Source: Hyphomonas chukchiensis (GTDB lineage: Bacteria > Pseudomonadota > Alphaproteobacteria > Caulobacterales > Hyphomonadaceae). From it: a stretch of DNA of 64,000 bases. The translations under genes were made by a program, and so were the position numbers. Numbering within the stretch: position 1 is the first letter of the stretch; each line of letters starts with the position of its first letter. The notes beneath the pieces were generated by a model that ran no database searches, was not told the DNA's origin, and worked only from the letters and a program-made list of their open reading frames with translations. Shown here one piece after another: positions 1-64,000 of this stretch. Location of the stretch: positions 1 to 64,000 of the forward strand of contig NZ_AWFG01000096.1 of NCBI RefSeq assembly GCF_000682695.1, written 5' to 3'.

Positions 1-185
1 TCGGATGCACGAATGAGGATAACACGGCCGGTCTTGCTGAGACCCCAAAGCATTTGTGAGCGGGGACCACCGTTCGCCTTGAACCACGCACGTAAACGCT
101 GGATGCGCAGGAAGATCAGCGGCCAGATCAGTACGAGGTACCATGGCAGGCCCTGCATGGGGCGGAAGAGGCTGAAGTCCGGCAT
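1..185 (-). CDS. Unknown small membrane protein (5' part only)
   Basis: The reading frame starts at an ATG at 185 and runs off the window after 61 codons, so only the N-terminus is seen. Residues 14-27 (PWYLVLIWPLIFLR) form a hydrophobic segment that is probably a membrane anchor, followed by a basic stretch (RIQRLRAWFKANGG). I do not recognise the family. No Shine-Dalgarno sequence precedes the ATG. A TATACT hexamer ends 8 nt before it, which would fit a leaderless transcript, but no good -35 is visible. It lies 57 nt downstream of the ELM1-like gene on the same strand and could be co-transcribed with it. Confidence 0.55.
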   Translation of the reverse strand, partial: MPDFSLFRPMQGLPWYLVLIWPLIFLRIQRLRAWFKANGGPRSQMLWGLSKTGRVILIRAS

Positions 186-242
186 CGGCGGTGAGTATAC
201 GCCAGCCGGAATAGGGGTTGGATAAGTCCCGCCTTGGAGGTC

Positions 243-1322
243 TCAGCTCATCCAGTCGGGTGGGGCGACGTGGGTGCCGCTGGCGGGCATGTTGGGCTGG
301 GGGTAGCGCTCAAGGAGCCGGGCGACGATGGCGTCGGCGACGCGGTCGGCCTCGCGCAGGGGCTTGTAGGTCCAGGTTTCGAGCGAGCCGCCGAACCAGC
401 GGGCGGCGCCATGCTGGATCAGGCTGTCATGCAGGCGGTCGAACTTGTCATGCCGGCCTTCGAGGCGCGCAATATGGATCGGGAGGCCATGCCAGGCCGC
501 GTCCGACAGCATGTTGGAACTGTCCTCGGTGACGATGGCGACGTCAGAGAAGGCGAGCCAGGCGATATAGGGGTTCTGGCCGTCTTCCGGGCCTGACCAG
601 AAGCGGGCGCCGACCTGGTCTGTCAGGTTGCGGAAACGAGTGACGACCTGCAGCGGTGTGCGGCGCGACGTGGTGATGCGCAGGCGCCAGCCGAGGCCCG
701 CGAGCTGGCGAAGCTGGCCTTCGAGGCGCTCGGCGGCCGCCTCGGTGAAGGTATGCGTCTTGGAATCGCCGCCAATAATGACGATGGCGCTCTTGGCGCG
801 CTCGTCGGCAAGGTCGGCGAAGGCCTGGCCGGCATCCTCGATCGTGTCGGGCGCGAAATAGGAGGGCGAACCGATGGTCTCGATCACGTTCGGGCCAGTG
901 ACTTCGTCATGGCTGGGCGCGACGAGCATGTCGAAATTGGACGGGTCGATGTTCGGGTCGAGGATCTGGACGGTCAGCGTCTTGCCGCCCGAGAGTTCGC
1001 GCACGGCCCGCGTGAAGGGGGCGGAGCGGCGGCCGGCGGCAATCCAGACGGTGGGCCACGGGCCTTCCAGCACGCCGCGCTGGGCCGCAGGGAGGGAATG
1101 GGGGAGCAGGGGCCATTTGTCGGCGGGCAGCCATGTCCATGGCGCGCGCGGGCTCAGCGTAACCGGGTCGGCCCGGTGAGCGGCGCCGTCAATGTGCGCG
1201 ATCTTCATCCAGCGGCGTGTTTCGCCGAGCGCCTGCAGGATGGCGCGCACCTGCGAGGCGTTGCCTGCGCGGCCATCGGACACCGCCCAGACTGAAGGTC
1301 CGAGCGGGCCCGCCCCGCCCAT
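243..1322 (-). CDS. ELM1-like (DUF1022) family protein
   Basis: This 359-residue protein belongs to the family named after the plant mitochondrial fission factor ELM1, which is widespread in alphaproteobacteria. The fold resembles GT-B glycosyltransferases, and the bacterial function is not established. Supporting features are the N-terminal VWAVSDGRAGNASQ segment, the central FAPDTIEDA and VIIGGDSKTHTFTEAAAERL segments, and the C-terminal TEDSSNMLSDAAWHGLPIHIARLEG-like region typical of GT-B nucleotide-sugar sites. Its start codon overlaps the greA stop codon (TAATG), so translation is probably coupled to greA. Family assignment is fairly sure; activity is inferred only from fold. Confidence 0.8.
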   Translation of the reverse strand: MGGAGPLGPSVWAVSDGRAGNASQVRAILQALGETRRWMKIAHIDGAAHRADPVTLSPRAPWTWLPADKWPLLPHSLPAAQRGVLEGPWPTVWIAAGRRSAPFTRAVRELSGGKTLTVQILDPNIDPSNFDMLVAPSHDEVTGPNVIETIGSPSYFAPDTIEDAGQAFADLADERAKSAIVIIGGDSKTHTFTEAAAERLEGQLRQLAGLGWRLRITTSRRTPLQVVTRFRNLTDQVGARFWSGPEDGQNPYIAWLAFSDVAIVTEDSSNMLSDAAWHGLPIHIARLEGRHDKFDRLHDSLIQHGAARWFGGSLETWTYKPLREADRVADAIVARLLERYPQPNMPASGTHVAPPDWMS

Positions 1323-1795
1323 TATTTGTACTCGACCTTGGCTATCTCGTAGGCACGGGCGCCGGATGGCGCGGAGACTTCGGCTTCGTCGCCCTCTTCC
1401 TTGCCGATCAGGGCGCGGGCGATGGGCGAGGTGACGGAAATCTTGCCGAGTTTCACGGAGGCCTCGTCTTCACCGACGATCTTGTAGGTCTGCTCCTCTT
1501 CGGTATCGACGTCGACAATCGTGACGGTCGCGCCGAAGCGGATCTTGGTGCCGGAGAATTTCGAGACATCAATGACGTCAGCGCGTGCGAGCTTGTCGTC
1601 GATCTCGCTGATACGGCCTTCAATGAAGCTCTGCTTCTCCTTGGCGGCATGATATTCGGCGTTCTCGGAGAGGTCGCCATGTGCGCGCGCTTCCGCGATC
1701 GCCGCAATGATGCTCGGGCGTTCGACGGATTTCAGAGCCTTCAGTTCTGTCTGAAGCGCAGCATGGCCTTCAGCGGTCATGGGAATGCGTTCCAT
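1322..1795 (-). CDS. greA: Transcription elongation factor GreA
   Basis: GreA binds the RNA polymerase secondary channel and stimulates cleavage of backtracked transcripts. At 157 residues it has the usual length. The N-terminal coiled coil carries the signature [17 protein letters not shown], with the acidic tip residues D and E, near residues 38-55. The C-terminal FKBP-like domain contains the [22 protein letters not shown] segment. The ATG at 1795 is preceded by AAAGGAC at proper spacing. It lies downstream of carB on the same strand with a 73-nt gap, a common alphaproteobacterial order, and overlaps the ELM1-like gene. Confidence 0.97.
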
Positions 1796-1868
1796 GTCAG
1801 GTCCTTTGTATTTATATATTGGCGCGAAATGCTTGTCGCAAAATCAGAGGCCGTCAAGTGGGCCCCGA

Positions 1869-4800
1869 TCAGACCGATTGCAAGGCGCGCACCGAGATTT
1901 CCCGCGTTTTCAGGCTTGTGATGGCCTGAACGGAGGCAATCGAGGCTGAAAGTGTTGTGAAATATGGGATCTTGCGGTTAACGGCGGTCCGGCGGATCGA
2001 TGCGCTATCGGACAGGGACGCTGCACCTTCAGTTGTATTAAACATCAGTTGCACGTCGCCATTAATCATTGCGTCAACGATATGGGGCTGGCCTTCGAGC
2101 ACCTTGTTGACCCGTTCGACGGGCAGGCCCTGTGCTTCAAAGAAGGTGGCCGTGCCGCTGGTGGCCAGCAGGGTGAAGCCCATATCGACCAGTTTGCGGG
2201 CCGCTTCGGCAATCGCTTTCTTGTCGGAATCGCGCACCGAGATGAAGACCTTGCCGCTTTCGGGCAGGCGGACGCCCACGCCGAGCTGCGACTTCAGGAA
2301 GGCCATGCCGAAATCATCGTCCCAGCCCATGACTTCGCCGGTCGAGCGCATTTCCGGGCCGAGCTGCGGGTCGACACCCGGGAAGCGGGCGAACGGGAAG
2401 ACGGCTTCCTTGACCGCCACGCGGCGGGGATTGGCATTGGTCAGGTCAAAGCTGGTGAGGGATTCGCCGGCCATGACCTTGGCGGCAATCCCGGCAATCG
2501 GCGCGCCGACAGCCTTGGCCACGAAAGGCACCGTGCGGCTGGCGCGCGGGTTGGCTTCGAGAACGTATATTTCCTCGCCTTTGACCGCGAACTGGATGTT
2601 GATGAGACCGCAGACCTTGAGCGCGAGGGCGAGGGCTTTTGTCTGCTCGGCAAGCCGGGCCTGCAGGGCCGGTGACAGCGTGTAAGGCGGCAGGGCGCAG
2701 GCGCTGTCGCCGGAATGGACGCCGGCTTCCTCGATATGCTCCATGATGCCGGCGACATGCACATTGGTGCCATCGCAGATGGCGTCGACGTCGACTTCGA
2801 TGGCGTCTGACAGGTAGCGGTCGATGAAGAGCGAGGCGTCGCCAGAGACCATGAGGGCCTCGGCAGCGAACTTGCGCAGGTCTTCGTCATCGCGGGCGAT
2901 TTCCATGGCGCGGCCACCGAGCACGAACGAAGGGCGCAGCATGACCGGATAGCCGATCTCGTGGGCCTTCACTTCCGCTTCCTCTACACTGCGGGCAACG
3001 CGCGACGGAGCCTGCTGGATGTTCAGCTTGTCGAGCAGGGCAGCGAAGCGCTCACGGTCTTCTGCGAGGTCGATGGAGTTCGGGCTGGTGCCGAGGATGG
3101 GCACATTTTCGGCGTGCAGCGTGCTGGCAAGCTTGAGCGGCGTCTGGCCACCGAACTGGACGATCATGCCTTTCAGCGTGCCGGCGCTCTGCTCCTTGTG
3201 GATGATCTCCAGCACGTGCTCGTCGGTCAGCGGCTCGAAATAGAGACGGTCCGAGGTGTCATAGTCGGTCGAGACGGTTTCCGGGTTGCAGTTGACCATG
3301 ATCGACTCGATGCCGAGGTCTTCCATCGCGTATGCTGCGTGGCAGCAGCAATAGTCGAACTCGATGCCCTGGCCGATCCGGTTGGGCCCGCCTCCGAGGA
3401 TGATAGCCTTGTCGCGGGTTGAAGGCAGGGCCTCGCAGTCGGGCGCCTCGGTGCCGTAGGAGGCATGCTCGTACGTGGAATAGAGGTAGGGCGTCTTGGC
3501 CGCGAATTCGGCGGCGCAGGTGTCGATGCGCTTGTAGACCGGGCGCACGTTCAGGGCGTGGCGATAGGCGCGTATTCCGGCTTCGGTCTTGCCGACGAGC
3601 TGGCCAAGGCGCTTGTCGGAAAAGCCCATGGATTTGAGTTCGGTGAGGGCATTGGCATCGTCTGGCAGGCCGCTGGCGCGGACCTTGGCCTCGACCTCGG
3701 TAATTTCCTGGATCTGGCGCAGGAACCAGGGGTCGATGGAGGTGACGCCGTGCACTTCCTCGACGCTCATGCCTTCGCGGAACGCCTGGGCGACGACGCG
3801 CAGGCGGTCTGGCGTTGGCAGGGCGAGGGCCTGGCGCAGGGCGGCGTCTGTTTCAAAGGGCAGGTCATCGAGGCCGCAAAGGCCTGTCTCGAGCGAGCAG
3901 AGCGCTTTCTGGAGGCTTTCCTGGAAGCTGCGGCCGATCGCCATGGCTTCACCGACGGATTTCATGGCCGTGGTGAGGACCGGATCGGCGCCCTTGTACT
4001 TCTCGAAGGCGAAGCGCGGGATCTTGGTGACGACGTAATCGATGGTCGGTTCGAAGCTGGCGGGCGTGACGCCGGTAATGTCATTGTCGAGTTCGTCGAG
4101 CGTGTAGCCCACGGCAAGCTTGGCGGCGATCTTGGCAATCGGGAAGCCGGTCGCCTTGGAGGCCAGCGCCGAGGAGCGCGAGACGCGCGGGTTCATCTCG
4201 ATCACGATCAGGCGGCCGTCTTTCGGGTTCACGGCGAACTGGACGTTCGAGCCGCCCGTCTCGACGCCAATTTCGCGGAGGACCGCGATCGAGGCGTTGC
4301 GCATGATCTGGTATTCTTTGTCGGTCAGCGTCAGGGCCGGTGCGACGGTGATGGAGTCGCCGGTGTGCACGCCCATCGGGTCGATGTTCTCGATCGAGCA
4401 GATGATGATGCAATTGTCCGCCTTGTCGCGGACGACTTCCATCTCGTATTCTTTCCAGCCGAGCAGGCTTTCATCGATCAGGATCTGGGCGTTCGGTGAG
4501 GCGGCGATGCCCGAGCGGCAGATTTCCTCGTACTCCTCGACATTGTAGGCAATACCCCCGCCGGTGCCGCCGAGCGTGTAGGCAGGGCGGATAATGGCGG
4601 GCAGGCCGACCGTTTCGAGGGCATCCATGGCCGCTTTCAGACCGGAGATACGGTCATAGCCCTTGATCTTGCCATTCTCGCCGCGGATTTCCGGGCAGGC
4701 AATGATGGCGGCGCGCGGGTTTTCGAGGCCGATGCGGTCCATAGCCTCGCGGAAGAGCTTGCGGTCTTCGGCCATTTCGATGGCTTCGGCCTTGGCGCCG

Positions 4801-5147
4801 ATCAGTTCGACGCCATGCTTTTCGAGGACGCCGGCATAGTGGAGGTCGAGCGCGCAGTTCAGCGCCGTCTGGCCGCCCATCGTGGGCAGCAGGGCGTCAG
4901 GCTTTTCGACTTCAATGATCTTCTCGACAATCTCGGGCGTGATCGGCTCGATATAGGTCGCGTCGGCGAGGTCCGGATCGGTCATGATCGTCGCCGGGTT
5001 CGAGTTCACCAGAATGACCCGGTAGCCTTCGGACTTCAGCGCCTTGACCGCCTGGACGCCGGAATAGTCGAATTCGCAGGCCTGTCCGATGATGATCGGG
5101 CCGGCACCAATGACGAGGATTGATTTGATATCAGTGCGCTTCGGCAT
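1869..5147 (-). CDS. carB: Carbamoyl-phosphate synthase large subunit
   Basis: CarB uses ammonia delivered by CarA, two ATP and bicarbonate to make carbamoyl phosphate for arginine and pyrimidine synthesis. At 1092 residues it matches the family. It has the internal duplication: a first ATP-grasp half ([20 protein letters not shown] at the N-terminus, then [12 protein letters not shown]) and a second half ([17 protein letters not shown], then [12 protein letters not shown]). A C-terminal methylglyoxal-synthase-like allosteric domain starts near residue 945. The ATG at 5147 follows a GAGAGAGAA ribosome-binding site. The carA gene lies about 3.6 kb away on the same strand, separated by unrelated genes. 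Most of the opposite-strand open frames here are shadows. Confidence 0.98.
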
Positions 5148-5298
5148 GGTAATTCTCTCTCCCGGTCAAACGGCTGCCTCATAGCGGGGAGTCGGTCCCA
5201 AGGGCAAGGATAAACAGGTCCGTGGCTGCTATCTCATCTGGCAGGGGGATAGCAGGGGGCAAGACAGGGTCGTGTTGTCGCAGCAGGATGGGCGCCGG

Positions 5299-5784
5299 TC
5301 AGGCCATGCGGCCTTCGGAGTCGACCGAGGTGTGTTCCTGCACAAGGCGCCACTCGCCGTCCTGAATCTCCCAGACGGCGGAAACGGCCTGACGCTGGAT
5401 CATGGCAGTTCCCTCATGCGTCTCGCCTTCAAAGAGGGTAAAATAGGCCGCCGATGCGAGGCTCTGTGACGCGCGGATGTCGACGTCAGACGCGATGGCC
5501 ACCTGCCAGCTTCGGAACGTCTCGCGCAGGACCGGCATCCAGATGGCCTGATAGGTATCAAACGAGTCGCTCAAGGCGATATCCGAGCCGAAATCGCTCA
5601 TCATGTTCAGGGTGCCTTTGCCCATGAGCGGCCGCAGCACTTCCATGTCGGTTGCGCAGGCGTCGCTCGACCAGGCATCCACCCATGCATCGATACGGCC
5701 TCGCACGACAGCTTCGGGTGTGCGGTGAGGCACCATGGCGAGCATGCGGGGCTGGGCCGAGGGGATGGAATGTACGCGTGGCAT
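5299..5784 (-). CDS. SnoaL/NTF2-like fold protein
   Basis: The 161-residue product resembles the SnoaL/DUF4440 group of the NTF2-like superfamily, whose small alpha+beta barrels act as enzymes or ligand-binding proteins. Characteristic are an early helix (VVRGRIDAWVDAWSSDA), the middle SDFGSDIALSDSFDTYQAIW segment and the closing strands FEGETHEGTAMIQRQAVSAVWEIQDGEWRLVQEHTS. I chose the ATG at 5784 because GGAAG sits 6 nt upstream; an in-frame ATG at 5865 lacks this support and would add 27 basic residues. No catalytic residues can be assigned, so function is unknown. Confidence 0.75.
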   Translation of the reverse strand: MPRVHSIPSAQPRMLAMVPHRTPEAVVRGRIDAWVDAWSSDACATDMEVLRPLMGKGTLNMMSDFGSDIALSDSFDTYQAIWMPVLRETFRSWQVAIASDVDIRASQSLASAAYFTLFEGETHEGTAMIQRQAVSAVWEIQDGEWRLVQEHTSVDSEGRMA

Positions 5785-5923
5785 AGGGACTTCCGTTCGA
5801 CGTCCGGCTGATGTGCGGACCTTGATCAAACGGCGGCACGTGAGGAGCGTTCCGGGGCTGCCCAAGGTGATTCAAGGGCGGAATCGGGGCGGATTGTGGC
5901 AAGGCTTCACCCAGGCTGGGCGC

Positions 5924-5961
5924 AAAGAAAAGCCCCGCATCCCTGATGGGATACGGGGCTT
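5924..5961 (-). terminator. Rho-independent terminator of the glycine-zipper lipoprotein gene
   Basis: Reading the minus strand, the arms at 5930-5961 form a near-perfect 14-bp stem (AAGCCCCG plus ATCC arms, one mismatch) with a short loop, followed by TTTTCTTT. It ends transcription of the gene at 5998-6336 before the SnoaL-like gene. Confidence 0.85.
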
Positions 5962-5997
5962 GCCCTGGCGATGTACGGTCGCCCTGTGACTTGCGGC

Positions 5998-6336
5998 CTA
6001 CCAGCGGCGCGAGTCGTATGGGTAACGGTCATAGGCATTGGCATAGCCGTCGCCATCAGCGTCACGTTCGTCTTCCTGGTCTTTCACACCGGGCATGTCG
6101 CAGTCTTCAGACTCCGAACAGCCTTTGGCTGCACCGGCTGCACCACCGAGCACACCACCAATAACGGCGCCACGCTGGGCATCGCCATCACCGACATTGT
6201 TACCAATCACGGCACCTGCAACGGCGCCGGCTGCTGCGCCATAAGCGGCGTTCTTTTCGGTCGTACCGCTGGATGTACAAGCGGCGAGGACAATGGCGCT
6301 CGCGCCTGCTGCGAAGAGCTTCATATAGGTTGTCAT
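5998..6336 (-). CDS. Glycine-zipper lipoprotein, stress-type
   Basis: This 112-residue envelope protein has a lipoprotein signal peptide ending in a lipobox (VLAAC, Cys about residue 20). A glycine-zipper segment (about residues 33-68) follows, in which small residues recur, as in AAYGAAAGAVAGAVIGNN and GAVIGGVLGGAAGAA. The acidic C-terminus (DADGDGYANAYDRYP) resembles a calcium-binding DxDxDG loop. Glycine-zipper lipoproteins sit in the outer membrane or periplasm. The gene has its own EcfG-type promoter (6368-6393) and terminator, so it appears to be a monocistronic general-stress gene. Precise role unknown. Confidence 0.85.
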   Translation of the reverse strand: MTTYMKLFAAGASAIVLAACTSSGTTEKNAAYGAAAGAVAGAVIGNNVGDGDAQRGAVIGGVLGGAAGAAKGCSESEDCDMPGVKDQEDERDADGDGYANAYDRYPYDSRRW

Positions 6337-6367
6337 TGTGTGCTCCTTATCTTGATCACGGGGTACA

Positions 6368-6393
6368 AACGCCGGGTGATCAGGAGCGGTTCC
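6368..6393 (-). promoter_or_regulatory. EcfG (general stress) promoter
   Basis: On the minus strand the motif reads GGAAC (6393-6389), 17 nt, CGTT (6371-6368). This is exactly the consensus recognised by the alphaproteobacterial stress sigma factor EcfG. It ends about 32 nt before the lipoprotein ATG at 6336. Confidence 0.8.
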
Positions 6394-6411
6394 ATTTTTT
6401 TGCTGTTACAA

Positions 6412-6429
6412 GCCGGTTAGGAAACCGGC
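6412..6429 (-). terminator. Hairpin after the MBL-fold gene
   Basis: A perfect 7-bp inverted repeat (GCCGGTT/AACCGGC, 4-nt loop) lies 11 nt beyond the stop codon of the hydrolase gene. The T-tract is poor, so this is a weak terminator candidate. Confidence 0.5.
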
Positions 6430-6440
6430 CGAGCCATATG

Positions 6441-7175
6441 TCAGGTCCAGCGCTTGGACAGTTTCTGGCTCATAATGTCAGCCTCTTCCCGCGTTGCGCC
6501 CTGATAGCCTGTAACGCTGTCGGCGACGAAGGGATTGGACTGGCGCTCATGCCCGAATGTCGAAATCGGCCCGTGGCCGGGCACGAAGCGCATGTCATTG
6601 CCCAGCGGCCAGAGCTTGCCGGTGATGGAGTCGATCAGCTGCTGATGATTGCCGCGCGGAAAGTCCGTCCGCCCGACTGAGCCCTGAAAGAGAACATCGC
6701 CGACAAAGGCGAGGGCGCCTTCCTTGTTATAGATCACGACATGACCGGGCGTGTGCCCAGGACAGTGTGCGACGCCAAATTTGGTGCCGCCAAGCTCCAG
6801 TTCGTCACCATCGTGCAGGTAGCGTGTGGGAGTAACGTTCTTTCCATCCGTGATGCCATACTTGGCGCCCTGCGCTTCGACCTCGTCGAGCAGCCACTGG
6901 TCATCCTCGTGCGGGCCGATAATGGGGCAGCCGGTCCGTTCCGAAACGGCGGTGGCGGCGCCTGCATGGTCCAGGTGGCCATGGGTGAGCCACACAGCGA
7001 CAATCTTGACGCCGAACTGCTCGGCCGCCGCCATCAGCCGGTCGACTTCGCCGCCCGGATCGATGAACACACCTTCCATGGTCGCGGTCGACCAGATCAT
7101 GGACGTGTTCTGCTGCAGGGGCGTCACCGGAATGATCCGGATTTCGAGTTTGGGCTGGGGGGCTTGATCAGTCAT
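6441..7175 (-). CDS. Metallo-beta-lactamase-fold hydrolase (glyoxalase II-like, YcbL type)
   Basis: The 244-residue enzyme belongs to the glyoxalase II-like branch of the metallo-beta-lactamase superfamily, which hydrolyses thioesters such as S-lactoylglutathione. The metal ligands are visible: HGHLDHAG (HxHxDH), CPGHTPGHV, FVGDVLF and VPGHGP. It lacks the C-terminal helical domain of classical GloB, as YcbL does. I use the ATG at 7175 because the family begins close to the KLEIRIIPVTPLQQN strand. An upstream ATG at 7214 would add 13 residues. Substrate is inferred from the family only. Confidence 0.85.
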   Translation of the reverse strand: MTDQAPQPKLEIRIIPVTPLQQNTSMIWSTATMEGVFIDPGGEVDRLMAAAEQFGVKIVAVWLTHGHLDHAGAATAVSERTGCPIIGPHEDDQWLLDEVEAQGAKYGITDGKNVTPTRYLHDGDELELGGTKFGVAHCPGHTPGHVVIYNKEGALAFVGDVLFQGSVGRTDFPRGNHQQLIDSITGKLWPLGNDMRFVPGHGPISTFGHERQSNPFVADSVTGYQGATREEADIMSQKLSKRWT

Positions 7176-7239
7176 GACCCAAAGATAGCGACCCGAAGGC
7201 GGTTCGTGAAGCATTTCCCCGATTTTCGTGGGGTAAACG

Positions 7240-7380
7240 TGCCCTCTGCACGATCAGGACGGACAGTTTGGGAGCCCGAGGAAAAATGGCCACCCCGGCC
7301 TTTCGAAAGGGTCCGGAGCAGCCATTCTGTCCACCATCAGCAGGCGTCCGGATCCCCACCCAGCCTGCGTAATTGCGATT
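7240..7380. other. Unexplained gene-free region with inverted repeats
   Basis: The 289 nt between the hydrolase (starting at 7175) and the TetR gene (starting at 7465) hold no credible gene. They contain a perfect 12-nt palindrome CCTTTCGAAAGG (7299-7310). A long-range inverted repeat (7309-7317 against 7347-7356) has arms built around TCCGGA with one bulge. This could be the core of a small structured RNA or a long leader, but I cannot match it to a known RNA family. Confidence 0.3.
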
Positions 7381-7410
7381 GGTCAAATTTCACGGAGGAA
7401 ACCCATCCAA

Positions 7411-7439
7411 TTGTAAGTTTTACATACCACTGGTATGAT
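7411..7439 (+). promoter_or_regulatory. Promoter of the TetR gene with overlapping operator
   Basis: A -35 TTGTAA (7411-7416) and -10 TATGAT (7434-7439) are separated by exactly 17 nt. A perfect palindrome CATACCA-C-TGGTATG (7423-7437) fills the spacer and overlaps the -10. A dimeric TetR repressor bound there would block RNA polymerase, so negative autoregulation is likely. Confidence 0.75.
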
Positions 7440-7464
7440 AAAGCAACAATAGGCCAATTGATCG

Positions 7465-8055
7465 ATGGTCAAGCGCACGCCAGAACAGGCTGAAGAGACG
7501 CGTCGCAAGATACTTGCTGCGGCCCGGCACCTGTTTGAAACAAAGGGATATAGGGACACGTCGATCGCTGCGATCGTTGACGAGGCGGGCACCACGAAGG
7601 GGGCCTTGTTCTATCATTTTTCCAACAAGGAAGCCCTGTTCAGGGAAGTCTGGACCGAGTTGCAGCTGGAAATGGATGCCGAGACCCGCGCCGCCGCGGC
7701 CGCCGCCATCTCGTCCACCGATCCTTATGCTGCCTTCCTCGCCGGGACGCGTGTCTATTTCAAATGGGCCTCAACGGAAGCCTACCAGCGGATCGTGCTG
7801 ACAGACGGGAGGGCTGTCATGGGCCTTGAGCGCTGGCAGGAAGATGATGACCGGCTCGGGCGCAACAACGTGGCCAACGGCCTGCGCTATCTGGCCAAGC
7901 AGGGCCATATCAGTGAGGCGCGTATCGTACCAATGTCAGTCATGCTGCTCAACGCGCTGAACGGGGCGGGATTTTCCCTGTCGCGCAAGGATCCGGGTGT
8001 GACGGCGGACAACCTGTTCGAGGCGTTCGAGGAATTGCTGCGCGGCCTGCGCTAG
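7465..8055 (+). CDS. TetR/AcrR-family transcriptional regulator
   Basis: The 196-residue protein has the TetR N-terminal helix-turn-helix (about residues 10-56): RRKILAAARHLFETKGYRDTSIAAIVDEAG, TTKGALFYHFSNKEALF. The C-terminal ligand-binding domain (YFKWASTEAYQRIVLTDGRAVMG and after) matches a group of regulators common in alphaproteobacteria. The ligand is unknown. The promoter carries a 15-nt palindrome, which argues for autorepression. Its stop codon overlaps that of the convergent 2OG oxygenase in a shared CTAG. No obvious divergent target gene is adjacent; the nearest is the hydrolase 290 nt away. Confidence 0.92.
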   Translation: MVKRTPEQAEETRRKILAAARHLFETKGYRDTSIAAIVDEAGTTKGALFYHFSNKEALFREVWTELQLEMDAETRAAAAAAISSTDPYAAFLAGTRVYFKWASTEAYQRIVLTDGRAVMGLERWQEDDDRLGRNNVANGLRYLAKQGHISEARIVPMSVMLLNALNGAGFSLSRKDPGVTADNLFEAFEELLRGLR

Positions 8056-8714
8056 GTCAGCGGATCGACCCGGCCGTCGCCCGACTGGTTGACGCGCCAC
8101 CATCCTGCGATGCCGTAGCGGCGCGCATGGGTGACTTCGACGGCATGGGGCACGGTTTCCGACAGCATGAAGACAGCGCCCGCGCCTTCAGGCAGCAGGC
8201 GTGCGGCGGGAACAGCGCCATCGTCCGCGCCTTCCGGCCAGATCACCAGCGCGCCACCATTCTCGTCGCTCCAGGCTTCGTTGAGATAGACAACGAGTGA
8301 GATGACCCGGTTACGCGCGCCTTCGAAACTGTCGACGTGGCGATCATAGAAGCCGTCGACCGGATAGACGGCGAAGCAGGCCTCGAAATCGAACAGGCCC
8401 AGCATCAGGGCACGGTTCAGGCTCTCGCGGATAGGCTCGGCCCAGGCCAGGAAGGCCTTCTGGGCCGGGGTTGATCCGTCCATCCATGAGATACGGGTGC
8501 GGCGCACATCGCGGGCCAGCTGGAACATGTCCTCGCGGCCAATGCCGGCGGGGTCGAGATCCTGTTCCCTGTCGCGCTCAAGGATTTCGGCGCGGAGGGC
8601 TGATACGAGCGCGTCCGGCAGCATGTCCGGTTGCCAGCTCCAGCCCTTCAGCGACAGGTCCCCGGCAATGACGCCGAGCCTGTTGTCACCGGGAGGCGCG
8701 ACAGCGATGTCCAT
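8052..8714 (-). CDS. 2OG-Fe(II) dioxygenase, prolyl-4-hydroxylase-like
   Basis: This 220-residue protein has the double-stranded beta-helix core of the prolyl 4-hydroxylase/SM-20-type 2-oxoglutarate oxygenases. The iron ligands are visible as FYDRHVDSF (HxD) and VPHAVEV (distal His), and the downstream RYGIAGWW Arg should bind 2-oxoglutarate. The segment NRVISLVVYLNEAWSDENGGAL is a typical family strand pair. The target, a protein or small molecule, cannot be deduced. It lies 42 nt downstream of carA on the same strand and may be co-transcribed. It converges on the TetR gene with a 4-nt overlap. Confidence 0.88.
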   Translation of the reverse strand: MDIAVAPPGDNRLGVIAGDLSLKGWSWQPDMLPDALVSALRAEILERDREQDLDPAGIGREDMFQLARDVRRTRISWMDGSTPAQKAFLAWAEPIRESLNRALMLGLFDFEACFAVYPVDGFYDRHVDSFEGARNRVISLVVYLNEAWSDENGGALVIWPEGADDGAVPAARLLPEGAGAVFMLSETVPHAVEVTHARRYGIAGWWRVNQSGDGRVDPLT

Positions 8715-8756
8715 GCGGATCAGGCGTGCAGGACGATCCGGCCTGCGCCGGAAGTC

Positions 8757-9938
8757 CTAGCCACGGTGATCGGCCATGAGGCCGGCAAAACGGTCGAACA
8801 GGTAGAAGCTGTCCTGCGGGCCGGGCGAGGCCTCGGGGTGGTGCTGCACCGAGATAATCGGCTTTCCAGCGACGCTGAGACCGGAATTGGTGCCGTCGAA
8901 GAGCGAGGTGTGGCTCTCCTCGACGCCTTCCGGCAGCGTTGACGGGTCAACCGTAAAGCCATGGTTCATCGACACGATCTCGACCTTGCCGGTCGTGTGG
9001 TCGCGAACCGGGTGGTTGGCACCATGGTGGCCCTGGGCCATTTTCATCGTCTTGGCGCCGAGCGCGAGGGCCAGCAGCTGGTGGCCGAGGCAGATGCCGA
9101 GGATGGGCGTGCCGCTGGCAATCACGTCGCGTATCATGTCACCGGAGCGCAGGATGGTCGCTGCGGGGTCGCCGGGGCCGTTGGAGAAGACGACGCCATC
9201 GGGCTTCAGCGCCGCGATCTCGGCTGCGGTCGCATCGCCGTTCACCACGGTGCTGCGTGCGCCCACGCTGGCGAGATTGCGCAGGATGTTTTTCTTCACG
9301 CCGAAATCGACCACGACGACGTGGAATTTCGCATCTTCAAGCGCGCCATAGCCGCTACCGGCCTTCCAGGTCTGCTCGTTGTTTTCGAAAGTGGCGTTGC
9401 CGACGACATCGGCTGCAAGGTCCGCATCATCCAGGCCCTTCCATGCGCGCGCCTGCGCGACGAGGGCGTCTGTATCAATCCGGCCCTCAGGCTGGTGGCA
9501 GATGGCGACCTTCTGCATGCCCTTTTCGCGGATCAGCCGGGTCATGGCCCGGGTATCGACGCCGGAAAGGCCGATAATGCCGCGTGACTTCATCCAGGCG
9601 TCAAAGTGACTGGTGGAGCGGAAATTGGAGGGTGCGGTGATGGGTTCGCGGAAAATGGCGCCGCGGGCGGCCTTCATGCCCTCAGGCGACGATTCTTCCT
9701 GATCGTCGGCATTGGCGCCGACATTTCCGATATGCGGGAAGGTGAAGAGAACCACCTGCGAGGCGTAGGAAGGGTCCGTCAGGATTTCCTCATAGCCGGT
9801 GATACTTGTATTGAAGCAGATCTCACCAACATTTGTTCCTGTAGCGCCTGCGCCGAATCCGAGGAAAATGGTGCCATCCGCCAGGGCGACGGCTCCCGTC
9901 GCTGGTGAGTCAGCTTGAACTTTGGTGTCTTTAGTCAT
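8757..9938 (-). CDS. carA: Carbamoyl-phosphate synthase small subunit
   Basis: CarA hydrolyses glutamine and channels ammonia to CarB. At 393 residues it is full length. The N-terminal domain contains [17 protein letters not shown]. The C-terminal class I glutamine amidotransferase domain has the nucleophile in GICLGHQ and the His/Glu pair in [10 protein letters not shown]. The gene is divergent from yqeY, a typical alphaproteobacterial arrangement, with a 158-nt shared upstream region. Unlike in many bacteria it is not next to carB, which lies 3.6 kb downstream on the same strand. Confidence 0.98.
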
Positions 9939-10096
9939 ATCTCATTTCGCTTCCGGGCCGTTTCCCGGTCGTTAACCCAACCGACCGAAGATTTTGTCCG
10001 GTTAATGGGGCTGAGTCTGCGCATCGTCAAGCAAAGTGGCGCATGCGGCATGTGAAAGGCAATAACGGCATGGGCCGAGAGGATACAACTGAAACG

Positions 10097-10564
10097 ATGT
10101 CGCTCAAGGCGCGCATCGTCCAGGCATTGAAATCCGAGACCGAAAAAGGCGCAAGCGACGTTCGAATGGCGACGCTGCGACTGATCGAGTGCGCCGTGCG
10201 GGACAGGGATGTCTGTGCCCGTGGTCGCGGTGTCGGTGAAGGCTGCCCGGACGCCGATGTGCGCTCTGTGCTCGAAACCATGGTCGCCCAGCGCGAGGTC
10301 TCTGCGCGCGAGCATGAGGAAGCCGGACGTCTCGAGGATGCCATTCGCGAGCGCGAGGAAATCGAAGTGATCCAGAAATTCCTGCCGGTGCCGCTGAGCG
10401 GTGCCAAGCTGGAAGCGGCGGTGAAGGATATTGTCGAGGATCTCGGCGCATCCAAGCTCAAGGATGTCGGGCGCTGCATGTCAGCCCTGAAGAAGAAATT
10501 TCCCGGCATGATTGATACGGGCAGCGCCGGCAAGGCTGTCCGCGAAGCGCTCTCGCGCTCCTGA
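10097..10564 (+). CDS. yqeY: GatB/YqeY domain protein
   Basis: The 155-residue protein is a stand-alone GatB/YqeY domain, related to the tRNA-binding tail of the amidotransferase subunit GatB. It is usually encoded just before dnaG-rpoD in alphaproteobacteria. Family segments are MSLKARIVQALKSE, the REEIEVIQKFLPVPLSGAKLEAAV region and the C-terminal DVGRCMSALKKKFPGMIDTG. I start at the ATG at 10097 because homologues begin with MSLK/MSLR. Upstream in-frame ATGs at 10043 and 10070 would add unconserved residues. Molecular role is unproven. Confidence 0.92.
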   Translation: MSLKARIVQALKSETEKGASDVRMATLRLIECAVRDRDVCARGRGVGEGCPDADVRSVLETMVAQREVSAREHEEAGRLEDAIREREEIEVIQKFLPVPLSGAKLEAAVKDIVEDLGASKLKDVGRCMSALKKKFPGMIDTGSAGKAVREALSRS

Positions 10565-10649
10565 CGCAATACGATATTGAAACCTGTTGAAGGGACTGCG
10601 CGCGGCGTGGTCCCTTCGCGATTCCTTTCCAAAAATGCAGACCTTAAGG

Positions 10650-10675
10650 GGAACCGGGCGGCGGCACATCGCGTT
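10650..10675 (+). promoter_or_regulatory. EcfG (general stress) promoter
   Basis: GGAAC (10650-10654), exactly 17 nt, then CGTT (10672-10675) matches the EcfG consensus perfectly. It ends 34 nt before the ATG of the PRC-barrel lipoprotein gene. Confidence 0.82.
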
Positions 10676-10709
10676 GAGCGGATGTTATTGCAAGGAAAGG
10701 ACCCTTACT

Positions 10710-11462
10710 ATGAAACATTATATTGCCCCTATCGGTGCCGTCGCTGCTATCGCCCTTCTGGCTGCCTGCTCCGGCGCTGACACAAATGTTGACACCGCAG
10801 GTGTGAACGACACGACAGCCCACACTGAATCCACTGACATGGCCGACGCCACGGTCGACAACACGACCATGGACGAAACCGAAATGGCGCGGGCATCCTA
10901 TGTGATGGCCGCTGGCGAATATGAAGCCTCCGACCTGATCGGTGATAACATTATCGGCGCTGATGGCGAAAAGATCGCTACGGTTGCCGACGTCCTCATC
11001 GGCAAGGACGGTGCTCCTGGCCAGATCGTCTTTCGTGACGGCGGCATCCTCGGCGTTGCCGGTGACCTCGGCACGCTCCCGTTCAGCTCCGTCAGCGTAA
11101 AGCTCGATGCTGAAGGCGAACCTGAAGTTTCGGCCGCCCTTGTTGACGAGTCGCTGGAAGGCGTCGCGGAGTTCAAGCAGGATGGTCTGAACGACTATAG
11201 CCTCGCCTCCGAGCTGATCGGCTCGAATGCCGAACTGGCCGTTGCCGACAACTATACGCGCATCACCGACCTGATCATGGATACCGAAGGCCATGTGAAA
11301 CATGCCGTCGTGACCGATGGTGTTTCGGGTGTTGCCTCTGACGAACGCCTCGTCGTCGACTTTGGCGCCATCACGGTTGTCCAGGGCGACAGCGAAGGTG
11401 AAGTCATGATCAACAAGACACCTGAGCAGATGAAAACCGCCCCGGTCCTGCACGACATGTAA
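10710..11462 (+). CDS. PRC-barrel domain lipoprotein, general-stress type
   Basis: The 250-residue product has a lipoprotein signal peptide (MKHYIAPIGAVAAIALLAAC, lipobox LAAC) and a Thr/Asp-rich linker. A PRC-barrel domain follows (YEASDLIGDNIIGADGEKIATVADVLIGKDGAPGQIVFR), with a second related module near SELIGSNAELAVADNYTRITDLIMDTEGHVKHAVV. PRC-barrel proteins are frequent targets of the EcfG stress response in alphaproteobacteria, and a perfect EcfG promoter lies upstream. The ATG at 10710 has an AAGGAAAGG ribosome-binding site; the longer upstream frame is not needed. It sits between yqeY and dnaG as an apparent lineage-specific insertion. Exact function is unknown. Confidence 0.88.
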   Translation: MKHYIAPIGAVAAIALLAACSGADTNVDTAGVNDTTAHTESTDMADATVDNTTMDETEMARASYVMAAGEYEASDLIGDNIIGADGEKIATVADVLIGKDGAPGQIVFRDGGILGVAGDLGTLPFSSVSVKLDAEGEPEVSAALVDESLEGVAEFKQDGLNDYSLASELIGSNAELAVADNYTRITDLIMDTEGHVKHAVVTDGVSGVASDERLVVDFGAITVVQGDSEGEVMINKTPEQMKTAPVLHDM

Positions 11463-11495
11463 CAGACCTTCGCCGGATAATCCGGCACTTGGTAG

Positions 11496-11523
11496 AATGG
11501 CCCTGCCGTAAGGCGGGGCCATT
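11496..11523 (+). terminator. Terminator after the PRC-barrel gene
   Basis: A 12-bp stem with one G-T wobble (AATGGCCC... with loop GTAA) is followed by TTCATATT. A smaller hairpin (GCCGGA/TCCGGC, 11472-11486) precedes it just after the stop codon. Confidence 0.8.
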
Positions 11524-11592
11524 TTCATATTGGCAGCCTATCCGGCTATTTCCGCGTTTCCCGGAATGCCGCAACGCGCTACACTCTATCCA

Positions 11593-13491
11593 ATGTCCCA
11601 GACCGTGCGCATCCCCGATGGCTTCGTCGAAGAACTGAAGGCCCGCATCCGGCCTTCGGATGTGATCGGCCGCAAGGTGAAGCTGGTCAAGAAGGGCAAG
11701 GAATGGGTCGGCCTGTCGCCCTTCACCAATGAAAAAAGCCCTAGCTTCTACGTCAATGACCAGAAGCGCATCTTCAAATGTTTCTCCTCCGGCATGGGCG
11801 GCGACGTCATCAGCTTTGTGATGGAGACAGAGCGCCTCTCCTTCATGGAAGCGGTCGAGAAACTTGCCGAAGAAGCGGGGATGAGCCTGCCCAAGGCCAG
11901 CCCCGAAGCGGCCGAGGAATATGACCATCGCAAGCGCCTGCAGGCCGTGTGCGAAGCGGCGGCCAGCTATTTCGAGGACCGGCTGCAATCTACCAAAGGC
12001 GCGGCGGCGCGGGCCTACCTCGAAGGACGCGGCCTCCTGCCGGCAGCCTGGCGTCGCCACAGGCTCGGCTATTCGCCAGATGACTGGCGCAAGACCATCG
12101 AACACCTGAAGTCCGAAGGCTTCACGATGCCGGAGATCCTGGAAGCTGGCCTCGCCAAGGAAAGCGACAAGGGGGGCGAACCCTATGATGCCTTCCGGGG
12201 GCGCCTGATGTTCCCGATCCCGGATTCCCGGGGCGGCATCATCGCGTTCGGGGGCAGGGGCCTGACGCCCGATGCCAAGCCGAAATACCTGAACTCCGGC
12301 GATACACCGCTCTTCCACAAGTCCCGCGTGCTCTATCGCTACAAGGCGGCGCGTGAGGCGCTCGGCTCGGGCGAGGGCGGCGGTTTGATCGTCTGCGAAG
12401 GCTATATGGATGCCATCGCGCTGGCCGAGGCCGGCTTCGGGCATGCCGTCGCGCCGCTCGGAACGGCGCTGACCGAGGACCAGATTGCGCTTCTCTGGCG
12501 CGCCGGACCTGAGCCTGTGCTCTGCTTTGACGGCGACAAGGCGGGCGTTGGAGCTGCCTTCCGCGCGCTCGACCGGGCGTTGCCTCATGTCGAACCGGGG
12601 CGGTCGCTCTATTTCGTCCTGTTGCCTGATGGCATGGACCCAGACGACCTGATTCGCGAGCGCGGCCCTGCGGCCATGACGGAGGCGCTGGATAATCGCC
12701 TTGCCCTTTCAGAACTGCTCTGGCGCCGTGAGCGCGATGCCGAGCCGCTCGACACGCCCGAACGCCAGGCCGGGCTGGAGGCCCGCCTCGCGGCGGCGTC
12801 GGCCCTGATCCAGCATCCGGGTGTACGAGCCGCCTATGAGCGCGATCTCAAGGCTCGCATGCGCGATCATTTCTGGCAGGTGCGTCAGGCCAGCCGCAGC
12901 AGCAACAATCGCGGCAACAGTGCCGGTAACAATAGTTACAACAACAGGAAGCGCCCCGGAACGGGACAGAATCCCGCCTCGGGCGAGTCCGGTCAGGCGG
13001 CGCTCAAGAGCGGCGCGCCGGCCAAGCTGCGCGGTCTTGGGGCTGTTGTCCGGGCGATTGACAGTCCCTTCCTTCTGGCGCTCGGCGCGGAAACACTGGC
13101 GGCCTCGATCTTCCCTGATCCGGATGTCAGCCAGATACGCGACTGCGTGCTGGACTTTGTGAACGCAGGGAAAGCTATTGACCGCAGCGTCATGAGCGCC
13201 CATTTACTCGAAACTGGGAACATGCGCGCTTCCAGATTGCTCAAAGATTATCCTGACACGCCTCAGATAGCGGCCGATGGGCCCGAGGCACGGGAATGGC
13301 TTATAGCCCTCGAGCAATACATGGCGGTGAGAGGTTCCGACGGGCAGGATCCCGGCTCTGGCACAGAAGCTGCGAGCGGGGAGTCAACGGCGTCGCCATC
13401 TGCGTGGCGCCGAAGGCATCAGCTTGTCGCAGAACGTAGGGCCCTCAAGGCCCGCATGAACGAGGCAGCAGGAAAAGTCGGCGAAAGCTGA
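11593..13491 (+). CDS. dnaG: DNA primase
   Basis: DnaG makes RNA primers for replication. The 632-residue protein has the N-terminal domain, the RNA polymerase core and TOPRIM domain (VCEGYMDAIALAEAGFGHAVAPLGTALT, then CFDGDKAG) and a C-terminal helicase-binding region after a Ser/Asn/Gly-rich linker (about residues 434-470). The N-terminal zinc ribbon is degenerate: the first ligands read GLSPFTNEKSPSF instead of CPFH, and the second pair reads KCFSSGMGGD, so most Cys/His ligands are missing. As I recall, this is shared by other alphaproteobacterial primases. The ATG at 11593 is used; an earlier in-frame start at 11530 falls inside the preceding terminator region. Confidence 0.96.
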   Translation: MSQTVRIPDGFVEELKARIRPSDVIGRKVKLVKKGKEWVGLSPFTNEKSPSFYVNDQKRIFKCFSSGMGGDVISFVMETERLSFMEAVEKLAEEAGMSLPKASPEAAEEYDHRKRLQAVCEAAASYFEDRLQSTKGAAARAYLEGRGLLPAAWRRHRLGYSPDDWRKTIEHLKSEGFTMPEILEAGLAKESDKGGEPYDAFRGRLMFPIPDSRGGIIAFGGRGLTPDAKPKYLNSGDTPLFHKSRVLYRYKAAREALGSGEGGGLIVCEGYMDAIALAEAGFGHAVAPLGTALTEDQIALLWRAGPEPVLCFDGDKAGVGAAFRALDRALPHVEPGRSLYFVLLPDGMDPDDLIRERGPAAMTEALDNRLALSELLWRRERDAEPLDTPERQAGLEARLAAASALIQHPGVRAAYERDLKARMRDHFWQVRQASRSSNNRGNSAGNNSYNNRKRPGTGQNPASGESGQAALKSGAPAKLRGLGAVVRAIDSPFLLALGAETLAASIFPDPDVSQIRDCVLDFVNAGKAIDRSVMSAHLLETGNMRASRLLKDYPDTPQIAADGPEAREWLIALEQYMAVRGSDGQDPGSGTEAASGESTASPSAWRRRHQLVAERRALKARMNEAAGKVGES

Positions 13492-13514
13492 AGGCGCAGG
13501 GCAATTTTGGGCAA

Positions 13515-13535
13515 TCCGGCAGGGCAGATGCCGGA
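13515..13535 (+). other. Hairpin between dnaG and rpoD
   Basis: A perfect 7-bp stem (TCCGGCA/TGCCGGA, 7-nt loop) lies in the 65-nt dnaG-rpoD gap. It has no T-tract, so it is more likely an RNA processing or stability element than a terminator. Confidence 0.4.
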
Positions 13536-13556
13536 GCACCCACAGGAGAGAATTGA

Positions 13557-15512
<1,956 letters not shown>

Positions 15513-15541
15513 GGCAGTAGCATCAGAACCGGTTAAACCTC

Positions 15542-17512
15542 TTAGGCGGCGAGCTTCATGCGAAGCGCACTGCCTGAGGGGCCGCCGGTTCCGCTGATCC
15601 CCTGTTCCAGCAGATAGAGCAGCGCGCGCACATAGCGCCCTGTCAGTGTGCGCATCTCTTCATTCATCGGCCCGGACCGGGTGCGCAGGATGAAGCAGAG
15701 GTCGCTGGCAACCGAGCCGAACAGCTGGAATCCAAAGAAGGGCCCCTGACCCTGGCAATCATGGGCGATGCGGTGCACGTCCGGCGCTGTGATTTCACGG
15801 TTCGCGTCCAGTGCGTAAATCAGGTCGCGCAACTGACTGTGCACGGATTTCAGCCAATCCTGTCGCAGGACATCAAGCGCATCATCGGGAGACGGATCGT
15901 GCGTTTCCGCGCCTTGCAGACCGTGGAGCAGTTCTTGCAGCGGGTCGGCGGCCACGTCACCGGCGTCTGATCTCCCATTCACACGCGCGATGGCGCTCAG
16001 CAGGTCGCCCTGGTCGATCGGTTTGGTGACATAGCCGTTCGCGCCTTTCGATAGGAAGCGCTCACGGTCGCCGGACATGGCATCCGCTGTCAAAGCGATC
16101 ACCGGAATGTCACGATACGGCGTATCGCCAGAGCGCATGATCGCCAATGCCTCCATACCATCCATCACAGGCATATGGACATCCAGAAGCAGGACGTCGA
16201 ATGTCTCGCGCGCGAGGGCCTCGAGCACTTGTTGTCCATTCTCTGTCTCGGTGATCTGCACGTCATACGGCGTCAGGAAAAGCTTCACCACTTCCCGGTT
16301 CACACGGTTGTCGTCGGCCAGCAGGACGCGCAGCCCGGTTAGGGATGCTGCCGCGATCCCGGGCGTCTCGCTGGAGCCCTGCTCGTGTATCCGAGACGCC
16401 GCCGGATCGGCCAGAAAGGTGAGGCTGAAGGTGGAACCTTTCCCGGGCTCGCTTTTCGCGACAACATCGCCACCCATCATGCGGGCCAGGCGGCGAGTAA
16501 TCGACAGACCTAGCCCTGTGCCGCCAAACTGGCGTGTCGTTGATGAATCGGCCTGTGTGAAATCACTAAACAGGCCCGCGAGCGCCTCTGCACTAATGCC
16601 GATCCCGGAATCGTGGACGTGGAGTGTCACGCGCCATTGGTCGCCCTCCGGCTCGGTGGCCACGCAGACGCGCACTCGGCCGGCGTCGGTGAACTTGATC
16701 GCGTTCGATATAAGGTTTGACAGGCATTGCCGCACGCGGACGGGATCAAAACGCAGGGCGCCGTTGATCGGATCATCCATCGAGACGACCAGCTCAATTC
16801 CCTTCTCGCGTGCCCGTGGCTCGAACAGGCGGGTCACACGTTTGACCGTATGGCGCAGGTCGCCGTCCACGGCATCAATGTGCAGCTTGCCTGCCTCGAT
16901 CTTCGACAGGTCGAGGACATCGTCGACAAGCGACAGCAGGGTGCGGCCGGAGTCGAGCAGGATTTCGACCTTGTCATGCTGGGCGGGTGTCAGGTCCGGA
17001 TCCGACATCAGGGATTGCGCCATGCCGAGAATGCCATTGAGCGGCGTGCGTATCTCATGGCTCATCGATGCCAGGAATTGCGACTTGGCGCGGCTGGCAG
17101 CCTCGGTCTCGCGGGCCCGGGCTTCGGTCTTCTTGTAGGCGGTAATGTCAAAATTGATGCCGGCAATGCCAATCTTGCCGGATGGCAGGCGGACCGGCAG
17201 CTTTTTGGTCAGCGCCGTCATCTCGGGGCCGATTTTCTCTTCACTGAGCGAAATGCCTTTCGCGAGAACCTTCCGGTCCTCCCGCTCAAAACCCTCCCAT
17301 TGTTCGCGTGGGTAAAGGTCCCGGTCAGGATGCCCAAGATAATCAGTGATTCCCGTCGCTTTCCGGATGAAGCGATCCAGCGCCGCATTGCCATAGATGA
17401 GGTTCAGGTTTTCATCCTTGATGAACACGGGATCGGGCAGGGCATCGAGAAATGCCTGCATCAGTTCAGCGATATTGTCGACAAGCGGTGATGGGCCATC
17501 CTTGGCTGACAT
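15542..17512 (-). CDS. Hybrid sensor histidine kinase (PAS-HisKA-HATPase-REC-Hpt)
   Basis: The 656-residue protein has no membrane segment and is probably cytoplasmic. Domains are a PAS sensor (about 15-125; FLDALPDPVFIKDENLNLIYGN), a short coiled coil, and HisKA with phospho-acceptor H152 in FLASMSHEIRTPLNGI. The HATPase follows (N box SNLISNAIKF near 265, G boxes DSGIGIS and GGTGLGLSI), then a receiver domain with D444 in LLLDVHMPVMDG and K497. The C-terminal domain (about 540-640) resembles an Hpt module with H584 in IAHDCQGQGPFFGF, though the usual Lys after the His is Gln. It converges on rpoD. No cognate regulator is adjacent, so its partner is unknown. Confidence 0.93.
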   Translation of the reverse strand: MSAKDGPSPLVDNIAELMQAFLDALPDPVFIKDENLNLIYGNAALDRFIRKATGITDYLGHPDRDLYPREQWEGFEREDRKVLAKGISLSEEKIGPEMTALTKKLPVRLPSGKIGIAGINFDITAYKKTEARARETEAASRAKSQFLASMSHEIRTPLNGILGMAQSLMSDPDLTPAQHDKVEILLDSGRTLLSLVDDVLDLSKIEAGKLHIDAVDGDLRHTVKRVTRLFEPRAREKGIELVVSMDDPINGALRFDPVRVRQCLSNLISNAIKFTDAGRVRVCVATEPEGDQWRVTLHVHDSGIGISAEALAGLFSDFTQADSSTTRQFGGTGLGLSITRRLARMMGGDVVAKSEPGKGSTFSLTFLADPAASRIHEQGSSETPGIAAASLTGLRVLLADDNRVNREVVKLFLTPYDVQITETENGQQVLEALARETFDVLLLDVHMPVMDGMEALAIMRSGDTPYRDIPVIALTADAMSGDRERFLSKGANGYVTKPIDQGDLLSAIARVNGRSDAGDVAADPLQELLHGLQGAETHDPSPDDALDVLRQDWLKSVHSQLRDLIYALDANREITAPDVHRIAHDCQGQGPFFGFQLFGSVASDLCFILRTRSGPMNEEMRTLTGRYVRALLYLLEQGISGTGGPSGSALRMKLAA

Positions 17513-17723
17513 GCGCTTTCCCCCGATCTATTTTTGAGCGAAAATAGAGGAAGTTCGCGAATCGAGTGTTAACGCTATCTTCCCTGGGATGTTTGTATCG
17601 GGATGAGACTTATCCGCTCAGGCAACCCTAGCGCCATAAAGACATGCGTGGCCGTTCTTCGCCTGGACACCGGCAGCCTGGCCTTCAGCGCATGCTGACA
17701 CCCAAATGAAACCGGTCCGCCAT

Positions 17724-18575
17724 CTAAAGGGCAGAAAACGTGTCGCACTGCCTCGGATCGCCGGTCGTGATGCCGCGGCGCAGCCATTCCATCCGCTGGG
17801 CAGAGGTGCCATGCGTGAAGCCTTCGGGCGAGACGCGTCCTGTTGAGCGCTTCTGCAGCATGTCATCGCCAATCGCGTTGGCCGTCTTCATGCCTTCTTC
17901 CACGTCGCCCTGCTCGAGCGCGACCTGGCCGCCGGAGGCCTCAGCCGCATGGGCCGCCCAGACGCCGGCATAGCAGTCGGCCTGCAGTTCAAGCGCGACG
18001 GAATACGTGTTGGCCTCGGCCTGGCTGCGCGCGCCCTTCTGGGCCTCACGCACTTTCGCCGATGTGCCGGTCAGCGTCTGCACATGGTGGCCGAACTCGT
18101 GGGCGATGACATAGGCACGGGCAAAGTCTGCGCCGGACGCACCAAGCTTGTCTTCCATTTCCTGCCAGAAGGAGAGATCGAGATACACGGTCTGATCGTT
18201 AGGGCAGTAGAACGGGCCCATGGCGGCCTGTCCGAAGCCGCAGCCGGTATTGGTGCCTTGCGTATAAAGAACGGTGTTCGGTGGCTGGTAGCCCTCCATC
18301 TGCGTGCGCCAGACGTCGTCGATATTGGTGCCGATGACATCGACAAACTGGCCAGCCTCGTCTTCCGGTGTGCCGACCGGCGCCTCGCCTTGTGGTGATG
18401 ATGAGACGGCAGCCTGGTCAAGAACTTGTGCTGTTTGCGAAGGGTCGATTCCGAAGACGAAATAGCCAATCAGGGCGATCACCAGCACACCGATGCCGCC
18501 GCCGGCAACGGCGCCGCCGCTCATGCCCCGTCTGTCTTCAACATTACCGCCTTTGCGTCCGCCTTGCCACCGCAT
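17724..18575 (-). CDS. YpfJ/KPN_02809-type neutral zinc metallopeptidase
   Basis: The 283-residue protein has a short basic N-terminus (MRWQGGRKGGNVEDRRG), one membrane helix (about 22-42; GGGIGVLVIALIGYFVFG) and a periplasmic zinc protease domain. The HExxH-type site is HEFGHHVQ, and a downstream EGMKTANAIGDDML segment matches the family. Cys residues in TGCGFGQAAMGPFYCP are also typical. The C-terminal FTHGTSAQRMEWLRRG motif is a family hallmark. Substrates are unknown. A weak GGAAAC-N16-CGTT element lies about 80 nt upstream on the same strand. Confidence 0.92.
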   Translation of the reverse strand: MRWQGGRKGGNVEDRRGMSGGAVAGGGIGVLVIALIGYFVFGIDPSQTAQVLDQAAVSSSPQGEAPVGTPEDEAGQFVDVIGTNIDDVWRTQMEGYQPPNTVLYTQGTNTGCGFGQAAMGPFYCPNDQTVYLDLSFWQEMEDKLGASGADFARAYVIAHEFGHHVQTLTGTSAKVREAQKGARSQAEANTYSVALELQADCYAGVWAAHAAEASGGQVALEQGDVEEGMKTANAIGDDMLQKRSTGRVSPEGFTHGTSAQRMEWLRRGITTGDPRQCDTFSAL

Positions 18576-18731
18576 GAAATCCGTCTCCCTGATATGCCGG
18601 AGGCCTGTGTCCGGGCTTGCGCAGTTTGGCCGACATTACTGTCTCAGCCCAGCCCCAAACGCACAAGAGTGCCCGGAGTTTCCAGATCGGTCATCGATGG
18701 TTTTGCGCCACCCTTTTTTCAGGCGGAAAAC

Positions 18732-19265
18732 TCAGGTGAAATCCGCGTGGGCGCCGTAGGCGCAGGCGCGGCGCGCAGACAGGATATGGCTGCGCTGCGG
18801 GTTGCGCCATCCGGCCAGGTTGAGGGGCGGTTCCAGCTGACGCACCAGCAGGGAGCGTGCCTGAGCCGTGTCGCAGGCAAGGGGCAGCTGCGCCACATGA
18901 AGGGCCTTGGCCATCCAGTCTGACAGGAGCGCCTCGCTGTCTGCCGTAAAGGCGAACGAGAAGCCATCGTTCCATATGTTGGTGGGCGCCACTTCGAGCG
19001 CCAGCTCGCGCTGCAGCAGTGCGCCAAGACTGCGTAGTGGCGACGTGGAGCGGTTCGCATTGAGCGCCCCTGTGAAATGATCGATATGGGAAGCGCCCGT
19101 CACATTGTGGCCGATATAGATCAGTCCATCATCGGCTGGCATCAGGCCGGGAAGGGAAAACCCCTCCACCAAGTACACACCATAAACGCCGCGGGCCCTC
19201 TGGGATTGCCCATGCCAAACCGCCCGCGCTGCGGCCAGCGCGCTCCTTACGTCTTCGATCAACAT
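18732..19265 (-). CDS. GIY-YIG-like domain protein
   Basis: The 177-residue protein carries a GIY-YIG nuclease-like core: GVYGVYLVEG with LIYIGH, then the Arg-containing segment NRSTSPLRSLGALLQREL. The C-terminal half (SDWMAKALHVAQLPL and EPPLNLAGW) matches a family of stand-alone GIY-YIG proteins of unknown substrate. The catalytic Glu of the classical family is not obvious. I prefer the ATG at 19265, which follows GGGTTGGGAC; an in-frame ATG at 19280 is possible. A TTAGCG-CT-CGCTAA palindrome lies 33-46 nt upstream. Confidence 0.7.
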   Translation of the reverse strand: MLIEDVRSALAAARAVWHGQSQRARGVYGVYLVEGFSLPGLMPADDGLIYIGHNVTGASHIDHFTGALNANRSTSPLRSLGALLQRELALEVAPTNIWNDGFSFAFTADSEALLSDWMAKALHVAQLPLACDTAQARSLLVRQLEPPLNLAGWRNPQRSHILSARRACAYGAHADFT

Positions 19266-19297
19266 TGTCCCAACCCACACAACCTTTGAGGGAAGTG

Positions 19298-19311
19298 TTA
19301 GCGCTCGCTAA
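19298..19311. promoter_or_regulatory. Palindromic operator candidate
   Basis: The perfect 14-nt palindrome TTAGCG-CT-CGCTAA lies upstream of the GIY-YIG gene. It resembles sites of TetR-type dimeric repressors, but no regulator gene is adjacent. Confidence 0.35.
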
Positions 19312-19377
19312 TCCTTATGTCCATATCTAGAACAAGATAATTTCGAGTGGTTTTAGGGTTCTACAGCAGGAGTATGA

Positions 19378-20820
19378 TCAGCCGCCCATCTCGTGCCAGA
19401 GGTCCATGGCCTGACAGAGGCCTTCCTGCTGCAAGGCGGCCTGCGCACCGGAGTTGAACTGGTCGCTGGCTGAGGCGGCCCAGACGGCGGCGGCGGAATC
19501 AAAGCTGGTAAAGCCGATCTCCGACATCCCCCGTTCGATACGGCTGCAGATCAGGCGCGCGGTGTCCGCGTCGCCGGTGTCATTCAGCGTGGCGATCCGG
19601 TCGGCCAGGTCGAGGCGCGAGAAGATATAGTCATAGACTGTCAGGTCTTCGCCCACATCGAAGGCGAGAATGTCGCCCGAGGGGATGCCCGTATAGTCCG
19701 GCTCCTGGCCATCATAGTCAGACGAGGCGGCCGTGAAGATCGACGGGATCGGCTGGTCGAGATAGACCGCCCACTGGCCGATCGAGCCCTTGCCCTTGGT
19801 CTGTTTGATATTGCCCGCTTCCGGCAGTTCTGCCGAGACGACGAGGATCGGCGTATCGCTCCATGACTTCACCGAGAAGGCGCTCGTCGATTGTTCGGTG
19901 ATCGACTGGCCAAACAAGGTTGTCGATTGCGTGTTCAGGAAGTTCGAGGCTTCCAGCATCAGGGGCTGGTTGAAATAGGTCACCAGCGTCGAGGCGGGCG
20001 CGATCAGGTTGGCCGCCGTTGTCAGCGCGCCCATCACGCTCGCCCCGGCGCTCCCCTGCCGCTCGTCTGACAGCTGCAGCCGGAAACGGCCCTCGATTGT
20101 CGTATTGGGGCCCACCTTGAAATAGGGTGTGGCATAGACGGCAATGCTCTCATTGGTGGTCCAGGCTTCGCCTTCCTTGCTGTCAGACGAGAAGGTGGCT
20201 GAGAACAGGGCCTTCGTCGCCTTGATGTCCGGCTTGGCGACATCGAATTCAGCGATCAGTGTACGGGTTACATTCCGCGAGCCCATCATGCGCGAGAACC
20301 AGTTGCGGCTCTCCTTGTTATAGTTGCGCATCTCGAGCGGCTCCTTGCGCTTGCCTGATGATACGCCTTCCACATCATAGGCATCCGGCTTCAGCGTGAC
20401 GATCTGGATACGCGTATAGCGGTCCTGCAGCATCAGGCCGTATTCGGAATAAAGCGCGGCCTCGTCGATCGCGACGTCAATGAAGGGCAGGTAGTCCTTG
20501 CCGGGCTTCGCATTGCTCACGGCGCGGCCAATGGGCCGTTCCGACCCACGTCCCGGGCCCGACGACCCCACCATGGGCGGAGGCGGCGCTCCCATCCCGG
20601 TCGAGGGGTATGGCAGGCCGCGATCCGGGCCGTAGTCACCATCCTCTTCACTATAGACCGGCGGAGGTGGAGGTGGAGGTGGAGGTGGCGGCGGCGGTGG
20701 AGGGGCAGGCGGAGGGGGAACCTCGGTTGCCGGTGTCGATCCCCCCGGCGTGACCTGTTTGGATGCGCATGCCGTTGCAACCAGTGCGATGGCCAATACC
20801 CCAACCTGTCCATATCTCAT
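19378..20820 (-). CDS. Proline-rich lipoprotein of unknown function
   Basis: The 480-residue protein begins with a lipoprotein signal (MRYGQVGVLAIALVATAC, Cys18). A proline run spans about residues 35-54 and probably spans or penetrates the cell wall. The large C-terminal domain (about 100-480) has no motif I recognise. It contains repeated amphipathic strand-like segments (YTRIQIVTLKPDAYDVEG, LIAEFDVAKPDIKATKALFSATF) and ends with a helical part. The proline run is encoded by a GGTGGAGGTGGA-type repeat on the plus strand (about 20658-20718), which may be length-variable. Outer-membrane location is inferred from the lipobox and linker. Confidence 0.75.
   Translation of the reverse strand: MRYGQVGVLAIALVATACASKQVTPGGSTPATEVPPPPAPPPPPPPPPPPPPPPVYSEEDGDYGPDRGLPYPSTGMGAPPPPMVGSSGPGRGSERPIGRAVSNAKPGKDYLPFIDVAIDEAALYSEYGLMLQDRYTRIQIVTLKPDAYDVEGVSSGKRKEPLEMRNYNKESRNWFSRMMGSRNVTRTLIAEFDVAKPDIKATKALFSATFSSDSKEGEAWTTNESIAVYATPYFKVGPNTTIEGRFRLQLSDERQGSAGASVMGALTTAANLIAPASTLVTYFNQPLMLEASNFLNTQSTTLFGQSITEQSTSAFSVKSWSDTPILVVSAELPEAGNIKQTKGKGSIGQWAVYLDQPIPSIFTAASSDYDGQEPDYTGIPSGDILAFDVGEDLTVYDYIFSRLDLADRIATLNDTGDADTARLICSRIERGMSEIGFTSFDSAAAVWAASASDQFNSGAQAALQQEGLCQAMDLWHEMGG
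20658..20718. repeat. Low-complexity GGTGGA/GGCGGT tract
   Basis: A run of near-identical GGNGGN triplets encodes the polyproline segment of the overlapping lipoprotein on the minus strand. It is a candidate for replication slippage. Confidence 0.7.
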
Positions 20821-21046
20821 GACGCGCGTCCCCTTTAGCTGCGTTCCGTCCCATAGTTAACAAAACGGTAACACCGCCCGCCTCTGCGCGCGAGCCCCCG
20901 AAGGCCGTTTCCAGCAAGGCGTGTAACTGGCCACGATATTGCATCCAGAGGGAAGCATGGGATTTTGGGTTCTGTTGCAGAATAGGGCTTTACGCTGCAG
21001 AGGCTGCAATGCCATAAGCCGCTTGCCGACGGGGCAGCAGAACCCC

Positions 21047-21067
21047 ATATACTCACTGTGAGCATAT
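21047..21067. promoter_or_regulatory. Near-perfect 21-nt palindrome upstream of panD
   Basis: The sequence ATAT-A-CTCAC-T-GTGAG-C-ATAT is symmetrical except for one position pair. It ends 35 nt before the panD start, where an operator could sit. Confidence 0.4.
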
Positions 21068-21101
21068 TTGCCACGCTGTCTAACGCCGGGAGGGCACATT
21101 C

Positions 21102-21458
21102 TTGTTGCTCAACATGTTGAAAGCCAAACTTCACTCTGCCACGGTCACCCAGTGTGACCTGCACTATGAAGGCTCTATCTCCATCGACCAGGACCTGCTC
21201 GACGCGTCCGGCATCCTGCCGCACGAGCGTGTGGACCTGTGGAACGTCACCAATGGCGCCCGCATCCAGACCTATGCGCTCGAAGCGCCCCGCGGCTCGC
21301 GCACGATTGGCGTCAACGGCGCTGCTGCCCGTCATTTTGCGGTCGGCGACAAGATCATCATTGCGGCATTTGCCAGCGTCGAGGCCGAAAAAGCCCGCCA
21401 GCACGCGCCGACTGTGGTGCTGCTCGACGACGCCAACGAGATCAAACTCCCGGCCTGA
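21102..21458 (+). CDS. panD: Aspartate 1-decarboxylase
   Basis: PanD makes beta-alanine for pantothenate and coenzyme A synthesis. It is made as a proenzyme that self-cleaves between Gly24 and Ser25 to create a pyruvoyl group. Here [10 protein letters not shown] places Gly24-Ser25 at exactly the E. coli positions only if translation starts at the TTG at 21102. That codon also has a GGGAGGG ribosome-binding site 7 nt upstream; an ATG at 21114 would shorten the N-terminus by four residues. The 118-residue length, the early [12 protein letters not shown] segment and [17 protein letters not shown] fit the family. A 21-nt palindrome lies upstream. Confidence 0.95.
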
Positions 21459-21553
21459 TCCGCGACGCTCACGATTTCATAATTTCAAGGTTGAAACCCG
21501 CGCAACCCTCGCGCAGTCTGTAACGCAAACAACGCGTTGCGGGCGTGGGAATC

Positions 21554-23512
21554 ATGCGGGCATTCATACTTGGATTGATGATCTTTGTGCTTGGCCAGTC
21601 TGCGCTGGCAGAAGCACCGCATCCCGCGCTTGAAGCCTATGGCGAGCTGCCGCGCGTGCGCCACATGACCATGTCTCCCGACGGCAAGATGGTGGCCTTT
21701 GTCTATCGGCAGAATGGCTCGGACGTTATCGCCACGCTGGATATTGCCACAAAGGCCATCACGCCGCGCCTGTCGGTCGACAATATCGCCACCCGCAATA
21801 TCTGGTTCGCCGACGCCAAGCACCTGATCCTCAGCGTATCCGACACAAAGGACCTCGCCGGCTACAAGGGCAGCTTCGAATATTCGGAATCCTTTTCCCT
21901 GAACCTCGAGACGAACAAGTCGCAACAATTGCTGCGCGCGACGCGGGACATCTATCCGGCCCAATCCGGTCTGGGGAAGATTGTCGGCGTGGACAGCGAG
22001 GCCGGTCAGGCCCTGATGCCCGCCTTCATGCTGCGCCAGTCCAACCGGTCAGGCATCCCCGAGTTCGACCTGCTCAAGGTCGATCTGGACTCCGGTTTTG
22101 GTAAGGGTTTCAAATCGGGCACGCCCTACACGATCGACTGGTTCGTCGACACCAAGGGTACGGTCCTCGCCCGCGAGGAATATAACAACTCCACCAACAT
22201 GTACCGCATCTATAGCGATCTCTCGGAGGGACGCGGCCCCATCTACGAGGAGCAGGCCGCTCGCCCGCCCTTCAACATCATGGGCGTGAAGCCAGACAGG
22301 TCCGCCCTGCTATTCGTCAGTGACGCAGATGAAAATGAGGGCTTCGACGCGCTTTTCGAGTTGGGCATGGATGGCAAGATCACCGGCCCGGTGCTGGCGC
22401 GCGAAGGGGCCGATATGGAGAGCGTGTTCCGCGACAAGAACCGCATCGTCGAAGGCATCCGCTATGCTGGTGCCTCGCCCAGCTACTTCTTCTACGATGA
22501 AGCGCTCAACAAGGATGTGCAGGCCCTGGTGGACCGTTTCGAAGGCGGCTCTGTGGAGATTGAGAGCCATAGCCGCGACTGGAACAGGATCCTCGTGTCC
22601 GTTTTCAATTCCTATGGCGTCAACAAATACGTCGTCCTCGACCGCAAGTCGGGCGACCTGATCGGCCTGATGGATAACCGGGACGATATCCCGGTGGAGG
22701 CTGTCGGTCAGGTCCTGGCGATCTCTTATCCGGCGCGCGACGGGCTCAATATCCCGGCGATCCTCACGCTGCCCGCAGGCGTCGGCTCGGCCGATCTCGC
22801 AAATCTTCCCATGGTCGTCATGCCGCACGGCGGGCCTTCCTCTTATGATGGCGTCACCTTTGACTGGATGGCGCAATATTTTGCCAATCGTGGCTATCTC
22901 GTGCTCCAGCCGAATTTTCGCGGTTCGGATGGTTATGGGCGCTCTTTCCTCCATGCCGGTTATGGCCAGTGGGGCGCAAAGATGCAGGACGATGTCAGCG
23001 ATGGCGTCGCCGCGATGATCGCCGAGGGCCTTGTGGACCCGGCGCGCGTCTGCATCGTGGGCGCGAGCTATGGTGGCTATTCCGCCCTCGCGGGCGGGGC
23101 CTTTACGCCGGATCTCTACCGATGCGTCGTCGCGGTTGCGCCGGTCTCGGACCTTCGCAAGATGATATCCGACGTGTCCTCCGATCTGGGGTCGCGCCAC
23201 TGGGTGGTCGACTACTGGAAAGACCTGATGGGCGATCCCAAATCGCCAACCGTCGACATCGACGCCATATCGCCCGCCAACAGCGCCGCCGCGTTCAAGG
23301 CGCCAGTCCTGCTCATCCATGGCAAGAATGATACGGTCGTGCCGATCAGCCAGAGCGAGGTGATGCAGCGCGCGCTCGAAAAGGCCGGCAAGCCCGTCCA
23401 ATTCATCCGCCTCGACGGCGAAGACCATTGGCTCTCTGAAGGCGACACCCGCATCCAAACGCTCCGCGCGATGGCCGACTTCGTCGAGGCCAATATCGGC
23501 GAGGGTCAGTAG
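21554..23512 (+). CDS. S9 (prolyl oligopeptidase) family peptidase, copy 1
   Basis: The 652-residue exported protein has a signal peptide (MRAFILGLMIFVLGQSALA). A beta-propeller-like N-terminal region follows (YGELPRVRHMTMSPDGKMVAFV), then a C-terminal alpha/beta-hydrolase domain. The catalytic triad is visible: Ser in GASYGGYSA, Asp in HGKNDTVVP and His in GEDHWLSEG. Such enzymes cleave dipeptides or short oligopeptides and are abundant in oligotrophic marine alphaproteobacteria. A second copy follows 77 nt downstream. The last 56 nt of similarity are identical in both copies, which suggests gene conversion. A GTG at 21545 is an alternative start. Confidence 0.93.
   Translation: MRAFILGLMIFVLGQSALAEAPHPALEAYGELPRVRHMTMSPDGKMVAFVYRQNGSDVIATLDIATKAITPRLSVDNIATRNIWFADAKHLILSVSDTKDLAGYKGSFEYSESFSLNLETNKSQQLLRATRDIYPAQSGLGKIVGVDSEAGQALMPAFMLRQSNRSGIPEFDLLKVDLDSGFGKGFKSGTPYTIDWFVDTKGTVLAREEYNNSTNMYRIYSDLSEGRGPIYEEQAARPPFNIMGVKPDRSALLFVSDADENEGFDALFELGMDGKITGPVLAREGADMESVFRDKNRIVEGIRYAGASPSYFFYDEALNKDVQALVDRFEGGSVEIESHSRDWNRILVSVFNSYGVNKYVVLDRKSGDLIGLMDNRDDIPVEAVGQVLAISYPARDGLNIPAILTLPAGVGSADLANLPMVVMPHGGPSSYDGVTFDWMAQYFANRGYLVLQPNFRGSDGYGRSFLHAGYGQWGAKMQDDVSDGVAAMIAEGLVDPARVCIVGASYGGYSALAGGAFTPDLYRCVVAVAPVSDLRKMISDVSSDLGSRHWVVDYWKDLMGDPKSPTVDIDAISPANSAAAFKAPVLLIHGKNDTVVPISQSEVMQRALEKAGKPVQFIRLDGEDHWLSEGDTRIQTLRAMADFVEANIGEGQ
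23446..23501 (+). repeat. 56-nt direct repeat, copy 1
   Basis: This tract at the 3' end of the first S9 peptidase gene is identical, base for base, to 25464-25519 in the second gene. The flanking sequences diverge strongly. Confidence 0.9.
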
Positions 23513-23589
23513 TCTGAAAGATTGCCCACAGCGAAGCGGCCGTGGGCGGGCCGAAATTAGTCGAAGGATTTCACGACGTGAATACTGGA

Positions 23590-25527
23590 ATGATGGGGAT
23601 GCTGCGAACGACGATCATTGGCCTGTTCGTTGGGAGCGCGGCATGTCTCGCCATCGCGGACACGCCCCACCCGCCGCTTGAAGCCTATGGCGAGCTGCCC
23701 TCGGTGCGCGACGCGGCTATCTCACCAGACGGAAAGACAATCGCCTATATCGTCCGCAAGGACGGCAAGGATGTCATCGCCACGTATGATACAGAGACGG
23801 GCGCCTTCGCAGCACGCATAGCTGTCGATGACATGTCGACGCGCGGCATCTGGTTTCCGGACAATAATCACCTCTTGATCCTCGCATCGGAGGCAAGGCG
23901 TGTGTACGGCGTCACGAGCAAGTTTGAATATTCGAGCGCTTATTCGCTTAACCTCGAAACCGACAAGACAGTTCCGCTGCTGACCACGACCCCATATGTT
24001 TATCGCCCCCAGACGGGGCTTGGGAATGTCGTCGGAATAGCGAAGGGATCGGGCGAGGTTTTCATGCCTGCTTTTATGCAATTCAGCGGCTATGATCTCC
24101 TGAAGGTCAATCTTGATACAGGGAAAGGCAAACCATTCGCCACAGGTCCCGAAAATACGTACAGCTGGATGGTGGACGAGAATGGCGTCATCATCGCGCG
24201 TGAGGAATATGACAGCGAAGATGATATCTACCGGATATTCAGCGACGTCTCCGGCGAAACCAAGCTCATCTATGAGGTCGAGGCAGCTGTCATCCCGTTC
24301 TCGCTGGTCGGCATAAAGGCCGATCGCACCGCCCTCATACTGGTTGGTTCAGAGGATGAGTATGGCGGTTACCAGTTTGTCCGCGAGCTGGATTTTGAAG
24401 GCAATATCTCAGGACCGCTGCTGGAAAGGCCAGGCTCGGATGTGTCTGCCTATATCGATCGCAATGGTGTCTTCGAAGGCGTGATCTATTCGGATGGCGA
24501 ATATCCAAGACACTTTTTCGACCCGGCGATTGAAGCGGATGTACGTAAAGTGGTGGACAGTTTCCCCGGCTCGACAGTTTCCGTGGCGTCCCGCAGCGAT
24601 AGCTGGAAACAGATTGTCTACCTGGTTCAGGGCAGCGACACACCGGGGAAATATGTGCTTCAGGATCGCGAGACCGGGAAAGTGACCGGCTTGCTCAACG
24701 TCTACAACGACATACCGATTGATGCTGTGGCCGAGGTTCTCGCCGTGTCCTATCCGGCGCGGGATGGCCTTACGATCCCTGCAGTGCTGACATGGCCAGC
24801 CGGTGTGCCGGAAGACGCACGGTCCGGATTGCCTCTGCTTGTCATGCCGCACGGTGGTCCTGGGAATCACGATTCAGTGGGGTTTGACTGGATGGCGCAG
24901 TATTTCGCCAATCGCGGCTATGCTGTGCTGCAACCCAACTTTCGCGGCTCCACAGGCTTCGGAAGTGAGTTCAAGCGCGCTGGCTTCGGCGAATGGGGCG
25001 GCAAGATGCAGGACGACATCACCGATGGCGTCACTGCCCTGATCAAGGACGGATCGGTCGATCCCGAGCGCATTTGTATCGTCGGCGCGAGCTATGGTGG
25101 GTACGCGGCGCTCGCCGGGGGCGCGTTCACACCTGACTTGTACAAATGCGTCGTCGCCATCGCGCCTGTTAGCGACCTGCCTCGACTGCTGCGTGAAACG
25201 GAACAGGACAGCGGCGAAGACAGCATGGCACTCGCCTACTGGAAGCTGACGATAGGAGATCCCAAAAAGGTCGATCTCGAGGCTGTTTCCCCGGTCGATA
25301 ATGCACAGGCATTCAAGGCGCCCGTTCTGCTCTTCCACGGCAAGGATGACACGGTGGTTTCGATGAACCAGAGCCGGGTCATGCAAAAAGCCCTCAAGCG
25401 GGCGGGCAAGGACGTGACGTTCATCGAACTCAAGGGCGAGGACCACTGGCTCTCTGAGGGCACCACCCGCATCCAAACGCTCCGCGCGATGGCCGACTTC
25501 GTCGAGGCCAATATCGGCGCGCGCTAG
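23590..25527 (+). CDS. S9 (prolyl oligopeptidase) family peptidase, copy 2
   Basis: This 645-residue tandem paralogue of the preceding gene has a similar signal peptide (MLRTTIIGLFVGSAACLAIA), the YGELPSVRDAAISPDGKTIAYI opening strand and the same catalytic residues (GASYGGYAA, HGKDDTVVS, GEDHWLSEG). It is clearly diverged along most of its length except the last 56 nt. The ATG at 23590 is used. A GTG at 23578 has a better-placed GAAGGA and would add four residues. The stop codon shares a CTAG with the convergent MidA gene. It probably extends peptide use in the periplasm, with altered specificity inferred. Confidence 0.92.
   Translation: MMGMLRTTIIGLFVGSAACLAIADTPHPPLEAYGELPSVRDAAISPDGKTIAYIVRKDGKDVIATYDTETGAFAARIAVDDMSTRGIWFPDNNHLLILASEARRVYGVTSKFEYSSAYSLNLETDKTVPLLTTTPYVYRPQTGLGNVVGIAKGSGEVFMPAFMQFSGYDLLKVNLDTGKGKPFATGPENTYSWMVDENGVIIAREEYDSEDDIYRIFSDVSGETKLIYEVEAAVIPFSLVGIKADRTALILVGSEDEYGGYQFVRELDFEGNISGPLLERPGSDVSAYIDRNGVFEGVIYSDGEYPRHFFDPAIEADVRKVVDSFPGSTVSVASRSDSWKQIVYLVQGSDTPGKYVLQDRETGKVTGLLNVYNDIPIDAVAEVLAVSYPARDGLTIPAVLTWPAGVPEDARSGLPLLVMPHGGPGNHDSVGFDWMAQYFANRGYAVLQPNFRGSTGFGSEFKRAGFGEWGGKMQDDITDGVTALIKDGSVDPERICIVGASYGGYAALAGGAFTPDLYKCVVAIAPVSDLPRLLRETEQDSGEDSMALAYWKLTIGDPKKVDLEAVSPVDNAQAFKAPVLLFHGKDDTVVSMNQSRVMQKALKRAGKDVTFIELKGEDHWLSEGTTRIQTLRAMADFVEANIGAR
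25464..25519 (+). repeat. 56-nt direct repeat, copy 2
   Basis: Identical to 23446-23501. It covers the last coding part of the second S9 peptidase. Confidence 0.9.
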
Positions 25528-26579
25528 AAGCCGGCGGGTTTCGGCAGGTCCTTGCTGGACAGGCAGATCACCTTGAAGCGCTCGCCCATGTCTTTCGGGT
25601 CGATCAGGCGCTGGGCCGCGTTGAAGATCGCTTCGGCATCGTCCTCATTGGCCTTCACCAGCTGGTTCAGGCGTGCCTGCGCGCCAAGGCCCAGCAGGAA
25701 CATGCCCTGCGGCGTGGGCCCGTGCACGTCGAGCCCGGCGCTGGTGGCAATCCGTTTCAGGCGTCCGAAATCCACATCGACGGTCAGGTCCGTCTCGCCC
25801 GGGGCCAGCAATGGCGAGACTTGCTCGCCATCCTTGAAGGCGCGCAGGGAATCCCCCGGCGCCCGGTCCACCGGGCCATAGTCGATCAGCAGCGCATGCA
25901 CAGGCAGGCCATTGGCCGCGCGTGTGGCCAGTTCAGCGACCAGAATGTCGAGCCCGACCTGCACTTCCACGCAATTGGCCGTCTGCGCCGTGCCCTCGGG
26001 CGCGCTGCGGCCATCGGCGGCGAGGCCGAAAGCCAGCGCGCCGTCGCCGTCCAGCCCCACGACGCATTCGCGCCATTCCTCGCCATCCCGGCGGAACTGG
26101 CGGGCGGGCAGGCAGTCGAGATATTCGTTCGCCAGGATAATCGTCGGCAGGGCCGGCACTTCGGATGCCTGCTCGGCAAATTGTGGCTCATAGATCGCAA
26201 GGCGCTCGACCTGCACATCGCGCAGCGCCGGGCTCGGCTCGACGAGGTAGAGCGTCATCGCGTCGGCGAAAGGCTTGCCACCTGCGACAAAGGCCATGCG
26301 CAGCGCATCCTGCATCAGCACGCCGCGCCCCGGTCCGATCTCGACGAGGCAGAATTCCGCCGGTGATCCCATCGCCTGCCATTCATGCACCACCCAGAGG
26401 CCCAGCAGTTCCCCGAACACCTGGCTTGTTTCCGGCGCGGTGATGAAATCCTGCCCCAGGCCGGGGCGGGTGGCGTAATAGCCGTCCTGCCGGTCGTGCA
26501 GCGCGAGCTGCATATAGGTCGAAACGGGAATCGGGCCCCCGGTTTCGATCAGGCGAATGAGGCGGTCTTTCAAAGTCAT
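25524..26579 (-). CDS. MidA/NDUFAF7-family SAM-dependent methyltransferase
   Basis: The 351-residue protein belongs to DUF185, whose mitochondrial member NDUFAF7 methylates an arginine of complex I. The SAM-binding motif reads VEIGPGRGVLMQDAL (about residues 80-95). ANEYLDCLPARQF and ALLIDYG are further family motifs. The N-terminal GPIPVSTYMQLALHDRQDGYYATRPGLGQDFITAPETSQVFGEL region is strongly typical, split here by gaps in quoting only. It lies 6 nt downstream of lgt, a conserved alphaproteobacterial pair. Its stop overlaps that of the S9 peptidase gene. The bacterial substrate is inferred, not shown. Confidence 0.92.
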   Translation of the reverse strand: MTLKDRLIRLIETGGPIPVSTYMQLALHDRQDGYYATRPGLGQDFITAPETSQVFGELLGLWVVHEWQAMGSPAEFCLVEIGPGRGVLMQDALRMAFVAGGKPFADAMTLYLVEPSPALRDVQVERLAIYEPQFAEQASEVPALPTIILANEYLDCLPARQFRRDGEEWRECVVGLDGDGALAFGLAADGRSAPEGTAQTANCVEVQVGLDILVAELATRAANGLPVHALLIDYGPVDRAPGDSLRAFKDGEQVSPLLAPGETDLTVDVDFGRLKRIATSAGLDVHGPTPQGMFLLGLGAQARLNQLVKANEDDAEAIFNAAQRLIDPKDMGERFKVICLSSKDLPKPAGF

Positions 26580-26585
26580 ATCAGT

Positions 26586-27545
26586 CTAGTCAGGTGAGTG
26601 CAGGGGCTTTGGCTTGAGTGCGTTCCAGACCAGCCATGCGCCGCCGATCCACATCGGGGTCGACAGGATCATGCCCATGGTCAGGCCGAAGGGCAGGTCA
26701 TTGGCGAAGGAATCCGGCAGGCGGAAATTCTCGACGATGGAGCGCCCGGTGCCATACATTAGCAGGAAAAGGCCCGCGACGAGGCCGTGCTTCTTCAGCG
26801 CGCCGAACTTCCAGATCAGGATCGAGAGCAGGAGCAGCGGCAGCAGGCCTTCCAGCGCCGCCTCGTAGAGCTGGCTCGGATGGCGCGCGAACTCATGGCC
26901 ATTATAGACCCATTGTTTCGCCACCCAGTCATAGGCTGGCGGGGTCGATCCCGGCACCACGCCTTCGGGAAAGATCATGCCCACGGCGGCGTCGGTCTTG
27001 CGGCCGTAAAGCTCGGCATTGATGAAATTCGCGAGGCGCCCGAACATGATGCCGATTGGCGCCACGACGCCCGCAATGTCGCCCAGCGGCAGCAGGCTCA
27101 GCTTGCGGCGCCGCGCGATCACGATGATGGCCAGCGTCACGCCGATCAGCCCGCCATGAAACGACATGCCGCCGTCCCATATCTTCAGCACGCTCATCGG
27201 GTTCGCGGCGATCACGTCCTGCTGGTAGGGCACCATGTAGAACAGGACATAGCCGAGCCGTCCGCCGAGGATGATGCCCAGGATGATCCAGAACATGATG
27301 TCGTCGAGATCGTCTTTCGTGGCCGGCGCCTTGCCGCCGAACATGGCCGGACGGCTGATCAATGCCGTCGCATACTGCCAGGCCAGCATGATGCCGGCGA
27401 TATAGGCCAGCGCATACCAGCGCAGGTGGAACGTCCCGAGGCCGACAAATCCGAAGTCGATCGACACGAGCGCCGGGCTGATTTCCGGGAAATGCAGGGC
27501 CTGCGCTGCCATTGGCACGGCCATCAAACTCACAAGGTCTGTCAT
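26586..27545 (-). CDS. lgt: Prolipoprotein diacylglyceryl transferase
   Basis: Lgt transfers diacylglycerol from phosphatidylglycerol to the lipobox Cys of prolipoproteins in the inner membrane, the first step for the several lipoproteins in this window. The 319-residue protein has about seven membrane helices. The signature GRLANFINAELYGR contains the essential Arg/Asn residues, and the HGGLIGV segment carries the essential His. RHPSQLYEAALEG and the C-terminal GTGRSIVENFRLPD segments are typical. The gene is followed by midA and is divergent from ubiK. Confidence 0.97.
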   Translation of the reverse strand: MTDLVSLMAVPMAAQALHFPEISPALVSIDFGFVGLGTFHLRWYALAYIAGIMLAWQYATALISRPAMFGGKAPATKDDLDDIMFWIILGIILGGRLGYVLFYMVPYQQDVIAANPMSVLKIWDGGMSFHGGLIGVTLAIIVIARRRKLSLLPLGDIAGVVAPIGIMFGRLANFINAELYGRKTDAAVGMIFPEGVVPGSTPPAYDWVAKQWVYNGHEFARHPSQLYEAALEGLLPLLLLSILIWKFGALKKHGLVAGLFLLMYGTGRSIVENFRLPDSFANDLPFGLTMGMILSTPMWIGGAWLVWNALKPKPLHSPD

Positions 27546-27633
27546 GCGGCGTCTTTTCCCTGTCTGGAATGCGTCCTATCTGTTAGGCAGCAGACAATCA
27601 TGCCCAGCCGCCCCCGCGCGAAGGAGTAGCCTC

Positions 27634-27885
27634 ATGGCGAACACAAATCCACTGCTCGATGACATTGCGGGCCTGATGACCGGCGCCATGGGCGCTGCCC
27701 GGGCTGCAGGCGAGGAAGCCAAGACCGCCGCCCAGTCCCGCGTCCGCGCCCTGATTGCCGACATGGACCTTGCCGGGCGTGACGAAGTCGAGGCCCTGAA
27801 GGCCATCGCGACGGCTGCGCTTGAGCGTGTCGAGGCGCTCGAAGCCCGCGTGGCGGCGCTCGAAGCCGACGCGAAAGCGAAATAG
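27634..27885 (+). CDS. ubiK: Ubiquinone biosynthesis accessory factor UbiK (BMFP family)
   Basis: The 83-residue protein matches the YqiC/BMFP family. It has an N-terminal amphipathic helix (LLDDIAGLMTGAMGAARAAGEE) and a C-terminal coiled coil (ALERVEALEARVAALEADAKAK), used for trimerisation. UbiK assists the aerobic ubiquinone-synthesis complex. The ATG at 27634 follows GAAGGAG. It starts a plus-strand run (ubiK, ybjN, proC, TetR/COQ9-like) that is common in alphaproteobacteria. Confidence 0.88.
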   Translation: MANTNPLLDDIAGLMTGAMGAARAAGEEAKTAAQSRVRALIADMDLAGRDEVEALKAIATAALERVEALEARVAALEADAKAK

Positions 27886-28015
27886 GCCAAGCTGCAGAAT
27901 AGTGCCGTTAACCTGTAGACTTGGGTAGACGCGCCTTTACGCACTTGCTTAGCTGCCCTTGGCCTCGGCATGCGAATCCTGCACCGTGCATACGAGACCG
28001 AAAGGGGAACCCATC

Positions 28016-28519
28016 ATGAGTCTTGATCTCTCCCGGAGTGAGATTGATCTGCCGGACCCGCTTGAACGGGTCGAAGAAGCGCTGGAGACAGCTGGCTGGC
28101 AGTATGATCGCGATGACGATGGTACGATCCAGGCCGTGGCCGAAACCAAATGGGGCGACATGGGCGCCCTGTTTGCCTATCGCCCGGATCCTTCCGCAAT
28201 CCATTTCTCGATGACGCTCGACGTGAAGCCGGTCGCTGCACGCCGCGCCGCCATTGCCGAACTCATCATGATGGCAAACGAGCGCCTGTGGCTCGGCCAT
28301 TTCGACTACTGGGCCGATGAAGGCGTTATCATCTTCCGCTACACATTCGCCATGCTCGACCGGGACGAAGTCTCTCCCGGCGAGGCGCGCGCCGCCATCG
28401 CAGCGGGTGTCAGCGCCGTCGACCGGTTCGTCCCCGCCTTCAATTTCCTCATCTGGGCCGGCAAGACGCCCCGCGAGGCGATCGAGGCGGTCATGTTCGA
28501 AACCCACGGCGAAGCCTGA
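28016..28519 (+). CDS. YbjN domain protein
   Basis: The 167-residue protein has a YbjN domain, a fold related to type III secretion chaperones. It shows the opening LERVEEALETAGWQYDRDDDGTI, the strand-rich GDMGALFAYRPDPSAIHFSMTLD and the helix IAELIMMANERLWLGHFDYW. It lies just before proC, a conserved alphaproteobacterial association. The ATG at 28016 follows AAAGGGG. The function is not known; a chaperone-like or regulatory role is possible. Confidence 0.85.
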   Translation: MSLDLSRSEIDLPDPLERVEEALETAGWQYDRDDDGTIQAVAETKWGDMGALFAYRPDPSAIHFSMTLDVKPVAARRAAIAELIMMANERLWLGHFDYWADEGVIIFRYTFAMLDRDEVSPGEARAAIAAGVSAVDRFVPAFNFLIWAGKTPREAIEAVMFETHGEA

Positions 28520-28530
28520 GACAGACGCAC

Positions 28531-29352
28531 ATGGCAGGCAAGGCTGCGTCCGCTCCGACTATCGTAATGATCGGCGCCGGGCGCATGGGCACGGCGCTCG
28601 TGCGCGGCTGGCTCGCCGCCAAGACCAAGTCGCGCATCATCCTGGTTGATCCGGCGCCGTCCGAGGAAGTGTCGGGCTGGGCCGAGGCCGGCAAGGTCCA
28701 GCTGAACCCCGCGCCCCAGCCCGCCGATATCCTCATCCTCTGTGTGAAGCCGCAAGTGTTCACGTCCGTTGTCGAGGACACGGCCGCTTTCGTCGGTGCC
28801 AAGACGCTCATTGTTTCGGTCATGGCCGGCATATTGATGAAGCAGCTCGCGGCGGCCTTCGATACGCCGCGCGTGATCCGCGCCATGCCGAATACACCGG
28901 GCGCCATAGGGCAGGGCATAACCGTCATCACCGCGCCACCGGGCGCAGACGCGTCTGACATCGATGTCGTCACCGGCCTTTTGAAACCGCTCGGCGATGT
29001 CGAAGGCCCCATCGACGAGAAACTCATCTCGGCGGCTGCCGGCGTGTCCGGCTGCGGCCCGGCCTATGTCTTCCTTCTGGCCGAAGTGATGGCCATGGCG
29101 GGCGAGGCCGAGGGCCTGCCGAAAGACCTGTCTGCGCGGCTTGCCCGCAAGACTGTCGAGGGCGCAGCTGCCCTTATGGCATCCACCGGCGAAGCCCCGG
29201 ATACGCTGCGTAAAGCGGTCACTTCACCCAAGGGAGTGACGCAAGCTGCCCTTGACATCCTCATGGATGAAGGTGGGATGCCAGCCTTGATGAGAAAGGC
29301 CCTGCGTGCGGCGGCGAACCGTGAAAGGGACCTCTCTCGCCAAAAGGATTAG
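28531..29352 (+). CDS. proC: Pyrroline-5-carboxylate reductase
   Basis: ProC performs the last step of proline synthesis, reducing pyrroline-5-carboxylate with NAD(P)H. The 273-residue protein has an N-terminal Rossmann motif (IGAGRMGTALVRGWL), the NTP motif in RAMPNTPGAIGQG, and the C-terminal dimerisation domain (AAAGVSGCGPAYVFLLAEVMA, VTSPKGVTQAALDILMDEGGM). It begins 11 nt after the ybjN-type gene, so the two are probably co-transcribed. Confidence 0.97.
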   Translation: MAGKAASAPTIVMIGAGRMGTALVRGWLAAKTKSRIILVDPAPSEEVSGWAEAGKVQLNPAPQPADILILCVKPQVFTSVVEDTAAFVGAKTLIVSVMAGILMKQLAAAFDTPRVIRAMPNTPGAIGQGITVITAPPGADASDIDVVTGLLKPLGDVEGPIDEKLISAAAGVSGCGPAYVFLLAEVMAMAGEAEGLPKDLSARLARKTVEGAAALMASTGEAPDTLRKAVTSPKGVTQAALDILMDEGGMPALMRKALRAAANRERDLSRQKD

Positions 29353-29366
29353 ACGAGGGACTGCCC

Positions 29367-30011
29367 GTGGCGCGCAATGCAAGCATCATCGACCAAGGCC
29401 TCCGCGCCGCGCTGGAGCTGGCAGCGGAAAAACCATGGGCCTCGCTGACACTTGGCGAGATTGCCCTGCGCGCCGACCTCACCCTCAATGACTTTCACGG
29501 TATTGCCACGCGCGAAACGCTGGCCGATGCCGTCGATGCGCATTTCGACCGCGCCATGTCGGCAGAAGGTGTCGCCAGTGACGACCTTCCCCGCGAGCGC
29601 CTTTTCGAAGTCATCATGCTGCGCTTCGAGGCGATGGAAGAATTTCGCGACGGGCTGAAGTCCCTTTTCAGCTATCGCGAAACCGCACCGGACCATCTCG
29701 TGCGTCTTCCCGCTGCGCGTGCGGCCTCCGCCCGCTGGGCACTGGCCTCTGCCGGCCTGGATGATGACAGCGGCGGCCCGCTCAGCCTCAAGGTTCTGGC
29801 CATCGCCTTCGTCATCGCCCGCACCGAACGTGCCTGGCGCAAGGAAACGAGCGGCGACTTCGCGCTCACCATGGCCGCGCTCGACAAATCACTGCGCGCT
29901 GCCGAGGCGCGCATGGGCTGGATCTCGCGCTTCAGCGGGCGGTTCACGTCCAACACAGCAAAACCAACACAAGAAAATGACGCGCCGGAGAACGGTGCCA
30001 CTGGGGAGTAA
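29367..30011 (+). CDS. TetR/COQ9-like helical protein
   Basis: The 214-residue product starts with a TetR-like N-terminal region (ALELAAEKPWASLTLGEIALRADLTLNDFHGIATRETLADAVDAHF). The recognition helix is atypical and the rest resembles the COQ9/TetR-like lipid-binding fold. COQ9 aids ubiquinone synthesis, and ubiK lies nearby, so a ubiquinone link is tempting but unproven. The GTG start at 29367 follows GAGGGA and lies 14 nt after proC. The C-terminus carries an unconserved tail. DNA binding is possible but not assured. Confidence 0.65.
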   Translation: MARNASIIDQGLRAALELAAEKPWASLTLGEIALRADLTLNDFHGIATRETLADAVDAHFDRAMSAEGVASDDLPRERLFEVIMLRFEAMEEFRDGLKSLFSYRETAPDHLVRLPAARAASARWALASAGLDDDSGGPLSLKVLAIAFVIARTERAWRKETSGDFALTMAALDKSLRAAEARMGWISRFSGRFTSNTAKPTQENDAPENGATGE

Positions 30012-30016
30012 AATGC

Positions 30017-31099
30017 ATGAACCGTCCGGGATTAGACGGAAACCCGCTGGAGCTGACGCCCGGCTGGTTCAACGACCTGTTTGAAACAATCGGGATTGAT
30101 GCCGAGGTAAAGGGCCTCACCGCCAAGGCGATCGGCACAGGCCAGATCGGCGAGAATGTCCGCTTCGTGTTCGACTATGCCCGCAAGGGTGAAGGCGCGC
30201 CGGACACGCTGGTCGGCAAGTTCCCGTCCGGCAGCGAAGCCAGTCTCGCGACGGCGCAGATGCTCGGCCACTACAAGCGCGAAGTCATGTTCTACCGCAC
30301 CTTTCCGAAAGTGGCGGGCAAGATCACGCCCGGCGCCTTCTATACGGACTATGACGAGGCGACCAATCGCTTCGCCCTGATCATGGAAGACATGGCGCCC
30401 TCCGAACAAGGCGACCAGCTGAAAGGCTGTTCCGTCGCTGAGGCCGAACTGGCGTTGGCATCGGCCGCCATTCTTCACGCCGCCTACTGGCAGGACGAGT
30501 CGCTCGACCAGCATGACTGGTTGCAGGGCACCGATGCGGCCCCGCCGCCTGCGCTGACGCCCGAACAGGTTGCCGGGCTCTGGGCCGGTTTCAAGGAACG
30601 CTACAAGGCCCAGCTCACCTCTGATGTGATCGAGGTCGGCGATCTCTATGCGTCTTCCCTGCCGCGCTGGAGCGAAGCCCATGAGGGCCCGTTCGCGCTC
30701 ACACATAATGACTTCCGCCTCGACAACATGCTGTTTGGCAAGCCCGGCGCGCCAAAGCCGATTGCGCTGGTCGACTGGCAGACGGCGGCCAAGGGCGCCC
30801 CGGCAAATGATGTCGCGTATTTCATCGGCGCAGGCCTGACGCGTGAGGAACGCCCCAAGCATGAAAAGTCGCTGCTGCGCTATTACCATGACCGGCTCAC
30901 GGAGGCGGGCGTGACGAGTTACAGCTTCAGCGATCTCTATGACGATTACCGCTGGTTCTCGTTCTACGGCATGTCGGTCGCGTTCGGCGCGGCGATGCTC
31001 GTGAAGCAGACAGAGCGGGGCGACGAGATGTTCCTTACCATGCTCCGCCGGCACGCTGCGCAGGCCCGGGACAATGACGCACTCGTCCTTCTCACCTGA
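30017..31099 (+). CDS. APH/ecdysteroid-kinase-like phosphotransferase
   Basis: The 360-residue protein has the aminoglycoside phosphotransferase fold. LVGKFPSG contains the probable ATP-binding Lys, LIMEDM is the hinge, HNDFRLDNML the catalytic loop with Asp, and ALVDWQ the metal-binding Asp. It fits the ecdysteroid-kinase-like/DUF1679 branch that includes acyl-CoA-linked bacterial members rather than resistance enzymes. It begins 5 nt after the TetR/COQ9-like gene. The small-molecule substrate is unknown; I see no basis to call it an antibiotic resistance gene. Confidence 0.85.
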   Translation: MNRPGLDGNPLELTPGWFNDLFETIGIDAEVKGLTAKAIGTGQIGENVRFVFDYARKGEGAPDTLVGKFPSGSEASLATAQMLGHYKREVMFYRTFPKVAGKITPGAFYTDYDEATNRFALIMEDMAPSEQGDQLKGCSVAEAELALASAAILHAAYWQDESLDQHDWLQGTDAAPPPALTPEQVAGLWAGFKERYKAQLTSDVIEVGDLYASSLPRWSEAHEGPFALTHNDFRLDNMLFGKPGAPKPIALVDWQTAAKGAPANDVAYFIGAGLTREERPKHEKSLLRYYHDRLTEAGVTSYSFSDLYDDYRWFSFYGMSVAFGAAMLVKQTERGDEMFLTMLRRHAAQARDNDALVLLT

Positions 31100-31277
31100 A
31101 ATTTTTTTAATGTGAATCGCAATAAAATCGGGGAAAAACGGCATTTGTCCCGGCGCGGGACAGGTTTCCAAACATCCTCCTAACGCGGGGGGCGAAACTC
31201 ACACGTCTCCTTATGCGTGGGCTTAAATCCACTCGTGTACACCACTGTCTGAGGGCCTGAAGAAGTCGGGTTACGAC

Positions 31278-31574
31278 ATGACCGAAGAATGGTGTGTGGA
31301 TATGGAAACGCAGAACGCAAACATGACGAGCGTCAAAGGCCCGGATGGCCAGACGCTCACCCTGGCAGACCTGCCGTCCCCGGGGATCTCCCGGTGGGTG
31401 ACACGCCGCAAGGCAGAGGTTGTTGCAGCCGTTTCAGGTGGGTTGCTTTCGCGCAAGGCTGCGTGCGAACGCTACAACCTGACGGATGAGGAATATGAAG
31501 GCTGGGAGAAACTTTACTCCCGCCACGGCATCAAGGGCCTGCGCACAACGCGGCTCCAGAAGTACCGCCGCTAG
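31278..31574 (+). CDS. sciP: CtrA inhibitor SciP (DUF1153)
   Basis: SciP binds CtrA at target promoters and prevents transcription activation in G1 swarmer cells. The 98-residue protein has the core DGQTLTLADLPSPGISRWVTRRKAEVVAAVSGGLLSRKAACERYNLTDEEY, quoted here in consecutive family blocks LADLP, RWVTRRKAEVVAAV and GGLLSRKAACERYNL. This is a homeodomain-like helix-turn-helix, with the typical end GLRTTRLQKYRR. The ATG at 31278 follows GAAGAAG; a second ATG at 31305 is possible. It lies directly upstream of the fliF-fliG block, as in Caulobacter. A GANTC site lies at 31114-31118 in the 178-nt upstream gap. Confidence 0.93.
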   Translation: MTEEWCVDMETQNANMTSVKGPDGQTLTLADLPSPGISRWVTRRKAEVVAAVSGGLLSRKAACERYNLTDEEYEGWEKLYSRHGIKGLRTTRLQKYRR

Positions 31575-31598
31575 TCGGTCCGGTATTCGTTACCAACA

Positions 31599-31631
31599 GC
31601 CTGCCCGTTAAACACAAATTTACGGGCAGGC
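31599..31631 (+). terminator. Hairpin after sciP
   Basis: Perfect 10-bp arms (GCCTGCCCGT/ACGGGCAGGC) enclose a 13-nt loop. There is no T-tract, so it may be a processing or attenuation element between sciP and the fliF-like gene rather than a full terminator. Confidence 0.55.
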
Positions 31632-31682
31632 CGCTATCACCTGAACTGGACTCCGTTTTTCCGGAGGATTCAGGAGGGGTTG

Positions 31683-32357
31683 ATGGCAAGCAGATCCGGC
31701 AAACGTAAACCCGGCGCGGGGCCCTCTTCACGGGCGCTCGCGATGGCAGCGTTTGTCATTGCTCTCGGCCTGCTCGCCTGGCGGGGCAGTACGCTGCTCA
31801 CCGCTGACCATCCGCTCCCCGCTTCAGCCACCCCGCTCGAAGCCTCCCTCATGAACCTGGTTGATCCCGTTGCCGGCCCCGGCAATGCGCGCATCAGCGT
31901 TACGACAACCGCTGCCGGCGGTCGCACCGTGCTCGTCCTGCTCGACGCCGCCGAAGCGGCCAAGGCCTCCATGATCGAAAGCCTGGTTACCACCGCCGCG
32001 CGTCTCGACGTCGCTGCCGGTGACCTGCTCGTCATCCAGACGGCCCCTTTTGCGCGCGGTGCACCCGGACGGCCCGATGCTGAGGCTTATGGCGAGCTTG
32101 CCCTCCTCGCGCTGCTCGCGGGTCTCGCCGGTTGGCTCGGCTTTGCCCCACGAACGGACTCGGAAGTCCCGGGAATGGTCAGGGAATACCCTGAAGCGCC
32201 CCCGGAAGCACCCGTGCGTCCCCTCGCAACGACCGCTGTGCGCCCCCTTCGCACCGTGCCGGTCACCAGCGATGTCGCTGAGCTGGCCCGCAAGGATCCG
32301 GCCCGCGCGGCGGATATCCTGCGTGGCTGGATGAAGAACGGGACGGATGCCGCATGA
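31683..32357 (+). CDS. fliF: Very short FliF-like MS-ring protein
   Basis: FliF normally has about 530-570 residues and forms the MS ring. This one has 224. It shows TM1 (about 18-36), then LEASLMNLVDPVAGPGNARISV (52-73, quoted as LEASLMNLVDP and GPGNARISV), which matches the start of the RBM3 ring domain. MIESLVTTAARLDVAAGDLLVIQTAPF (98-123) matches its end, TM2 spans 136-155, and ELARKDPARAADILRGWMK (200-218) is the FliG-binding tail. RBM1, RBM2 and the RBM3 beta-collar are missing. It has an AGGAGG site 5 nt before the ATG, overlaps fliG by ATGA and follows sciP, so position and coupling are those of fliF. The frame is intact, so this is not simple decay. It may be a minimal M-ring protein, or a full FliF may lie elsewhere. 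Confidence 0.72.
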   Translation: MASRSGKRKPGAGPSSRALAMAAFVIALGLLAWRGSTLLTADHPLPASATPLEASLMNLVDPVAGPGNARISVTTTAAGGRTVLVLLDAAEAAKASMIESLVTTAARLDVAAGDLLVIQTAPFARGAPGRPDAEAYGELALLALLAGLAGWLGFAPRTDSEVPGMVREYPEAPPEAPVRPLATTAVRPLRTVPVTSDVAELARKDPARAADILRGWMKNGTDAA

Positions 32358-33292
32358 GCGCGCTCGCCGTCATTCCTGCAGCAAACATTACAGCGCGCGA
32401 CGGCCTTGTCCGCTCCGCACGCCTGATGCGCGCCCTCGGTCCCGAGGCCGCCGGCATCTGGGCCGAGCTTGAGCCGGATGAAGCCCGCAAACTCACCGCC
32501 GCCATGGACGCCCTCGACGACACCATGGACGGCGAAGCAGAGGTTTCGCGCGATTTTCTCGACGCGCACCGCCGTCTCGGTCCTGCACCAAAGACTGCAG
32601 GTTCCGTCTGGTCGCGCCTGTCGGCGCTCGATACCGGCGCCCTCGCGAGCCTGTTTGCGGACGAGCATCCCCAGACGCTCGCCTTCGTGCTGTCCAGGCT
32701 ACAGGGCGACGCCTCCGCCCGTCTCCTGCGCGCCCTCAGCCCTCGTGTCGCCATTGATGCGATGCACCGCCTGCTGCACCTCGGGCCCGTTCATCCGGGT
32801 GCGTCGGCCAGCCTTGAATCGCATATCGCACAACAGATCGACGGCCTGCAGGGCAACGCACGCCAGGGCGGCCACGAACGTGTCGCCCGCATCTTCGACC
32901 GTCTCGACAGCCGCCTCGAAAAATCCTTCCTCGCTGCACTGGATACAGCAGAACCCGGCGCTGGCGAAAAAGTCCGCGCGCTCATGTTCACCTTCGATGA
33001 CCTCGCGCGTCTCGACGCCGCCGGCCTGCAGACATTGCTCGCGTCAGCTGACCGTTCCACGCTGGTTGTTGCCCTTAAAGGCGCCCGCGAAGAGACCGCC
33101 GCTGCCTTCTTCCGCAACATGACCCGCCGCGCTGGCGACCTGCTGCGCGACGAGATTTCTGCCCATGGCGCCGTGCGTCGCAGCGAAGTCGAAGCCGCCC
33201 GTCAGGCGCTGGTATCGCTGGCGCGTGACCTCATCGCCCAAGGCGACATCCGCCCCGGTGGTGGCCGGGAAGACGAGGAATTGATCGAATGA
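32354..33292 (+). CDS. fliG: Flagellar motor switch protein FliG
   Basis: FliG couples stator torque to the rotor. The 312-residue protein is slightly short but has the three domains. The N-terminal part is diverged, the middle domain has the EHPQTLAFVLSRL motif (canonical EHPQT), and the C-terminal domain begins MFTFDDLARLD. The charged torque-helix residues appear conserved: Lys in VVALKGA, Arg in NMTRRA, the acidic pair in LLRDE and Arg in GAVRRSE. It overlaps the fliF-like gene and the fliH-like gene by ATGA at both ends, which indicates tight translational coupling. Confidence 0.93.
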   Translation: MSALAVIPAANITARDGLVRSARLMRALGPEAAGIWAELEPDEARKLTAAMDALDDTMDGEAEVSRDFLDAHRRLGPAPKTAGSVWSRLSALDTGALASLFADEHPQTLAFVLSRLQGDASARLLRALSPRVAIDAMHRLLHLGPVHPGASASLESHIAQQIDGLQGNARQGGHERVARIFDRLDSRLEKSFLAALDTAEPGAGEKVRALMFTFDDLARLDAAGLQTLLASADRSTLVVALKGAREETAAAFFRNMTRRAGDLLRDEISAHGAVRRSEVEAARQALVSLARDLIAQGDIRPGGGREDEELIE

Positions 33293-33657
33293 CCCATCGT
33301 GCTGTGAAGTCCCTGCAAGCCTTTGAATTCCGGAATGATTTTACACTTCCCGCAGAGCCTGAGCCGCCGCAGCGCGAGCAGATGGACCTCTCGGCGCCCG
33401 AGCTGGCCCGCCTCCTGTCGCAAGCCCGGGCCGAAGGCCTCGCCGAGGCAACCCGCCTTGAAGCCTCCCAAACGGAAGAGCGCATGCAGGCCGTCACGCT
33501 GAAGCTCAACGAGGCCCTCGCGGATCTCGTTACGCTGGCCCGCCATATCGAGACGGGTGCGTATGAGGGCCTCGACGTTGCCAGGTCACTGAACCTCATC
33601 AATGCCACCGCCCAGCGCATCATTGACGGCCAGGGCGACCTGTTTGCGGCGCGTTAA
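33289..33657 (+). CDS. Short FliH/FlbE-like flagellar protein
   Basis: This gene sits in the flbE (fliH) position, between fliG and fliN. At 122 residues it is much shorter than FliH/FlbE proteins (about 200-230). The FEFRNDF start, the central Ala/Glu-rich helix (LARLLSQARAEGLAEATRLEA) and the following coiled coil resemble the N-terminal half of FliH. The C-terminal domain that binds the FliI ATPase is not apparent. The assignment leans on position and coiled-coil character. It overlaps fliG by ATGA. Confidence 0.65.
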   Translation: MTHRAVKSLQAFEFRNDFTLPAEPEPPQREQMDLSAPELARLLSQARAEGLAEATRLEASQTEERMQAVTLKLNEALADLVTLARHIETGAYEGLDVARSLNLINATAQRIIDGQGDLFAAR

Positions 33658-33721
33658 CGATTTGACACGCACACTCGCTACACTTTAACGGCTAGAACAG
33701 TCCCAAGGAATCGTCCGGCCC

Positions 33722-33985
33722 ATGCAACCTGCCAATCCCGCCCTTGAAAAGTCACTGATGGACGTGCCCGTGCGCGTCGATGTCGTGCTGGGCGAAGTGC
33801 GCATGCCGATCGAGGAACTGATGGCCCTCTCACCCGGCGAGATTGTCGCCCTTGAGCGGCGCACCAATGAAATGATCGACATTTACGTGTCCGACCGCCT
33901 GATGGCGCGTGGCCGTCTCGTGGTCGCAGATGGCCAGTTGGGCGTCACCCTGTCCGAAATCGTCGACGAACGGGCCGCCGCCTAG
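33722..33985 (+). CDS. fliN: Flagellar motor switch protein FliN
   Basis: FliN forms the outer C-ring and helps switching and export. The 87-residue protein is essentially one SpoA domain: DVPVRVDVVLGEVRMPIEELMALSPGEIVAL, then ERRTNEMIDIYVSDRLMARGRLVVADGQLGV and LSEIV, all typical (blocks quoted consecutively). It lies 64 nt after the FliH-like gene. In contrast to its neighbours it has normal length and key residues. Confidence 0.94.
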   Translation: MQPANPALEKSLMDVPVRVDVVLGEVRMPIEELMALSPGEIVALERRTNEMIDIYVSDRLMARGRLVVADGQLGVTLSEIVDERAAA

Positions 33986-34091
33986 GCGCCTGATAAATCC
34001 TTGCATGCTGCGAAGGCTGCCCTGTGAGTAAACGGGGACTTTCGTGAATCTGCTGTCATGTATGGTAAATCCTAACTCATCACAGGCTTTT

Positions 34092-34113
34092 GTTAACCTT
34101 TTCGGGCGTTAAC
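34092..34113. promoter_or_regulatory. Paired GTTAAC elements upstream of flhF
   Basis: GTTAAC occurs at 34092-34097 and 34108-34113 in the 206-nt gap before flhF. CtrA boxes are TTAA-N7-TTAA; here the TTAA cores are 12 nt apart, so this is only a weak candidate for CtrA or a related regulator. Confidence 0.25.
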
Positions 34114-34191
34114 TAAACGTGTTCAGGAACCGACCTGTCACGTGGTGAGGGCTGCGCGGGAAGGTCCACAAGTTACGAGGATGCCGCACCT

Positions 34192-35208
34192 ATGCGCATG
34201 AAGATGTTCGCAGCCGAGTCCTTCGAGGCCGCCAAGGCGATGATATTCGCCGAGATGGGCGCCGACGCGGTTATTCTGTCGGAGCGCGAGATTGACGGCG
34301 GCGTGGAAGTGCGCGCCGCAACCGACAAGATGGGCGGTGGCATGGTGCCCAATGAGCCCCTGTTCCTGCGCGAAGCGCGCGGAAGTGGCGGTGGTCATGG
34401 CCGTGGCATTGAAAACCCGCTGTTCAGCCGCGTTCGCGATGCCCTCCTCTGGCATGGGGCGCCACAGCGCTTCGCTGACCGCGTGGCCGCCGAAAGTGCA
34501 GGCCGCAATGGCGTCCAGTTTACCGATCCGGAAGATGCAATTGCGGAAGGCGTCTCGCGCCTTGTTGCCTGCGACCCGATCCTGCCGCGCCTTGATCGCG
34601 ATATCGTTCTCGTTGGTCCTCCCGGCCATGGCCGTACAGCAACCGCCGCAAAGCTGACCCGCCGCGCCGCCGTTGCACGTTGCGAGGTCATGCCCGTCGC
34701 AGCCGATCTTGATGGCACCGCCGGTGGCCAGCAACTTGCCGCCTATCTCGAGCTCGAGCAGGACCAGATCCGCAGTGTACAAACGCCGGACGCCCTGTTC
34801 GCGACGCTCCGTACCCTGCGCGCCCAGAACCGCCGCTGCATCATCGACATGCCTGCCATCAATCCTTTCGACGAAGACGACATGGCGAGCCTGCAGGACC
34901 TCATTTCGGTCATCCGCGCTGAGCCCGTGCTTGTCCTCTCAGCGGAAGGCCACCCTGAAGACCAGGCCGAGGCGGCCAAGTGCTATGCCCGTGCCGGTGT
35001 GAAACGGGCCATCCTCACCAAGCTTGATGTTGTCCGCCGCCGCGGTGGCTCCATCTCCGCGTTGTCGTCTGCCGGCATCGCCTTTTCGCATTTGGCCGTG
35101 ACGCCGTTTATCGGCGGCGGCCTGGTACCGGCCGCGCCGTCGCGCCTGGCCGCTCTCTTGATGGAAGACGCCCCCGGCGATGTCATCGCCATGAAAGGAG
35201 CCGCGTAG
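34192..35208 (+). CDS. flhF: FlhF-like SRP-family protein with degenerate GTPase site
   Basis: FlhF is an SRP-type GTPase that sets flagellum position. The N-terminus is typical (MKMFAAESFEAAKAMIFAEMGADAVILSEREIDGGVEV, in blocks MKMFAAESF, EMGADAVILS and IDGGVEV). The NG domain spans about 120-335. The P-loop reads GPPGHGRT (142-149), with Arg148 replacing the invariant Lys. The G2 region (DLDGTAGGQQL) lacks the usual DTYR, and G3 (IDMPAINPFD) lacks DTAG, while TKLD (276-279) is retained. Nucleotide hydrolysis is therefore doubtful; a scaffold role is inferred. It is followed 4 nt later by flhG. Confidence 0.82.
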   Translation: MRMKMFAAESFEAAKAMIFAEMGADAVILSEREIDGGVEVRAATDKMGGGMVPNEPLFLREARGSGGGHGRGIENPLFSRVRDALLWHGAPQRFADRVAAESAGRNGVQFTDPEDAIAEGVSRLVACDPILPRLDRDIVLVGPPGHGRTATAAKLTRRAAVARCEVMPVAADLDGTAGGQQLAAYLELEQDQIRSVQTPDALFATLRTLRAQNRRCIIDMPAINPFDEDDMASLQDLISVIRAEPVLVLSAEGHPEDQAEAAKCYARAGVKRAILTKLDVVRRRGGSISALSSAGIAFSHLAVTPFIGGGLVPAAPSRLAALLMEDAPGDVIAMKGAA

Positions 35209-35212
35209 CCCT

Positions 35213-36052
35213 ATGAGTTTCATGCTTCGAAAATCCCAGGATCGGCCGCAAGCGCGACCGACCCCACGCGTGGCACCCGCCTCGATCATCGCTGTTGCCA
35301 GTGGCAAGGGCGGTGTCGGCAAAACCTTCATGGCCATCACGCTCGCCTCGGCCTTTGCCCAGGCTGGCAAGCGAACATTGCTGGTGGATGGCGACCTTGG
35401 CCTCGCCAATGTCGACGTTCAGCTTGGCATCGCACCTGAGACCGATCTGGCCGCCGTGATTGCTGGCTGGGTTGAACTCGACGACGCGGTGACCCCGGTT
35501 GATGGCGGTGCGGCAGGCGGCGGCTTTGATGTGCTGCCGGGCCGATCAGGCTCAGGCGCGCTCGCCGAACTGCCACCGGAGGAAGTTGCGCGTCTCGCTG
35601 CGGGTCTCTCGGCGCTTGCCCTGCAATATGATCAGGTCGTGCTCGACCTTGGTGCCGGTATCGAGGCCAACTGCATGCGTCTCGCCCGCGCGGCCGACAA
35701 GGCGTTGATGGTTATCACTGACGAGCCAACATCGATGACGGACGCTTATGCGTTCATCAAGGTGCTGCGTGGCTACGCACCAAATGTTGAGCCCGTGATC
35801 TGCATTAACCAGGCCGATACACGGGCCGCTGGCCAGCGCACGTATGAAGCCATTGCGCGAGCCTGTCAGACTTTCTTGGGATTCCGTCCACACCTCGCCG
35901 GTATCGTTATGCGCGATCCGAAGGTGCGTGATGCCATCCGTTGCCAGAAGACGCTGATCTCTACTGACCAGCAAGCACAGCCGATCCAGGATGCGATCGC
36001 CATCTCCCAGATGCTGATAGGCAATGCCCCAGCGGCAGAGCTTGGCTATTAA
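35213..36052 (+). CDS. flhG: FlhG/MinD-like ATPase
   Basis: FlhG (YlxH) is a MinD/ParA-type ATPase that controls flagellar number together with FlhF. The 279-residue protein has the deviant Walker A motif SGKGGVGKT with both Lys residues, LLVDGDLGLANVDVQLG (Walker A') and VVLDLGAG (Walker B-like). DEPTSMTDAYAFIKVL is a family motif. There is no clear C-terminal amphipathic membrane-targeting helix. It is coupled to flhF and lies 134 nt upstream of ctrA. Confidence 0.92.
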   Translation: MSFMLRKSQDRPQARPTPRVAPASIIAVASGKGGVGKTFMAITLASAFAQAGKRTLLVDGDLGLANVDVQLGIAPETDLAAVIAGWVELDDAVTPVDGGAAGGGFDVLPGRSGSGALAELPPEEVARLAAGLSALALQYDQVVLDLGAGIEANCMRLARAADKALMVITDEPTSMTDAYAFIKVLRGYAPNVEPVICINQADTRAAGQRTYEAIARACQTFLGFRPHLAGIVMRDPKVRDAIRCQKTLISTDQQAQPIQDAIAISQMLIGNAPAAELGY

Positions 36053-36082
36053 TCAGTGTGAATAAAGTGGAATTACACAAGG

Positions 36083-36174
36083 GAATCCGCACATACCGTT
36101 AACCTTCGTTAAAGGAAGCGCCTGTAGGATTCACAAGGTTAAACAAAGCGACTAGGTTTGTCGTAGGCTGATTC
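36083..36174 (+). promoter_or_regulatory. ctrA control region with three GANTC sites and a TTAA pair
   Basis: GANTC methylation sites (CcrM target, bound by GcrA in Caulobacter) occur at 36083-36087, 36128-36132 and 36170-36174. A TTAA-N6-TTAA element lies at 36099-36112, one base shorter than the CtrA box (N7). A third TTAA is at 36139. In Caulobacter the ctrA promoters are controlled by GANTC methylation and by CtrA itself, so a similar circuit is likely. Confidence 0.6.
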
Positions 36175-36186
36175 GGGAGACGAGCG

Positions 36187-36900
36187 ATGCGCGTCCTATT
36201 AATTGAAGACGATAGCGCCGTAGCGCGTTCTATCGAGCTGATGTTGAAGGCTGCTGGCTTCAACATCTACACCACCGACCTTGGTGAAGAAGGTGTCGAT
36301 CTCGGCAAAGTCTACGAATACGACATGATCGTTCTCGACCTGTCGCTGCCGGATATTTCCGGCTACGAAGTGTTGAAACAGCTCCGTATGGGCCGTGTGA
36401 ACACGCCTGTCATGATCCTCTCGGGTAACCCTGACATCGAAGCAAAGGTGAAAACGCTTGGCTACGGCGCTGACGACTATCTCACCAAGCCATTCAACAA
36501 GGATGAGCTGATTGCCCGTATCACGGCGATCGTGCGTCGCTCCAAGGGTCACGCTGAAAGCGTCATCCGCACCGGCGAAATCCTGGTCAATCTTGATGCC
36601 AAGACGGTCGAAGTGGATGACGAGCGCGTCCACCTGACCGGCAAGGAATACCAGATGTTCGAGCTGCTTTCCCTGCGCAAGGGCACGACGCTCACCAAGG
36701 AAATGTTCCTCAACCACCTTTATGGCGGCATGGACGAGCCTGAGCTGAAGATCATCGACGTGTTCATCTGTAAGCTCCGCAAGAAGCTGCAGCAGGCCAC
36801 TGGTGGCCAGCATTATATCGAAACCGTCTGGGGCCGTGGCTATGTGCTGCGCGATCCGCGCCCGAGCTCACGTTCCAACGAGGTTGAAGAGGCGGCCTGA
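36187..36900 (+). CDS. ctrA: Cell-cycle response regulator CtrA
   Basis: CtrA is the OmpR-type master regulator of the Caulobacterales cell cycle and of flagellar and other polar genes. The 237-residue protein has a receiver domain with phospho-acceptor D51 in [11 protein letters not shown] and Lys in [11 protein letters not shown]. The winged-helix domain contains [17 protein letters not shown] and [14 protein letters not shown]. The C-terminus ends in EVEEAA; a terminal Ala-Ala is the ClpXP degradation signal in Caulobacter. GGGAGACGAG precedes the ATG. Its inhibitor SciP is encoded 4.6 kb upstream. Confidence 0.97.
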
Positions 36901-36929
36901 ACCGCGCTCTGAATGCCCAAAGTTTCGAG

Positions 36930-36957
36930 AAGCCCGGCTATTGCAGCCGGGCTTTCT
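36930..36957 (+). terminator. Terminator after ctrA
   Basis: A perfect 10-bp stem (AAGCCCGGCT/AGCCGGGCTT, 4-5-nt loop) is followed by TTCTT, 29 nt past the ctrA stop codon. Confidence 0.85.
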
Positions 36958-37059
36958 TGCATCCGGGAACATGTTTTTTTGCAGCGCCGCAAAATGTCTT
37001 CAAATTTCGCGCGTATGTGTCTCTGTAGACTTGGGGATAGTGATAATGAGAGCCCGGCC

Positions 37060-38310
37060 ATGATCCTTCGCAAATTTTCCGCCGTCCTTCTTGCGCCGCT
37101 GCTGCTTGCCGGGTGCGTGACGCTCGTGCGCGGAGACGCGCCGGTCCAGGACCTCACGCAACACGCCTATGTCGCCGGTTTCAGCCCCGATGTGCGCATG
37201 TCGGGCGGCGATGGCGAGGCCTTCATCGAACGCATGTCGAAGACGATCAAACGCCTGCAGGCGCGACCCGGCAATGATGCGATTGATATTCTTGCGCTTT
37301 CCGGCGGCGGGGCCGGCGGGGCATTCGGCGCGGGCGCGGTTGTCGGGATGACCTATTCCGGCAAGCGGCCCGAATTCGAGATTGTTACCGGCGTCAGCAC
37401 GGGCGCCCTGATCGCACCTTTTGCCTTCCTCGGCCCGGAATGGGACGACGAGCTGACCGAAGCCTATGTTGGCGGGATGAGTTCCAACCTGCTGGGCCGT
37501 CCTGGCATCGGCACAATGTTCCGCGTGGGGGTGTACGACGACACGTCCCTGCGTGAATTGGTCGAGCATTATGTGACGCCGGAGCTGGTCGAGGCCGTCG
37601 CCCGCGAAAGCGCCAAGGGTCGCATCCTGCTGGCCGCGACGACCAATCTCGACAGCGAGGAACCTGTCATCTGGGATCTTGGCGCGATTGCGCAGCAAGG
37701 CGGCGAGAAGGCGCGCGAGCTGTTCATCAATGTGCTGGTTGCCTCGTCCAGCGTGCCGGGCGTGTTCCCGCCCGTCATGTTTGACGTTGATGCCGACAAT
37801 GGGGCGTATCAGGAAATGCATGTGGATGGCGGCACGACCGTGCCCTTCTTCATTGCGCCGCATGCCGCCTTCATCACGGATGAGAAGCTCGAAGACCTGA
37901 AGGACGTGAACATCTACGTCATCATCAATGGCCAGCTGGCTACGCTGCCGCACGCAACGCCAGTGAGTACCGTGCCGATCACGATGCGCGGGTTTTCTGT
38001 CGTCCTGATGTACATGGCGCGCACGGAACTGGTGCTGACAGCCTCGTTCGCGCAGCAGCATGGCATGAACCTGAAATATGCCAGCATACCGGCGGCCATG
38101 CCGTTCGCTGGTTCACTCGACTTCGAGACCGAGAGCATGCGCAATGTCTTCCACTTCGCGCAGGCCTGCGCGGCGGACGACCATCTCTGGCTCGACATCA
38201 AGGATGCGCTGGCCCGCGTTGGCGGCACGGAGAAGGGTGACGATGTGGACGAGTGCAAGTTCGGCCCGCCGGTGGAAACACCTGAAGAGCCTGCTACGCC
38301 GACCGGCTAG
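37060..38310 (+). CDS. Patatin-like phospholipase lipoprotein
   Basis: The 416-residue protein has a lipoprotein signal (MILRKFSAVLLAPLLLAGC) and a patatin domain. The oxyanion motif is LSGGGAGGAFGAGAVVGM, the nucleophile Ser is in GVSTGAL (GxSxG) and the catalytic Asp in VDGGTTVPFF. Patatins hydrolyse acyl esters of phospholipids. The lipobox suggests attachment to the outer or inner membrane. The ATG at 37060 follows GAGAG; the longer upstream frame overlaps the ctrA terminator. The gene converges on selD with a 3-nt gap. Confidence 0.9.
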   Translation: MILRKFSAVLLAPLLLAGCVTLVRGDAPVQDLTQHAYVAGFSPDVRMSGGDGEAFIERMSKTIKRLQARPGNDAIDILALSGGGAGGAFGAGAVVGMTYSGKRPEFEIVTGVSTGALIAPFAFLGPEWDDELTEAYVGGMSSNLLGRPGIGTMFRVGVYDDTSLRELVEHYVTPELVEAVARESAKGRILLAATTNLDSEEPVIWDLGAIAQQGGEKARELFINVLVASSSVPGVFPPVMFDVDADNGAYQEMHVDGGTTVPFFIAPHAAFITDEKLEDLKDVNIYVIINGQLATLPHATPVSTVPITMRGFSVVLMYMARTELVLTASFAQQHGMNLKYASIPAAMPFAGSLDFETESMRNVFHFAQACAADDHLWLDIKDALARVGGTEKGDDVDECKFGPPVETPEEPATPTG

Positions 38311-38313
38311 GTT

Positions 38314-39369
38314 TCAGACGACAGTCACGCCGGACACGCCAGTTTCCATCCGGCCGATGACGGCTGCGCCGGTGTGGCCATGTCTTTCGAATGTGGCGAG
38401 TACGCTCTCGGCCGCTTCGGCTGAGCAGGAAACCAACAGGCCGCCACTCGTCTGCGGGTCACATAGAATATCCAGCTCAGGGGCGCTCAACGGTCGCTGA
38501 ACGGTCACAGAAGTCCGCACGGAGTCCCAATTGCGGCCTGAAGCGCCCGTCTTTACGCCCGCTTCGGCCAACCGTCGCGCCCCGTCGAAAACCGGCACCC
38601 GGTCAGCCTCGACAACGCCTGTGAGGCCAGCACCCCGACACATTTCCGAAAGATGCCCAAGCAGTCCGAAACCTGTAACATCTGTTGCAGCATGAACGCC
38701 CGCCATGCCGGCGAGATCCGTTCCGGGCGTGTTGAGGCGCGTGGTGGAGGCAATCATCTCGGCATAGTCGGCGTCTTCAATGATGCCGCGCTTCAGGGCG
38801 GCGCTATAGATGCCGACGCCGAGCGGCTTGCCGAGGATCAACACGTCGCCAGCCCGTGCGCCCGAGTTCAGCAGCAGTTTGTCCGGATGGACGAGGCCGA
38901 GGGCCACGAGGCCGTAGATCGGCTCTGCGGCATCAATGGAATGCCCGCCCGCAATCGGGGCGCCTGCAGTCTCTGCAACAGATTGGCCGCCCGCGAGGAT
39001 CGCCCGGATTGTCTCGTTGGAGATCTTGCCGATGGGCATGCCGACAATGGCCAGCGAGAAGATCGGCCGTGCGCCCATGGCAAAAACGTCCGACAGGGCA
39101 TTGGTCGCTGCGATCCGGCCGAACGTGTGCGGGTCATCCACGATGGGCGTGAAGAAGTCCGTTGTGGCGACGAGAGCTGTTGTCTCGTTTACCCGGTAGA
39201 CCGCCGCATCGTCGCTGGTGGCCGCATCCACGATCAGGTCGGAGCTGCCAAGCGCCAGCGGCATTTCGCTGAGGATATCCGCCAGCACGTTCGGCGCCAG
39301 CTTGCAGCCGCATCCCCCGCCATGGGCGAGCGATGTGAGGAGCGGTTCTGGTGTCTGGGTGTCGGGCAT
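38314..39369 (-). CDS. selD: Selenide, water dikinase
   Basis: SelD makes selenophosphate, the selenium donor for selenouridine and selenocysteine. The 351-residue protein has the N-terminal active-site motif HGGGCGCK with Cys20, Cys22 and Lys23. The catalytic position is Cys, not selenocysteine. ATP-binding segments DDAAVYRVN and TDFFTPIVDDPHTFGRIAATNALSDVFAMGA (typical Asp-rich metal site) follow. It is divergent from mnmH with an 81-nt gap. No selA or selB lies in the window. Confidence 0.96.
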   Translation of the reverse strand: MPDTQTPEPLLTSLAHGGGCGCKLAPNVLADILSEMPLALGSSDLIVDAATSDDAAVYRVNETTALVATTDFFTPIVDDPHTFGRIAATNALSDVFAMGARPIFSLAIVGMPIGKISNETIRAILAGGQSVAETAGAPIAGGHSIDAAEPIYGLVALGLVHPDKLLLNSGARAGDVLILGKPLGVGIYSAALKRGIIEDADYAEMIASTTRLNTPGTDLAGMAGVHAATDVTGFGLLGHLSEMCRGAGLTGVVEADRVPVFDGARRLAEAGVKTGASGRNWDSVRTSVTVQRPLSAPELDILCDPQTSGGLLVSCSAEAAESVLATFERHGHTGAAVIGRMETGVSGVTVV

Positions 39370-39450
39370 GGTCTCAAGTCCTACTCTGCCCCATGGGCTT
39401 AGCGCGCGGGCCTCTGGCGAGGCAATGAAAACCTGCTAAGCGTGATAGCG

Positions 39451-40503
39451 ATGCCTTATCTTGAAACCGTCACCGACCTTGGCCCCGAAACCCTGTCGCG
39501 CTTCGATGCCATCATCGATGTGCGCTCGCCCGCCGAGTTTGCCGACGACCATTTGCCTGGGGCAATCAGCCTGCCTGTGCTCTCGAATGACGAGCGGGCC
39601 GTGGTTGGCACGATCTACAAACAGGAGAGCCCGTTTCGCGCCAACCGTATCGGCGGTGCCATAGTGGCGCGAAATATCGCGTGTCACCTCGATACGGCGC
39701 TGGCCGATATGCCCCGTGGCTGGCGCCCGCTGATCTATTGCTGGCGTGGGGGCATGCGGTCCAACGCCATGGCGACGATCCTGTCCTCGGTGGGCTGGCC
39801 CGTGGGTCTTGTGAAGGGCGGCTACAAGACCTGGCGGCGAGAGGTCGTTGGCGGGCTTGAGCTGGACGCGGCGCCACTGCCCATTATCCTTGTCGATGGC
39901 CCAACCGGCAGCGGGAAGACGGCCATCCTGACCGAGATTGCGCAGCAGGGCGGACAGGTGATCGACCTTGAGGGTATTGCCAATCATCGCGGCTCTGCCT
40001 TTGGCGGATTCGATGATTTGCCGCAGCCGGCCCAACGCCTGTTTGAGACCATGATCTGGGACCAGTTGCGCCAGTTTGATCTGACGCGGCCCATCTATGT
40101 CGAGGCGGAATCGGCCCGTGTTGGCCTGCGCCGCGTGCCGCGCCGCCTGTGGCACAGCATGCTGGCAGCGCCGCGGGTGGAAATCCATGTGCCGCCGACC
40201 GCGCGCAGTGCATTCCTCGTGTCGGCCTATGGGGATGCTGTCAGTGACAACGAAAGCGTCGCGCGCTCATTGGACTTGCTGAAGCCGCTTCACTCGAAGG
40301 AAACCATCGCTGAGTGGCAGGCGCTTGTGGATGCGGACGATCACCGCAAGCTGGCAGAAGTCTTGATGCTGGAACACTATGACCCGCTCTATGCGCGCAG
40401 CCGGAAGCGGCGCGAGGATACGCCTGTGCAGGTTGTGGAGCTGGACGCGCTGTCGCCTGCCGACATTGCCGCTGCAGCCAAGGCGATAATCGCCAAGGCC
40501 TAG
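39451..40503 (+). CDS. mnmH: tRNA 2-selenouridine synthase
   Basis: MnmH (SelU, YbbB) exchanges the sulfur of 2-thiouridine at the tRNA wobble position for selenium. The 350-residue protein has an N-terminal rhodanese domain ([21 protein letters not shown], catalytic Cys in YCWRGGMRS). A C-terminal P-loop domain follows ([20 protein letters not shown]). Its pairing with selD supports the role. The ATG at 39451 is used; a GTG at 39442 is an alternative. The stop codon shares CTAG with convergent rnhA. Confidence 0.95.
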
Positions 40504-40940
40504 CCGCGCGCTTGCGCGGTGCCCATGCGGGCCAGCTCGTCGGCGCGTTCGTTGCCCGGGTCGCCATCGTGGCCTCTGACCCATTTCCAGGTGATGTCGT
40601 GGCGCTGGCAGGCTTCGTCGAGCGCCTGCCACAGGTCCTGGTTCTTCACCGGCTGTTTCGAGGCCGTTTTCCAGCCGTTGCGCTTCCAGCCCTTGATCCA
40701 CTTGGTCAGGCCGTCCTTCACATAGGTGGAATCCACGTGCAGTGTGACTTTCGATGGCTGCTTCAGCGCATTCAGCGCCTCGATCGCGGCCATCATTTCC
40801 ATACGGTTATTGGTCGTCTGCTTTTCGCCGCCGAACAATTCCTTGCGGTTTTCGCCTGCAATGAGCAGCGCGCCCCAGCCGCCGGGACCGGGATTGCCGC
40901 TGCAGGCGCCATCCGTCCAGATTTCGATCAAGTCAGTCAT
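40500..40940 (-). CDS. rnhA: Ribonuclease HI
   Basis: RNase HI degrades the RNA of RNA-DNA hybrids such as Okazaki primers and R-loops. The 146-residue protein contains the catalytic carboxylates in [38 protein letters not shown] and the final GNERADELA. The basic handle region ([22 protein letters not shown]) is also present. It lies downstream of thrB and a membrane protein on the same strand, a common alphaproteobacterial cluster. Confidence 0.97.
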
Positions 40941-40982
40941 GGGCTTCAGGTGATGGGCTTCGCGAGAGCCGTCAAGCCTGCT

Positions 40983-41549
40983 TCAGAAGACGCTGATGTC
41001 GACATCGCGCAGCTGCTCAGCGGGGCGCACGATGGCGTAGAACAGGAAGCCACAGCCGACACCTGCCAGCGCGCCAACACTTGCCCCGGAGAGCAGCGCG
41101 CCAATGCCTGTCTGGATGCTCTCGATGAGGCCGAAGGCGAAGGTCGTCCCGCCCACTAAGATCGCCCCCCATATGGCCCCCCAGCGGATATAGGGCGCGC
41201 GGGCGGCGATCCGGCGATGCGGCATCCGGCCGATCGACAGGCCAAGGGCGAGCCATGCAGCAGGAACCGTTACGAGGAAGAGGACGAAATTGAGTGCCGC
41301 CAGTTGCAGGCCCGTCACGATGCCGCTCGTGAGCGTGCTTTGGAAGGGCTGCGTAGCGTTCATGCCAAATACGCCGAGCAGGATGTGCACGAACCCCAGC
41401 ATGAGCCCGCCAATCACCGAAACCCCGAGACAGGCTGCGAGGGAGCTGAGGAACAGGCCGAGTTTCACACGCTTGATATGCGTGCGTAGCGATCCGTCAG
41501 CATAGGCGGGAGTGGGGAGACTGGCGGGCGTAGCGGATTGGTTCGACAT
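40983..41549 (-). CDS. Membrane protein of unknown function
   Basis: The 188-residue protein has about four hydrophobic helices (LGLFLSSLAACLGVSVIGGL, LQLAALNFVLFLVTVPAAWL, WGAIWGAILVGGTTFAFGLI, GALAGVGCGFLFYAIV) and short cytoplasmic ends. I recognise no motif. It lies between thrB and rnhA on the same strand with short gaps (18 and 42 nt), so it is probably co-transcribed with them. Confidence 0.75.
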   Translation of the reverse strand: MSNQSATPASLPTPAYADGSLRTHIKRVKLGLFLSSLAACLGVSVIGGLMLGFVHILLGVFGMNATQPFQSTLTSGIVTGLQLAALNFVLFLVTVPAAWLALGLSIGRMPHRRIAARAPYIRWGAIWGAILVGGTTFAFGLIESIQTGIGALLSGASVGALAGVGCGFLFYAIVRPAEQLRDVDISVF

Positions 41550-41567
41550 GGCGCCCCTTCGCGAAGC

Positions 41568-42554
41568 TCACCCGCCATAGCCGGCGGCGCTGGTCACCTT
41601 GCGATGAAAGGACAGGCGTCCGGCATATTCGAGGGGATTCTTGGGCCTTACGAGGGCGCCTTCAGGCGTATCGGTCCAGTCGACGAGGCGCGTGAGGAAG
41701 AAACGCAGGGCAGCGCCGCGCGCGAGGATTGGGAGTGCCTCACGCTCTGCAGGCTCCAGAGGGCGCACGCTTTCATAGCCCGCGATCAGGGCCGCACCCT
41801 TCGAGAAATTGAACTGGAGGCCCGCTGCTTCGCCCGCTGCGCCATCCTCGAACGCCCAGGCATTGAGGCAGACGGCGAGGTCATAGGCGAGGGCATCTGT
41901 GCAGGCGAAATAGAAGTCGATGGCACCGGAGAAATCGTCACCGAGGAAGAAGGCATTGTCCGGGAACAGGTCCGCATGGATCGTGCCGCGCGGCAGGGGC
42001 AGGCTGTCGGGATCGGCCTTGGCGATGGCGGCGATATCTGACTCAATGCGCCCGGCAAGGCCATGCAGCAGGGCGTCCGCGTTCGCCGCGCGGCCTTCCC
42101 ATAGCCTCGGCCATGACGCAGGCCCCAGCGCATTCTCACGTGTCATGCCGAAATCGGCGAGCGCGACGTGCATGCGTGCGAGCCCTTCGCCCAGTCCCCG
42201 GCACTGAACGACATTCGGCCGGCGTGGTGAGAGGCCCTCGAGAAAGGAAGTGATGACCGCGTCGCGGCCTTCCAGCGTGCGCAGGGCCTTGCCGTCCTTG
42301 CCCATGATGGGCTCGGGGCACGGATAGCCCTTGGCGGCGAGATGCTGCTTCACGCCGATAAAGAAGGGCAGGTCGTCAGCCTTCACCCGTTTCTCGAACA
42401 GGGTGAGGATGAAACGCCCTTTTGAGGTCTCAAGAAAATAGTTCGAATTCTCCACGCCTTCGGCAATGCCCTTGAAGGAGAGGGCATTGCCAAGGTCGTA
42501 TTCAGCCAGGAAGGCGGCGAGCGCCTCGTCGGAAACGTGAGTATAAACAGCCAT
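41568..42554 (-). CDS. thrB: Homoserine kinase (APH-fold type)
   Basis: This phosphorylates homoserine in threonine synthesis. The 328-residue protein belongs to the ThrB type with a choline-kinase-like fold: GIAEGVENSNYFLETSKGRFILTLFEKR (blocks GVENSNYFLET and RFILTLFEKR), the catalytic loop GTIHADLFPDNAFF and the metal-binding SGAIDFYFAC. It is followed by the membrane protein and rnhA genes, and preceded by two MFS transporter genes on the same strand. Confidence 0.94.
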   Translation of the reverse strand: MAVYTHVSDEALAAFLAEYDLGNALSFKGIAEGVENSNYFLETSKGRFILTLFEKRVKADDLPFFIGVKQHLAAKGYPCPEPIMGKDGKALRTLEGRDAVITSFLEGLSPRRPNVVQCRGLGEGLARMHVALADFGMTRENALGPASWPRLWEGRAANADALLHGLAGRIESDIAAIAKADPDSLPLPRGTIHADLFPDNAFFLGDDFSGAIDFYFACTDALAYDLAVCLNAWAFEDGAAGEAAGLQFNFSKGAALIAGYESVRPLEPAEREALPILARGAALRFFLTRLVDWTDTPEGALVRPKNPLEYAGRLSFHRKVTSAAGYGG

Positions 42555-42565
42555 GGAGGGCTGGC

Positions 42566-44044
42566 TTAAGCAGTTTTCGAGAGCATGTCACGGTGCAGTG
42601 TTTTGCCTGCGAGCAGATAATGGATTGCCGCCCAGCCATAGAGGGAGGCGAAGATCACGATAGTCCATTGCAGGCCGCGTGCGTTTGCACTGGTGCAGGC
42701 GGCGGCTTGTTCCACGCTAAGGTCCGAGACGATCTTGCACGCCTCAATCGACAGGCCGAGATCGGCGTTTGAGAGCATCATGGATTTGAGCACCGACGAG
42801 AGCACACCGGCGAGCGTCGGGCCGAGGCCGATACCGATCAGGTTTACGGCGAACAGCGTGATCGCCACGGCCGTAGCGCGCGTGCGGCTGTCCACGACGC
42901 CTGCGGAGACGGCATACATCGGGCCGAGATAGAAGTAGTGCAACATGGCTGCGAGCATGAGCGGCGGGATCATCATGGCAACCGTTGGGCTGAGATAGCC
43001 CATCCAGTAGAGCGGCACGGAGAGTCCCATGCCGAGGGCTGGCATCCAGGATAGCGCCGTTGGATACCGCTTCGAGAGTTTGTCAGCGAGGAAGCCGGAC
43101 AGGAAGACGCCTATGGCCGCCATGAGACCGAGGACCAGCGAGAAGATCAGTGCTGCTTCAGTCAGCGTCAGGTGGTGTGTGCGCAAAAGGAACGAGGTGG
43201 AGAAAGCGGCGATGCCATAGCCCGCGAAAGAGGCAATCGCAGCGCCGGTGACGACGTGCACATAGGTGGGTTTGCGCATCAGGCCCTTGAGGGCAACAAT
43301 GAAGCCGTCCGGCGCTTTTTTGCTGTTTGCGTTGGGCGGATCGCTGTAGCCGCGTGGCGGCTCCTTGACGGTCAGCCCAATGATGATCGCGAAGATCACG
43401 CCGGGTAGGCCGACGGCCACGAAGGCAATCCGCCAGCCTTCGACATTTTCCCAGGCAATCAGGTTTTGGGCCCATGTCCAGCCCCAGTTACCAAACAAGG
43501 CGTGGACATTATGGCCCGTGATATAGTCATTGATCGGTCCGGCGGAGAGGCCAGCGAGCATGCCGCCGAGCGGGACGCCAAGCGCATAGATCGAGGCGGC
43601 GGTCGCGCGGCTCGTCGGCTTGAAATAGTCTGCAATCACGGACTGCGCCGGAGGCGTACAGCCCGCCTCACCAACGCCTACAAGCAGACGGAAGATGAAG
43701 AGCGTCAGGAAGCTTGTCGCGAAACCGCAGAGCACGGTCATCAGGCTCCACATCGTCAGCGAGGCGAGAATGATCAACATGCGGCTCTTGCGTTCCGCGA
43801 CGCGCGCGATCGGGATTCCGAGTGTCGTATAGAACATGGCGAAAGCCAGCCCGCCGAGCAGGCCCATGTGCCAGTCTTCGAGCCTGAGGCTCGTCTTGAT
43901 CGGCTCGGTCAGGATCGCGAAGATCGACCGGTCGATGAAGTTGAAGATGTACACGACCAGCAACGACGACAGCACATAGGCGCGGTACATCGGTGTTCGG
44001 AATCCGGTTTCGTGGCCCGGGCGGGCTGTGGGGGCGTCGGTCAT
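42566..44044 (-). CDS. MFS transporter (spinster-like), copy 1
   Basis: The 492-residue protein has about 12 membrane helices and the major facilitator pattern. NFIDRSIFAILTEPI lies in helix 1, the GVGEAGCTPPAQSVIADYF segment in helix 4-5, and the loop EPPRGYSDPP in the middle. It resembles spinster-like transporters with lipid- or organic-acid-type substrates. A close paralogue lies directly upstream (44100-45587), indicating tandem duplication. It starts 55 nt downstream of that gene and ends 11 nt before thrB, so the three may form an operon. Substrate unknown. Confidence 0.9.
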   Translation of the reverse strand: MTDAPTARPGHETGFRTPMYRAYVLSSLLVVYIFNFIDRSIFAILTEPIKTSLRLEDWHMGLLGGLAFAMFYTTLGIPIARVAERKSRMLIILASLTMWSLMTVLCGFATSFLTLFIFRLLVGVGEAGCTPPAQSVIADYFKPTSRATAASIYALGVPLGGMLAGLSAGPINDYITGHNVHALFGNWGWTWAQNLIAWENVEGWRIAFVAVGLPGVIFAIIIGLTVKEPPRGYSDPPNANSKKAPDGFIVALKGLMRKPTYVHVVTGAAIASFAGYGIAAFSTSFLLRTHHLTLTEAALIFSLVLGLMAAIGVFLSGFLADKLSKRYPTALSWMPALGMGLSVPLYWMGYLSPTVAMMIPPLMLAAMLHYFYLGPMYAVSAGVVDSRTRATAVAITLFAVNLIGIGLGPTLAGVLSSVLKSMMLSNADLGLSIEACKIVSDLSVEQAAACTSANARGLQWTIVIFASLYGWAAIHYLLAGKTLHRDMLSKTA

Positions 44045-44099
44045 TGGCGTCTCCAGTCAGTCAGTGCAGGTCAGATTGTTTTGGCGAGGGTGATCCGGC

Positions 44100-45587
44100 T
44101 CAATGGGCGTCCGGGTTGTAGCGGTCGCGCAGGTAAGTCCGGCTGGACATGTAGTAGCAGCCCGCTGCGACGATGAAGACAAGAACGGTCGCCGCCATGG
44201 ATTGGCGCAGGCCGTTGCCATAGGCGGCACAGAGTGCCGGCCCGGCTTCACCAAGTTCGAGCACTTTCGCCCCGCACATCTTGGGATCGAACGTCGCCGC
44301 CAGGTCTCCGTAGCCTGACAGGCCAATCTCGCGGGCCATGAAGAAGTCACTCATGGCGCCAACAAAGAGCGGGCCAATGCCGTTGCCGATCAGGCTTATG
44401 ATGAGGAGCAGAACTGCAATGGTCGTGGCGCGCGAACGCGGGCTGACAATGCCGGTCCCGACTGAATATTGCGCACCGAGATAGGCATAATGTCCCACCG
44501 CCGCGATGGCCCAGAGCGCGAACGCCATGGTGAGCGTGGGGCTGAAGAAGGCGGCGATATAGGCCGGCACGGCGATGAGCAGGCCGACGGCAGGCAGCCA
44601 GGCCACAACGGCAGGATAGCGGCCGCTGAGCTTCTCGGAGAGGAGGCCACCGATAAACGTGCCGAACGCAGCGAAGGCGGCCAGCGGCGCGCCATACATG
44701 ATCGCCGCTTCACGAACGCCAATGCCGTGCACGCGCTGCAGGAAGGGCGCCTGGAAACTGATCAGGCCATAGCCGACGAACGCAACCAGCGCTGCGCCAA
44801 GCGCCAGCCACCAGAAGGTTGGCTTCACGCCGAATTCCTGGAAAGCCTCGAAGAAGGGGGCCTTGCGCAGGGGATCCGCATCCGGTGGGTCGGAATAGCC
44901 GCGCGGGGGTTCCTTGATGGTCAGCCAGAGGATGAGCGCAATGATTGCGCCGGGTGCACCGATAACGACGAATGCGATGCGCCAGCCTTCCACTGTGGTC
45001 CAGTCCATGCCCGAGAACATGAAGCCGAGACCGATGGAATCGATCCATGCGCCGAAGTCGGCGCCCTTGATCGAGGCAATCGTGCCACCGAACAGCTGCG
45101 CCAGAACCCCGCCAAGTGTGACGCCCATCGAATAGATGCCGATGGCGTTGGCGCGGCTCTTGGGAGGGTAATAATCCGTGATGATTGAATTGGCGGGCGG
45201 TGTGCAGCCGGCTTCGCCAACGGCCACGCCGACGCGGAACAGGAGCAGCCACAGAAAGCCCGTCGCCATCCCGCAGAGCGCCGTCATGATTGACCAGACG
45301 ATCACGCAGACAGCAATCACCATGACACGGTTGCTGCGGTCGGCCCACATCGCGATCGGAATACCCATCAAAGCGTAGAAGAGCGCGAAAGGCGGACCGG
45401 ACAGCAGGCCCCACTGGGTATCATTCAGGCTGAACGTGTTGATAATCGGCTGGGCGACAACGGAAATGAGTGTTCGGTCGATGAAGTTCAGCGTGTAGAT
45501 CAGCATCAAGGCGATCAGGACATAGGACCGGTAACCCTTTGTACCAAACCCGGTTATCTGTCCGTTCGACGCGGTTGTGTCGCTCAT
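44100..45587 (-). CDS. MFS transporter (spinster-like), copy 2
   Basis: The 495-residue paralogue of the neighbouring transporter shares NFIDRTLISVVAQPI in helix 1, GVAVGEAGCTPPANSIITDYY and EPPRGYSDPPDAD. About 12 helices are predicted by eye. It is the first gene of the minus-strand run that ends at thrB and rnhA. Sequence divergence between the copies is large, so the duplication is old and specificity may differ. Substrate unknown. Confidence 0.9.
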   Translation of the reverse strand: MSDTTASNGQITGFGTKGYRSYVLIALMLIYTLNFIDRTLISVVAQPIINTFSLNDTQWGLLSGPPFALFYALMGIPIAMWADRSNRVMVIAVCVIVWSIMTALCGMATGFLWLLLFRVGVAVGEAGCTPPANSIITDYYPPKSRANAIGIYSMGVTLGGVLAQLFGGTIASIKGADFGAWIDSIGLGFMFSGMDWTTVEGWRIAFVVIGAPGAIIALILWLTIKEPPRGYSDPPDADPLRKAPFFEAFQEFGVKPTFWWLALGAALVAFVGYGLISFQAPFLQRVHGIGVREAAIMYGAPLAAFAAFGTFIGGLLSEKLSGRYPAVVAWLPAVGLLIAVPAYIAAFFSPTLTMAFALWAIAAVGHYAYLGAQYSVGTGIVSPRSRATTIAVLLLIISLIGNGIGPLFVGAMSDFFMAREIGLSGYGDLAATFDPKMCGAKVLELGEAGPALCAAYGNGLRQSMAATVLVFIVAAGCYYMSSRTYLRDRYNPDAH

Positions 45588-45696
45588 GCGCTGTCAGCCT
45601 CCCTGTAATGATTCCCGCGCATCTGACGGCGCGTGTGTATTTTTTCTCACGGTAACGGCCTGCCGATCATCTGCAAGCATTATCGCGGCGTCAGTC

Positions 45697-46401
45697 TCAG
45701 ATCAGGCCTGATGAGCGGAAGCTGGTAACGCCACCTGTGCCGGCGATGAGGTGGTCGTGGACCGTAATATCGAAAGGATCGAGCACGTCGATAATCTCGC
45801 GCGTCATATCGATATCCGCCCGCGACGGCGTCGTATCGCCGGAGGGGTGGTTGTGGACCAGTATGAGGCTTGAAGCCTGAAGTTCGAGGGCACGGCGGGC
45901 GATTTCGCGGGGGTAGACGGGGGCATGATCGACCGTTCCGTGTCCCATCACTTCGTCTGCGATCAGCTGGTTCTTGCGGTCAAGGAAGAGCACGCGGAAC
46001 TGTTCACGCTTCTCGTGCTGGAGTTCAGTGCGGACATAATCAATCAGCGCACTCCACGACGAAATCGCCGGGCGCTTGCTTATCTCCTCGCGGGAGGCGC
46101 GGGATTGAAGTTCGGCGATGGCTTTGAGATAGGCGGCGACGGTTTCGCCGATGCCTTCCACCTTCACGAGGTCAGCGCCGGGCGCAGCGAGAATGCCGGA
46201 CAGGCTGCCGAAACGGGCCATCAGGGCTTTGGCGATGGGTTTGACGTCGCGGCGGGGAATGAAGGCCATGAGGATGACCTCAAGCACTTCATAGTCTTCG
46301 AGAGCTCCAGCACCGCGCTTCAGCAGCTTGCCGCGCAACCGCTCGCGATGGCCTTGCCAGTGAGGCTTTGCATCAGGCTGGCCTTCTGTGCCCCCCGGCA
46401 T
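45697..46401 (-). CDS. radC: RadC/JAB-domain protein
   Basis: The 234-residue protein has an N-terminal helix-hairpin-helix region (HRERLRGKLLKRGAGALEDYEVLEVIL, VEGIGETVAAYLKAI) and a C-terminal JAMM/JAB1 domain. The zinc motif is LVHNHPSGDTTPSRADID, with the Glu in IADEVMGHGTVDHAPVYPREI. Despite the name, a DNA repair role for RadC is not supported in E. coli; a metalloprotease-like activity is inferred from the fold. It lies 3 nt after map, a conserved alphaproteobacterial pair. Confidence 0.93.
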   Translation of the reverse strand: MPGGTEGQPDAKPHWQGHRERLRGKLLKRGAGALEDYEVLEVILMAFIPRRDVKPIAKALMARFGSLSGILAAPGADLVKVEGIGETVAAYLKAIAELQSRASREEISKRPAISSWSALIDYVRTELQHEKREQFRVLFLDRKNQLIADEVMGHGTVDHAPVYPREIARRALELQASSLILVHNHPSGDTTPSRADIDMTREIIDVLDPFDITVHDHLIAGTGGVTSFRSSGLI

Positions 46402-46404
46402 GGC

Positions 46405-47226
46405 CTATGGCTTGACCGTGTGGGGCGTATCCAGGCCCTTCGGGGATTTGGTGAAGATCTCGACGCCGGTTTCGGTGACGCCCACCGAATGTTCGAACTG
46501 TGCCGACAGCTGGCGGTCGCGGGTCACGGCGGTCCAGCCATCGGGCAGGATCGCAGCGTCCTTGCGGCCGATGTTCAGCATCGGCTCAATAGTGAAAAAC
46601 ATGCCGGGGCGGAGTTCCGGGCCCGTACCATAGTCGGACGAGTGAACGACGTTCGGCTCGTCATGAAAAAGACGTCCTACGCCGTGGCCGCAGAAATCTT
46701 CAACCACGGAGAGACGGTTCAAGCGGGCAATCTCGGAAATCGCGCCGCCAATGTCGCCGAAACGAGCGCCGGGCTTCACGGCACTGATGCCGGCCATCAT
46801 GGCTTCATACGTGACATCCATGAGGCGCTCCGCCTTCCGCTTCACTTCGCCGACGCCGTACATGCGCGAATGGTCGCCGTGCCACCCATCGAGGATGCAG
46901 GTCACATCGATATTGGCGATGTCTCCTTCCTTCAGAGGCTTGGGGCCTGGAATGCCGTGGCAGATCACGTGATTGAGCGAGATGCAGGATGCGTGGCGAT
47001 AGCCGCGATAGCCGATCGTCGCCGACTGGGCGCCATGGTCGAGCACAAACTCGCGCACCAGATCATCCAGATACTGTGTCGTCACACCGGGTTTCACTTC
47101 GCCCACGAGCATGTCGAGGCATTCCGCGACCAGCCGCCCGGCCTTGCGCATGCCTTCGAAGCCTTCCGCATCATGGATGCGGATTTCACCAGTGCGCATG
47201 GGAAGAAGGGCGGTTGAGTCATTCAT
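46405..47226 (-). CDS. map: Methionine aminopeptidase (type I)
   Basis: Map removes the initiator Met from nascent proteins. The 273-residue protein has the pita-bread fold. Metal ligands are visible in NIDVTCILDGWHGDHSRMYG, CGHGVGRLFHDEPNV, TIEPMLNIG and AQFEHSVGVTETGVEI, plus the substrate His in LNHVICHGIPG. I use the ATG at 47226, preceded by GGAAAG, over a TTG at 47256. It is followed directly by radC. Confidence 0.96.
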   Translation of the reverse strand: MNDSTALLPMRTGEIRIHDAEGFEGMRKAGRLVAECLDMLVGEVKPGVTTQYLDDLVREFVLDHGAQSATIGYRGYRHASCISLNHVICHGIPGPKPLKEGDIANIDVTCILDGWHGDHSRMYGVGEVKRKAERLMDVTYEAMMAGISAVKPGARFGDIGGAISEIARLNRLSVVEDFCGHGVGRLFHDEPNVVHSSDYGTGPELRPGMFFTIEPMLNIGRKDAAILPDGWTAVTRDRQLSAQFEHSVGVTETGVEIFTKSPKGLDTPHTVKP

Positions 47227-47300
47227 GAAAGTAGCTTTCCGGTCTATGGGCCGCAATGTGGCAGTGATTGCGGAAAATTTCTACCCCGCGCCCTGTGAAA

Positions 47301-47741
47301 TCAGGCTTCCAGACTGGCATCCAGGCTGATGTCGATGGCGCCAAGCGCCACGGAGACCGGGCAGGATTCCTTGGCCTTTGTGGCAATCGCCTTGAAATCC
47401 GCTTCGCTGGCACCCGGAACCTTGCCGACAAGGGTAATGGCGCTGCTGGTAATCTTGAAGCCGCCGCTGTCTTTCGGTTCGACTGTCACGACAGCCTTGG
47501 CATCGAGCTTGTCGGCGGGTGTGCCATTGTCAGCAAGCATGGCCGAGAGTTGCATGGCGAAGCAGCCTGCATGGGCGGCGGCGAGCAATTCTTCCGGATT
47601 GGTGCCGGACTTGCCGCTCTCGTCCTCGAACCGGGCCTTGAAGGAATAGCCATGGCTCTTGAGGGCACCGCTTTGGGTGTCGATCGTGCCGGTGCCGTCC
47701 TTGAGGGCGCCTTTCCAGATGGCTGTTGCATGACGTTTCAT
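47301..47741 (-). CDS. osmC: OsmC-family peroxiredoxin
   Basis: OsmC-type proteins reduce organic hydroperoxides with a pair of cysteines. The 146-residue protein matches the OsmC (rather than Ohr) branch: the start ATAIWKGALKDGTGTI, the GTNPEELLAAAHAGCFAMQLSAML segment with the first Cys, and KAKESCPVSVAL with the second. It stands alone between map and the convergent-facing serine hydrolase gene. The DNA upstream shows no clear regulator site. Confidence 0.93.
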   Translation of the reverse strand: MKRHATAIWKGALKDGTGTIDTQSGALKSHGYSFKARFEDESGKSGTNPEELLAAAHAGCFAMQLSAMLADNGTPADKLDAKAVVTVEPKDSGGFKITSSAITLVGKVPGASEADFKAIATKAKESCPVSVALGAIDISLDASLEA

Positions 47742-47905
47742 GAGTCGCTCCTTGCTGTGGAATTTTTGGGTTCATTGAAGGGAATGCGCCGCGTGGGCCG
47801 ATGTTCCGGCGGTGTCCTCAGTCCGACGCTTGCCCTTGGGTTCCTTGTTGCTTTGGCCGGGATGGGAGCTATCCTCCGGCAAAATCAAAAGGGGAGCCGA
47901 ACGCC

Positions 47906-49291
47906 ATGAGAGAACCTGCTCACTACCTGAAGAGCCTTGCGGCCAGCTTCCTTCTTGCGGCCGCAGTTGCCTGCGCCGCCACGGCGCCCGAAGCTGCGCC
48001 AGCCCCATCGTCGCTGGCACCCGCTGCGGAGGCGGCAGGCGCACCAGCACCTGCTGCTGACAAGACGTTTGACGCGCTTGAAGCCTCAGCCTCCGGCAAG
48101 GGGTTCACGCAGGCGGGCATTGTGGCACTGGATGCGGCCATGGCTGCAGCCGTTGATGACGGCGCCGTCAAAGGCATATCGACCCTGCTCGTGAAGGATG
48201 GGCACGTGGCCCACTATTACGAGCATGGAATCATGCGCGCCGCCGATCAGGCGCCCATCAAGGAAGATACGATCTTCCGTATCTATTCCATGTCCAAGCC
48301 GATTACGGGTGTCGCCCTGATGACGCTGTACGAGCAGGGCGCGTTCAGCCTGGACGACCCGATCACGAAATTCGTACCGGAGTTTGCCGATCTCAAAGTG
48401 CTGAAGGGAGTGGACGCGGACGGCAAGATGATCGTCGAAGATATGGATCACGTGCCGACCATGCGCGAGCTGATGAGCCATACGGCTGGTTTCGGTTATG
48501 GGCTTGGCGGTGATGACCCGGTCAACACCGCGTTCCGCGAACAGGGCGTGCTCGCCTCGCCGGATCTCGACACGTACATCCCCAAAGTTGCCGGCATTCC
48601 GCTACTGTTCCAGCCGGGCAGCAACTGGTCCTACAGCACGGCCGTCGATATCCAGGGCTACATCGTCCAGAAGATTTCGGGCAAGCCATTCGGGGAATAC
48701 CTGGAGGAGACAATCTTCACGCCGCTCGGCATGACAGATACAGCCTTCTTTGTACCTGAGGAAAAGCGCGACAGGTTTTCCGATGTGTTCACACACTCGC
48801 CCGAAACCGGCGAACTGGTGCCGCTGGACGATCCGCGCTTTGCCTATCGCGAAGGCGCGTTTGGCATGGAAGCGGGCGGGCACGGGCTCGTCTCGACGCT
48901 CGCCGATTATGCCCGTTTCTGCCAGATGCTTGTGGATGGCGGCGAGTTGAACGGCACACGCATTCTGAAACCCGAGACCGTGAAGTTGATGCGCACGAAT
49001 GTGCTGCCGGAAACCTTCCACCTCTTCTCGGATGGCAACAGCGTCAATCCGGAACGGGCCGGACACGGCTTCGGACTGGATTTCGGCGTTCTGGTGGATC
49101 CGGCCCCGACGGGCACTTTGATGCCAACCGGAACCTATTACTGGGGTGGTGCCGCCGGCACATGGTTCTGGATCGACCCGGTCAACGACCTGTTCTTTAT
49201 CGGCATGGTCCAGGTATTCCCGGCGGGAAGCATGGATAATGCCTTCCGCAAGGAGTCCGGTGATCTCGTCTATGAGGCACTTGCCAAGTGA
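47906..49291 (+). CDS. Serine hydrolase, class C beta-lactamase-like
   Basis: The 461-residue exported protein has a lipoprotein-like signal (LLAAAVAC) and an Ala/Pro-rich linker. A class C beta-lactamase/esterase domain follows. The SxxK motif is SMSK, the Tyr motif YSTA (YxN position degenerate) and HGLVSTLADYARF the third box. These proteins are usually esterases or peptidases rather than true beta-lactamases. GGGGAGC precedes the ATG at 47906. The stop overlaps the next gene (GTGA). Substrate unknown. Confidence 0.88.
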   Translation: MREPAHYLKSLAASFLLAAAVACAATAPEAAPAPSSLAPAAEAAGAPAPAADKTFDALEASASGKGFTQAGIVALDAAMAAAVDDGAVKGISTLLVKDGHVAHYYEHGIMRAADQAPIKEDTIFRIYSMSKPITGVALMTLYEQGAFSLDDPITKFVPEFADLKVLKGVDADGKMIVEDMDHVPTMRELMSHTAGFGYGLGGDDPVNTAFREQGVLASPDLDTYIPKVAGIPLLFQPGSNWSYSTAVDIQGYIVQKISGKPFGEYLEETIFTPLGMTDTAFFVPEEKRDRFSDVFTHSPETGELVPLDDPRFAYREGAFGMEAGGHGLVSTLADYARFCQMLVDGGELNGTRILKPETVKLMRTNVLPETFHLFSDGNSVNPERAGHGFGLDFGVLVDPAPTGTLMPTGTYYWGGAAGTWFWIDPVNDLFFIGMVQVFPAGSMDNAFRKESGDLVYEALAK

Positions 49292-50061
49292 CCGAAACTC
49301 CACCCACCGCAGCTGTGCTGCTGATTGGCGACGAACTCCTCTCGGGGCGCACGCGCGACATCAACCTGCAGCAGATCGCCACCTATCTCGGCCCGCTTGG
49401 TATTCCGGTTGTTGAATCGCGTACCGTTTCCGATGTGCAGGCGAGCATCGTCAAGGCGGTGAACGACCTGCGCGCGGAATACACCTATGTCTTCACGACG
49501 GGCGGTATCGGCCCGACGCATGATGACATCACGGCGGACGCCATTGCGGCGGCCTTTGGCGTCGGTATTGGCGAGCATCCGGAAGTCATCGCCATGCTGG
49601 CCGAGCGCTATGCCGAGATGAAGACCGAGTTCACGCCCGCCCGCCGGCGCATGGCGCGTGTGCCGCATGGAGCAAGCCTCGTCGCCAATCCGGTGTCGGG
49701 CGCGCCGGGCTTCCAGATGGAGAACGTGTTCACGCTGGCCGGTGTGCCGCAGGTTGCCCGGGCCATGCTGGAAGATATCGGACCGCGCCTTCGCACGGGC
49801 GCCGTTGTGCATAAAGTGACCATTCGCGGCGTCGGCCTGCGGGAGGGCGATATTGCGGAGCCGCTGGGCGCGCTGGCGGTTGAGATGCCGAACGTCTCTT
49901 TCGGATCATACCCCTGGTTCCGGTCGGTTGGGGACAATGGCGTCCATCTCGTGGCGAGTACGATTCATCCCGATCTGATCGACACGATCGTCGAGCGGTT
50001 GGAAGCCATCATCTCCGCCACGGGCGTCACGCCGGAGCGCTTGACGGAGGAGGCCGGATGA
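49288..50061 (+). CDS. CinA-like molybdopterin-binding domain protein
   Basis: The 257-residue protein consists mainly of the MoCF/MoeA-like fold found at the N-terminus of CinA. GDELLSGRTRDINLQQIATYL and TTGGIGPTHDDITADAIA are signature motifs. The C-terminal nicotinamide-nucleotide deamidase domain of full CinA is absent, so this is the short stand-alone form common in alphaproteobacteria. The GTG start at 49288 overlaps the upstream hydrolase stop by four bases. Function unknown. Confidence 0.88.
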   Translation: MTETPPTAAVLLIGDELLSGRTRDINLQQIATYLGPLGIPVVESRTVSDVQASIVKAVNDLRAEYTYVFTTGGIGPTHDDITADAIAAAFGVGIGEHPEVIAMLAERYAEMKTEFTPARRRMARVPHGASLVANPVSGAPGFQMENVFTLAGVPQVARAMLEDIGPRLRTGAVVHKVTIRGVGLREGDIAEPLGALAVEMPNVSFGSYPWFRSVGDNGVHLVASTIHPDLIDTIVERLEAIISATGVTPERLTEEAG

Positions 50062-50546
50062 TCGCCGTCCTGAAGCGCACGCCGGTGATCTGGGGCCTGT
50101 TCATTGCACAGCTCCTGATCTTTCCGTGCTTTGCGCTATTCAGTGATGCCGTTGGCGGTCGCTATCTCGATACAATCACCACGGGCGAAGGATGCCGCGC
50201 ACTGATCGCCGCGATGACCGAGGCGCAGCGCAATGCGCATTTCTGGATCACGGTGCTGCTCGATACAGCCTACCCGTTGGCCTATGGCGGGTTTTTCGCG
50301 GCCATGGCGCTGCGCTTCTTCGGGCGATACGGGCCACTTACGGCCTTGCCGGCGCTGGCGACCATCATTGTCGACCTGACAGAGAACACGGTGCAGGCGC
50401 TGGCGCTCTCTGGCGCGGCGGATGCGCTTGACGCAAAGTCATGGTTGACGCCCCTCAAGTTCGGGCTGTTTTTCCTCGCTGCGGCGATCGCCCTTATCGC
50501 CCTGGTCATTGCCGTGGCTCATCTTTTCCGAAAACGGAAAGCCTGA
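50058..50546 (+). CDS. Membrane protein of unknown function
   Basis: The 162-residue protein has about four membrane helices (VIWGLFIAQLLIFPCFALF, FWITVLLDTAYPLAYGGFFAAMAL, LTALPALATIIVDLTENTVQAL, KFGLFFLAAAIALIALVIAVAHLF), with a basic C-terminus. I recognise no family. It overlaps the CinA-like gene by ATGA and ends 49 nt before the enoyl-CoA hydratase gene, so it belongs to the same plus-strand run. Confidence 0.75.
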   Translation: MIAVLKRTPVIWGLFIAQLLIFPCFALFSDAVGGRYLDTITTGEGCRALIAAMTEAQRNAHFWITVLLDTAYPLAYGGFFAAMALRFFGRYGPLTALPALATIIVDLTENTVQALALSGAADALDAKSWLTPLKFGLFFLAAAIALIALVIAVAHLFRKRKA

Positions 50547-50595
50547 CCGGGCCGGCGTGATCCAGCGCCAACACATATCAGAAGGAGACGGCATC

Positions 50596-51369
50596 ATGGC
50601 CGAGAACATTATCCAGGTTGAGCGCGACGGCGCGGTTGCCATTGTCACGCTGAACCGGCCGGATGCGCTGAACGCCCTCAGCCGCGCGCTGCGCACCGAG
50701 ATTTCCCGCGTCTTCATGGAGCTGAAGGGCGATGCCGAAATCCGCGCTGTTGTCCTGACGGGCGCAGGCCGCGCTTTCACGGCAGGCGTTGACCTGAAAG
50801 AGGCGGGCGAGACCGGTTTTGCGCTCGGCGCTGACGGCGGTTCGATCGATATCGCGAAGGCTATCGGCGAATATCCCTGGCCGGTGATCGGCGCGATCAA
50901 TGGCTTTGCCATTACGGGCGGCTTCGAACTGGCGCTCATGTGCGACGTGCTCCTGGCTTCCGAGAACGCGAAGTTCGCCGACACGCATGCCCGCGTCGGC
51001 ATCATGCCGGGCTGGGGCCTGTCGCAGAAGCTGTCCCGCCTGATCGGCACGAGCCGCGCCAAGGAACTGTCCTTCACCGGCAACTTCCTTGATGCCGAGA
51101 CAGCTGAACGCTGGGGCCTCGTCAACCGCGTCTACAAGGCCGACGAGCTGCTTCCCGCCGCGCGCAAGATGGCGCACGAGATGACGAGCTGTGATCCGGT
51201 GCTGCTGCGCGGTTACAAGAAGATGATTGATGATGGGTTCGCCATGCCTTTCGGCGAAGCCCTGAAGGAAGAGGTCCGCCGCTCGGCTGCGCATGCCGCC
51301 AGCGTCACAGCCGAAAGCGTCGAGGCGGCCCGCAAGAAGGTCACCGAACGCGGCCGTGGCCTGAACTAG
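50596..51369 (+). CDS. Enoyl-CoA hydratase/isomerase family protein
   Basis: The 257-residue crotonase-fold protein has the acyl-CoA oxyanion segments RAFTAGVDLKEAGE and FAITGGFELALMCDVLLA. The catalytic Glu position is GWGLSQKLSRL, one of the usual hydratase Glu residues being replaced by the FAD/THARVG context, so the exact reaction is uncertain. GAAGGAG precedes the ATG at 50596. It is followed 18 nt later by a thiolase gene, forming a fatty-acid beta-oxidation pair. Confidence 0.9.
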   Translation: MAENIIQVERDGAVAIVTLNRPDALNALSRALRTEISRVFMELKGDAEIRAVVLTGAGRAFTAGVDLKEAGETGFALGADGGSIDIAKAIGEYPWPVIGAINGFAITGGFELALMCDVLLASENAKFADTHARVGIMPGWGLSQKLSRLIGTSRAKELSFTGNFLDAETAERWGLVNRVYKADELLPAARKMAHEMTSCDPVLLRGYKKMIDDGFAMPFGEALKEEVRRSAAHAASVTAESVEAARKKVTERGRGLN

Positions 51370-51387
51370 AAGACTGAGGAAACACCA

Positions 51388-52599
51388 ATGAGAGACGTCG
51401 TAATCTGTGAGCCTGTTCGCACGGCTGTGGGGGGCTTTGGCGGGGCCTACAAGACCGTTCATGCCCACGAACTGGCGAGCCACGTCATCCGCGAACTCAT
51501 GGCGCGGACCTCCGTGCCGGCCGAGGCGGTCGAGGACTGCCTGTTTGCGCAATGCTATCCGACCATGGAAGCCCCGGCCTTCGGGCGGATGGTGGCGCTG
51601 GACGCCGGCCTGACCACGACAACGGGCGGTTACCAGATCGACCGGCGTTGCGGCTCGGGCCTGCAGGCGGTGATCAATGCGGTAATGCAGGTCGCGACCG
51701 GCGCGAACGACCTCGTCCTCGCGGGCGGAGCGGAGAGCATGTCCAATGCGCCTTTCTTTTCGATCGACATGCGCTGGGACATCAAGGGCGAAGGCGTGAT
51801 GCTGCAGGATGGCCTCTCACGCGGACGTTATACGGCCGGCGGCAAGTTCCACCCGGTTCCGGGTGGCATGATCGAAACGGCGGAAAATCTGCGCCGCGAT
51901 TACCAGATCACCCGCGAAGCGCAGGACGCATTCGCGCTCGCCTCACATCAGAGAGCCGCAGCGGCCCAGAAAGCGGGCAAGTTTGCCGACGAGATCGTTC
52001 CGTTCACCGTGAAAGGCCGTAAGGGTGACACGGTTGTCGTCGAGGATGAGCATATCCGCCCGGATTCCACACTGGAGAAACTTTCGTCCCTTCGGCCTAT
52101 CAGGGGCAAGGCAGATCCGGATGCCACCGTCACGGCGGGCAATGCGTCCGGCCAGAATGATGGCGCGGCGGCGTGTATTGTCTGCACGCGTGAAGCGGCG
52201 GAGAAATACGGGCTGAAGCCGCTGGGGCGGCTCGTCTCCTGGTCTGTCGCCGGTGTCGGTCCGGAAGTCATGGGCATCGGGCCGGTGCCATCGACGCAAA
52301 AGGCGCTGAAGCAGGCGGGTATCGAGATCAAGGATCTCGACGTGATCGAGCTGAACGAGGCTTTTGCCTCGCAGGTTCTGGCCTGCACCAAGGCGCTGGG
52401 CTTCTCGGATGGCGACATGCAACGCCTCAATCCCAATGGATCGGGCATTTCGCTGGGCCACCCGGTGGGCGCAACGGGCGTGCGAATTCTGACGACCCTG
52501 CTGCGCGAGATGGATCGGCAGGAAGCGCGTTACGGCCTCGAAACCATGTGTATCGGTGGCGGGCAGGGCCTTGCTGCCGTGTTTGAACGGGTTTCCTGA
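51388..52599 (+). CDS. Acetyl-CoA C-acyltransferase (thiolase)
   Basis: The 403-residue enzyme is a full-length thiolase that cleaves 3-ketoacyl-CoA or condenses acetyl-CoA. The nucleophile Cys lies in RRCGSGLQAV (about residue 91). The other motifs are LNEAFASQVLACT, NPNGSGISLGHPVGATG with the His, and CIGGGQGLAAVFE with the second Cys. It follows the enoyl-CoA hydratase gene and is probably in its operon. Chain-length preference cannot be told from sequence. Confidence 0.95.
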   Translation: MRDVVICEPVRTAVGGFGGAYKTVHAHELASHVIRELMARTSVPAEAVEDCLFAQCYPTMEAPAFGRMVALDAGLTTTTGGYQIDRRCGSGLQAVINAVMQVATGANDLVLAGGAESMSNAPFFSIDMRWDIKGEGVMLQDGLSRGRYTAGGKFHPVPGGMIETAENLRRDYQITREAQDAFALASHQRAAAAQKAGKFADEIVPFTVKGRKGDTVVVEDEHIRPDSTLEKLSSLRPIRGKADPDATVTAGNASGQNDGAAACIVCTREAAEKYGLKPLGRLVSWSVAGVGPEVMGIGPVPSTQKALKQAGIEIKDLDVIELNEAFASQVLACTKALGFSDGDMQRLNPNGSGISLGHPVGATGVRILTTLLREMDRQEARYGLETMCIGGGQGLAAVFERVS

Positions 52600-52608
52600 C
52601 AGTCTCGG

Positions 52609-52635
52609 GCCGGGCTGGCGCTTGCCAAGCCCGGC
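52609..52635 (+). terminator. Hairpin after the thiolase gene
   Basis: Arms GCCGGGCT-GGC and GCC-AAGCCCGGC pair with one bulge just before the tRNA gene. There is no T-tract. Confidence 0.5.
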
Positions 52636-52660
52636 GGCGACGAATACTCACAATCGGCAC

Positions 52661-52747
52661 GCGGGCGTGGCGAAATTGGTATACGCAAGGGACTTAAAAT
52701 CCCTCGGCCGCAAGGCCTTGCCGGTTCAAGCCCGGCCGCCCGCACCA
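52661..52747 (+). tRNA. tRNA-Leu (anticodon UAA)
   Basis: The acceptor arms GCGGGCG and CGCCCGC pair perfectly, discriminator A is at 52744 and the CCA end is encoded (52745-52747). The anticodon loop is CTTAAAA with anticodon TAA flanked by the stem AGGGA/TCCCT. The long variable arm (CGGCCGCAAGGCCTT) is typical of class II tRNAs, and the T arm is GCCGG-TTCAAGC-CCGGC. Confidence 0.97.
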
Positions 52748-52950
52748 TGCTGTCTGGCCTGGGGGCAGTGTATCCAAAATATCACATTTCCCGGAATCTG
52801 GGGGTTTTTGGCCCGCATGGCGCCATATTCGTCCTCTATCCCCCATGCGAATTGGGAATGACACCTATATAGCCCCCGACGGAACCAATCGGGTCCGGAA
52901 TACATATCTACAGAGCGGATCGGGAAAATCTGACTCGAAGGACAAACAAG

Positions 52951-53487
52951 ATGCTACGCTCACTCATCGTCTCTACAAGTTTCGCACTCATGGCGCTCTC
53001 TGCACAGGCCAGCCCCGAGGCTGAAGCCTTGATTGCGGGCACCGCCACTGAGATTTCCAATGCCGAAGCCAGTGAAAATACCATCAAACAGGCTGTGGAC
53101 ATTGATGCCATCGCCAACTTCACGCTTGGCAAATATTCGCACCGGGTCAGCGATGCCGACAAGGCGCGCTTCAAGACCGCGTTCGAGAAATTCCTCGTCG
53201 GCACGTTCCAGGACCAGAAGAACAAGCTGAAGAATGCCAAGGTCGACGTGATCGGCTCCGTTGATCGCAATGACAAGGATTCGGTCGTTGAAACCCGCGT
53301 GACGCAGAAGGGTGAAGACCCGCAGACGGTTCGCTGGCGTGTGATTGAGCGCAATGGTGAATGGCGCGTCGTTGACGTGGAAGTCCTTGGCCTGTGGCTC
53401 GCCATAGAGCAACGCGCCCAGATCGCGGCCATTCTCGACAAACCGCGCGCCACGATTGACGATGCCATTGCGGCTCTGGATTCCTGA
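52951..53487 (+). CDS. MlaC-family phospholipid-binding protein
   Basis: The 178-residue periplasmic protein has a signal peptide (MLRSLIVSTSFALMALSAQA) and an MlaC/Ttg2D fold. The core IDAIANFTLGKYSHRVSDADKARFKTAF and the pattern WRVIERNGEWRVVDVEVLGLWLAIEQRAQIAAIL are typical. MlaC carries phospholipids between the outer membrane and the inner-membrane MlaFEDB complex. No other mla genes are adjacent. A strong terminator follows. Confidence 0.9.
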   Translation: MLRSLIVSTSFALMALSAQASPEAEALIAGTATEISNAEASENTIKQAVDIDAIANFTLGKYSHRVSDADKARFKTAFEKFLVGTFQDQKNKLKNAKVDVIGSVDRNDKDSVVETRVTQKGEDPQTVRWRVIERNGEWRVVDVEVLGLWLAIEQRAQIAAILDKPRATIDDAIAALDS

Positions 53488-53520
53488 GTCGAACCGCTTC
53501 AAAGCCATTAGATAACACGA

Positions 53521-53553
53521 GGGCGCCAGCGCAGCTGGCGCCCTTATCTTATT
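53521..53553 (+). terminator. Terminator after the mlaC-like gene
   Basis: A perfect 10-bp stem (GGGCGCCAGC/GCTGGCGCCC) with a GCA loop is followed by TTATCTTATT. Confidence 0.88.
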
Positions 53554-53612
53554 GTGATGCAGCGTTGATTGGGGCACTTTCCCCGCAACATTATCAGGGG
53601 ACCTATTCGACA

Positions 53613-54536
53613 ATGTCTTTGAACTTCAAAAGCCAGCTCCAGAATCTGGATGGAATTTACGCTGCCTTGTTTTCCGCGGCTGAAATCATTTACGCCGAAC
53701 TCAAGAAAGGCGCTGGCCTGAAGTTTGCTACATCGAGCAACGAGTCCGGTGATGACCAGATCGAACTGGACGTGATTGCCGACGAAGCCTTCTTCGATGC
53801 GCTCAAGCGCGATGGAAATGTCAGGTATGTTGTATCCGAAGAGCGTCCGGGCCTGAACAAGGTTTCAGATGGACGCTACAGCGTGGCCCTTGATCCGCTG
53901 GACGGCTCAAAATCCGCGCTGGTCGGCATCCCGTCAGGCGCCATCTTCGGTGTTTTCGAGAATGCTGAAGTCGCGAAGGACTTCAATGGCAAGAATATCG
54001 TAAGCGGCGGATTCTTCGTTTTCGGCATGAACCTGGAAGCCTACTTCGCGGATGGCGACAAGGTCTACAAGGGCATCTTCAACCAGGATACGTCCGAGTG
54101 GAAGGTTCTGCCGATAGAAGGCGGCCTGCCGTCAGCAGATGTTCTGGCGATCAATGGCCAGAACCAGATGGTTTGGGATGCATGGCTGCAGGCGCACTAT
54201 GCCGACTTGCTCGACACCCATAATGGCACGACGAAACCTCACAATATGCGCTGGTACGCGTCCATGGTTTCGGACATGAAGCGCATGGTCCTGCAAGGCG
54301 GCCTGTTTGTTTATCCGCGCGCCAATATCAAGGGCTATGAAGAGGGCAAGCTTCGCCTCGTCTACGAGGCAATTCCCATGGCATTCCTGATCGCCGCCAT
54401 GGGCGGGTCTTCAACGGATGGCGACCAGTCCCTTCTCGATCTTCCGGTTGAAACCCTCCACCAGAAGACAGCGGTCTTCATCGGGGAGAAGAGCAAGATT
54501 GAACGGGTCGAAGCGGCCAAGAGAAACCACGCCTAA
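53613..54536 (+). CDS. fbp: Fructose-1,6-bisphosphatase class 1
   Basis: This gluconeogenic enzyme removes the 1-phosphate of fructose 1,6-bisphosphate. The 307-residue protein contains the metal-site motif VALDPLDGSKSALVG, canonical DPLDGSSN, with a Ser-Asn to Lys-Ser change. The segment RWYASMVSDMKRMVLQGGLFVYPRA and the phosphate-site region KLRLVYEAIPMAFLIAAMGG are typical. The Glu is present in YVVSEERPGL. The ATG at 53613 is used; an upstream ATG at 53565 would add unconserved residues. It is monocistronic. Confidence 0.93.
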   Translation: MSLNFKSQLQNLDGIYAALFSAAEIIYAELKKGAGLKFATSSNESGDDQIELDVIADEAFFDALKRDGNVRYVVSEERPGLNKVSDGRYSVALDPLDGSKSALVGIPSGAIFGVFENAEVAKDFNGKNIVSGGFFVFGMNLEAYFADGDKVYKGIFNQDTSEWKVLPIEGGLPSADVLAINGQNQMVWDAWLQAHYADLLDTHNGTTKPHNMRWYASMVSDMKRMVLQGGLFVYPRANIKGYEEGKLRLVYEAIPMAFLIAAMGGSSTDGDQSLLDLPVETLHQKTAVFIGEKSKIERVEAAKRNHA

Positions 54537-54557
54537 CGCACTCCACACCCCTCCGGC

Positions 54558-55673
54558 CTAGGCGACTAGCCATTCAGGCCGGACATAGGGCTCGCCGAGA
54601 TCATGGGCGACGGCTTCATGGGCGATCTTGCCGGCATCGACGGTGAGGCCATGGGCAAGGTGCGGGTTTTCGTTGATGGCCGCGCGGGCGCCCTTGTTGG
54701 CAATCTGCAGCACGAAGGGCAGGGTCGCGTTGTTTAGCGCATAGGTCGACGTGCGCGGTACGGCGCCGGGCATGTTGGCGACGCAATAGTGTAGGATGCC
54801 ATCAACGTCGTAGATCGGGTCTTCGTGTGTGGTTGCATGGCTGGTTTCGAAACAGCCGCCCTGATCGATGGCGATGTCGACGAGCACGGCGCCGGGCTTC
54901 ATGGTTTTAAGCTGTTCGCGGCTGATCAGCTTGGGAGCTGACGCGCCGGGGATGAGGACCGCGCCGATAACGAGGTCGGCATCCTTGATCGCTTCCGCCA
55001 GAGAATGGGCGGTGGAATACATGGTCTTGAGGCTGCCCCGGAACTGCTCGTCCAGTTCGGCGAGGCGGTTATTGTTGCGGTCGAAAATGGTCACGTCTGC
55101 GCGCATGCCGACGGCGATTTCGGCAGCATGGGTGCCGGAGACACCGCCGCCAATGATGACGACCTTCGACGGCATGACGCCGGGCACGCCACCGAGCAGG
55201 ATGCCGCGGCCGCGCTTGGTGCGCATGAGGGCCCACGCGGCGACCTGGAGCGACATGCGGCCCGCGACCTGGCTCATGGGGCGCAGCAGTGGCAGGCCGC
55301 CCTCATCATCGGTCACTGTCTCATAGGCGATGGCGAGGCAGCCGGAGTCCATCAGGCCCTTGGCCTGCACGGGGTCTGGCGCCAGGTGGAGATAGGTGAA
55401 GAGCGTGTGGTCCGGTGTGAGACGCGCCGTTTCCTCGGGCTGGGGCTCCTTGACCTTCACGATCAGCTCGCTGTCGGCAAACACTGCGGCGGCATCCGGC
55501 AGGATGGTCGCGCCAACCGTGGTGTACGCGTCGTTTGCGAAGCCGGAGCCGAGCCCGGCGCCCGACTGGACATTGACGTGATGCCCCGCGCGAACGAGTT
55601 CGCTGACGCTTTCAGGTGTCAGGCCGACACGGGATTCCTGTTTCTTGATCTCCGTTGGGACGCCAATGCGCAT
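54558..55673 (-). CDS. ald: Alanine dehydrogenase
   Basis: Ald interconverts alanine and pyruvate with NAD, an entry of alanine nitrogen into metabolism. At 371 residues it has the usual length. The N-terminus MRIGVPTEIKKQESRVGLTPESVSELVRAGH is typical, given here as MRIGVPTEIK and RVGLTPESV. The Rossmann motif is VVIIGGGVSGTHAAEIAVGM. The catalytic His is in LFTYLHLAPD, and DIAIDQGGCFETSHATTHEDP closes the active site. AAGGAGA precedes the ATG. It lies 62 nt downstream of the antiporter gene. Confidence 0.96.
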   Translation of the reverse strand: MRIGVPTEIKKQESRVGLTPESVSELVRAGHHVNVQSGAGLGSGFANDAYTTVGATILPDAAAVFADSELIVKVKEPQPEETARLTPDHTLFTYLHLAPDPVQAKGLMDSGCLAIAYETVTDDEGGLPLLRPMSQVAGRMSLQVAAWALMRTKRGRGILLGGVPGVMPSKVVIIGGGVSGTHAAEIAVGMRADVTIFDRNNNRLAELDEQFRGSLKTMYSTAHSLAEAIKDADLVIGAVLIPGASAPKLISREQLKTMKPGAVLVDIAIDQGGCFETSHATTHEDPIYDVDGILHYCVANMPGAVPRTSTYALNNATLPFVLQIANKGARAAINENPHLAHGLTVDAGKIAHEAVAHDLGEPYVRPEWLVA

Positions 55674-55735
55674 AATGGTTCTCCTTGGGGCAGGATATGC
55701 CTATAGACCCGCGCCACGTGGAATTCTAGTCCACC

Positions 55736-57541
55736 TCAAGCGGCTTCCTCGATGATCTCTTCGACATCGATTTTTTCTTCGGCGCTGGAGGTGTTGCCAA
55801 TCGCGAAGCGTTCGGCCTCATCCTCCATCCACTCGCGCACTTCTGGCTCTGGCACGTCGAGCGTGAGCAGGATGTCGGCCACCATCTCGATTCCCTTGGG
55901 CTGGCCGCCCGCAAGGTGGGCGCGCACGCCGATATCGAGATAGCGCTCAAGGTCGAGCCGGGAGTCGACGGCAACGAAGCGCTGGAGGTCCGGGAAACGC
56001 CGGGTGATGGTCGGCGTCACCTCAAGCGAAACCTCGTAGCGGGCAAACCCCAGCACGACGGCGCGGGCATTGCTGCCGCCGACGGCCTCGACGAGCTTCA
56101 TGTTGGTCGCATCACCAAACGAGACCTTGTAGCCGTCTGCCACAGCGGCGAGGAAGCGGTCCGGATCGCCTTCAAGTGCAATATAGGGGATGTGATGGTC
56201 AACCAGCGCGTCGATGGCGAGGCGGCCCGCCGACGACATGCCGATGACAATGACAGGCCTGTCGGCGATCGACGTGGCCGAGGGGGCGGTTTCGATGTCG
56301 GTCTTGCTGCGTTCTGCCAGTTTGCGTGAAAGGCGAACGCCGAGGGCGGCCCAGGTAGGCGCAAGTGCCAGAGACAGGGCAACGGCGGCGACAATGCTGC
56401 TCATCAGTCCCGAGGACAGACCGGCGACAATGGCACCCAGCGACAGGACAACGAGGGTGAATTCCGAGCCCTGTGCGAGCAGGAAAGCCATCTGCGTGGC
56501 GCCCGGTACGCTCCACTTGTTCAACCGGGCCGCGACATAGCCAAGGGCGGTTTTCATGACGAGGATGCCGGCGGCGCTGAGGAGCACGAGGGGCAGGTGG
56601 GATAGGAGGGCCGGAACGTCGATCGAGAGGCCGACGCTGATGAAGAAGAAGGACAGCAGCAGGCCACGGAACGGTCCCATCTCGGTCTGCACCTGGTGGC
56701 GGAAGGGTGTGCCGGAGACCGCAAGGCCAGCCAGGAAGGCCCCAAGCGTCAGTGACAGGCCGATGATTGCCGTGGCGCAGGCCGCTGCAAGCACCAGCAA
56801 CAGGGTGAAGGCGGTAAAGGCCTCGGCATTGCGCGTGGCGACAAGCGTGCGGAAGACCGGGTTGATCAGGTACTTGCCGGCCAGAAGCGCGGCGCAGAAG
56901 GCGATGACCGTCTGCACAACCGAGAGGCCGAGCGCGGCATAGAGCGGCACGCTGGCGCCGCCGAGGAGGTAGTCGGATACGAGACCGGCGAGGCCCTGGG
57001 CGCCCACATCGGAATCCCCCAGCGAACTGGCAAAGATCATCAGGAAGATGGCAACAATGTCCTGGAATATCAGGACATGCGTGGCGGAACGGCCAATGGG
57101 GCAGGAGTTCTGTTCCCGCTCTGTCAGGATGCGGGCAACGACGGCTGTGGACGAGAGGCCGAGACTGAGCCCAACAGCAAGTGCGATGGCCCAGTCCACG
57201 CCGATCATCGCGAGGGCGGCGGCGGCGATCAGGCCGGTCATGAACAGGTGCATCGGCGCGAGGCGCAGCAGGTCGCGGCGGCTCTCATTGAGCTCGCGCA
57301 GGGAGACATGCATGCCGATGTCGAACAGGAGGAAGACGACGCCAAGTTCCGCCATGAGGTGGGTCGCGCTGCTTTCCTCGATCAGGCCGAGCACGCTGGG
57401 GCCGATCAGGATGCCGGCAATCAGGTATCCCACGATCGGGCTGAGCCTCAGGGCTTTCGATGCAAGGGCGGCTGCTGCGCCAAAGCCGAGCAATGTGATT
57501 GCGGGAACCAATGCTTCGACTGGGGTCAGTTCTGCGGCCAT
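55736..57541 (-). CDS. CPA2-family cation:proton antiporter (Kef type)
   Basis: The 601-residue inner-membrane protein has 12-13 membrane helices (about residues 5-395) of the monovalent cation:proton antiporter-2 family, with the motif VGLSLGLSSTAVVARIL and FQDIVAIFLMIF. A cytoplasmic TrkA-N (RCK) domain follows (about 425-560). Its Rossmann motif reads VIVIGMSSAGRLAID, with Ser for the second Gly of GxGxxG. Kef systems exchange K+ for H+ under electrophile stress. The degenerate dinucleotide motif makes regulation uncertain. Confidence 0.9.
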   Translation of the reverse strand: MAAELTPVEALVPAITLLGFGAAAALASKALRLSPIVGYLIAGILIGPSVLGLIEESSATHLMAELGVVFLLFDIGMHVSLRELNESRRDLLRLAPMHLFMTGLIAAAALAMIGVDWAIALAVGLSLGLSSTAVVARILTEREQNSCPIGRSATHVLIFQDIVAIFLMIFASSLGDSDVGAQGLAGLVSDYLLGGASVPLYAALGLSVVQTVIAFCAALLAGKYLINPVFRTLVATRNAEAFTAFTLLLVLAAACATAIIGLSLTLGAFLAGLAVSGTPFRHQVQTEMGPFRGLLLSFFFISVGLSIDVPALLSHLPLVLLSAAGILVMKTALGYVAARLNKWSVPGATQMAFLLAQGSEFTLVVLSLGAIVAGLSSGLMSSIVAAVALSLALAPTWAALGVRLSRKLAERSKTDIETAPSATSIADRPVIVIGMSSAGRLAIDALVDHHIPYIALEGDPDRFLAAVADGYKVSFGDATNMKLVEAVGGSNARAVVLGFARYEVSLEVTPTITRRFPDLQRFVAVDSRLDLERYLDIGVRAHLAGGQPKGIEMVADILLTLDVPEPEVREWMEDEAERFAIGNTSSAEEKIDVEEIIEEAA

Positions 57542-57618
57542 GCGTCGTTCATGTCTCCTATTGGTGGGAAAGCCCCGCAGGGCTTCATAGAACCTAGTGC
57601 CTCCGGGGCAGAATTACA

Positions 57619-57652
57619 AAGGCCGCCAAGTCCATTTCGGACCGGCGGCCTT
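57619..57652 (-). terminator. Terminator after the TorF-like porin gene
   Basis: A 9-bp stem (AAGGCCGCC/GGCGGCCTT) with an inner GGTCC/GGAC extension lies 68 nt past the stop codon on the minus strand. The T-tract is short. Confidence 0.6.
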
Positions 57653-57719
57653 CACCTTGCTGCGCGCGGGGAGGGCAATCAACTCCACACACAGTACAGG
57701 AGGAAGATATTCCCTTGCC

Positions 57720-58394
57720 TTAGAGGCTCTTCGAGAGTGTCAGCACGAAGCGGTCGTCGGAAATGTCGACATCATCAACATCGGTGCCCCAGTAGCGCAG
57801 GTCCACGTCGATACCGATTGGCAGGCTGTAGGTGCCGCCAAGTGACCAGTTGGTGTAGTCACCGCCACCGTCGAAGCTGTAATTACCGACGCTGGCGTCG
57901 ATCGAAAGAGCGTCCGTCAGGCCATAGCCGGCGGTTGCGTTGAGGTAGACGTTCTGGTTGTCCGGATCCCAATAGGCTTCGCCACCGATGGCGAGACCGC
58001 TGGCGAATTCGTAGCCAAGGGCGCCCTTGATTTCCACGAAGTCGAAATCGGATTCATCTGCATCCGGGTAGGCGTAGTAGATCACGCCGATATCCCAGCT
58101 GATGCCGCTCTCGAGTGCGCCAGCGAAGCCGCCATAGAAGTCAGCTTCGATATTGGTGTCGGAATCGTCACCGAAATCGACGTTGGATGCCCATGTGCCA
58201 GCGTAGAACAGGCCATTGGCATAGTCGAAGCCGCCCTGGATGGCCGGATCTTCATTAGACTGTGAGACGCCGCGCCAGACATAGTCTGACGTCATCGCTA
58301 CGTTTCCTGACCATTCACCTTCAGCCATGGCGGTGCCCGCCGTGGCCAGAAGAGCAACAAGGGCGACCCCCGCCCGTGATACCTTGGTTTTCAT
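57720..58394 (-). CDS. TorF-family putative porin
   Basis: The 224-residue protein has a signal peptide (VALVALLATAGTAMA) and a beta-rich mature part (SGNVAMTSDYVWRGVSQSNEDPAIQGGFDYANGLFYAGTWASNV, in blocks MTSDYVWRGVSQ and GLFYAGTWASNV). This matches the TorF/Gcw_chp family of small outer-membrane proteins. It ends with an aromatic/hydrophobic terminal strand (DDRFVLTLSKSL), as is usual for barrel insertion, although Leu replaces Phe at the end. Its transported compound is unknown. The acidic composition suits an aquatic or marine cell. Confidence 0.9.
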   Translation of the reverse strand: MKTKVSRAGVALVALLATAGTAMAEGEWSGNVAMTSDYVWRGVSQSNEDPAIQGGFDYANGLFYAGTWASNVDFGDDSDTNIEADFYGGFAGALESGISWDIGVIYYAYPDADESDFDFVEIKGALGYEFASGLAIGGEAYWDPDNQNVYLNATAGYGLTDALSIDASVGNYSFDGGGDYTNWSLGGTYSLPIGIDVDLRYWGTDVDDVDISDDRFVLTLSKSL

Positions 58395-58568
58395 TGTTAA
58401 TACCCCGTTTTCGAACCACTCCTTATTTGGAGCGCAAGACCGAGGATTGCGCGCGATTCCGCCCGTTTCGAACCAAAATCTCTATCAGGGATAGCCTGTC
58501 TTCCGAACGCTGAAATTTTGTGCATGCGGCAATTGATGATGCCTGAAAATCAAGCGTTCTGCGTATCG

Positions 58569-59384
58569 TCACCGGGCGGATAATGGGGCGTATCCAAGAT
58601 GCATTCCGGCATCCACGAGCAGGGTTTCGCCGGTGACGTGGCGTGAAGCATCGGTCAGGAAAAATACGGCTGAATCGGCAATGTCGTCTGGCCCGCTTGC
58701 CACATTCAGGGGCGTTGACGCTGCGACGCCGGCCTCCATTTTTGCATACTGATCAGCGCTCATCTCGTCCTTGAACCAGCGCGTGCCGATAAAGCCGGGA
58801 CAGACAGCGTTGACCCTAATGGCGGGGGCCAGTGCGCGCGCGAGGGAAAGCGTCATCGTGTTAAGCGCCCCCTTGGTGGCGGCATAGGCGACGGACGAGC
58901 CAATGCCTGTAACGCCCGCAATGGAAGAGACGTTCAGGACAGCGGCCGCGCGGCCTGTCTGGGAATAGGTCGCTGTCAGCAGATCGCGGCAGGCCTGCAT
59001 CATCATGAAGGGGCCGACCACATTGACGGCATAGGTGTCGAGAAAATCGTCCTTGCTCAGCGCATCAAGATCCGAATGATCCCTCGCATGCCGCGTGATG
59101 CCGGCATTGTTGACGAGGATGTCGAGACGGCCATGGGAGGCGGCGGCATCCGCGAGTTTGCGGCACCCCTCTTCAGTGGACACATCTGCCTGTACGAGGC
59201 GAGCCTGCGAGCCCAGCGCCTGGCAGTCAGCGACGGTTGCCTCGCCATCGGCGACGGACCGGCTGCAATTGATGATCACTTCGGCGCCGCGCTCTGCAAG
59301 CTTCAGGGCAATGGACCGACCGAGCCCCGTTGCCGAGCCCGTTACGACTGCTGTGCGTCCCGAAAGATCACGAAGTTCTGCCAT
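58569..59384 (-). CDS. Short-chain dehydrogenase/reductase
   Basis: The 271-residue SDR has the cofactor motif VVTGSATGLGRSIAL, NNAG, catalytic Ser in LNVSSIAGVTG, and YxxxK in VAYAATKGAL. The C-terminal variable region (LVDAGMHLGYAPL) is typical of the glucose/fatty-acid class. I use the ATG at 59384, preceded by GGGTGGA; an upstream ATG at 59441 is possible. The gene is divergent from the repeat protein, and the substrate is unknown. Confidence 0.9.
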   Translation of the reverse strand: MAELRDLSGRTAVVTGSATGLGRSIALKLAERGAEVIINCSRSVADGEATVADCQALGSQARLVQADVSTEEGCRKLADAAASHGRLDILVNNAGITRHARDHSDLDALSKDDFLDTYAVNVVGPFMMMQACRDLLTATYSQTGRAAAVLNVSSIAGVTGIGSSVAYAATKGALNTMTLSLARALAPAIRVNAVCPGFIGTRWFKDEMSADQYAKMEAGVAASTPLNVASGPDDIADSAVFFLTDASRHVTGETLLVDAGMHLGYAPLSAR

Positions 59385-59542
59385 ATCTGGTCCACCCTTG
59401 GTTTGAGAATTGTTTCGTGACCTGAAGAGGACTGCCGCCACGGAAAGTCAAGTTGCGCGACAAATCGAATTCGTGACAAACGCGTCAACGATCCGGAAAC
59501 TGTTGCAAAATATACAGGATCATCAAGTTGGAGGCTTGATGG

Positions 59543-60490
59543 ATGGATCAGGGGTTCGAGGCGCTGCTCGCTCAGATCTCAGGCGTTATGAAACTGTCTG
59601 AGGAAGATGCGCACCGCATCTCAACCGAACTCTATCGTGGCGGCGTCACATCGTTGACCGACGGTGCTGCCCTGTTCGACATCAATGCCCGCCTCGCCGG
59701 AAGCGACACGACATGGGACCGGCTGTTTGTCAGCGCGGTGCGTGACTATGTCCTTCTCCATAGTGATCCTCGTAACTGGGTAACCGAAGACGAAGCCGAC
59801 TGGCTGATCGAGCAAATTGACCGTCAGGGGACATGCCCGATCGCATCCGAAGTGGACTTGCTGCTGCAGATCATGCGCTATGCTGAAGGCGTGCCTGAGC
59901 GGCTCGGCTATTACACGCTGAAAGTGGCCTGTGCCCGCATTTCCGCTCTTGGCAAGGCGACAGCCGAAGATGTCGAGCGGGTTCGCCGGGCACTGATCGT
60001 CCCGGCCGGTGAAAGCGGCGGCTGGGTCACCGGCGCCGAGGCGGAACTGCTGGTGCGCACCAATGACAAGATCGGCTTTGCGGCCAATGATCCGTCGTGG
60101 AACGACCTGTTTGCGCGCGCGATTGCCAATCACCTCATGGCGCGGGCCCACCCGGAGCCCAAATCGGAGACCTCCCTTCTGTCGCGCGACCACTGGATTG
60201 GTGACATGCGGCCCGAGCCGGGAACCTTCCTTGAGGATGTGCGCGCCAGCTTCTCAGAAGGCGGATGGTTCGAGCCGATCAGCCGGGATGAAGACCGGGC
60301 AGAGGCAGCCCGTCGTGCGGCGCACCAGGCCGCCCGCCGCGAAGCCGATATCAGCACGGATGACGAGGCCTCATGGTTTCTCAAATGCGTGGGCGAGCAG
60401 AAATCCGTCAGCCTGGCCGAACGGACGCTGATCGATTTTCTCAAGCTCGAAGCGCCAGGTTTCACGCAAGGCCTTGCCGTAGCGTCCTGA
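59543..60490 (+). CDS. Unknown protein with two related modules
   Basis: The 315-residue soluble protein has no signal or membrane segment. Two related parts are visible. SDTTWDRLFVSAVRDYVLLHSDPRNWVTEDEADWLIEQI (about 53-92) corresponds to NDPSWNDLFARAIANHLMARAH (about 186-207) and TDDEASWFLKCV (about 272-283); the shared pattern is D-x-x-W-x-x-LF followed by an E-A-x-W/L helix. A TerB-like or other helical-bundle repeat is possible, but I do not recognise the family. It is followed 19 nt later by a K+ channel gene on the same strand, so the two may be linked. Confidence 0.7.
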   Translation: MDQGFEALLAQISGVMKLSEEDAHRISTELYRGGVTSLTDGAALFDINARLAGSDTTWDRLFVSAVRDYVLLHSDPRNWVTEDEADWLIEQIDRQGTCPIASEVDLLLQIMRYAEGVPERLGYYTLKVACARISALGKATAEDVERVRRALIVPAGESGGWVTGAEAELLVRTNDKIGFAANDPSWNDLFARAIANHLMARAHPEPKSETSLLSRDHWIGDMRPEPGTFLEDVRASFSEGGWFEPISRDEDRAEAARRAAHQAARREADISTDDEASWFLKCVGEQKSVSLAERTLIDFLKLEAPGFTQGLAVAS

Positions 60491-60509
60491 TCGCTTAACG
60501 GTGGGCTCC

Positions 60510-60956
60510 ATGCTCTGGTTGAACCTTCTCGTCGCGAGCGGCATGGTCACGCTGACGTTCACAATCCACTTCGTGGGCCTTGTTGTCTTGTCTGCCATCC
60601 TGCGTGAGCGGAAGGTGCATCCGGTCAACCTGACCTCGGTGTTCGGGCAGGGCGTGTCGATCCTGTTCGTGGTGATCAGTCTGTTCGGCCTGCACTCGGT
60701 CCAGATATGGACCTATGCCTTCGCCTATCTCGCCCTTGGTCAGTTCAGCGGGCTGGAGGAGGCATTGTATTTCTCGACCTCGGCCTTCACCACCGTTGGG
60801 TTTGGTGATGTCGTGCTGGGCGATGACTGGCGCATGCTGGGGGCGGCAGAGGCGGCCAATGGCTTCCTGCTGATCGGCTGGTCTACCGCCTTCCTCGTGG
60901 CCGTCACAGCACGTGTCAGGGCCTTTGAAGCCGATATCGAAAAGCTCGAGGATTAG
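60510..60956 (+). CDS. K+ channel-like membrane protein
   Basis: The 148-residue protein has three or four membrane helices and a pore loop: ALYFSTSAFTTVGFGDVVL contains the TVGFGD selectivity filter (canonical TVGYGD) of two-pore or Ion_trans_2 channels. The first two helices lie before the pore loop, with a final helix GFLLIGWSTAFLVAVTARV. A GTG at 60501 is an alternative start. It converges on the DUF2157 gene, sharing a TTAG across the two stop codons. Tetramerisation is inferred from the family. Confidence 0.85.
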   Translation: MLWLNLLVASGMVTLTFTIHFVGLVVLSAILRERKVHPVNLTSVFGQGVSILFVVISLFGLHSVQIWTYAFAYLALGQFSGLEEALYFSTSAFTTVGFGDVVLGDDWRMLGAAEAANGFLLIGWSTAFLVAVTARVRAFEADIEKLED

Positions 60957-61921
60957 GCCCGGCTTGCCCGGAACAGGTGCGTGCCGCCGACGGCCAGCCC
61001 CACCAGAATGACGCCGCCGACGACCAGGCTGGCCGGATTGGCGCCCAGCAGTTCGAAATACTGGGTGTAGAAGTGGATCGACAGGAAGACGATCGAGAGG
61101 GTCGAGAGAAAGCCGCCGCGCCGGGCTTTGACGATCATAGCGATCAGGAAGGCGGCCCAACCAAGCGTGAAGACATGGTCGGGGATGTCGATTGCCTGCG
61201 CCTGCCAGTCCTCACGGGCAGCCCATTCGTCCGGCGCGAACCAGTGCTGGCCGATCCTGTCGCCCCAGAGCGAGCCGACCCAGAAGGCGAAATTGACCAT
61301 GAAGAGCGATGTCCGCGCCGCAATGGTGGCAAGGCCTTCATAGGCCTCCACGACCTTGCCGCGCATGACGTAGAAGCCGCCGGTCAACGCGCCGAACATC
61401 AGGATGGTCAGCGTCGGCTCCTCGACGAAGATGCCATAGCTCGCGTGCCAGTAGCCCGTGCCTGAGCCGAGCGTCGCACCGAGGGCGAGCACGGCGGGCG
61501 CGACAAGGAACGGCGAGCGGAACCAAATGGCTGCCGCGCCCAGAACGCCGGCAATGGCCAGCGTCGGATAGAGCGACTCTGCTGATTCGCGGAATTCCCA
61601 TCCGATCCAGCCGGCAAGGCCGAGCGCCCCCATGAGCGTAAGACCTGCGCCGAGGACTTTCAGCGAGGCATCCACATCTATTCGCCGCAAGATTTCAGCC
61701 CCGCCCAGCGCGGCGAGCGCAAGGACGAGCCCTGTCGCCGGATTGGGCACAAGGGCGATCGTGCCCGCGGCGACCGAGAGTGCCCCGAAGATCAGGAGCA
61801 GGTTGATGAGCAGGCTCCCTTTCTGGTCTGGCAGGGCAAAGCCTTTCAGGCGCGCGGCCTCCTGCGGTGAGATTTGCCCCTGCTGAACGAGGGATTCCAG
61901 TTCAAGACGAATGATATGCAT
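60953..61921 (-). CDS. DUF2157 membrane protein
   Basis: The 322-residue protein has an N-terminal cytoplasmic part (HIIRLELESLVQQGQISPQEAARLKGF) typical of DUF2157, then about nine hydrophobic segments. LLINLLLIFGALSVAAGTIAL is the first, and LEILVAPAVLALGATLGSG-like helices follow in the central part. Function unknown. I use the ATG at 61921; a TTG at 62008 is the end of the open frame. A GTGAGCG repeat and palindrome lie just upstream. Confidence 0.82.
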   Translation of the reverse strand: MHIIRLELESLVQQGQISPQEAARLKGFALPDQKGSLLINLLLIFGALSVAAGTIALVPNPATGLVLALAALGGAEILRRIDVDASLKVLGAGLTLMGALGLAGWIGWEFRESAESLYPTLAIAGVLGAAAIWFRSPFLVAPAVLALGATLGSGTGYWHASYGIFVEEPTLTILMFGALTGGFYVMRGKVVEAYEGLATIAARTSLFMVNFAFWVGSLWGDRIGQHWFAPDEWAAREDWQAQAIDIPDHVFTLGWAAFLIAMIVKARRGGFLSTLSIVFLSIHFYTQYFELLGANPASLVVGGVILVGLAVGGTHLFRASRA

Positions 61922-61950
61922 GTGAGCGCTCACTATCTGTTGTGAGCGTT
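61922..61950. promoter_or_regulatory. GTGAGCG repeats before the DUF2157 gene
   Basis: The perfect palindrome GTGAGCGCTCAC (61922-61933) touches the ATG of the DUF2157 gene, and another GTGAGCG lies at 61942-61948. A regulator-binding or translation-control site is possible. Confidence 0.35.
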
Positions 61951-62067
61951 TGCTAACATGAGCGGCGAGTTCTGGCAAGCCAATTTGACGCTTGGGCAGT
62001 GTGGACAAGAGCGAGCCCGCAGCTTAACTCGAACCCGATATGAATTGCCAAACAGGCCAGGGGTGAA

Positions 62068-64000
62068 ATGTTCAAGAAGATTCTCATAGCCAACCGCGGC
62101 GAAATTGCTGTTCGCGTGATCAAGACATGCCGCCGCCTGGGCGTGAAAACCGTGGTCGTGTATTCCGATGCCGATGCTGGCTCAATGGCCGTGGAAATGG
62201 CCGACGAGGCCGTTCATATCGGCGGATCGCCAGCCTCTGAATCCTATCTCGTGGCCGACAAGATCATCGACGCGGTGAAGAAGACAGGCGCAGAGGCCAT
62301 CCACCCGGGCTTTGGCTTCCTCTCCGAGAACCCGGCCTTCGCCAAACGCCTCGAAAAAGAGGGCATTGGCTGGATCGGCCCGAACGCGCATGCCATCGAG
62401 GCCATGGGCGACAAGATTTCATCGAAGAAGCTGGCCGCTGAAGCCGGCGTCTCGACCGTGCCGGGCCATATGGGCCTGATCGAGGACACGAAGGAAGCCG
62501 TGAAGATCTCGAAGGAGATCGGCTATCCCGTCATGATCAAGGCCTCGGCTGGCGGCGGCGGCAAGGGCATCCGTGTAGCCGCCAATGACAAGGAAGTCGA
62601 AGAAGGCTTCCCGGCCGTGAAGGCTGAAGCCAAGTCCTCGTTTGGCGACGACCGCGTCTTCATCGAGAAATTCATCCTCGAGCCGCGCCACATCGAGATC
62701 CAGGTGCTGGGCGACAAGCATGGCAACTGCATCTACCTGAACGAACGCGAATGCTCGATCCAGCGCCGTAACCAGAAGGTCATCGAAGAGGCGCCTTCGC
62801 CGCTGCTCGATCCGGAAACGCGCAAGAAAATGGGCGAACAGGCCGTCGCACTGGCCAAGGCCGTGAACTATGACAGCGCCGGCACGGTGGAGTTCGTTGC
62901 GTCCGGCAAGGACAAGGGTTTCTACTTCCTTGAAATGAACACCCGCCTTCAGGTGGAGCACCCCGTGACCGAGATGATCACGGGCGTCGACCTGGTCGAG
63001 CAGATGCTGCTGTCGGCCTATGGCGAGACGCTGAAGCTCAAGCAGTCTGATATCGGTATCAATGGCTGGGCCGTTGAAACCCGTGTGTATGCGGAAGACC
63101 CGTATCGCAACTTCCTGCCGTCCATTGGCCGCCTGAAGCGCTTCCATCCGCCGGTCGAAGGCAAGCTGGGCAAGGGCGAAGTGCGCATGGACAGCGGCGT
63201 GCGCGAAGGCGACGAGATTTCCATGTTCTACGACCCGATGATCGCCAAACTGATCACCTGGGGCAAGGACCGCGATACCGCGCTGGATACGCAGGCCGAG
63301 GCGCTCGACCGTTTCTACATTGAAGGCATTCAGGACAATATCCCGTTCATTGCAGCCGTGATGGACGAGAAACGCTTCCGTTCCGGCAATATCACCACGG
63401 CCTATATCAAGGACGAGTTCCCCGAGGGCTTCCACGGCGTCGAGCCGACGAAGCTGCAGGAGACGCAACTGATCGCATCGGCAGCCTATGTCCACGGCTT
63501 CATGTCGCGCCGCGCACAGCTGGTCACAGGGCGCATGTCGCCCGTGCCTGAAGCGCGTCAGGACTGGGTTGTCATCCTCGGCGACAAGCATCATCCGGTA
63601 CACCTTGAACTCGGTGAGGACGGCGACGCGCAGATCACGATCAATGGTGGCAAGCCGCATACGCTGGTGACGGCCTGGGCGCCGGGCCAGCACCTGATCG
63701 AGGGCGTTCTGGACGGCAAGTCCTTTGCGGTGAAGTTCGCTGACCGGACTGAAGGCTATCTCTTCCGTCACCGCGGCGTGGCCCTGCGCGCCCTGGTCTG
63801 CACGCCGACCGTCGCGGATCTGCATTCGCGCCTTCCCGAAAAGGAAAAGCCGGATACGTCCAAGCTCGTCATCTCGCCGATGCCGGGCCTTGTCGTGTCC
63901 ATGGACGTGGAAGTCGGCCAGGAAGTGCAGGCTGGCGAGGCTGTCTGCGTGGTCGAGGCGATGAAGATGCAGAACATCATCCGCGCTGAAGCCACGGGCA
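62068..64000 (+). CDS. pccA: Acetyl/propionyl-CoA carboxylase alpha subunit (partial)
   Basis: This biotin-dependent carboxylase subunit makes carboxybiotin for carboxylation of propionyl-CoA (methylmalonyl-CoA pathway) or a related acyl-CoA. The first 644 codons are in the window. The biotin carboxylase domain (about 1-450) has MFKKILIANRGEIAVRVIKTC, the Gly-rich ATP loop KASAGGGGKGIRV, the HIEIQVLGDKHGN and NTRLQVEHPVTE motifs. A BT-type linker domain and a biotinyl domain follow with Lys633 in VEAMKMQN, 10 codons before the edge. PccA proteins are about 660-680 residues, so only the last few residues are missing. Confidence 0.95.
   Translation, partial: MFKKILIANRGEIAVRVIKTCRRLGVKTVVVYSDADAGSMAVEMADEAVHIGGSPASESYLVADKIIDAVKKTGAEAIHPGFGFLSENPAFAKRLEKEGIGWIGPNAHAIEAMGDKISSKKLAAEAGVSTVPGHMGLIEDTKEAVKISKEIGYPVMIKASAGGGGKGIRVAANDKEVEEGFPAVKAEAKSSFGDDRVFIEKFILEPRHIEIQVLGDKHGNCIYLNERECSIQRRNQKVIEEAPSPLLDPETRKKMGEQAVALAKAVNYDSAGTVEFVASGKDKGFYFLEMNTRLQVEHPVTEMITGVDLVEQMLLSAYGETLKLKQSDIGINGWAVETRVYAEDPYRNFLPSIGRLKRFHPPVEGKLGKGEVRMDSGVREGDEISMFYDPMIAKLITWGKDRDTALDTQAEALDRFYIEGIQDNIPFIAAVMDEKRFRSGNITTAYIKDEFPEGFHGVEPTKLQETQLIASAAYVHGFMSRRAQLVTGRMSPVPEARQDWVVILGDKHHPVHLELGEDGDAQITINGGKPHTLVTAWAPGQHLIEGVLDGKSFAVKFADRTEGYLFRHRGVALRALVCTPTVADLHSRLPEKEKPDTSKLVISPMPGLVVSMDVEVGQEVQAGEAVCVVEAMKMQNIIRAEATG

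Follow-up and report, generated by a model that had tools for sequence, protein, structure and literature searches.

A short FliF within what appears to be a stripped-down flagellar motor of Hyphomonas and Henriciella

Background

Flagellar motors are usually viewed as a single machine whose rotor, export gate and axle belong together. In Escherichia coli, MotA residues Arg90 and Glu98 are described as pairing with FliG Asp288-289 and Arg281, respectively (PMC12505986 and PMC7564593, in the text available from each). The motor has also been associated with surface attachment: according to the available text of one report, the 'mechanical' adhesion pathway of Caulobacter, which was seen in late assembly mutants, depends on the rotor of the inner membrane and on a stator that conducts protons (PMC7885107). 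In the Caulobacteraceae, a 2025 study reports, in the part available, four genomes without any flagellar motility genes (PMC12700997).

The window analysed here, a stretch of 64,000 nucleotides from Hyphomonas chukchiensis, carries in the usual fliF position a gene for a protein of only 224 residues. An earlier note, made from the sequence of the window alone, had read this gene as a working, shortened FliF, being either a minimal M-ring or the partner of a second, full FliF. In this paper, we report on the anatomy, spread and genomic company of the short FliF and on what the set of genes to which it belongs may do. No published description of such a rotor-stator module was found in the open-licence literature, including the available part of PMC13023049. 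A hat-like structure that is also present in H. neptunium was considered and not identified with the module, as FliF was ruled out as its periplasmic part in H. pylori (PMC9380563, available text).

Methods

The family search covered 105 genomes, comprising clade B (77 genomes; g1, g14, g15 and g21), clade A (27 genomes; g16, g17, g19, g20 and g22) and one genome apart (g18). A wider scan was carried out with the alignment of the clade-B FliG proteins, using one genome per species, and the best 80 loci were taken. FliG residue numbers were transferred by alignment to the Salmonella protein. CtrA-type boxes were searched for as TTAA-N7-TTAA with at most one mismatch in the 250 nt upstream of a gene, and the expected counts were taken from mononucleotide shuffles. 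Genomes are called flagellum-less here if they gave no FliF, FlhA or flagellar-type MotA/MotB matches, a criterion that covers these proteins only.

Results

Anatomy of the short FliF

The locus and its neighbours in the window comprise the following features.

31278..31574, forward strand: sciP (CtrA inhibitor), left neighbour, also in the sister genera (NF051866, 126.8 bits, cut-off 100; conserved gene order)
31608..31622, forward strand: CtrA-type box TTAA-N7-TTTA, TTAAACACAAATTTA, 75 nt upstream of short fliF
31683..32357, forward strand: short FliF, 224 aa, with TM1, RBM3 core, TM2 and a tail of the FliG-binding type (alignment, profiles, AlphaFold2, Foldseek)
32354..33292, forward strand: module FliG, 312 aa, with a shortened N domain and the torque residues kept (Pfam profiles, alignment)
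33289..33657, forward strand: FliH-like half protein, 122 aa (weak, NF004691 E 0.001; conserved position)
33722..33985, forward strand: FliN, 87 aa (FliMN_C 78.0 bits, cut-off 23.8)
34192..35208, forward strand: FlhF-like SRP GTPase, P-loop GHGRT (TIGR03499 70.7 bits, below the cut-off of 174)
35213..36052, forward strand: FlhG/MinD-like ATPase (NCBIfam MinD-family model below cut-off, Pfam CbiA above; adjoins FlhF wherever present)
36187..36900, forward strand: ctrA, right neighbour of the locus (NF045991 408.8 bits, cut-off 350)

The short fliF frame runs from an ATG at 31683 to a stop at 32357, with AGGAGG 5 nt upstream of the start, and its stop shares the ATGA at 32354-32357 with the start of fliG. 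The clean frame of 224 codons, the strong ribosome-binding site and the fliF position between sciP and an overlapping fliG were all claimed in the earlier note, and the coordinates and the SciP and FliG profiles agree with that description. The window FliG scored 119.8 bits with FliG_C, 56.1 with FliG_M and 38.6 with FliG_N, the last over part of the profile. Residues 7-91 of the FliH-like protein align to positions 4-90 of the 205 in NF004691; the protein resembles the first half of FliH, and many of its relatives carry a GQGDLF-like motif near the C-terminus.

Aligned with full FliFs, the short protein retains TM1, the start and end of RBM3, TM2 and the C-terminal tail. RBM1 and RBM2 (PF01514) were absent both in the profile searches and in the alignment, and the long beta-collar insertion of RBM3 was missing from the alignment and from the AlphaFold2 model. 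The anatomy first proposed (TM1, TM2 and tail present, RBM1 and RBM2 gone) therefore stood, except that RBM3 had been thought to be mostly missing; its core is intact and it is the beta-collar that has been lost. Similarity to the Pfam FliF profiles depended on how the search was made. With the single sequence, YscJ_FliF_C (PF08345) gave 14.2 bits in a Pfam scan, below the curated cut-off of 23.8, and the protein was missing from the host-genome match lists of both FliF profiles, but a profile built from 25 short FliFs matched one built from nine full FliFs of sister genera with 94.7% probability (E 5.6e-8), across the second half of RBM3 and TM2.

The AlphaFold2 model had a mean pLDDT of 74.9 and a pTM of 0.46. 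Residues 51-121 form an alpha-beta-beta-alpha-beta arrangement, which is the RBM fold, with block pLDDT values of about 88-95 for most of this stretch. Foldseek placed ring chains of Salmonella FliF at ranks 1-3 (E 3e-3 to 6e-3, probability 1.00). The fold match is modest by itself, since none of the 856 matches had an E value below 1e-3 and a ribosomal KH domain stood at rank 4. An RBM3 fold between two transmembrane helices is thus present, with a best fold-match E value of 3e-3, and the tail with an invariant tryptophan, a putative FliG-binding segment, was aligned in all 25 short FliFs.

Distribution and selection

The same short form, which the earlier note had suggested looking for in relatives, was matched in 36 of 37 genomes of the genus, that of the window included, and the sole miss was a genome of 74% completeness. 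In other families of the order, two of 24 genomes gave weak matches (E 0.008). Among the best 80 loci of the wider scan, all 45 with a FliG identity of at least 40% had a short frame of 213-236 aa upstream; these loci are titled Hyphomonas, Henriciella or Hyphomonadaceae, or bear broader or odd labels, and named strains of Hyphomonas and Henriciella are among them. A longer upstream frame was found in 28 of the other 35 (27 of 537-594 aa and one of 303 aa), and none was found in the remaining seven, in some for want of upstream sequence. Four MAG records with Hyphomonas-like loci (L184, L186, L187 and L190) are titled Acidobacteria or Sulfopaludibacter and are probably mislabelled. Near its linker, the short fliF of genome G002 (C1:96386-97056) is broken into two frames. 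That of L223 (H. oceanitis SCH89), which is one of the 45 loci, has a frame-shifted end; from their positions, G002 and L223 seem to be one and the same genome.

The dN/dS ratio of the short FliF was 0.10-0.37 over ten pairs. For FliG it was 0.03-0.17 (nine computable pairs of ten) and for FliN 0.01-0.12 (seven pairs), while FliM', the divergent FliM described below, offered a single, saturated pair. Between two flagellum-less genomes the values were 0.27 for the short FliF, 0.16 for FliG, 0.12 for FliN, 0.12 for MotA2 and 0.22 for MotB2. A local sequencing error or decay as the cause of the short FliF is disfavoured by the matches across the genus, the dN/dS values and the consistently short frames among the best 80 loci. 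Together with the CtrA-type boxes described below, these results bear out the earlier view of a working shortened protein.

History of the locus in the family

The nine clade-A loci that were read continue after sciP with a full FliF (548-604 aa), a FliG (352-375 aa) and FliN, and FlhF stands several kb further on; FlhA lies in the gap before FlhF in the three clade-A genomes compared (G103, G115 and G118). The 30 clade-B loci read have the order sciP, short FliF, FliG (301-321 aa), FliH' and FliN, and FlhF-FlhG follow in 21 of them, some of the other nine stretches ending early. Short FliFs measured 213-245 aa in the clade-B loci where blastp matched, compared with 503-604 aa for full FliFs. 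Three clade-B loci without a blastp match held frames of 214 and 217 aa and, in L089 (G091), one of 126 aa from which the RBM3 part is absent. Neither FlhA nor a full FliF accompanying the short-FliF set was found by the family FliF and FlhA searches or in the clade-B loci read. The clade-B FliGs form one clade with a support of 100/100 and a long stem (1.72).

The FlhF-like protein has GHGRT in place of the usual GKT P-loop in 21 of 21 clade-B sequences examined, and GKT was kept in eight of nine clade-A matches. Because of this Lys-to-Arg change, in a protein that is otherwise strongly conserved, the clade-B FlhF may be a GTPase without hydrolysis.

Additional FliF matches in other genomes of the family, with frames of 374-486 aa, were seen at G103:C1:19835, G105:C11:1892907, G122:C32:16467 and G123:C319:3592, in G103, G105 and G122 as second matches, and these perhaps represent another flagellar type.

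FliM', MotA2 and MotB2

Three further proteins are unlinked to the short-fliF locus, and their membership of the short-FliF set is proposed from co-occurrence. The FliM' of the host (353 aa, contig C1) is divergent, and by sequence its C-terminal FliMN_C domain alone passed the cut-off. Its model had a mean pLDDT of 72, with block means of 84-95 over residues 101-250; in Foldseek, ranks 1-7 were taken by C-ring entries (best E 1.8e-12) and ranks 10-12 by structures of the FliM middle domain (E about 2e-8), so that the fold search points to a CheC-like middle domain. An EIxxLLRP motif in the N-terminal segment is conserved in ten aligned FliM' sequences. FliM' was matched in 76 of the 77 clade-B genomes (all but G029) and in the g18 genome, although in G061 the match was only E 7e-6 over a 159-aa frame and in G073 the identity was 32%. 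The g18 genome (G102; loci L088, L163 and L180) combines FliM', MotA2 and MotB2 of the module type with a flagellum of the type found on contig C30 of the host, and its sole FliG match is of the C30 type (E 3.8e-6).

A second MotA and a second MotB of the host lie on contigs C1 and C2. Among the 65 clade-B genomes with signs of a second flagellum, 64 had two MotA (G097 had one) and all had at least two MotB, compared with one MotA in each clade-A genome with a match and one MotB in each except G124, which had two. The MotA2 of the host lies above the equivalog cut-off for MotA (304.7 against 303.8 bits) and that of G017 falls just below it (296.8). In nine MotA2 proteins Glu98 and the two channel helices are kept and position 90 is R, K or Q; eleven MotB2 proteins keep the channel Asp and the OmpA-type domain, with a shorter linker. 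Lys264 and a basic residue at 297, positions which we take to be ones that matter (K264 and R297), were present in all 19 clade-B FliGs aligned, as were Arg281 and an acidic residue at 289; position 288 was acidic in 12, and the EHPQ motif was altered in several. In the two FliGs of the C30 type, position 264 is Q or T and position 297 is S or A. FliG, MotA2 and MotB2 all sit on long stems, and contacts may therefore have changed.

The full FliF and second flagellum of the host

A genome-wide search for a full-length fliF, as the earlier note had advised, returned one such protein (506 aa) in the host genome, which is 99.96% complete. It lies on contig C30, where a flagellar cluster apart from the short-fliF locus spans about 33 kb and has its own FliG, FliN, FliM-like protein (FliMN_C 30 bits), FliP, FlhA, MotA and MotB, as well as rod and hook proteins recognised by Pfam and further flagellar genes, among them a flagellin that was read by eye. 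The order fliF-fliH-fliN-fliP opposite motB and flg genes is similar to that described for the fla1 cluster of the Rhodobacterales in the available text of PMC12363192; the second flagellum may have been gained by transfer. In the FliG tree, the C30-type FliG stands far from the clade-B FliGs. The proposal that the short FliF partners a full FliF fared poorly, as the full protein belongs to this separate cluster with its own rotor and stator genes and as a short FliF was read in eight genomes without any full FliF match (G017, G021, G062, G063, G081, G086, G089 and G112). The minimal M-ring was the better of the two options.

Flagellum-less genomes of clade B

Neither a full FliF nor FlhA was matched in 13 of the 105 family genomes, all of clade B. 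One of these (G083) keeps a flagellar-type MotA and MotB and was set aside, leaving 12 flagellum-less genomes; G001 and G128, with no FliF match but with FlhA, also fall outside the count. Completeness of the 12 is 80-100% (99-100% in G017, G081 and G089), and the five that correspond to named records (G017, G021, G081, G086 and G089) are all MAGs. All four of FliG, FliM', MotA2 and MotB2 are kept in seven (G017, G021, G081, G086, G089, G062 and G063) and three of the four in another three, G091 and G112 having no MotB match and G092 no FliG match. In the last two, G061 and G073, none of FliG, MotA and MotB was matched, and the set is reduced to at most a diverged FliM' match. The single MotA of ten flagellum-less genomes matched at E 1.4e-25 to 8.7e-18, the best MotA elsewhere being at 5e-30 or below, and the single MotB of eight at 8.7e-15 to 8.2e-11, the best elsewhere being at 2e-19 or below.

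Nine flagellum-less loci were read. The short FliF measures 213-237 aa in eight and 126 aa in G091, FliN is present in all nine, and FlhF/FlhG are present in four. In a search for the empty site, a single protein from the flank of the G072 flagellar cluster was compared with nine genomes; apart from G072 itself, it had matches only in G073, at 33-35% identity.

CtrA-type boxes

The box at 31608-31622 is the sole exact match to TTAA-N7-TTTA in the window, where 0.08 were expected. Across relatives, a CtrA-type box was found upstream of short fliF in 20 of 20 regions (0.5 expected; in 16 of them at a distance of 71-78 nt from the start), upstream of fliM' in nine of nine (0.5 expected) and upstream of clade-A fliF in seven of eight, the expected range over all regions being 0.5-0.6; the related sequences mean that these regions are not independent. 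Boxes preceded motA2 in two of eight cases and motB2 in none of eight. The pattern suggests that the rotor genes are under CtrA cell-cycle control.

Discussion

The short FliF is real and appears to belong to a stripped-down flagellar motor, made up of rotor and stator, of Hyphomonas and Henriciella. This motor seems to have been retained alongside a second flagellum and, in certain genomes, also once that flagellum had been lost, so that a rotary motor may have been put to a use other than swimming. The earlier interpretation as a whole was partly supported. We consider that the short FliF probably makes up the membrane ring in a rotor-stator machine which is independent of a flagellum and derives from the ancestral flagellar motor of the lineage. 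The protein would form its ring through the RBM3 core and its tail would bear FliG, FliM' and FliN as a C-ring, with MotA2/MotB2 stators, anchored to the peptidoglycan, docking on FliG and driving its rotation by the proton gradient. With no RBM1, RBM2 or collar to house an export gate or rod, nothing would be exported and no axle turned. Swimming, where present, would be the task of the separate second flagellum, and the rotor genes would have remained under CtrA cell-cycle control while the ancestral motor, freed from swimming, was trimmed to ring, switch complex and stator and lost the parts that hold export gate and rod.

With moderate confidence we go further and read the module as a free-standing, proton-driven rotary machine (RBM3 ring, C-ring and MotAB) with no axle, export gate or appendage, and with a lineage-wide, cell-cycle-controlled and flagellum-independent task in sensing or envelope work. 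Among the possible outputs, the sensing of load or surface contact, relayed as a second-messenger signal, seems the most likely by analogy, although this is a tentative choice; it is our leading guess because the stator-dependent adhesion of Caulobacter, which is observed in cells blocked at later assembly steps, requires both proton flow and the rotor of the inner membrane.

Other explanations share part of this evidence. The module could serve the second flagellum, with short FliF/FliG and FlhF/FlhG marking the pole or with MotA2B2 and a second C-ring adding to its motor. It would fit that FlhF/FlhG accompany the short FliF in 21 of the 30 clade-B loci read and that 65 of 77 clade-B genomes show signs of a second flagellum. 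We regard such service as unlikely, given that the second flagellum brings its own FliG, FliN, FliM-like protein, MotA and MotB, that the two FliGs are very distant, and that the module persists in genomes without FliF or FlhA matches, where FlhF/FlhG remain in four of nine loci. It is very improbable that the module is the decaying remnant of a replaced ancestral flagellum. The clade-B locus does lack the FlhA that clade A has there, its FliH is halved, FliG, MotA and MotB are gone from G061 and G073, the FliF of G091 has shrunk to 126 aa and the short fliF of G002 is in two frames; yet dN/dS does not exceed 0.37 in any computable pair, 45 of 45 loci among the best 80 keep a frame of 213-236 aa, and the torque residues and CtrA-type boxes are kept.

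Two further rivals leave most of the proposed module in place and depart from our reading in its output. A rotor and stator that drive gliding or other movement instead of sensing would account for a torque interface and proton channel that look largely intact in sequence, and the MotAB homologue AglRS serves gliding elsewhere (PMC12505986, available text), but the periplasmic part of the short FliF is one small domain and no movement partners were noticed in the loci read, which makes a surface-motility device doubtful. A non-rotating polar or cell-cycle scaffold, in which the torque residues persist for assembly only, would suit a locus that lies between sciP and ctrA with FlhF/FlhG and has CtrA-type boxes before short fliF and fliM'; the retention of MotA2 and MotB2 together, with intact channel residues, argues against it and we think it improbable. 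The flagellum-independent rotor-stator machine remains our preferred reading.

In these genomes, it seems, rotor and stator have been detached from the rest of the flagellum and shortened where export and rod are served, yet kept, in contrast to the four Caulobacteraceae genomes reported to be devoid of flagellar motility genes. If this is true, the module would show what use a MotAB-FliG motor has on its own, provide structural studies with a naturally minimal M-ring and bear on the evolutionary reuse of motors.

Among known systems, the mechanical adhesion pathway of Caulobacter differs in that its rotor and stator parts belong to the flagellum itself. The module shares with the flagellar switch complex and MotAB homologues of FliG, FliM, FliN, MotA and MotB, with torque and channel residues largely kept, but it occurs without FlhA or a full FliF in seven complete and three partial cases, and has a shortened FliG N domain, a divergent FliM' and a shorter MotB2 linker. 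With FliF of the MS-ring, the short FliF has in common TM1, the RBM3 core, TM2, the Trp-bearing C-terminal tail and the adjacency to fliG; it differs in having no RBM1, RBM2 or beta-collar and in its length, 213-245 aa (126 in one case) against 503-604 aa.
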